DNA of 32,039 bases from Planctomycetota bacterium. Lineage in GTDB: Bacteria; Planctomycetota; Phycisphaerae; Phycisphaerales; Phycisphaeraceae. Below are positions 1 to 32,039 of this stretch, one piece after another (within the stretch, counting starts at the first letter, position 1; each line of letters opens with the position of its first letter). The position numbers and the translations under genes were made by a program. The notes beneath the pieces were generated by a model. The model searched no databases, was not told the origin of the DNA, and saw only the letters and a program-made list of their open reading frames with translations. Location: NCBI GenBank assembly GCA_021784455.1, contig JAJXSS010000005.1, positions 1-32,039 of the forward strand, read 5' to 3'.

Positions 1-222
1 ATCTTGTCCCCCAAGCCCGCTTACCGGCGGCTGATGCGGCTGATTCACGGGGAATGGTCCACCGATCTGGAGGGGACCACCGATGCTGACGGCCGGATTC
101 GTTTTCGCGGCTTTCTGGGCACCTACCGGCTGACCGTGCCGACACCGGCCGGGCCGGCGGAACTGGATTTCACGCTGGGCCGGAAGCAGCGGCCGATCGA
201 TCTGAAGGTGCCCACCCCGTAG
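1..222 (+). CDS. C-terminal fragment of a GH10 endo-1,4-beta-xylanase-like glycoside hydrolase (5' truncated by the window)
   Basis: Open frame from base 1; PKPAYRRLMRLIHGEWSTDLEGTTDADGRIRFRGFLGTYRLTV resembles the C-terminal tail of bacterial GH10-like proteins; stop at 220-222. Confidence 0.55.
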   Translation: MLSPKPAYRRLMRLIHGEWSTDLEGTTDADGRIRFRGFLGTYRLTVPTPAGPAELDFTLGRKQRPIDLKVPTP

Positions 223-310
223 CCCCCCGGAGAAAGGCTGAATTAGCGGAACTGGTTCGCGCCAGACCCGCCCCAGGGGCAGGCGCGGTTTGGTTTGCCG
301 ATGGGGGGAT

Positions 311-367
311 GGCAGAAGAAGTGGTGGGTCCGAAGACTTGACCCACCCTACGCCGGTCACCGGGTCG
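311..367 (+). repeat. Dispersed hairpin repeat, copy 1 (GGTGGGTC-cgaagactt-GACCCACC)
   Basis: 8 bp perfect stem 323-330/340-347; same core as copies near 15320 and 29295; overlaps the stop codon of the GT39 gene. Confidence 0.75.
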
Positions 368-2426
368 GGGGAGCATGCCGCGCGGGGACGTAGAGGAACA
401 GGGGGTGGGCGGATCGGGCCGGAGCGAAGCGGCCGACCTCGACGTAGCGCCGGCCGCCCAGCACCACCGGGCCGGCGGGCCAGTCAGTGAAGATGACGGC
501 CTGGGGCCGGCGCACCGGCCAGGCGGCGAGTTCGGCGGATTGGGCCCGCTGGGCATCGGTGCACACGTGCTCCAGATGCAGCCGCGGGATGCGGGCCTTG
601 AGCAGCACCCAAAAGGGGTATTCCCAGGCCGTTTCGTGGGTGACCAGACCGATATCGCTGGCCGCCAGGCGGGCGGCGGTGGCAGCCAGCGTGTGCATGG
701 GCGGGCCCAGGGCCGGATCGGTCAGGAAGTACTGATCCTGGCGGCTGGTGGAAAACATGTTGGGCCGGCCGATCCAGGGCTTGGCCTCGTTCATCAGGAG
801 CATGGGCAGGGCCGTCAGGGCGGCCAGGACCAAGATGACGGCCAGGGCCGCCGTCGGCAGCCGCTGCTGGAGCACTACCCCCGCCACGGCGCACCAAGCG
901 ACCAGGAGCGGCAGTTCCAGGCGCGTATTCCACGGTGACCACTTGAAGACCACGACAAACAGCAGGAACGACACCGTCAAGACCACGGCCACGGCGCGCA
1001 ATTGGCCGCCGGCGGAGTGTCGCCAGCGGGCCAGCACCAGCAAGATCACCCCGAAGATCAGCAGCACATGGGCGGGGCTGCCCGCCCAGTCCTCGTTGGC
1101 AACGCTGTTGCCCAGCACTTCATAGCGGCTGCCGTGAAAGGTGGTGCGCGGGTCGTTGAGTTCCAGCCCCAGCCGGCCGTGGATGTCGCGCATCAGGCGC
1201 TCGTTGAGGTGATTGGTGCGATTGTGATCCAGCGGCACGGCGAAGTGACAGGCGATGGTGCGCAGCAGCACGGAAGCCAGGGCCTGGGGTCGATGGTCCT
1301 GATTGGTGTGCCGGGCGCGCACCTGGGCCGGGCCCAGGGGGTGGCCGTAGGCCCGCCACACGCGCGTGTAGATCCCGGCGTTCAGCCCCAGGACCACCAG
1401 CCCCACCAGGGCCAGGCCCAGCGCCGGCTGGAGGACCGTCTTTCCTTCGGCCTCCGGGAGCGGGCGGGGTGAAGGGGGCATTGCGGTGGCGTGCGATGGC
1501 TCCGCTGCGGGGGAAGCCGCCGAGAATGTCTGCGTGCGAAGCCTCCCCGCTTTCCACCCGCGCCCCAGCATCACAGCCCCCACCCACAGCAGCACCGGAA
1601 AAGCGAGCACGTAGAGGGTGCCCTTGGTGGCCAGGCCCAGCCCCAGGCTGAGACCCAGCCCCAGCCACCAGCGCCAGCGTCCGCCGGGCCGCATCTCCTG
1701 CACCAGCCCCAGAGCACACCACAGCAAACAGATGAACCAGAAGGAGGCGACATAGTCGGTCTGGCTGCTGGAGGCCTGGGCCACGCCCATGGGGATCACC
1801 GCGGCCAAGGCGGCGGCCAGCCACTGCCCGCGGCGTGGGGCGCCCAGTTGCCGGGCCAGCAGGGAAACCCCCGCCAGGCTGCCCAGCATGGATAGCCACT
1901 GCACGCTGTTGGCCCAGCGGTCCGTGCCGCCCAGCAGCACTCCCTGGAGCACCGCGTATTCAGCCCAGGGCTGCATGAAGAGCTGGCGCTGGATGTGCGC
2001 GGGATACATCGCGACGCTGCGGTTCTGGATCCAGTGCATGACCCGGGGCAGGTGATAGGTCATGGCGTCCCAGTTGTTGGGGGCGCAGAAGACGGCGTCG
2101 ATGCCGGTACAGACCAGGATCAGAAGGATGATGCCCAGGCAGGCGCGTTCAAGCCCGGTCCAGGGCAGGGACCGCGGGGGGACGGGCGGCGCCGGCCGGC
2201 GGGTCCGCCGCCACCACAAGATGGCGGACACCAGGACCAGGCCCCAACCCGCGGCCAGGGGCGCCCGGGTGAGGTGGTAACCCAGGCTCAGCAGTTCGGT
2301 CAGGCCCAGCACGGCCAGGCCGCCGAGCAGAGCCGAGATCAGGGCGGCTGCCCGCCACTCGACGCCGGCGCGCAGCATCCGGGCCCACAGAACGACCAAC
2401 GCCAAGAGCGGTAAGAGTGCCAACAT
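357..2426 (-). CDS. Multi-pass membrane glycosyltransferase, GT39/ArnT-like
   Basis: 689 aa, many TM segments, N-terminal periplasmic loop NNWDAMTYHLPRVMHWIQN (acidic motif typical of GT-C enzymes). Confidence 0.75.
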   Translation of the reverse strand: MLALLPLLALVVLWARMLRAGVEWRAAALISALLGGLAVLGLTELLSLGYHLTRAPLAAGWGLVLVSAILWWRRTRRPAPPVPPRSLPWTGLERACLGIILLILVCTGIDAVFCAPNNWDAMTYHLPRVMHWIQNRSVAMYPAHIQRQLFMQPWAEYAVLQGVLLGGTDRWANSVQWLSMLGSLAGVSLLARQLGAPRRGQWLAAALAAVIPMGVAQASSSQTDYVASFWFICLLWCALGLVQEMRPGGRWRWWLGLGLSLGLGLATKGTLYVLAFPVLLWVGAVMLGRGWKAGRLRTQTFSAASPAAEPSHATAMPPSPRPLPEAEGKTVLQPALGLALVGLVVLGLNAGIYTRVWRAYGHPLGPAQVRARHTNQDHRPQALASVLLRTIACHFAVPLDHNRTNHLNERLMRDIHGRLGLELNDPRTTFHGSRYEVLGNSVANEDWAGSPAHVLLIFGVILLVLARWRHSAGGQLRAVAVVLTVSFLLFVVVFKWSPWNTRLELPLLVAWCAVAGVVLQQRLPTAALAVILVLAALTALPMLLMNEAKPWIGRPNMFSTSRQDQYFLTDPALGPPMHTLAATAARLAASDIGLVTHETAWEYPFWVLLKARIPRLHLEHVCTDAQRAQSAELAAWPVRRPQAVIFTDWPAGPVVLGGRRYVEVGRFAPARSAHPLFLYVPARHAPPTR

Positions 2427-2556
2427 GCCCCGTCACCCCAAGCCCGGGCGGCCGCCGGGTACTTCCTAGCTTATCGACCCGATCCCCCCGTTACGTTGCG
2501 TTTGGCCATTGAGTGGCGATCCTTCTTATACTCTGCATAACTTTGCGGAGCCCCCC

Positions 2557-3438
2557 ATGACCAGCCCCCCCCGCCCCGGCACGCTTGCCCGCCGGCCTTA
2601 CGGCCGGGCGCGCCTCCCCCTTTCCATCGTCGGCTTTGGGGGCATCGTGGTGATGAACGCCACGCCGGAACATGCCGCGCAGACGGTGGCCCGGGCGGTG
2701 GAACGGGGGGTCAACTACTTCGATGTGGCCCCCTCGTACGGGAATGCGGAAGAGCGGCTGGGCCCGGCTTTGGCCCCCTACCGCAAGAACTGCTTCCTGG
2801 CCTGCAAGACGGGGAAACGCGATGCGGCCGGAGCCCGGGCCGAACTGGAAGCCTCGCTGGCGGCCCTCAAGACCGACTACTTCGACCTTTACCAACTCCA
2901 CGCCCTGACCGATCTGGCCAAGGATGTCGATGCCGTCTTCGCCCAAGGCGGGGCCATGGAGACGCTGGCAGCAGCGCGCCAATCCGGGCAGGTGCGGCAC
3001 CTGGGGTTTTCCGCCCATTCGGTCCCGGCCGCCCTGAGCGCCCTGGACCGCTTCGATTTTGACTCGATCCTGTTCCCCATCAACTTCGCCACGTACCATC
3101 AGGGCCAGTTTGGCCCCACGGTGGTGGCCCGGGCCCGGGAAAAAGGCGTGTCCATCCTGGCCTTAAAGGCCCTGGCCCGGCAGCAGTGGCCGGAGGATGC
3201 CCCGGAGCGTCCGCAGTATTCCAAGTGCTGGTATCAGCCGCTGACCGACCCGCACCAGTGCGACTTGGCGCTGCGATTCACCCTCAGTCAGCCGGTGACC
3301 GCGGCCGTGCCCCCCGGCGAGGAAGAGTTGTTCTGGCGGGCGGTGGAGATCGCCTGCCACTTCCAGCCGCTGAGCGAGGCGGAGCAACGGGAGGTGGCGG
3401 CGCTGGCGGCCGGGCTGGCGCCGGTGTTCCGGGCGTGA
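2557..3438 (+). CDS. Aldo/keto reductase family protein
   Basis: GVNYFDVAPSYGNAEERLGPAL, LACKTGKRDAAGARAELEASLAALKTDYFDLYQLHAL motifs; ATG at 2557 preferred over the upstream ORF start at 2509. Confidence 0.9.
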   Translation: MTSPPRPGTLARRPYGRARLPLSIVGFGGIVVMNATPEHAAQTVARAVERGVNYFDVAPSYGNAEERLGPALAPYRKNCFLACKTGKRDAAGARAELEASLAALKTDYFDLYQLHALTDLAKDVDAVFAQGGAMETLAAARQSGQVRHLGFSAHSVPAALSALDRFDFDSILFPINFATYHQGQFGPTVVARAREKGVSILALKALARQQWPEDAPERPQYSKCWYQPLTDPHQCDLALRFTLSQPVTAAVPPGEEELFWRAVEIACHFQPLSEAEQREVAALAAGLAPVFRA

Positions 3439-3528
3439 CCGGCCGATGCCGGAACAAGTCCGCACCGGCGCCGAGGCGTTGGGCCGGGGCGGAGCGTACC
3501 ATACCCGCTGGAACCAAGGAGTCTGACT

Positions 3529-4671
3529 GTGCGTGATCCGCGTCTCGACAGGCTGGCCCGCGTCCTGGTCACCTACGCCACGGGCATTAAGCCCGGGCAG
3601 ATCGTGCGCCTCAGCGGCGATCCGGTGGCCCTGCCGCTTCTGGAAGCCCTTTACGAAGAGGTCCTCAAGGCCGGGGCCCACCCTTACCTGAAGGTGGCCC
3701 CGGATGCCTTCAACAGCATTTTCTTCGAGGCCGCCAACGACGCCCAGCTTCGCTTTGTCAACCCCATCGCGCTGTTCGAGGTCGAAAAGATCGACGCCTC
3801 GATCGGCCTGTGGGCCGAGACCAACACCAAGGCCCTGTCGCGCATCGACCCCAAGCGTCAGAGCCTCGCCTCGGCCGCCCGCAAGCCCATCCTGCGCACG
3901 TTCATGGAGCGGGCGGCCAAGGGCGACCTGCGCTGGTGCGGCACGCTGTTTCCCACCGCCGCCTCGGCCCAGGATGCCGAGATGAGCCTGCGGCAGTATG
4001 AGGATTTCGTGTTTGGGGCCGGGCACCTGGACCAGCCCGACCCGGTGGCCGCCTGGCGCCGCATCGAGGCCGCCCAGCAGAAGGTGGTGGACTTTCTGAC
4101 GGGCAAGAAGGTCATCCGCTTCCAGACCCCCAAGGGCACGGACCTGACCGTGAACGTGGAAGGCATGCGCTGGATCAACTGCTGCGGGCACGAGAACTTC
4201 CCCGATGGCGAGGTGTTTACGGGCCCGAACCTGCAGGCGGCCGACGGCGGGGTCAACGGTGTGGTGCACTACTCGTTCCCGGCGGTGCACCACGGGCGGG
4301 AGGTGCACGATGTGGTGCTGCGCTTCGAGCGGGGCAAGGTGGTCGAGGCCCACGCCACCAAGAACGAGGGCTTCCTGAGCGAGATGCTGGACCAGGATGA
4401 GGGAGCACGCTCCCTGGGCGAAATCGCCATCGGCACCAACTACAGCATTGTGGAATACACCAAGAACACGTTGTTCGACGAGAAGATCGGCGGCACCTTC
4501 CACGCGGCGGTGGGGGCGGGCTATCCGGAAACGGGCAACCGCAACGAATCGGGGCTGCACTGGGACATGGTCTGCGATCTGCGCACGGGTGGGACCATCA
4601 CGGTGGATGGCACGGTCATCAGCCGGGACGGCAAGTTCGTATTTCCCGGCTGGCCCGGGAGCGGGGTGTGA
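3529..4671 (+). CDS. Aminopeptidase, peptidase family M29 (AmpS/aminopeptidase T-like)
   Basis: GTG start; GIKPGQIVRLSGDPVALPLLEALYEEVLKAGAHPYL; C-terminal HWDMVCDLRTGGTITVDGTVISRDGKF typical of M29. Confidence 0.9.
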   Translation: MRDPRLDRLARVLVTYATGIKPGQIVRLSGDPVALPLLEALYEEVLKAGAHPYLKVAPDAFNSIFFEAANDAQLRFVNPIALFEVEKIDASIGLWAETNTKALSRIDPKRQSLASAARKPILRTFMERAAKGDLRWCGTLFPTAASAQDAEMSLRQYEDFVFGAGHLDQPDPVAAWRRIEAAQQKVVDFLTGKKVIRFQTPKGTDLTVNVEGMRWINCCGHENFPDGEVFTGPNLQAADGGVNGVVHYSFPAVHHGREVHDVVLRFERGKVVEAHATKNEGFLSEMLDQDEGARSLGEIAIGTNYSIVEYTKNTLFDEKIGGTFHAAVGAGYPETGNRNESGLHWDMVCDLRTGGTITVDGTVISRDGKFVFPGWPGSGV

Positions 4672-4720
4672 GCGCCGGCGTGGGGGCAGGCCCGCCGGAC
4701 GGGACCGTTTTCGCGGGCAC

Positions 4721-4766
4721 CAGCCCCCTTCCCCGTCCTCTCCCCGCGGACGGGGGGAGGAGTTCA
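4721..4766. repeat. Intergenic GC-rich repeat resembling the CCCTCACCC..CCTCTCCC..GGGGAGAGG class
   Basis: GCCCCCTTCCCCGTCCTCTCCCCGCGGACGGGGGGAGGA; aligns with the reverse complement of 1441-1481 inside the GT39 gene. Confidence 0.45.
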
Positions 4767-4804
4767 GGCGGCTGCCCCCAGAAATGGTCCCATCCGGCCC
4801 GCTC

Positions 4805-6958
4805 CTACACGCGGATGGGCAGCACGATCACGGGCACGCCCATGTTGTACAGGCGGCGCTGGATGGAGAAGACGGTGTTGTTGTGCAAGAGCCGCGTGAA
4901 CGACGTTTCCTTGGGGAACACGAGCTGGCCGCCGAAAAAGACCGCGTTGGGGAACTTGTCCAGGATGCGCGGGGCCATCTCGGCGACCTCGTCCACCACA
5001 TCCGTGCCCACCGAGGCGGAGCTTTCCGCATAGAAGCCCTGGCGCCGGGCGAAGGCGACGTAGCGGGCCAGTTCCGTGCCGGTGTGCTCGGTCAGGCGGC
5101 CCAGTTCGGCCGCCCCCTTGAAGTTGCCCACATCCACGACCCCCACGGAAACGAACACGAAGTTCTTGAACATGCCCGGGAACAGCCGAACCACGTTCAG
5201 GAGCGTGTGCAGGCCCAGGCCGTTGAAGCCGTTGACCAGCAGCACGGCGGTCTTGGATTGGGGATCCGGCTGCTCTTTCGGTTGGCCGTCGGCCAGCATG
5301 GGCGGGGCGCTCTCGGCGGCCTGCACCAGCCCGTCGAGGCGCGTCAGCAGCTTGTGGGTGTGCCGGTAATGGCGGCGGATCAAGAGCACCGTGATCACCA
5401 GGCATCCGGTGAGCGTGATGGTCAGCCAGCCCCCCTCGGTGAACTTGATGACCACGGTGGAGATCAGGATGAACACGCACAGGATGAGGCCCGTGCCGTT
5501 GAGGATCAGGCCCTTGCGCCAGTGCGGCTCGGCGGCCCGGCACTGGAACCAGTGGCGGACCATGCCCGTCTGGGACAGGGTGAAGGTGATGAACACGTTG
5601 ATGCTGTAGAGCACCACCAGAAAGCCCACGCTGCCGCGGGTCAGAAACAGCAGGCCGGCGGCGGCCAGGGCCATGAGCATGACGCCGTTGTGGGTGACCA
5701 GGCGGTCGGAGAGGTGGGCGAAGCGGTGGGGGATCCAGCCATCCAGGGCCATGTAGGACAGCACGCGCGGGCCGTCGATAAAGCCGGCCTGGGCGGCCAC
5801 AAAAAGCAGGGCCGCCTCCGACAGCAGGGTGATGAAGACGAAGGCCCACTTGCCGAAATCCGGCCAGGCGGCGGTGAAGCGGTCAAAGAGGATGGCATTG
5901 AGGGTCTTGCCGGACAGGTTGTCCAGCTCGGCGGCGCGGGTGGTGGTGATGGTCTGGCTGAGCTGGGCCTTTTGGGCCATGAGGGCCGCGTAGCGGGCCG
6001 GGTTGGTCACCTTGAGGTGCTTGGTGGTGATGGTCTCCTCGATCTGGACCAACCGGTCGTTGTTGTACTGGTCGCGGACCACCGGGCCCAGGTCGTAGAG
6101 CATGTAGGCCATCATCAGGCCAAAGGCCATGAAGGCCAGGGAGAAGGCCATGTAGCGCATGGTGCGTTTGCCCGTGACCACGCGCGGCTCGCGCAGGATG
6201 GGCAGGCCGTTGGAGACGGCCTCGATGCCGGTGTAGGTGCCCGCGCCCATGCTGTAGGCCCTGAGGATCAAAAAGAGCAGGGCGAACAGCCCCAGATTGC
6301 TGTAGGCCTTGTGCACCTCGGAGCCCGTCACGTGCACCACGTGGGGCAGGTTGCCGGCTCGCGCGAACACGGCGGTGACGATCACCACCAGGTGGGTGAG
6401 CACAAAGACCAGGAAAATGGGCACCAGGGGCACCACCGATTCCTTGACCCCGCGCAGGTTCATCAGCGTCAGCACCGCCAGCCCGCCGAACATGAACAGG
6501 AGCTTGGTGGATTGGAACTGGTCGGGCAGAAAGGAGTACAGAGCATCGGCCCCGCTGGCGATGGAGAGGGTGACGGTCAGGACGTAGTCCAGCAGCAGGG
6601 CGCAGCCCGACACCATGCCGGCCGTGGGGGAAAGCAGCTTGCTGGCCACCAGGTAGCCGCCGCCGCCGGAGGGGAACAGTTCGATGATCTGGGAATAGCT
6701 GGTGCTGATAATCAGCACGGTGATGGCCGAGGCCAGGGCCACGAAAATGGTCAGGGCGGGGTAAGCATGCAGGGCCCGAAAGGCCTCTTCCGGCCCGTAG
6801 CACGAGGAGGACAGCCCGTCGGCCCCCAGCCCCACCCAGGCAAAGAAGGCGATGAGCGACAGATGTTGAAAGACATGAGGATCGAACGGGTTGCGTTCCC
6901 CGCCGATGATCAGCTTCTTCATCCGCTCGAAAAAGGATGGCGCACTGGGATCAGTCAT
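4805..6958 (-). CDS. APC superfamily amino acid permease with ~190 aa C-terminal cytosolic domain
   Basis: 717 aa; GADGLSSSCYGPEEAFRAL, YSMGAGTYTGIEAVSNGLP, multiple TM helices; soluble C-terminus TAVLLVNGFNGLGLHTLLNVVRLFPGMFKNFVFVSVG. Confidence 0.88.
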   Translation of the reverse strand: MTDPSAPSFFERMKKLIIGGERNPFDPHVFQHLSLIAFFAWVGLGADGLSSSCYGPEEAFRALHAYPALTIFVALASAITVLIISTSYSQIIELFPSGGGGYLVASKLLSPTAGMVSGCALLLDYVLTVTLSIASGADALYSFLPDQFQSTKLLFMFGGLAVLTLMNLRGVKESVVPLVPIFLVFVLTHLVVIVTAVFARAGNLPHVVHVTGSEVHKAYSNLGLFALLFLILRAYSMGAGTYTGIEAVSNGLPILREPRVVTGKRTMRYMAFSLAFMAFGLMMAYMLYDLGPVVRDQYNNDRLVQIEETITTKHLKVTNPARYAALMAQKAQLSQTITTTRAAELDNLSGKTLNAILFDRFTAAWPDFGKWAFVFITLLSEAALLFVAAQAGFIDGPRVLSYMALDGWIPHRFAHLSDRLVTHNGVMLMALAAAGLLFLTRGSVGFLVVLYSINVFITFTLSQTGMVRHWFQCRAAEPHWRKGLILNGTGLILCVFILISTVVIKFTEGGWLTITLTGCLVITVLLIRRHYRHTHKLLTRLDGLVQAAESAPPMLADGQPKEQPDPQSKTAVLLVNGFNGLGLHTLLNVVRLFPGMFKNFVFVSVGVVDVGNFKGAAELGRLTEHTGTELARYVAFARRQGFYAESSASVGTDVVDEVAEMAPRILDKFPNAVFFGGQLVFPKETSFTRLLHNNTVFSIQRRLYNMGVPVIVLPIRV

Positions 6959-7176
6959 AAGTCAGGACGCACAAGGTTGCGCCAAACCCGCGGGATTCGC
7001 AAGTCGGCCAAGGGGGACGGGGCGGTAAACCTGCCGTCTTGCCGGGCATTCGCGACTGCCCCCCATGTCTTCAAGCCAGAGGAGAGTAATGGTTCTTGGC
7101 GGCCTTGGAAAGCCTCCCCAACCATCCTCACCCCCCCCGGGCGTGACGAGAGGGGTCAGATCCCCGGGGCATCGGC

Positions 7177-7221
7177 CCGCGGCCGGGGCCCCGCCCCCCC
7201 CTCCGGGGTCCCCGGCCGCGG
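7177..7221 (-). terminator. Strong GC hairpin just 3' of glnK, no U-tract
   Basis: Perfect 12 bp arms CCGCGGCCGGGG (7177-7188) / CCCCGGCCGCGG (7210-7221), extended by CCCC/GGGG. Confidence 0.5.
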
Positions 7222-7234
7222 AGGCCTGATGGCC

Positions 7235-7579
7235 TCAGCCGATGGCGTTGGTGCCCGTCTCGCCGGTGCGGATGCGCACGCAGTCTTCGAGCGGCAGGAC
7301 GAAAATCTTGCCATCGCCGATCTTGCCCGAGCGGGCGCCTTTGACGATAGCATCAATGGTGGGTTGCACGAACCCCTCGTTCACGCCGATCTCCAGGCGC
7401 ACCTTCATGCGCAGGTTCACCTCGGTGATCACCCCGCGGTATTCCTCGGTGTAGCCCTTCTGCTGCCCGCAGCCCAGGGCGTGGGGAATCACCGAGACCT
7501 TGAACACTTCCGCTTTGAACAGCTCCCGCTTCACTTCGTTGAGCTTGTCGGGCTGAATGTAGGCAATGATCAGTTTCAT
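7235..7579 (-). CDS. glnK: PII family nitrogen regulatory protein
   Basis: [21 protein letters not shown]-loop [16 protein letters not shown]-loop [24 protein letters not shown]; next to amt. Confidence 0.95.
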
Positions 7580-7693
7580 CTGCGTTCCCTTGTGGAGTTA
7601 AAAAACCATGAATCGGCACAGCCGCACCGGCTTGGGGCGGGAGGCTCCGGGGCCAGCCCCCGCGGCGACCCTGGGCCCCTAGGTCTTCCGGCC

Positions 7694-9412
7694 TCAGCGT
7701 GAAAACGGGGTTTCACCCGCTTTGTCCAAGATGATACCGGCATAGCCAGGTACGCCCATCTCCGGCAGGTCCAGACCATCCAGTTCTGTCTGGACGCTGA
7801 CGCGGTTGCCGCAAATCTTCTCAATTACCCAGAACACGATCAAGCTGATCAGGGCCACGTACACGAAGCAGCACACGACGCCCAGGATCTGAGCCCCAAG
7901 CTGGCTGGGATCGCCGTAGAACAGCCCGCGCACGCCCGTCTCGACGGCCCCGGCCGGGGCCTTCGAGGGGTCAGCCAGGTACTTGAGCGTGCCATCGGCC
8001 AGCTTGAACAGGTGGGTGCCATTCCAGCCGATGCCGTAGGTGCCATCGGCGAACAGGCCCAGGGACAGGACACCCCAGGCCCCGTTGACCCCGTGCACCG
8101 AGATGGCGCCCACGGGGTCATCGATCTTGAGCTTGCGGTCGATGAAGAGCACCGACTCGACCACCAGCACACCAGACACCAGGCCGATGAAGCAGGCCGC
8201 CGCCGAGTTCACAAAGGCACACGGGGCGGTGATGGCCACGAGGCCCGCCAGCATGCCGTTGCACATCATGGTGGGGTCGGGCTTGTCGCCGCGGACGAAC
8301 CAGATCCACAGGGCCGCCGCCAGGGCTCCCGTGGCCGAAGCCAGCATGGTGTTGGTGGCCACCACGGCGATGCGCAGGTCGGTGCCGGCCAGGGTGGAAC
8401 CGGGGTTGAAGCCGAACCAGCCGAAGGCCAGGATAAAGGTGCCGATGACCACCATGGGCACGTTGTGGGCCGGGATGGCGTTGACCGAGCCATCCTTGTT
8501 GTACTTGCCCACGCGCGGGCCGATGAACCAGGCCCCCACCAGGGCGATCACGCCGCCCTGCATGTGCACCACCGAGGAGCCGGCGAAGTCCACCACCCCG
8601 TGCCCCAGGCCCCACAGGCTGCCGGCGTTGGCCAGCCAGCCGTTGCCCCACACCCAGCAGCCGTAGACGGGGTAGATGATGGTGCCGATGGCCGCCCCGT
8701 AGAGCATGAAGGCCGAGAACTTCCAGCGTTCGGCCATGGCCCCGGTGGGGATGGTGGCCGTGGTGTCCATGAACACCATCTGGAACAGGAACAGGGCAAA
8801 CAGGCCGACGTCATAGACATCCTTGCCCAGGAAGTACCCCTTGCCGCCCAAGAGGCCCACCTCGGTGCCGCCCACGTGGAAGGACAGCAGCCAGTGGTTC
8901 ATGACGCTGGTGCCGGCGCCCAGGCCGGCGTTGCCACCAAAGCCGCCGAACATGAAGGCAAAGCCGCAGACGTAAAAGCCCAGCATGCCCAGGGGGTAGA
9001 TCATGAAGTTCATGGCCATGGTGTGGGAGGCGTTCTTGGCCCGGCAGAGGCCGGCCTCCACCATGGCGAAACCGGCCTGCATGAACATGACCAGGAAGCC
9101 CGTGACCAGCGTCCACACGATGTTGATGGACACCACGTTCTTACCCACCCGGTCGGCCACATCCTTGAGGGTCAGGCCTGCTTTGGCGTCGGCGATGGGC
9201 ACATTGGCCAGCCCGCCCGTCTGGCTGCCGTTGGGGTCGACGGTGGGGCCCGGATCGACGGGGGCCGGGGCCGCTGCCGCCGGCAGCGCTGCAGGCGAAT
9301 CATCGGCCTGTGCCGGCCGGGGGCTGATGTCCATCGCCATCCAGGCGGAAAAGGCGATCAGGCCCAGGAATACAACGGTCCACCATTTGGGGCGCTTTGT
9401 TAACATATCCAT
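7694..9412 (-). CDS. amt: Ammonium transporter (Amt family)
   Basis: MFMQAGFAMVEAGLCRAKNASHTMAMNFM, DFAGSSVVHMQGGVIALVGAW, FGWFGFNPGS motifs. Confidence 0.97.
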   Translation of the reverse strand: MDMLTKRPKWWTVVFLGLIAFSAWMAMDISPRPAQADDSPAALPAAAAPAPVDPGPTVDPNGSQTGGLANVPIADAKAGLTLKDVADRVGKNVVSINIVWTLVTGFLVMFMQAGFAMVEAGLCRAKNASHTMAMNFMIYPLGMLGFYVCGFAFMFGGFGGNAGLGAGTSVMNHWLLSFHVGGTEVGLLGGKGYFLGKDVYDVGLFALFLFQMVFMDTTATIPTGAMAERWKFSAFMLYGAAIGTIIYPVYGCWVWGNGWLANAGSLWGLGHGVVDFAGSSVVHMQGGVIALVGAWFIGPRVGKYNKDGSVNAIPAHNVPMVVIGTFILAFGWFGFNPGSTLAGTDLRIAVVATNTMLASATGALAAALWIWFVRGDKPDPTMMCNGMLAGLVAITAPCAFVNSAAACFIGLVSGVLVVESVLFIDRKLKIDDPVGAISVHGVNGAWGVLSLGLFADGTYGIGWNGTHLFKLADGTLKYLADPSKAPAGAVETGVRGLFYGDPSQLGAQILGVVCCFVYVALISLIVFWVIEKICGNRVSVQTELDGLDLPEMGVPGYAGIILDKAGETPFSR

Positions 9413-9471
9413 TAGTCCTGTCTAGTCTTATATAATTGCCGCGCGAAAGAAACGGGCCTCGTTCTTGTTGC

Positions 9472-9514
9472 CGCAGCCCCCACGTCAGGCTGGAGACCTG
9501 ATCTGGGGGCTGCG
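9472..9514. other. Strong hairpin between APC permease and amt
   Basis: CGCAGCCCCC (9472-9481) / GGGGGCTGCG (9505-9514) perfect 10 bp, continuing as imperfect CGTCAGG/CCTGAT; no adjacent U-tract. Confidence 0.55.
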
Positions 9515-9571
9515 TTTCAACGTCGCGCGGGATTGACCGGATGCAGGGTCTGGGTCGCGCGGCCATCGTCT

Positions 9572-11470
9572 TCAGGCCGGCTTGGCAACAACCGGATTGA
9601 CGATCAGGATTGACTTTCCTTTCTTCTTGCTGCTGCGCAGGAAGTAGACCAGCCCATAGAGGCCCCATAGGCCGCAGATGCCCAGGGCGATGAACGGCTC
9701 CTTCCAGCTCATGCCGTTGACCACAAAGGGCCCGACCAGGTAGAAGAGCATGCACACCAGGTTGGCAATCAGACCGAACACCGGAACGACCATGTGCTTG
9801 AAGCCGTTGAAGGTGTGGTGCTCCTTGAAGGCCAGGATCGCGATGTAGCAGGTCATCATGTACAGGAGGAAGGTGCCGAAGTTGCTGATGAGGGTGATGA
9901 CGACCAGGGTATTGGGCAGCTTGGCCATGAGGTCGGAGTTGAAGATGCCAAAGGCGTACCAGAGGGAGTGGGCGTACTGGGGAGCCAGGGGGCCGGGGCT
10001 GGTCCCGCCCAGGTAGAGGGACACGGTGACCATGCCCAGGATGGCACTGATGACCACCAGGGTCCAGATGGAGCGGTGCGGGGTCAGGGTCCGGCCGTGG
10101 AGCATGCCGAAGTGAGCCGGTACTTCCTCATCGCGGCCCATGGCGTAGGTCACGCGGGCTCCCGTGGACAGGCACGAGAGGGTGGTGCCCAGGAGCGCCA
10201 GCAGCACGGTGATGGCCTGGATGAACATAAACCACCAGCCGGCCCGGGCGCTGCCAAAGAGCCAGGTGCCCACGATGGTCATCATGTCGCCCAGCGGCGC
10301 CCCCGAAGCGGCCGCGTTGGGCATGGTATAGCCGCTGTTGAGGAAGTAGTTGGCGGCGAAGTATTCGATCAGGTAGCAAACAATGCCCTGAATGGCCAGG
10401 GACAGCAGCACCGCCCGGGGGATGTCGCGTTTGGCGTTCTTGGCCTCCTCCCCCATGCTGGTGACGGATTCGAAGCCCACGAGGATGAGGATGGCCACGC
10501 AGGCCTGCACGATGATGTAGGAAAAGCCGTGCGGCGACACGACCGAAGCGGCCGAGGGATGCGCCTGGAACGTCTTGTCATTGTCGGCCAGGTGGTAGCT
10601 GGCGATGAAGGGAACGACCTTGCCACTCTTGTCCATCTCTGGATACGGATCGCCGGCGGCCAGGCCCAGACTGGCCGGCAGCGTGGCCAGGTCCTGCTTG
10701 GTGACGATCTTGTTGGTGGTCTGGATGTTGCCCTGGTCGTCCTTGACGGGATTACCCTTGTCGTCCAGCACGGGCGTCTGGGCCACGACGTAGCTGATCG
10801 GCGTACCGTTGACAAGCTGGAAAGCCTGGGCGCCCTCGGGATGATCGACGCGGTAGGCGATGGCAATCACCGCAAACACCAGCAAGGCGGTGATCTGGAT
10901 GATGTTGATCGCCATGTTGACGCCGGTGGTGCCCGTGACGCCCCGGTAGGCGATGTAGCCCACCAGAACGGCGAATCCCACGCAGAACAGGACCATGAAC
11001 ACCGGGCTGAAATAGTTGCCGGCGAAGGTGTCCGGCCAGAGCTGGTTGAGCAGGTACCCGCTGAGGATGGCGGTCACGCCCACCATGCAACCGGGGTAGA
11101 CCCAGTAGTACAGGTGGCTGGCCCAGCCCACCATGAACTTGGCGACCCGGGCGAACTTGCGCATGTGGGTCTTGGACAGGAAGGCCTGCTCGGCGAAGAA
11201 ATAGGAGGACCCGGCCCCGGGATAGAGCTTGGAGAGCTCGGCATAGGAGATGGCCGTGGCGAAGCACAAGAGCAACGCGGCCAGGATGCCGAACCACATG
11301 GCGCAACCGGCCATGGGCGCCCCGTAGAGGGACTGGATCTGGAAGGTCAACCAGAGGAAGGCGCCCGGCGCGATCAAGGCCATGGCATTGATGGTCAGAC
11401 CGGTCAAACCCAGGGTAGGCTTGGTGCCGGCCGAATCGCCGCCCGCCGCAGGAGCTGAAGACGCAGACAT
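9572..11470 (-). CDS. Amino acid permease, APC superfamily
   Basis: LGLTGLTINAMALIAPGAFLWLTFQ, ELSKLYPGAGSSYFFAEQAFL; ATG at 11470 preceded by AAAGGAGA ribosome-binding site. Confidence 0.92.
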   Translation of the reverse strand: MSASSAPAAGGDSAGTKPTLGLTGLTINAMALIAPGAFLWLTFQIQSLYGAPMAGCAMWFGILAALLLCFATAISYAELSKLYPGAGSSYFFAEQAFLSKTHMRKFARVAKFMVGWASHLYYWVYPGCMVGVTAILSGYLLNQLWPDTFAGNYFSPVFMVLFCVGFAVLVGYIAYRGVTGTTGVNMAINIIQITALLVFAVIAIAYRVDHPEGAQAFQLVNGTPISYVVAQTPVLDDKGNPVKDDQGNIQTTNKIVTKQDLATLPASLGLAAGDPYPEMDKSGKVVPFIASYHLADNDKTFQAHPSAASVVSPHGFSYIIVQACVAILILVGFESVTSMGEEAKNAKRDIPRAVLLSLAIQGIVCYLIEYFAANYFLNSGYTMPNAAASGAPLGDMMTIVGTWLFGSARAGWWFMFIQAITVLLALLGTTLSCLSTGARVTYAMGRDEEVPAHFGMLHGRTLTPHRSIWTLVVISAILGMVTVSLYLGGTSPGPLAPQYAHSLWYAFGIFNSDLMAKLPNTLVVITLISNFGTFLLYMMTCYIAILAFKEHHTFNGFKHMVVPVFGLIANLVCMLFYLVGPFVVNGMSWKEPFIALGICGLWGLYGLVYFLRSSKKKGKSILIVNPVVAKPA

Positions 11471-11543
11471 CGTGGGTCTCCTTTTGCCGTGAGCTGACCG
11501 GCGCAATGGATAGCCCTGGCGGCTTCGGCAGCCACCGAGGGCC

Positions 11544-11615
11544 GGACGGGCCACGCGCCCGTCCAGGTCTTGTAATGCGCCCTGGGGTGCCGCGTTTCAC
11601 GGCTCCTCGGCACCC
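11544..11615 (-). promoter_or_regulatory. Structured 5' leader of the APC permease (two hairpins)
   Basis: GGACGGG/CCCGTCC (11544-11550/11558-11564) and GGGTGCCG/CGGCACCC (11585-11592/11608-11615). Confidence 0.35.
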
Positions 11616-11978
11616 ATCAGAGGAACTAGATATTCAAAATGCGTGCCAGCCGGTGCAACATGGCAATTTGCGGTCAATATTGCCGCACGGGGCATCATCA
11701 ATCCATCAAGAGGACGGGGTGTGGAGTAGATTGCGCGCACAAACCGATCAGCCTATGGTAATACTGCCTCATAATGAAGCACATCGTCACTGGTCGCACT
11801 GGAAACAATCAGATGGCCGCCATTCCGTGACTCCTGGTCCGAATTTTGCACCCCCCTGCTCTGGGGTCCACCATGCCGGGTCCCGTTCCCCGGCGACGGC
11901 CGCTGGCGTTGGCGCCGGCCGGAGCGGGCGGGATCACGGCGGAAGCATCGCGGGGCGGGGCTGGGAGGCTGCGCGCGG

Positions 11979-13784
<1,806 letters not shown>

Positions 13785-13808
13785 TTCATCCCCCCGCGCC
13801 GGGCTTAT

Positions 13809-15107
13809 TCATTCCTCGAGGCGCACCCCCAGGGCCTTCAACTGCTGAATCTGTCTCTGCCCGATGCGCACCCGGTAGGCCACGGCATCGGTTTCGTATT
13901 GCCGATCCAGCACCTCGGCCCGCGTTTCCAGGAAGTGCACGGCCTTGCCCTGGGCCAGGGGCAGGCGAAGGGTCAGCTCGCGCATCTGGCCCCGCATGGC
14001 CTGCCGCACCCGCTCGACCAGTTCGTCGATCCCCCGCCCGGTCCGGGCACTGACGGCCACGGTCTTGCCGGGAAATTCGCTGGCCAGCACCAGCATTTCA
14101 GCGTTGTTGGGGACCTTGTCCACCTTGTTGAGCACGATCAGCCGGCCCTGCTGCGTGGCCCCGATCTGCTGCAGGGTGTCGAACACGGTGCCAAGCTGCT
14201 GCCGGCAGCGCACCTCGGCCACATCCAGCACGATCAAAAGCAGATCGCAGCGCACCGCCTCTTCCAGGGTGGCCCGGAAGCTGGCCACCAGGTGGTGCGG
14301 CAGGTCGCGGATGAAGCCCACCGTGTCCGACAGCATCACCTGGTCCCCGCCGCCCAAGCTCCAGGCCTTGGTGCGGGTGGACAGGGTGGCAAAGAGCTTG
14401 TCATCGGCATAGGCCCCCCCGGCCGTGAGGGTGTTGAACAGCGTGCTCTTGCCCGCGTTGGTGTAGCCCACCAGCCCGACGGTGAAAAAGTCGATGCTGC
14501 GGGCCGAGACCTCGCGGGCCTTGCGGGCCTGGACCTCCTTGATCTGGCGCTTCAGTTGCGTCGTGCGGGCCTGGGCCAGGCGCCGGTCGATTTCGAGCTG
14601 CTGCTCGCCCGGCCCGCGGGTGCCGATGCCGGCCATGCCGCCCCCGACGATGCGCTCCAGGTGCGACCACATGGCCCGCAATCGGGGGTAGGTGTACTCG
14701 AGCTGGGCCAGCTCGACCTGAAGCTTGGCCTCGGTGGTCTGGGCCCGGGAGGCGAAGATGTCCAGGATCAGCTCGCTGCGGTCGAGCACCTTGCCCTGGA
14801 CCTGTTCCTCGATGTTGGCGATCTGCCGGGGGGACAGGTCGTTGTCGAAGATGACGGCCTGGGCCGCCAGGGCCCGCACCTGTTCAGCGATTTCCAGGAC
14901 CTTGCCCGAGCCGATGTAGGTGGCCGGGTCCGGCCGGTCCCGCTGCTGGATGACCTCATCGGCAACGCTGGCCCCGGCGGTGCCGGCCAGGGCCCGCAGC
15001 TCATCCAGGGGATCGTGCGGGTTGGCCTGATTGCCCGGCAGCAGGCAGGCCACCAGGATCACGCGTTCGCGGGCGACGGTCAGTTCTTCACGGGCGGGAT
15101 TGGACAT
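13809..15107 (-). CDS. hflX: GTPase HflX
   Basis: GPGEQQLEIDRR, GLVGYTNAGKSTLFNTLT, LSDTVGFIRDLPHHLVASFRATLEE, NKVDKV. Confidence 0.96.
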   Translation of the reverse strand: MSNPAREELTVARERVILVACLLPGNQANPHDPLDELRALAGTAGASVADEVIQQRDRPDPATYIGSGKVLEIAEQVRALAAQAVIFDNDLSPRQIANIEEQVQGKVLDRSELILDIFASRAQTTEAKLQVELAQLEYTYPRLRAMWSHLERIVGGGMAGIGTRGPGEQQLEIDRRLAQARTTQLKRQIKEVQARKAREVSARSIDFFTVGLVGYTNAGKSTLFNTLTAGGAYADDKLFATLSTRTKAWSLGGGDQVMLSDTVGFIRDLPHHLVASFRATLEEAVRCDLLLIVLDVAEVRCRQQLGTVFDTLQQIGATQQGRLIVLNKVDKVPNNAEMLVLASEFPGKTVAVSARTGRGIDELVERVRQAMRGQMRELTLRLPLAQGKAVHFLETRAEVLDRQYETDAVAYRVRIGQRQIQQLKALGVRLEE

Positions 15108-15319
15108 AGATGTACCGTGCGGATATCGGCAGGGGGTTGATGCAGTTAGCGCAGACGCGCAAGGTCGGAAGGCAGGGCCGCAAGATATGGGAATTACAGA
15201 CCCATGGCGACGAAAAGTCTACATCAGGCGGGCGCACCGTGCCACTGGCCTTACGTTTTGACCCGTTATTGGTTGATTTTCAACCACCAAATGGCTGATT
15301 TGCCCGTTACGCTCAGTGC

Positions 15320-15358
15320 GTAGGGTGGGTCAAGTGCAGCGGGCCCACCTCTTCCTAC
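15320..15358 (-). repeat. Dispersed hairpin repeat, copy 2
   Basis: GGTGGGTC (15324-15331) / GGCCCACC (15342-15349), outer GTAG/CTAC; the CTAC arm contains the HEAT-protein stop codon (15355-15357). Confidence 0.7.
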
Positions 15359-16326
15359 CCCAGTGCCGCTCTTATCGCGTCACAGACCTCGGCCTCGCCG
15401 CGGTCCTGGGCGGCCTGCTTGAGGCGCTCCATCAGGGCGGCGTCGTAGCGGTGCATGGCCAGGGCCGCAAGGGCGGCCAGGGCGCTGGCCCGGGACCCCT
15501 CGCGGACCTGAGCCAGCAGGAAGTCATTGGCGGCGGGCTGGCGCAGCATCGCCAGGGCCAGGGCCAGCGTGTGGCGGCGCGGCCCCTCCACCGTCACCTC
15601 GCAGGCCTCTTGCAGCACCTGAACCGCCGGGGCCAAACGCGAGCTGCCCAGGGCCAGGGCCGCGGCCTCGAAGAGGGCTTCGTTCTCCCCGGCCAGAGCC
15701 TGGCGTGCGTGCTCCAGGCCCGCGGGGCCATCCACTTTCAAGAGGCCCCCCAGGCATTCGGCGGAAACCGTGGCATCCGGATCGCCCAGGCGGGCTTTGA
15801 AGCGCAGCAGGGGCCCGGCCTCGGGCCGGCCAGACTCCGCCAGGGCCCGGATGGCCCCTGCGCGGGCCGGGGGCTGGGGATCGGCCAGGAGTTCGGCCAC
15901 CAGGTTCAGCCCCTGGGGGTGGCCCATGCGCAGCAGGCCGGCCGCCGCCAGGCCGCGCATTTCGGCGGCCGTATCCACCTGGCCACCATATACCGGCTCC
16001 ATCTGCACCAGGGCGATGGCGGGCAGGTATACCTGCTCCGCCGGCCCCCCCAGCACGACCAGGGCCTGCACCAGGGCGGTCTTGGCCTGGCAGAGCTTGT
16101 CCAGCTTGGCCGGCTGCCCCCGGAATCTCGCAAACGCCACGGTCAGATCGGGAGCCAGGGCCGCAAGCTCCATTGCTCCCGCGAGCTGGGCGGCCTTGGC
16201 CACGATCAGGCTGCTGCGCTGCCCCAGCGCCGCCTTGAGGGCGGCAGCGGCCGCCGCCGTGGGGCCCTGAGCCTTGAGGGCATTCAATCCAGCCAACGCA
16301 TCTTCCAGACGGGTCGCTTTGGCCAT
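15355..16326 (-). CDS. HEAT-repeat-like protein
   Basis: 323 aa Ala/Leu-rich alpha-solenoid pattern (AAAGLLRMGHPQGLNLVAELLADPQPPARAGAIRALAESG). Confidence 0.75.
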   Translation of the reverse strand: MAKATRLEDALAGLNALKAQGPTAAAAAALKAALGQRSSLIVAKAAQLAGAMELAALAPDLTVAFARFRGQPAKLDKLCQAKTALVQALVVLGGPAEQVYLPAIALVQMEPVYGGQVDTAAEMRGLAAAGLLRMGHPQGLNLVAELLADPQPPARAGAIRALAESGRPEAGPLLRFKARLGDPDATVSAECLGGLLKVDGPAGLEHARQALAGENEALFEAAALALGSSRLAPAVQVLQEACEVTVEGPRRHTLALALAMLRQPAANDFLLAQVREGSRASALAALAALAMHRYDAALMERLKQAAQDRGEAEVCDAIRAALG

Positions 16327-16407
16327 GGGTGCCTCGGCGTGGGTTCAAGATGACCTGGATGATGAGGGGGGCAGGGTCCAGGCAGTGCGTGCGGGCGGAG
16401 GCCGGAT

Positions 16408-16959
16408 CTACGGGCCGAGGTTCGGCGCGGGCCGAACCTCCGATGCCGGCACGGCGAAGCCGCTTTGTTTCAAGAGGTCCATGAACTGGGAGGTGAAGAC
16501 GAAGTTGAAGTCGGGGAAGTCCAGACCGGACATATTGCGGTCGATGTGGCTGAACATCATTTCGATTTTGGCCAAGGGGACCGCGGGCAACGCGGGTTGG
16601 CCGGGGTCGAGGCGCTCGACGATGCCGGAGGTGGAGGCCCCCGAGGCATCCAGGCGCTCAATCCCGGCCGTGAAGCGCAGGGTGTGGCCGGGGCGGCAGG
16701 GAGCGGTGAACACCGCCTTGCCGATCTTGGCCAGGATCACCTTTTCCTTGAAATCATTGGCGTGGCCCACCAGAATGCCGGCGGTCTGGGCGAAGCCCTC
16801 GATGATCAGGGTATTGGGCATCACCGGCGTGGCCGGGCGGTGGGCCGTGGCGGGGAAATGGTCGTGCAGGACATCCTCGGCCAGCGTGACGTTTTTGAGC
16901 GCCACGCAGCGCCGGCCCTTTTCCAGTTCCAGGATGCGGTCGATCCAGATCCAGCGCAT
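16408..16959 (-). CDS. FabZ-like hotdog dehydratase with altered active-site loop
   Basis: HFPATAHRPATPVMPNTLIIEGFAQTAG; hotdog-like length and order; ATG at 16959. Confidence 0.8.
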   Translation of the reverse strand: MRWIWIDRILELEKGRRCVALKNVTLAEDVLHDHFPATAHRPATPVMPNTLIIEGFAQTAGILVGHANDFKEKVILAKIGKAVFTAPCRPGHTLRFTAGIERLDASGASTSGIVERLDPGQPALPAVPLAKIEMMFSHIDRNMSGLDFPDFNFVFTSQFMDLLKQSGFAVPASEVRPAPNLGP

Positions 16960-16965
16960 AAGTTG

Positions 16966-17052
16966 ACTGGTTCACTGGTTAGCTGGTTAACTGGGCGGAT
17001 TAGCCGGCGGCCCCTCTGACCGATTCACCGGTTAACCCATGTGCCAGTTACC
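16966..17052. repeat. 8 bp tandem repeat plus imperfect inverted counterpart in acp-fabZ-like gap
   Basis: ACTGGTTC ACTGGTTA GCTGGTTA ACTGGG (16966-16994), then CCGGTTAACC and CCAGTTACC on the right. Confidence 0.65.
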
Positions 17053-17060
17053 CCCCGTGT

Positions 17061-17447
17061 TCAGCCGAGCTTCTTCTGAACAAACTTCACGATGGTGTCC
17101 ACGGTGAAGATATTGGAGAAGTCGGTCACTTTCCGGCTGGCCTCGAAGGCCGTCAGGTCGGCGAAGGGGATGCGGTTCTTCAGTTCGGCCATGCCCGCAT
17201 CGGTGACCTTGCCGTCCTGCACGTACTTGGGATCGTTCAGCACGCTCTCGGGCATCAGTTCGCCCTGCTGGATCTTGATGTTGAAGGCCTTTTCCAGGCG
17301 GAACACGATGTCCAGGTAGTCGATCGACTCGGCGCCCAGGTCGGCCGAAAGCTTGGCCGACAGGGTCACCTCGTCCTCGTCCACGCCCAGGGCGTCGACC
17401 AGCACATCCTTGACCTTCGCGAACACTTCATCCTGCGACATCGCCAT
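17061..17447 (-). CDS. Acyl carrier protein (extended, ~128 aa)
   Basis: VKDVLVDALGVDEDEVTLSAKLSADLGAESIDYLDIVFRLEKAFNIKI; candidate phosphopantetheine Ser in ESID; start ATG 17447 with GGAG upstream. Confidence 0.9.
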   Translation of the reverse strand: MAMSQDEVFAKVKDVLVDALGVDEDEVTLSAKLSADLGAESIDYLDIVFRLEKAFNIKIQQGELMPESVLNDPKYVQDGKVTDAGMAELKNRIPFADLTAFEASRKVTDFSNIFTVDTIVKFVQKKLG

Positions 17448-17466
17448 GTTTGCATGCTCCATTGAA

Positions 17467-17661
17467 CCACGAAGACACGAAGGCACGAAAAGAGAATTCA
17501 GAGTTTAACACCAAGATCACCCAGATCACCAAGCAAGAGGGTATGAGAAGGTGTAGTTTTGCCTTTTGTTCAGTTCTTGTCTCGATGCCTTTGGGCATCT
17601 GGTGTCCTGAGCGGTTCCCTTCTCTTCTGCTGTTCTTTTTCGTGCCTTTGTGACTTCGTGG
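17467..17661. repeat. ~195 bp non-coding element with 28 bp imperfect terminal inverted repeats
   Basis: Left CCACGAAGACACGAAGGCACGAAAAGAG (17467-17494); reverse complement of right end (17634-17661) CCACGAAGTCACAAAGGCACGAAAAAGA: 23 of first 25 positions match. Confidence 0.8.
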
Positions 17662-17662
17662 A

Positions 17663-18058
17663 TCATTCTTTTTCCAGCAGCGCCAGGCGAAACCGCCCTT
17701 GCACCGCCGGCTCGTCGTTTACGCTCCCCACCCCCTGGAACTCCCAGCCTTGGCCGGGCCCACCCCCCGCCGACGGCCGCAACGTCACCTCGACTTTGAG
17801 GCTTTGTCCCGGGCGGACCATGTTCCCGTAGCGGATATTGCGCACCTCCGCCAGCACCAGGGGCCGGTCTGGAGGGGCCTGGTCCACCAGAAACGCCCGG
17901 CCCGCCTGGACCATGGCCTCGAGCATCATCACCCCGGGCAGCACCGCGAAGCCGGGGAAGTGGTCGGCCAGGTATTCCTCGGCCGAACTGACGCACTTGA
18001 CCGCCACCAGTCCATCCGGCCGGCGCTCGATTACGCGGTCAATGAGCTCAAAACGCAA
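17663..18058 (-). CDS. 3-hydroxyacyl-ACP dehydratase FabZ-like (canonical motif)
   Basis: DHFPGFAVLPGVMMLEAMVQAGRAF; probable TTG start at 18058 preceded by GAGGAAG on the minus strand. Confidence 0.82.
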   Translation of the reverse strand: MRFELIDRVIERRPDGLVAVKCVSSAEEYLADHFPGFAVLPGVMMLEAMVQAGRAFLVDQAPPDRPLVLAEVRNIRYGNMVRPGQSLKVEVTLRPSAGGGPGQGWEFQGVGSVNDEPAVQGRFRLALLEKE

Positions 18059-18224
18059 GGCCGCTTCCTCTCTTTTGGGCCGTGAGTTTAGCCCCCGCAC
18101 CCACCCCACGCAAGCGCGCGGGGCGGGTCGTCCGCATCCAAACGCGCCGTAGCGTCTGGGCTGGCGCAGCAAGAGACCGGGCGGAGCCGAGCCGGCACAA
18201 GATGATGGATCCGGATGCCGGGAC

Positions 18225-18764
18225 TCAGGGAACCTGAGCCGTTTCGATCACCCTCCGCAGCCACTGCCGGTCGCCGGGCGTTACATCCTCGCTGTGGGTG
18301 CAGCCCACAAAGATGTGGGGGCCCACCTGAAACACGATCAGGTCGGCCTGGCCGGGGTCACCGTCATCGGCCTCGTTGCCCACCGCCGCCAAGTGTCGGG
18401 CGGGGGCCCCGGCCACGGTCAAGTCCGACGGGGTGGTGGTCTTGAGGTTTTGGAACTCACTCTGGATGACGCGGCCAGCCTGGGCCACCGCCTGAGCCAC
18501 CGTGGAGGCCCCGGGGACCAGCCACACTTCCACGTAGTGGTTGCGTGAGGTCAGGTCCAGAAATCCGTTTTTGTGCGTACACTTGATGTTGGCGGGCACG
18601 GACAGCCGCAGGACCCCTTGGCCCCCGAACTGCATCACGCAAACCTTGGAGCCCGCCGCGGCTGCGGCCGGCCCGCTGGCGGATTGAGCCGGTTGCCCCC
18701 CCGCACAGCCCCACACCACCAACGCCAAAGCCCCCAGCACGATGCCCCGCATTCGATTTCGCAT
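18225..18764 (-). CDS. Putative lipoprotein of unknown function
   Basis: N-terminal signal with possible lipobox (IVLGALALVVWGC), no recognised domain. Confidence 0.6.
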   Translation of the reverse strand: MRNRMRGIVLGALALVVWGCAGGQPAQSASGPAAAAAGSKVCVMQFGGQGVLRLSVPANIKCTHKNGFLDLTSRNHYVEVWLVPGASTVAQAVAQAGRVIQSEFQNLKTTTPSDLTVAGAPARHLAAVGNEADDGDPGQADLIVFQVGPHIFVGCTHSEDVTPGDRQWLRRVIETAQVP

Positions 18765-18909
18765 CTCTTTTATCTCTAATTATTTATGATTTAAGCGCCC
18801 ATCCGACTCCCGCACCGCCAGACCGCCATCTGCGAAGGAGGCGACCGGCCGCATCATACGGCTCTCAGGGTCAACTGCTGATTTTGCAGTCTGGCCACTG
18901 CGGCCACTC

Positions 18910-18960
18910 GTCGCAAGTGTCGCAACTTAACAATATGATTGTCGCATGTCTGCAGTCGCC
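18910..18960. promoter_or_regulatory. Cluster of four GTCGC(A/C) direct repeats upstream of the prepilin-like gene
   Basis: GTCGCA at 18910, 18919, 18941 and GTCGCC at 18955. Confidence 0.25.
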
Positions 18961-19096
18961 GATGGCCGTCGAAGGTTAAAATAGAAGCAGAAGGGCCGTC
19001 TGAGAATGAAGTTTCGGAAGGTCTGTTGCCGAAGAAGGTCCCGGTGCGGTTTTGCGCAGGTCTGGTGCGACTTCTCCCATCTTGCGAGGAAGGCAC

Positions 19097-19939
19097 ATGA
19101 AGCGACAATTTCATCATTCCAAAGCATTTACACTCGTCGAGCTCCTGGTGGTCGTTGCCATCATCGCCCTGTTGGTGGCGATTCTCCTTCCAGCGCTGGA
19201 GAAGGCGCGTTACGCAGCCCGTCTGGCCATCTGCAAATCCAACTTGCGCCAGATCGCCATCTCCCTGACCCTGTACGCCACCGACTCGAACGACTGGTAC
19301 CCGCACATCACCAAATACTACGCCGGACATCTGCTGGTTAACACAGACACTTCCCCGCTCAATTTCCCCATGCTCGCTGCGTACATGGGCTATTCGGACG
19401 GTACGGATGCGCACTCCGTCGATGCCCGGTACAACCCGATCATGCGCTGCCCGCAAGCCTTGGCCAATGTTCCCGGCAGTGTTAAGCCCAGCCGCTGCTA
19501 CAGCTTTTTCAACAACACCTTGACCGCCCAGGGAACCAACAGCATCAAGATCGTCTTTCCGAATTACTACGCGGCCGACCCCTCCCAGATGCTGTGCCGC
19601 ACGATGGACTCGTTGTACTTCCGCTCCTATCACAACAACTGGGGATGGACCGGTTTCGACTGTTACTACACGATCCTTGCCTCGGACTGGTGTGTGCGCA
19701 ACGGGGTGAGCAGTCAGATCGTGCAGACCAACCACGTGATCGGCACCATGTACCTGCAGAACGGCACCACCCCGTTAGCCAATCAGGGACTTGCGACCGT
19801 CAATTACGCCTTTACCGACGGCAGTGTGCGCGATTATTCATTCGATGTCAGTTCGTTCATGGGCATCATGAACATGGCCACGGGCGGCGAAGGCGGGGCC
19901 GAGGCGGCGCTGTTTCCCCAGGCTTGGGGCCGGCGCTGA
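19097..19939 (+). CDS. Prepilin-type N-terminal cleavage/methylation protein (type II pseudopilin-like, H-X9-DG style)
   Basis: [31 protein letters not shown]-terminal [24 protein letters not shown]. Confidence 0.92.
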
Positions 19940-19953
19940 CATCGGGAGCCGCT

Positions 19954-19981
19954 GCCGGCGGGGCCGCCGTGGCCATTTTTC
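19954..19981 (+). terminator. Possible intrinsic terminator of the prepilin-like gene
   Basis: CCGGCGGGGCCGCCGTGGCC followed by ATTTTT. Confidence 0.4.
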
Positions 19982-20279
19982 ATGGGCGAAAGTCTTGCGG
20001 TGATTGCTGCGGAGCTGAAACTGGTTCCGTGTGCTGCTGCCCCCCTCGGCCGGACGTTCAGGGATGCAAATTATTGCCCGGCCCGCCCCCTTGCTCCCGC
20101 CGGAGAAAGGCCCGGCCGCCGCCCGCCGCACCGATCGGGGCATCTGGCCTGGGCGGAATCGAGGCCTTGCAGAGCCCCCAGGCGGGGCGCCTGTGGCACC
20201 GGAGGCTGCCTGGGATCATCCTGGCTGTCGTGGAGGCCGCTTGGCCCCCGCGGCGTGGCCCTGTATTCTGTCGCTCGGA

Positions 20280-21983
20280 ATGTCCACCGCGTTGCCCATC
20301 CCCCGTCCCACCCCCTGGCGTCTGCTTGTCCTGGTTATTGTGCTGGCCGCGGGCCTGCCGGTCCGCGGGCAGTCGTATCCGGCGGCCGGCGACCGCTCGC
20401 AGCTTTGGCTGCTGCGCCCGGATGAAGGCGGCATCACCAGCATCTACCTGTGGAGCGACGCCGGACCGGCCAATCAGATTGCCAAGGTGCGCAGCCAGCG
20501 CGGCCAGCTCACCCCCGGGGGTCTGGCGGCGGGCGACGGCCAGCTCTGGATGATCTACGACCAGGGCCTGATCCAGTCCCTGACGCCTAACCAGGACCCA
20601 TCCGGGCTGACCTCGTTCACCGCGCGTCTGGAGGGCTCCATGCCGCGTGGCGCGATTCTCCAGGCCGCGGCGGCCAATGACCGCGGCTTGTGGCTGCTGG
20701 TACGGGCTGAAACCCCGGCCGCCCGGACCGCCATCCACGACGCGGTGGCGGGGATCATCCCGCCCACCCAGCCCGAGCCGGCCGCCGGCTCGACGCCGGC
20801 TTCCCAACCGGCCGCCACCGACCAGACCCAGCCCGCCGAACGGGACTATCTGCTGCACCTGGATCGCCGTCAGTGGACGTTGCAGCCGCTGCCCCCGGAT
20901 TGGCCCCAGGGCGCCCCCGCCTGGGTCGTTCTGGCCGGCCCGCGTCAGGATTTGCCCGTTCTGGCTGCCTGGCCCAAGCCCGGGGCCGAATCCCCCGATA
21001 CACCCGGCAACATCCTGCGGATCTATCGCCCCCGCACGGAAGGCGAATCCGGCCCGGCCTGGACGAGCCAAAACTATCCCCTGGCGGGCCACGGAGCCCT
21101 GAAGCTGACGGTAGTGGAAGGGCAGATCATCCTGGGCCAGCGAGTGGACGTGGCCGACGGTCTGGGACTGGATCTGGCCATTCTGCGACCCGAAGGCGCC
21201 AGCGACATCGGCCGGCTGGTGGTCAAAGGCGTGCCCGCCGCCTCAGCCTGGACGCTGACCACTGCGGGCACCACGGCGGCCCTGGTGGTCGCCCCCGGGG
21301 GAAACCGCGTGCTGTGGTCGCGCATGGATGTGCGCGGCCATTCGGTGGCGAACTCGGTGGCGCTCACCGCCCGCACCGGCGACCTGGTCAGCCAGTGGAC
21401 CGACCAGCTTATCCTCATGAGCGTGCTGGCGGTGGCCACTTTGATCATGTTCGTGTTCTGGCGTCGCGAGGGGATGGGGCCGCGGCTGGACCTGCCCCGA
21501 AGTCTGGTGCTGGCCGAGCTCTTGCCCCGCACCCTGGCGGGGCTGGTGGATCTGGCGCCGTGCATCATCATCGGCAGCCTGCTCTGGGGGGCCGATCCGC
21601 GGCAGGTTTTGGCCGACTGGCCCGGCTGGGCCGCCCGTTTAGGCGGTCTGGGCACGCTGATCCCCGTGGCGCTGATCATCCTGCTGATCTTCGTCTACAC
21701 CTCCCTTCTGGAGATGTTCACCGGCCGGACGCTGGGCAAGATGATGCTGGGCCTGCGCGTGACCAACTACCAGGGTGGCCCGCCGCACCTGTGGCAGGTG
21801 CTGGCCCGCAACGCCGGGCGCATCCTGGAACTCATTGCCCCGCCGCTCTTGATCCTGCCCGCCATCAGCCCTTACCGCCAGCGCCTGGGGGACATGATGG
21901 CCAAGACGGTGGTGGTGCAGAGTTCGCACCGCGGGAAGGATCAGGGGAACCAGAAGGACGAGGGCGCCGGGCATGACGACTGA
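20280..21983 (+). CDS. RDD-family membrane protein with large N-terminal exported region
   Basis: Signal peptide WRLLVLVIVLAAGLPVRGQ; C-terminal RDD-like LLPRTLAGLVDLAPCIIIGSLL...TGRTLGKMMLGLRVTN...QRLGDMMAKTVVV; ATG at 20280. Confidence 0.75.
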   Translation: MSTALPIPRPTPWRLLVLVIVLAAGLPVRGQSYPAAGDRSQLWLLRPDEGGITSIYLWSDAGPANQIAKVRSQRGQLTPGGLAAGDGQLWMIYDQGLIQSLTPNQDPSGLTSFTARLEGSMPRGAILQAAAANDRGLWLLVRAETPAARTAIHDAVAGIIPPTQPEPAAGSTPASQPAATDQTQPAERDYLLHLDRRQWTLQPLPPDWPQGAPAWVVLAGPRQDLPVLAAWPKPGAESPDTPGNILRIYRPRTEGESGPAWTSQNYPLAGHGALKLTVVEGQIILGQRVDVADGLGLDLAILRPEGASDIGRLVVKGVPAASAWTLTTAGTTAALVVAPGGNRVLWSRMDVRGHSVANSVALTARTGDLVSQWTDQLILMSVLAVATLIMFVFWRREGMGPRLDLPRSLVLAELLPRTLAGLVDLAPCIIIGSLLWGADPRQVLADWPGWAARLGGLGTLIPVALIILLIFVYTSLLEMFTGRTLGKMMLGLRVTNYQGGPPHLWQVLARNAGRILELIAPPLLILPAISPYRQRLGDMMAKTVVVQSSHRGKDQGNQKDEGAGHDD

Positions 21984-22025
21984 GACACGCCCCAGAGCGA
22001 CTGTGCTGGCGGCCGCGTCACTGCG

Positions 22026-22766
22026 ATGACTGAGACCAACCCTCCATCACCGGCCCAGGATCGGCCACCGGCCCGGCCGGCGGTCGTATTGCTTTCCGGG
22101 GGGCTGGACAGCGCCACGACCCTGGCCATCGCCCGGCATGAGGGCTTCGCCTGCCACGCCCTGTCCTTCGATTACGGTCAACGGCATCGGGTCGAGCTGG
22201 AGGCGGCGCGCCGGGTCGGGGCGCACCAGGGGGTGGCGGCCCATCACTGGGTGAAGATCGACTTGAGGGCCTTTGGCCAGTCGGCCCTGACGGCCGACAT
22301 CCCCGTGCCCAAGGACCGGGCCCAGGCCGAGATGGGCCGCGACATTCCCGTGACCTACGTGCCGGCCCGCAACACGATTTTCCTGGCTTACGCCCTGGCC
22401 CTGGCCGAGGTACAGGGGGCTTCGGACATCTACCTGGGAGTCAACGCGGTGGACTATTCGGGCTATCCCGACTGCCGGCCCCAGTACATCGAGGCCTTTG
22501 GCCGCATGGCCAACCTGGCCACCCGCGCGGGGGTCGAGGGCCGGGCCCTGAAGATTCACACACCCCTGATCAGTTTGTCCAAGACGGCCATCATCGAGCG
22601 CGGGCTGGAACTGGGGGTGGATTACGGCCTGACCCACTCGTGCTACGACCCGATCCCCGACGCCGGCCGCCCCCTGGGCGCCCGCCCGTGCACGCGCTGC
22701 GATGCCTGCCTGCTCCGCCAGCAGGCCTTCGCCGCACTGGGGCAAAGAGATCCGCTGCTGCAATGA
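22026..22766 (+). CDS. queC: 7-cyano-7-deazaguanine synthase
   Basis: [54 protein letters not shown]...[10 protein letters not shown]. Confidence 0.96.
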
Positions 22767-22840
22767 CGGTGCGCGAAGGTAGGATGATCGGTGGGGCGGC
22801 CCCGGCATGCCGCCCGGCCGCAGATGCAGGCACGAACCCC

Positions 22841-23158
22841 ATGCCTCCCGATACGCAAAAGCTTGGGAACCTGGTCAACGCCATCGTAGCGACCGTGCAC
22901 CCGCTGCGCGTCGTGCTTTTCGGCTCGGCCGCACGTGGTGACGCCGGTCCCGACAGCGATGTCGATCTGCTGGTCGTGATGCCCGATGGCACCCACCGGC
23001 GGCACACCGCGCAGGCCCTGTACCGGCAGATTCGCGGCATCGGTCTGCCCTTTGATCTGATCGTGGCCACGCGCTCCGACCTTGAGCGCCACGGGAATGA
23101 TCCCGGCCTGATTTACGCCACCATCCTGCGGGAAGGCAAGATTCTCTATGCCGCATGA
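22841..23158 (+). CDS. MNT-type minimal nucleotidyltransferase (antitoxin-like partner of HEPN)
   Basis: VVLFGSAARGDAGPDSDVDLLVVM; stop overlaps start of the HEPN ORF; start could also be 22763. Confidence 0.85.
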   Translation: MPPDTQKLGNLVNAIVATVHPLRVVLFGSAARGDAGPDSDVDLLVVMPDGTHRRHTAQALYRQIRGIGLPFDLIVATRSDLERHGNDPGLIYATILREGKILYAA

Positions 23159-23527
23159 ACCCGGAACCCCTGGCGACTGGCTGCGCTATGCGCGCAGTGA
23201 CCTGGCCCTGGCGCGGGCTCCGGTAAGTAAAGAAGTGCTGCTGGAGGTCCTTTGCTTCCACGCCCAGCAGGCCACCGAGAAGGCGCTCAAGGCTGTCCTG
23301 ATCAACCGGGGCATGACCGCGCCGTGGACGCATAATCTGCGTACACTCCTGGATCTCCTGCCTCCGGACGTGGCGGCCCCCCGCGGAGCGATGAAGCCGC
23401 CGCCTTGACCGACTATGCCGTGCTGGCGCGCTATCCGGGTATTCGCGAGGAGGTCAGCGCCCAGGATTTCCGCGAAGCGGTGGAAGTGGCGCAGGCCCTG
23501 GTGGACTGGGCCGAAGAACTGGTCTAA
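23148..23527 (+). pseudogene. HEPN-domain (HepT-like) protein interrupted by an apparent frameshift near 23380-23390
   Basis: Frame 1 WLRYARSDLALARAPV...CFHAQQATEKALKAVLINRG...THNLRTLLDLLPPDVAAP; continuation in another frame RSDEAAALTDYAVLARYPGIREEVSAQDFREAVEVAQALVDWAEELV*. Confidence 0.8.
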
Positions 23528-23536
23528 GGATAGATC

Positions 23537-24358
23537 ATGGAACTGCCTGTGGCACCCCAGACGTACGCACCGACGGCCGAAGCTCTGGTGCGGGCGCTGC
23601 ATCGCGTGGATGTGATGCTGGCCCGCACGGCGGCCCAGGAAGGCGAACTGCCCGGGGCGCTGGCTTTCACCAACCCGCGCCGGCCGGCAGTAGCCATGGT
23701 CAACTGCGCCCTTGAAGTGGATGTCCCGAAGGGATCCAGCGCGGGGGAGGCCGTGGGAGCGGTGGAGGCGCACTTCGCCCAAGCCGGCGTGCCTTGCCAC
23801 AGCTTGCAGGTGGGGGCGGCCTCGTGGCCCCCGGAACTGGTGCAGGCCCTGGAGCAGCGAGGCTACCGCCGGGGCCCGCAGGTCAGCGTGTACGTGCTGG
23901 ACCGTTTCGTTGCGCCGAAACAGCCCTGCGCAGCGCTCCAGGTGATCCCCGGGCGGGCCGCCTATGTCGAGTTGCGCGAGTTCTACACACGGGCCGGCCA
24001 GGCGCAGGGCCTGCCGGTGGACGCGGTTCTGGCCCAGGATTTGGCCGACACCCGGATCGACCACCTGGATGAGCCGCGGCTGGAGGTGCTGCTGGGGCGG
24101 ATCGAAGGGCGGCCGGCCGGGGCGATCAGCCTGGTCAACCTGGGGGATGTGGGTGTGATCGACGACATCGCCACCCTGCCCCCCTACCGCGGCCGGGGCG
24201 TAGCCGCAACCCTGCTGGACCGGGCCATCGAACTGGCCCGAAGGTCCGTGCTGAAACACGTGATCCTGGAGTGTCAGCCGGACAATCCTGCCACCCGCTT
24301 GTACGAGGCTATGGGATTCAAGGCGGTGGCCAGCCATTGCAAATACGTGCGCGGATGA
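23537..24358 (+). CDS. GNAT family N-acetyltransferase
   Basis: C-terminal IDDIATLPPYRGRGVAATLLDRAIELARR...LECQPDNPATRLYEAMGFKAV. Confidence 0.88.
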   Translation: MELPVAPQTYAPTAEALVRALHRVDVMLARTAAQEGELPGALAFTNPRRPAVAMVNCALEVDVPKGSSAGEAVGAVEAHFAQAGVPCHSLQVGAASWPPELVQALEQRGYRRGPQVSVYVLDRFVAPKQPCAALQVIPGRAAYVELREFYTRAGQAQGLPVDAVLAQDLADTRIDHLDEPRLEVLLGRIEGRPAGAISLVNLGDVGVIDDIATLPPYRGRGVAATLLDRAIELARRSVLKHVILECQPDNPATRLYEAMGFKAVASHCKYVRG

Positions 24359-25563
24359 GCGAACTCCAGGCAGACAACCCGCGGCCCTCGGAATACGCCC
24401 TGGGGGGCGGGGTGTTTGCGGTGCTTATGGTGCTGGCCCTGGGCGCTATGGGCCTGTGCGGGTATCTGCTGTGGGGTTCGCGTGGGGCCGGGGTGGCGGG
24501 CTGCGGCGAAGGTTCAGGCTGCGGCACGGTGCTGACGAGCCCCTGGTCGAAGTGGCTGGGGATTCCCGTGGCGCTGCTGGCGATGCTGGTATATGCGGAC
24601 ATCGTGGCGGGGCTGCTGCTGCTGCGCCGGGCCGACTTTGCCCCGTTTCCCGGGGCGCAGCGCCTGGTGCGTTTCTGGCTGGTGATGCTGGCGGCGGCCC
24701 TGCTGGCGGCGGCGGGATGGTTCACCTGGGTACAGGCGGGCGTACTGCACGCTTTCTGCCCGTGGTGTCTGGCCACGCACAGCACGGGCGCGGTGCTGGC
24801 CCTCCTGCTGATCGGCACGCTGGCGCCTGGACCTCGCAGCGGCCTGGGGGCCGGGGCCGCGGGCGTGGCCCTGGTAGCCGTGCTGGCGGTGGGGCAGGTG
24901 CTGCGCCCGGCGCCGACCTACCGCATTGTGGATTTCGCGGGCATCCACATCGAGGCCGGGCGCTACCCGATCGTGGGCGACCCGCACGCACCCTATCTGC
25001 TGGTGGAACTGTTCGATTACACCTGTCCCAACTGCCGGGTGCTGCACCACTATCTGAAGGAAGCCCAAGCCCGATTTCCCGGGGAGTTTGCCACCGCGCT
25101 GGGCACGGTGCCGCTGGAGCCGCCATGCAACCCGATCATCGCCGACACCGACCCGATCCACGCCCACGGCTGCGAGTATGCCCGACTGGCCCTGGCGGTG
25201 TGGCGGGCGGCCCCGGGGAAGTTTGCGGCCTATGACGACTGGCTGAACACGGGCGAGGCCCCGCCGCCGGTGGCGGCGGCCCAAGCGCGGGCGGCGGAGC
25301 TGGTGGCCCCGCGCACCGTGGCGGAGGTGCTTTCCGACGGCTGGGCGGACGCGTTCATCCGCCAGAACGTGCAGCTCAACGAACTGCTGCGGCAGCGGGC
25401 CCGGCAGCGCGGCGTGCTGGTGGGGGATGGGGTGCCCACGCTGGTGCTGCCCGACGGCACGCTGATGGCCGGGCGGCCGGCGACGGCCAAGGAATTCCTG
25501 GACAGTCTGGGCCGGGCCCTGAAACGGGCGCGGGCAATGGCATCCACCCGCAAGGCCAAGTAG
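24355..25563 (+). CDS. Vitamin K epoxide reductase (VKOR) / thioredoxin-fold fusion
   Basis: GCGEGSGCGTVLTSPWSKWLGIPVAL, FCPWCLATHSTGAV (VKOR CxxC); second domain LLVELFDYTCPNCRVLHHYL (CPNC). ATGA overlap with GNAT. Confidence 0.92.
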   Translation: MSELQADNPRPSEYALGGGVFAVLMVLALGAMGLCGYLLWGSRGAGVAGCGEGSGCGTVLTSPWSKWLGIPVALLAMLVYADIVAGLLLLRRADFAPFPGAQRLVRFWLVMLAAALLAAAGWFTWVQAGVLHAFCPWCLATHSTGAVLALLLIGTLAPGPRSGLGAGAAGVALVAVLAVGQVLRPAPTYRIVDFAGIHIEAGRYPIVGDPHAPYLLVELFDYTCPNCRVLHHYLKEAQARFPGEFATALGTVPLEPPCNPIIADTDPIHAHGCEYARLALAVWRAAPGKFAAYDDWLNTGEAPPPVAAAQARAAELVAPRTVAEVLSDGWADAFIRQNVQLNELLRQRARQRGVLVGDGVPTLVLPDGTLMAGRPATAKEFLDSLGRALKRARAMASTRKAK

Positions 25564-25574
25564 GGCCCGCCCCT

Positions 25575-26801
25575 CTAAGGGGCCGCGCGAGCCTTGGATT
25601 TGGGCGCCGGCAGCTCGAAGTACCAGCGGCGCACGTCTACCCCAGCACATTCCGCGATGCGCAGAGTCGGCTGTTTTTCCAGCGCGATGGTTTCGTACTG
25701 GCCGTCGTCGCGGCGGCTGGATTCGGCCAGCAGGCGTACCCAGGGGCGACAGGGCTGGACCATGCCGGGGGCCACCACCGCGCCCACGCGGCCATCGGAC
25801 AGGACCACGCGGCTGCCGATCTGGTAGGGCGGAATGCGGCGGAGCATGGCCTGCCGCACGAGGGGGTCGAACCAGCCGTCGTAGCGGGGGCCGGCCAGGT
25901 CGTACAGGGCGGCCACGGCGGGGCGGCGGCGGCCCGCCTCGTCGCGCAGGAGATTATCGAGCGCGTTGGCGGCGGCCACGATGCGGCAGAAGATGTGGAT
26001 TCCCCGGCCGCTCAAGACCTGGGGCTTGCGGTCGGGGCGGACTTCGGCCCCATCGGGCCAGCCCCGGCCATCGAAGCGCTGGTGATGGTTGAGCACGACC
26101 TGGCGGGCCGAGGCCGGGGGACGGCAGTCGGCCAGGAGGCGATAACCTTCGAGGGTGTGTTGGCGGTAGGCCGGGGGCAGTTGATCCGGAGGCGGCGCGG
26201 GCCGGCCGGCGACCACCTCGTGCCGGGTGCGTTCCTGCGGGCCCCGTATGGCCTTGCCCAGATCATGGAGCATGGCCCCCATGCCCAGGGTGGCCACATC
26301 GCGGGCGTGCTGCACGGCCAGTTGGCGGCGCTCGGCCACGAGGTAGGCCTCCAGCTCCAGGCCGGTCAGGGCGGCGAGGTAGGCCACGTTGGAAGAGTGG
26401 GCAAACAAGGCATCGTCGGCATTGAAGATCAGGCCCGTCAGGCCGGCAATCTTGCGGTTGCCTACCAGCTCGAAGACCAGGCGCATCATGGTCTGGCGGT
26501 AGTCGAGAATCTGGGCGGTGGAGATGGTCTGGGTGGCCAGGGAGGCGAAATCGCGTTTGATGCAACTGTAAACCTCGCGGCCCAGTTCGCTCAGACGCGG
26601 GGCGATGACGGCATCGAGGTCGGCCAGGGCATCGTGGTGGATCCAGATGTCGGTCAGCCCCATGGCCCGCAGGCGGGAGATGATGGCGGCGTCGAGGCGG
26701 GCCCCGGCCGAAAGCAGCTCCAGATCGGGCCGGCAGGGGTGCAAAACCACCGCGCCGACGATCATGCCGGGCCGCACATCATCCAGGCTGCAAAGGAGCA
26801 T
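25575..26801 (-). CDS. HD-GYP-like (HD domain) phosphohydrolase
   Basis: GAMLHDLGK, VVLNHHQRFDGRGWPDG, IVAAANALDNLL. Confidence 0.85.
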   Translation of the reverse strand: MLLCSLDDVRPGMIVGAVVLHPCRPDLELLSAGARLDAAIISRLRAMGLTDIWIHHDALADLDAVIAPRLSELGREVYSCIKRDFASLATQTISTAQILDYRQTMMRLVFELVGNRKIAGLTGLIFNADDALFAHSSNVAYLAALTGLELEAYLVAERRQLAVQHARDVATLGMGAMLHDLGKAIRGPQERTRHEVVAGRPAPPPDQLPPAYRQHTLEGYRLLADCRPPASARQVVLNHHQRFDGRGWPDGAEVRPDRKPQVLSGRGIHIFCRIVAAANALDNLLRDEAGRRRPAVAALYDLAGPRYDGWFDPLVRQAMLRRIPPYQIGSRVVLSDGRVGAVVAPGMVQPCRPWVRLLAESSRRDDGQYETIALEKQPTLRIAECAGVDVRRWYFELPAPKSKARAAP

Positions 26802-26978
26802 GGTGGCGAAGGCACTCCCAACCCCAACTCAGACCACGGGGTATCGCGCCCCCGAATGGTTATCGGGTCGCCGTCGGCGGCGGTTTACTGATGAGGCCGG
26901 AGAACGGACAGAATAAGTGTCCGCGGCGCGGCTATCGGACGCGGGGGGCGGGCGCGGCTCCCCGGGCCGGGGCGGTTC

Positions 26979-27884
26979 TCAGGCCCGGGGGGCGGGCGCG
27001 GCGGATGTTCCCGGGGCGGAGGCTGGGGTGATGCCGCATTCGGCGGCGACGCAGTCGATGAAGGCTTGGTAGAGGGCGGTGGTGACGGGGCCGGGGCGGC
27101 CATCGGCAACGGGCCGGCCGTCGATGGCCGTCACGGCGGCCAATTCGGTGGTGCTGCCGGTGAGGAAGACTTCTTCGGCGGCGTGCAGATCGTCCAAGGT
27201 CAGGGCCTGTTCCACGACCCGCAGGCCGCGCCGGCGGGCCAGATCCAGCACGACGCCGCGGGTGACGCCCTCGAGGATCCACTGGTCGGCCGGATGGGTG
27301 CGCAGCGTGCCCTGGACCAGGGCCAGGACGTTGGTGGAGCTGCCCTCGGTGACGCGGCCCTGGCGGAGCAGGATGGCCTCCTCGCAGCCGGCCTGATGGG
27401 CCTTTTCCTTGGCCAGGACGTTGGCCAGGAGCATGAGCGTCTTGTAGCAGCAGTGCTGCCAGCGCACATCTTCGGTGGTGATACAGCGCAGGGCGGACAC
27501 GGGAGCGGCGAAATCCAAGGGCCCCACGGGCTGGGTCATGACCAGCAGGGTGGGGCGGGGGCGGGCGGGGAAAGCGTGCTGGCGCGGGGCGGGGCCACGG
27601 GTGATCTGCCAGTACACGCCGGCATCGGGCGTACGGTTGCGCTGCACCAGTTCGGCGCTGATCGGGGCCAGGCGGCAGGCCTCGGCGGGCGGGGTCAGGG
27701 CGATAGCCTGCAGGCTGCGCTGAAGGCGGGCCTGGTGCGCAGCCATGGCGAAGGGCCGGCCGGCGTAGAAGTGCACCACCTCGTACACACCGTCAGCGAA
27801 CATGACGCCGCGGTCTTCGATATCCAAAGTGGCCTGGCTGCGGGGCAGGAAGCGTCCATTGAGGAAGACAAGGGGTTCGTCCAT
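26979..27884 (-). CDS. Class IV aminotransferase, D-amino acid (D-alanine) aminotransferase-like
   Basis: FLNGRFLPRSQATLDIEDRGVMFADGVYEVV, CCYKTLMLLANVLAKEKAHQAGCEEAILL, VTEGSSTNV; ATG at 27884. Confidence 0.88.
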   Translation of the reverse strand: MDEPLVFLNGRFLPRSQATLDIEDRGVMFADGVYEVVHFYAGRPFAMAAHQARLQRSLQAIALTPPAEACRLAPISAELVQRNRTPDAGVYWQITRGPAPRQHAFPARPRPTLLVMTQPVGPLDFAAPVSALRCITTEDVRWQHCCYKTLMLLANVLAKEKAHQAGCEEAILLRQGRVTEGSSTNVLALVQGTLRTHPADQWILEGVTRGVVLDLARRRGLRVVEQALTLDDLHAAEEVFLTGSTTELAAVTAIDGRPVADGRPGPVTTALYQAFIDCVAAECGITPASAPGTSAAPAPRA

Positions 27885-27975
27885 GATGTCCGCATTGTAC
27901 GAGCTAATGGGAAAAGCCGTTCCTTGGTTCGGGGATAGGTTATGATGCCCGGCTTTAGTCCAGCGGAGATTCGCC

Positions 27976-29154
27976 ATGAGTGATGCGGTGACGGTCGAGG
28001 AACAGGTGGAGCGAGCGGGGCAGGCGTTTACCCGGCGGTTTGGCCGGCCGGCGCGGCTGGCCAGTGTGGCACCGGGGCGGGTGAACCTGATCGGGGAGCA
28101 CACGGATTACAATGATGGGTTTGTGCTGCCCATGGCGATCGAGCGGCAGACCGTTCTGGTGGCCGACCGGCGGGCGGATACTCACGCCACCGTGGTCAGC
28201 GCGAGTCAGGACATGCCGGCCAGCTTCCAGGTGGACAAGACGCTGGCTCCGGGGGAGCCGAAATGGGCCAATTACGTGCGCGGGGTGGTGGCCGGAAGCC
28301 TGAATCACGGTCTGAACCCCGGGGGCTTTGACGCCCTGATCGACAGCACGGTGCCGCTGGGCGGGGGCTTGTCTTCCAGTGCGGCCCTGGAGATGGCCAC
28401 GGCCACCCTGATCGAGGCCCTGGCCGGCCGCACGCTGGAGCCGGTGGTCAAGGCCATGGTGGGTGTCTTCGCCGAACACACATTCGCGGGGGTTCCGTGC
28501 GGGATCATGGACCAGTTCATCAGTGCCATGGGCCGGCCGGGGCAGGCGATGCTGCTGGATTGCCGCACGCGGCAGATGCGGATGGTGCCGCTGGGCGACG
28601 CCTCGGTGGCCATTCTGATCGCCAACACCAACGTCCGGCATGAACTGACCGGCGGCGAATACGCGCAGCGGCGGCGGCAATGTGAAGCGGCGGCCGGGGC
28701 CCTGGGCATCAAGGCCTTGCGCGATGCCACGCTGGGGGAACTGGAAGCGGCGCGAACGCGGCTGGACGAGGTGGTGTACCGGCGGGCGCGGCACGTGATC
28801 GGTGAAAACGCCCGCACCGTGCAGGCCGCCGACGATCTGGCCGCCGGGCGCTGGGCCCGGGTGGGCGAACTGATGTACGCCTCGCACCAGTCGCTGAAGG
28901 AGGATTACGAGGTGTCGTGTGCGGAGCTGGATGTGCTGGTGGATCTGACCCGGCCCCTGGTGGGGAAAGGCGTGTACGGGGCCCGGATGACGGGCGGGGG
29001 TTTCGGAGGCTGCACGGTGACCCTCGTGCAGGCCGAGGCGGTCCCCGAAGTGACCGCCCACCTGGAACGCGAATACCAGGCCCGGACGGGCATCGCCGCG
29101 ACGGTGTTCAGCACCCGCCCGGCGGCCGGGGCGCGGGGGATACCGGTGGGGTAA
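27976..29154 (+). CDS. galK: Galactokinase
   Basis: VAPGRVNLIGEHTDYNDGFVLPMAI, STVPLGGGLSSSAALEMA, GARMTGGGFGGCTVTL. Confidence 0.96.
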   Translation: MSDAVTVEEQVERAGQAFTRRFGRPARLASVAPGRVNLIGEHTDYNDGFVLPMAIERQTVLVADRRADTHATVVSASQDMPASFQVDKTLAPGEPKWANYVRGVVAGSLNHGLNPGGFDALIDSTVPLGGGLSSSAALEMATATLIEALAGRTLEPVVKAMVGVFAEHTFAGVPCGIMDQFISAMGRPGQAMLLDCRTRQMRMVPLGDASVAILIANTNVRHELTGGEYAQRRRQCEAAAGALGIKALRDATLGELEAARTRLDEVVYRRARHVIGENARTVQAADDLAAGRWARVGELMYASHQSLKEDYEVSCAELDVLVDLTRPLVGKGVYGARMTGGGFGGCTVTLVQAEAVPEVTAHLEREYQARTGIAATVFSTRPAAGARGIPVG

Positions 29155-29294
29155 GCGGCGCGGGAAGGGCCAAAGGAGCGCTTTCGATTTTTCTTTTTTG
29201 GGGTCGGCCTGCCGGGAGGAGGCCCCGGAAGTGACTCGACCCCGGCCACGCGCTCGTTGCTCGGCCCAGCCACCGGACATCGTTTGCACCCGCA

Positions 29295-29346
29295 GGCAAG
29301 AAGAGGTGGGTGCGAAGACTTGGCCCAACGTACCCCGCTACCGGGT
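29295..29346 (+). repeat. Dispersed hairpin repeat, copy 3 (diverged)
   Basis: GGCAAGAAGAGGTGGGTGCGAAGACTTGGCCCAACGTACCCCGCTACCGGGT aligns with copy 1; contains the OGT stop codon (29338-29340). Confidence 0.7.
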
Positions 29347-31737
29347 GCGGCGGGCGCACCAGTGCTGCCACATGGTGCGGTAGGCGGCTTCGAGGTCGCG
29401 GGTGAAACGCGGGGCGTCCATGAGGGGCGAGGCCAGGAGGCGCTGGCGCAGGGTGGCACGCAAGTCGGCGAGGCGGGAGAGGTCGGCGGCCAGATCGCCA
29501 GCCGCACGCAGGTAGTCCTCAGGGGTGGTGACGGCGAACTGGGAGAGGCCGATGTTGGAGAGGATGCTCAGGCCGCTGCGGGTATGGGGAGCCTGACCGA
29601 CGAGGCTGATGGTGGGCACGCCCATCCACAGGGCATCGCAGGTGGTGGTGCCGCCGGGGTAGGGGAAGGGGTCCAGGGCGATGTCGATGGCATGGTGCAG
29701 GCGGAAGTAGTGATCGAGGGTGAGCATGTCGAAGAAGCGTACGCGCTGGGAGCCAATGCCGGCCGCGGCCAGGAAATCCAGCACCTCCTGACGATGCTGG
29801 CCGGGCAACGCGTGCATGACCAGATGGGAATCGGGGACCTGGGACAAAAGGCGGCGCCACAGGTCCAGGCAGGCGGGGGAGACTTTGCAGAAGTTGTTGA
29901 GGCTGGCAAAGGTGACGTGGCCGGCGGCCAAGGCGGGCAGAGGGTTGACTTCGGGGGTGACAAAGCCGGGGGCGTAACACCAGTAGGAGACGGGGAGGTG
30001 GTAGGGTTGCTCCGCGTACGAGGAGGCGGGGAATTTCGAATTTTGGATTTCTTCCGGGGGATCGAGATAGGGGTCGGTCAGGCGGTAGTCGATGCTGTCC
30101 AGGCCGGTGGTCGAGCAGTAGGCGAGGTAGGTGACCTGGATGGGGGCGGGCTTGCGGGCGAAGGTCAAGAGGCGGCTGTCGCCCATGTGCATGGTCAGAT
30201 CGACGAGGATGTCGATCTGGTCGTCGCGGATGCGCAGGGCCAGGGCCTCGGGGGAAAGGTGGCGCACATCCACCCAGTGATCGACACTCTTCTGGATGAT
30301 CTGAGTCAGCTCATCGGCGCGGGGCAGGTGGGCGTAGCAGGTGGTCTGAAAATGCGTGCGGTCGTGGGCGGCCAGGACGGGGGCCATGAACCGGCCCACG
30401 GGATGCTCGCGGAAGTTCGGGGAGACATAGCCGATGCGCAACGGGCGCTGGGGGTCGGGTGAGTTGGGATGGGGGCGATGGATGGCCTTGAAGCGATCGG
30501 CGTGGGCCTGGCGCCAGCGGACGTGTTCCGCGTCCAGGGTGCCGGCGTCGCTGGCCGGGGCAAAGTGCAGGACGTAGAGCAGGTTGCCGTGGCAGGCGGC
30601 ATCATCGGGATGGGCGGCGATGATGTGGCGCAGGCAGGTAATGGATTCGGGGATCCGGCCGGCATCCTTCAGGGCCAGGGCCAGGTTGTTGCGGGCCGGG
30701 ACGTGGTCGGGGTCGAGTTCCAGGACGCGGCGGTAGGCATCCATGGCGGCATCGAGCTGGCGGCGGCGCTGAAAGGCCAGACCGACATCGAAATAGGCCT
30801 GGGGATCGGCCGGGCGGCGGGCGATGACATCGCGATAGGCGGCGATGACGGCATCCCACTGGGCCTCATCCTTGAGGGCCTCCCCGATGCGGGCAAAAAC
30901 CTCGGGATCTTCCGGGCTGAGCACCAGGGCCTGGTGGTAGGCGCTGACGGCCTGATCGGTGGCGCCCAAAGCTAGGTACACATGGCCCAGGTGAATGAAG
31001 GCTGGAGCCCAGGCGGGGTCGCGGGCGGTGGCTTCCTGAAAGGCGGCGGCGGCGGGTTCGAGGCGGCCGAGCTGATGGAGGATCTGGCCCAGGTGGTCCC
31101 AGCCGGCCGCGGAAGCCGAGTCGAGATCGACCGCCCGCCGGGCGGCAGCCAGAGCGTCTTCGAGCTCGCCGGCCTGGGCCAGGGCCACGGCCAGCCTGTG
31201 CTGAAGGGCGGGGTCAGCGGGGCGGGCGGCCAGAGCCTGTTGGCAGGCCTGGGCTGCGGCCGCGGCATCTCCCTGGGCCAGGAGGGTGTCACTCAAGGGA
31301 ATATAGAGCTCGACGGCCCCGGGGTTTATGGCCAAGGCGCTGCGCCAGGCTTCGGCGGCGGAAGCGAACTGCCGCTGGGCATGGAGCACCCGGGCCAAAC
31401 CGACGGCCGCGGGGAAGTGATGGGGGGCAATTTCCCGGGCGCAGGCGTAGGCGGCCTGGGCCTGCGGCAGGTGATTGAGGAGGTGTTCGACCCGGCCGAG
31501 TTCGGCGTGGAGGTCGGGGTTCTGGGGGGCGGCGACGGCGGCGCGGGCCAGGAGGCTGGCGGCCGCGTCGCGCCGGCCGGCCCGTTCGGCGGCCAGGGCC
31601 GACAGATGCAGGGCGGCGGGGTTCCGGGGCTCCCGGGCCAAAACCTTGCGGCACAGGGCCTGGGCATCTTCGGCCTGGCCGGCCTGGAGGTGCTGGCGGG
31701 CAATAAGCAGGAGCTGCGCGGCGGTCAGCACGGGCAT
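29338..31737 (-). CDS. TPR-repeat protein with SPINDLY/O-GlcNAc transferase-like C-terminal domain
   Basis: Many TPR units (e.g. AAFQEATARDPAWAPAFIHLGHVYLALG), then LRIGYVSPNFREHPVGRFM, DILVDLTMHMGDSRLLTFARKPAPIQVTYLAYCSTTGLDSIDYRLTDPYLDP, FPYPGGTTTCDALWMGVPTI; ATG at 31737. Confidence 0.93.
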   Translation of the reverse strand: MPVLTAAQLLLIARQHLQAGQAEDAQALCRKVLAREPRNPAALHLSALAAERAGRRDAAASLLARAAVAAPQNPDLHAELGRVEHLLNHLPQAQAAYACAREIAPHHFPAAVGLARVLHAQRQFASAAEAWRSALAINPGAVELYIPLSDTLLAQGDAAAAAQACQQALAARPADPALQHRLAVALAQAGELEDALAAARRAVDLDSASAAGWDHLGQILHQLGRLEPAAAAFQEATARDPAWAPAFIHLGHVYLALGATDQAVSAYHQALVLSPEDPEVFARIGEALKDEAQWDAVIAAYRDVIARRPADPQAYFDVGLAFQRRRQLDAAMDAYRRVLELDPDHVPARNNLALALKDAGRIPESITCLRHIIAAHPDDAACHGNLLYVLHFAPASDAGTLDAEHVRWRQAHADRFKAIHRPHPNSPDPQRPLRIGYVSPNFREHPVGRFMAPVLAAHDRTHFQTTCYAHLPRADELTQIIQKSVDHWVDVRHLSPEALALRIRDDQIDILVDLTMHMGDSRLLTFARKPAPIQVTYLAYCSTTGLDSIDYRLTDPYLDPPEEIQNSKFPASSYAEQPYHLPVSYWCYAPGFVTPEVNPLPALAAGHVTFASLNNFCKVSPACLDLWRRLLSQVPDSHLVMHALPGQHRQEVLDFLAAAGIGSQRVRFFDMLTLDHYFRLHHAIDIALDPFPYPGGTTTCDALWMGVPTISLVGQAPHTRSGLSILSNIGLSQFAVTTPEDYLRAAGDLAADLSRLADLRATLRQRLLASPLMDAPRFTRDLEAAYRTMWQHWCARRTR

Positions 31738-31936
31738 GAACGAATTGTACCGGGGAAGGTCCTTTGCGATTTTTGTCGCCAAAGACGCCGCGGCGCGGCG
31801 GGGATTTCGATTTTCGATTGCGGGGGGCACGCCGCCGCGTGGGTCAGGAGGCCGGTCCAGGCGCCGGTACACCGGGGACAGCCCGCGCAGGAAGAAGAGA
31901 AACCGGTCCCCTTGAGGTGTGACAGGGCCACCGCAT

Positions 31937-32039
31937 CTAAATTCCCCCTGCCAGCAGTTTAAGGAGGTAGGCGTCGTCCCAGCCAGCCTTGCGGCGTTTG
32001 ACGGGCAGGCTCAGCTTGCTCTGGGTCTCCCGCCGCAGC
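31937..32039 (-). CDS. C-terminal fragment of an unidentified protein (truncated by window edge)
   Basis: Open minus-strand frame LRRETQSKLSLPVKRRKAGWDDAYLLKLLAGGI* with stop at 31937-31939. Confidence 0.4.
   Translation of the reverse strand, partial: LRRETQSKLSLPVKRRKAGWDDAYLLKLLAGGI

Follow-up and report, generated by a model that had tools for sequence, protein, structure and literature searches.

A nested palindrome between fabZ and acp in a planctomycete genome: probable gene-less copy of a GxxExxY-associated mobile palindrome

We analyzed a stretch of 32,039 nucleotides from a Planctomycetota bacterium (hereafter the window), in which a 195-bp element (17467–17661) fills the gap between genes for a FabA/FabZ-like dehydratase and an acyl carrier protein (ACP). 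This element is one member of a dispersed family of nested palindromes in the window's own genome. Other versions of these palindromes carry a single small gene, GxxExxY, tightly between their arms, and the window feature is probably a gene-less, partly decayed copy of such a mobile palindrome. It is most likely a non-autonomous relic, because its inner arm has decayed and no partner gene was found in the assembly. Together, the observations suggest a previously unrecognized small mobile element.

That an inverted repeat fills the fabZ–acp gap was confirmed, as an inverted-repeat search independently recovered the two arms (Table 1), which are each 29 nt long, 90% complementary and 145 nt apart. 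The 23/25 identity given in the original prediction for a comparison of the 25-nt ends was upheld by eye, and a single base does separate the element boundary from the fabZ-like TGA stop codon (17663–17665, minus strand). The other end is located 19 nt ahead of the ATG of the ACP gene, whose long product shares 54–59% identity with the same long ACP in named Planctomycetota MAGs. Two internal details were amended. The hairpin GATGCC-TTTG-GGCATC is present and perfect, but its position had been given as 17585–17600 and is corrected in Table 1. The CACCAAG stretch is periodic, as described, but it also serves as the left arm to an inner inverted repeat enclosed by the first. The right arm of this inner repeat is decayed in the window copy and clear in other copies.

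Table 1. Features of the fabZ–acp element and its neighboring genes, in window coordinates; those of the two inner arms are approximate.
Feature	Coordinates	Strand	Basis
Outer left arm: TTGAA-type end and CACGAAG units with a free spacer base, TGAACCACGAAGACACGAAGGCACGAAAA	17463–17491	+	Inverted-repeat search
Inner left arm, TTTAACACCAAGATCACCCAGATCACCAAG, CACCAAG units	17504–17533	+	Matches inner arm TTGAACCACCAAGnnCACCAAG of other copies
Small perfect hairpin in loop region	17584–17599		Direct reading; paired in DNA fold
Inner right arm, decayed: GAACCGCTCAGGACACCA versus consensus GAACCACCAAGGACACCA, 15/18 by eye	17601–17618	-	Read directly, then compared with other copies
Outer right arm; terminal bases overlap the fabZ-like stop codon	17637–17665	-	Inverted-repeat search
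FabA/FabZ-like dehydratase gene, upstream of element	17663–18172	-	PF07977, E = 3e-14; translation
Acyl-carrier-protein-like gene, downstream of element	17061–17447	-	PF00550, E = 6e-9; translation

Many further copies were found in the window's genome (G000; 4.17 Mb in 528 contigs, 71% complete), and no known RNA family accounted for the window element. In that genome the end motif CCACGAAGNCACGAAG had 55 fuzzy matches at up to one mismatch, compared to 0 for the reversed control, and the inner motif had 57 at up to two mismatches, compared to 4 for its control. The window element folds with z-scores, relative to shuffles, of -6.9 as RNA and -7.0 as DNA. With z-scores of about -7 and 55 end-motif matches against 0, the element is beyond what would be expected by chance. 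The copies are ~72–240 bp long with ends of TTGAACCACGAAG...CTTCGTGGTTCAA or variants, and the motif of the outer left arm recurs in many of them. Many also enclose an inner TTGAACCACCAAG...CTTGGTGGTTCAA palindrome, a kind that is seen alone as well, so that the architecture is nested, with CACGAAG units outside and CACCAAG units inside.

The repeat unit consists of seven conserved bases and a free spacer, and the window element is made of arrays of such CRCVRAG-type inverted units. Conservation of the heptamer is biased by the motif used in the search, and a comparison of the spacer bases is unbiased. In G000 and in the relative G022, the two arms agree in their spacer bases at or below the level of chance, and in the relative G006 somewhat above it. 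The sequence of the unit has thus been kept more than perfect pairing.

The family is distributed patchily. Among 41 relatives, the exact motif was multi-copy only in G000 (18), G006 (64) and G022 (31), and its count was 0 in most; at the family level it was multi-copy in 3 of 25 genomes, with most of the others lacking it. A scan of named genomes with a nested gapped pattern was too loose, with paired CACGAAG-like arms in only 3/108 stretches, and was not counted as evidence. At the 23 loci with a fabZ orthologue, an ACP-like frame is next in order, and the fabZ–acp spacer is 1–135 nt in all relatives but one (216 nt). The window spacer is 215 nt, and subtraction of the 195-bp element leaves 20 nt. 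Empty orthologous sites had been proposed as a check on insertion, and the spacer at the orthologous site is shorter in almost all relatives.

In G022, eight copies are 90–98% identical over 150–178 bp, occur in both orientations and have unrelated flanks, and these represent recent copying in that relative. A ~150-bp subfamily in G006 provides a direct occupied/empty comparison for nesting: the copy L289:1804-2070 has an extra heptad-type palindrome in its loop, and the sister copies L289:1197-1348, L287, L328 and L330 have the empty site. Further array types wrap or sit inside elements in G022 (L293-L310) and G006 (L281, L290, L314, L325). Their units, CGCCAAG, ACGCGGATGA and GCAGATT, form nested palindromes of differing unit sequence. 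The target-site duplication that had been suggested for examination did not materialize: no consistent direct repeat was observed at 73 element ends, and a 4-mer shared in G022 belongs to one subfamily.

One element in G006 (L282) has, between CACGAAG arms, an ORF for a GxxExxY protein (TIGR04256, E = 1e-38; PF13366), and the arms of the window type match those around this gene. The cognate transposase with matching ends anticipated in the original prediction thus has a counterpart in so far as matching arms surround a gene, but that gene encodes a putative nuclease and not a classical transposase. Following this find, GxxExxY genes in general were examined for flanking arms. In the family, inverted repeats scoring at least 15 flank 28 of 29 GxxExxY genes versus 0 of 29 fabZ genes, and across the phylum 26/29 GxxExxY genes are flanked (shuffle maximum 14). 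When genes of the same loci were compared, 51/58 GxxExxY genes were flanked versus 2/119 other ORFs (Fisher 4e-34). The arms are arrays, mostly of period 8–10, with units of CACAGAG, CGCAGAG, CGCCAAG, CACGAAG, CGCGAAG, CACGGAG and relatives of these. On plasmids of other phyla, four of six GxxExxY genes are flanked (Sphingomonas, Gemmatirosa, Bernardetia, Bacteroides), and two do not have the layout. GxxExxY is present in 138 of the 294 sampled genomes of the phylum, or about half. The assembly of the window's genome (71% complete) yielded no GxxExxY gene, including by a profile search at E = 10 run without a dedicated positive control; the gene may lie in the missing part of the assembly or have been lost.

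Arrays and gene also vary together across genomes. We used the excess of the generic pattern CCRCVRAGNCRCVRAG over its control, per Mb, as a measure of array density. Over 51 genomes this excess rises with the GxxExxY gene count (rho 0.69, p = 2e-8), and the relationship persists at rho 0.58 for genus-level averages, the sole phylogenetic correction applied to these cross-genome correlations. Of the 18 genomes lacking GxxExxY, 17 have at most 2.8 excess matches per Mb. The remaining one is the incomplete genome of the window, with 54 matches to the generic pattern. For 73 units, similarity of the arms tracks similarity of the protein (Mantel rho 0.51, 0/2000; distant pairs 0.43, 0/1000). The arms of the G022 gene (CGCCAAG) are of the same type as the outer ring of the gene-less elements in G022, and those of the G041 genes (CACAGAG, CGCCAAG) are common gene-less units in G041. 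On these data, arms and GxxExxY gene form one unit. Co-variation is not proof of recognition, because joint inheritance yields the same signal, and the role of GxxExxY in moving the palindromes is one that we infer.

Residues G31, G33, E36, Y39, D75, E85 and K87 are invariant in 42 GxxExxY sequences, and the invariance of the catalytic D75, E85 and K87 is consistent with an intact PD-(D/E)XK site. A structural model (pLDDT 93.5), for which four plasmid-derived rows were left out, was closest in Foldseek to Cas4 SSO0001, lambda exonuclease, LHK-Exo and AdnAB nuclease domains. The E-values of these matches were only moderate (2e-3 to 1.5e-2). PADLOC gave only weak Cas4 and PDC-M36A matches, and a sequence search of the PDB with GxxExxY returned none. 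Taken together, these results favor a nuclease that processes DNA over a classical transposase.

The arms of the proposed mobile palindrome are inverted arrays of 8–10-bp units, with consensus CRCVRAG and a free spacer. We hypothesize that the nuclease, perhaps with host enzymes, would recognize the repeated units or the hairpin or cruciform they form. It would cut or resect DNA at the arrays, leading to copying of the unit into new sites, and gene-less copies could be spread in trans by the same nuclease. New sites would be mostly intergenic, including the loops of older palindromes. The fabZ–acp copy probably arose by an insertion immediately after the stop codon of fabZ. Within the transcript it would fold into a long hairpin, possibly affecting acp expression incidentally. 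That GxxExxY is the enzyme of a new minimal class of mobile element, with a parallel class based on the four-helix-bundle protein of rRNA intervening sequences (IVSs) and 7-bp arrays, is a broader proposal that we advance tentatively.

The parallel class comes from genes of the PF05635 four-helix-bundle family (23S_rRNA_IVP), which have inverted arrays of ~7-bp units on either side at 21 of 30 loci (L363-L392). Their units include TAGGGAG, GGGTTTA and ATCGAGCC, among others, and two such genes occur in the window's genome (G000:C157:3888-4196 and C497:2335-2559). This parallel, which recalls rRNA IVSs, strengthens the idea of a general class, and it also leaves room for a rival explanation in which the palindromes are themselves mobile or self-copying, moved by host replication or repair acting on hairpins or by an unrelated enzyme. 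GxxExxY could then be a mere passenger, as two unrelated small genes have the same layout, the window's genome is rich in elements with GxxExxY undetected, and target-site duplications were not found. We consider this rather unlikely, though it is the alternative that survives best. Against it, each type of gene has its own repeat period (8–10 versus 7), array density follows the number of GxxExxY genes, arm and protein sequences co-vary, and the nuclease site of the protein is intact.

The other alternatives fared worse. The original prediction had also proposed an RNA spacer or a hairpin controlling acp expression, and a cis-acting RNA hairpin selected for control of fabZ–acp mRNA processing, stability or translation would fit the location within an operon and the strong predicted RNA fold. 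We now regard this reading as highly improbable. It was weakened by the dispersed copies at unrelated genes and by the much shorter fabZ–acp spacers of relatives, in which the element is absent from this site; in addition, the spacer bases in G000 and G022 do not pair beyond the level of chance. A known RNA family was rejected, as the window had no Rfam match at gathering thresholds, and likewise a promoter or terminator, none being called at the element. Any copy within an operon could nevertheless affect expression.

A repeat of the REP/REPIN type moved by a Y1 HuH transposase (RAYT) is less probable still. These systems (REPtron, TnpA-REP) are similar in that their short palindromes are scattered over many intergenic positions and the repeat also stands, inverted, on both sides of a small nuclease-type gene. 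Y1_Tnp genes occur in most relatives, with two in G000. However, the enzyme fold in the family described here is PD-(D/E)XK and not HuH Y1, and the elements are larger and nested, with arms that are arrays of 8–10-bp units. REPs are defined by a GTAG/GTGG tetranucleotide at the foot of the hairpin (PMC6006769), and no such foot was observed at the element ends. Y1 as the mobilizer was rejected: the repeats neither flank nor accompany Y1 genes, which are not near the arrays and are flanked by a different class of repeat, and the number of Y1 genes is not correlated with array density (rho 0.21, n.s.). GTAG-type inverted repeats beside Y1 genes are a known feature of RAYT/REP systems. Loci with Y1_Tnp in relatives (L246, L247, L248, L250, L255), which served as the positive control for the flank test, carry inverted repeats of the GTAG or CGTAGGGTGGG type alongside the Y1 genes. 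Least probable of all is an iteron-like array that would be bound by a host protein of architectural or regulatory function and have no tie to mobility, as the conserved units and free spacer base resemble iteron binding sites but the array is patchily present within one family, has recent near-identical copies with unrelated flanks, and varies in unit sequence between genomes together with the GxxExxY sequence.

The preferred reading, a GxxExxY-associated mobile palindrome, overlaps with two other known kinds of element. The window element is short and non-coding, with terminal inverted repeats and many dispersed copies, which is the anatomy of MITEs such as ERIC, RUP, NEMIS and Nezha (70–300 bp, 15–30 bp TIRs, intergenic). 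Unlike with those, neither a parental IS with a known transposase nor a target-site duplication was found for the family, and its TIRs are arrays of tandem units. The MITE-like interpretation offered originally is supported by the dispersed copies, patchy distribution, shorter spacers in relatives, near-identical copies with unrelated flanks and the gene-bearing version. The rRNA IVSs with an S23p/four-helix-bundle ORF (PF05635), for which mobility has been proposed (PMC4990558), are similar in having a small ORF within the element and ends that form a long stem. The window element differs from them in lying outside rRNA, between fabZ and acp, without a PF05635 ORF, and its type of array goes with GxxExxY, whereas the PF05635 genes of this family use ~7-bp arrays. 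As for the GxxExxY family itself (TIGR04256/PF13366, PDDEXK_3), which the libraries used list without a function, its genes are enclosed by arms with the same type of unit and have intact PD-(D/E)XK residues; the window copy differs in carrying no such gene.

The novelty of the link between GxxExxY and palindromes is judged against open-access papers, among which no description of it was found. A paper that names GxxExxY does so only in passing; the PF13366 match was unrelated by its title and abstract, and the sequence string of the element turned up only unrelated work. If the new-class reading is true, one Cas4/lambda-exonuclease-like nuclease between arrays of 8–10-bp units would define an element whose gene-less palindromes spread in trans and nest, an arrangement resembling a REPtron but powered by another enzyme fold. 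GxxExxY would gain a testable role, in a family that occurs in roughly half of the genomes sampled from the phylum and on named plasmids from several further phyla, and otherwise unassigned intergenic repeats of the CCACGAAG, CACAGAG and CGCCAAG types would be parts of one kind of element. The rRNA IVSs would be a visible example of a more general type of element, and their movement would become approachable, because their four-helix-bundle gene is arranged in the same way, with another repeat period.

Two further loci had noteworthy gene content. On a plasmid of Sphingomonas parapaucimobilis (L393, 1492-1920), fabD and fabG enclose a GxxExxY gene that has CGCGAAG arms; its presence in a fatty-acid operon, as in the window, is probably a coincidence. 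At 2006-2775 of L312 (G036:C9), CACGAAG arms ~770 bp apart surround a 93-aa ORF without a family match, which is possibly another gene carried between arms of this type.
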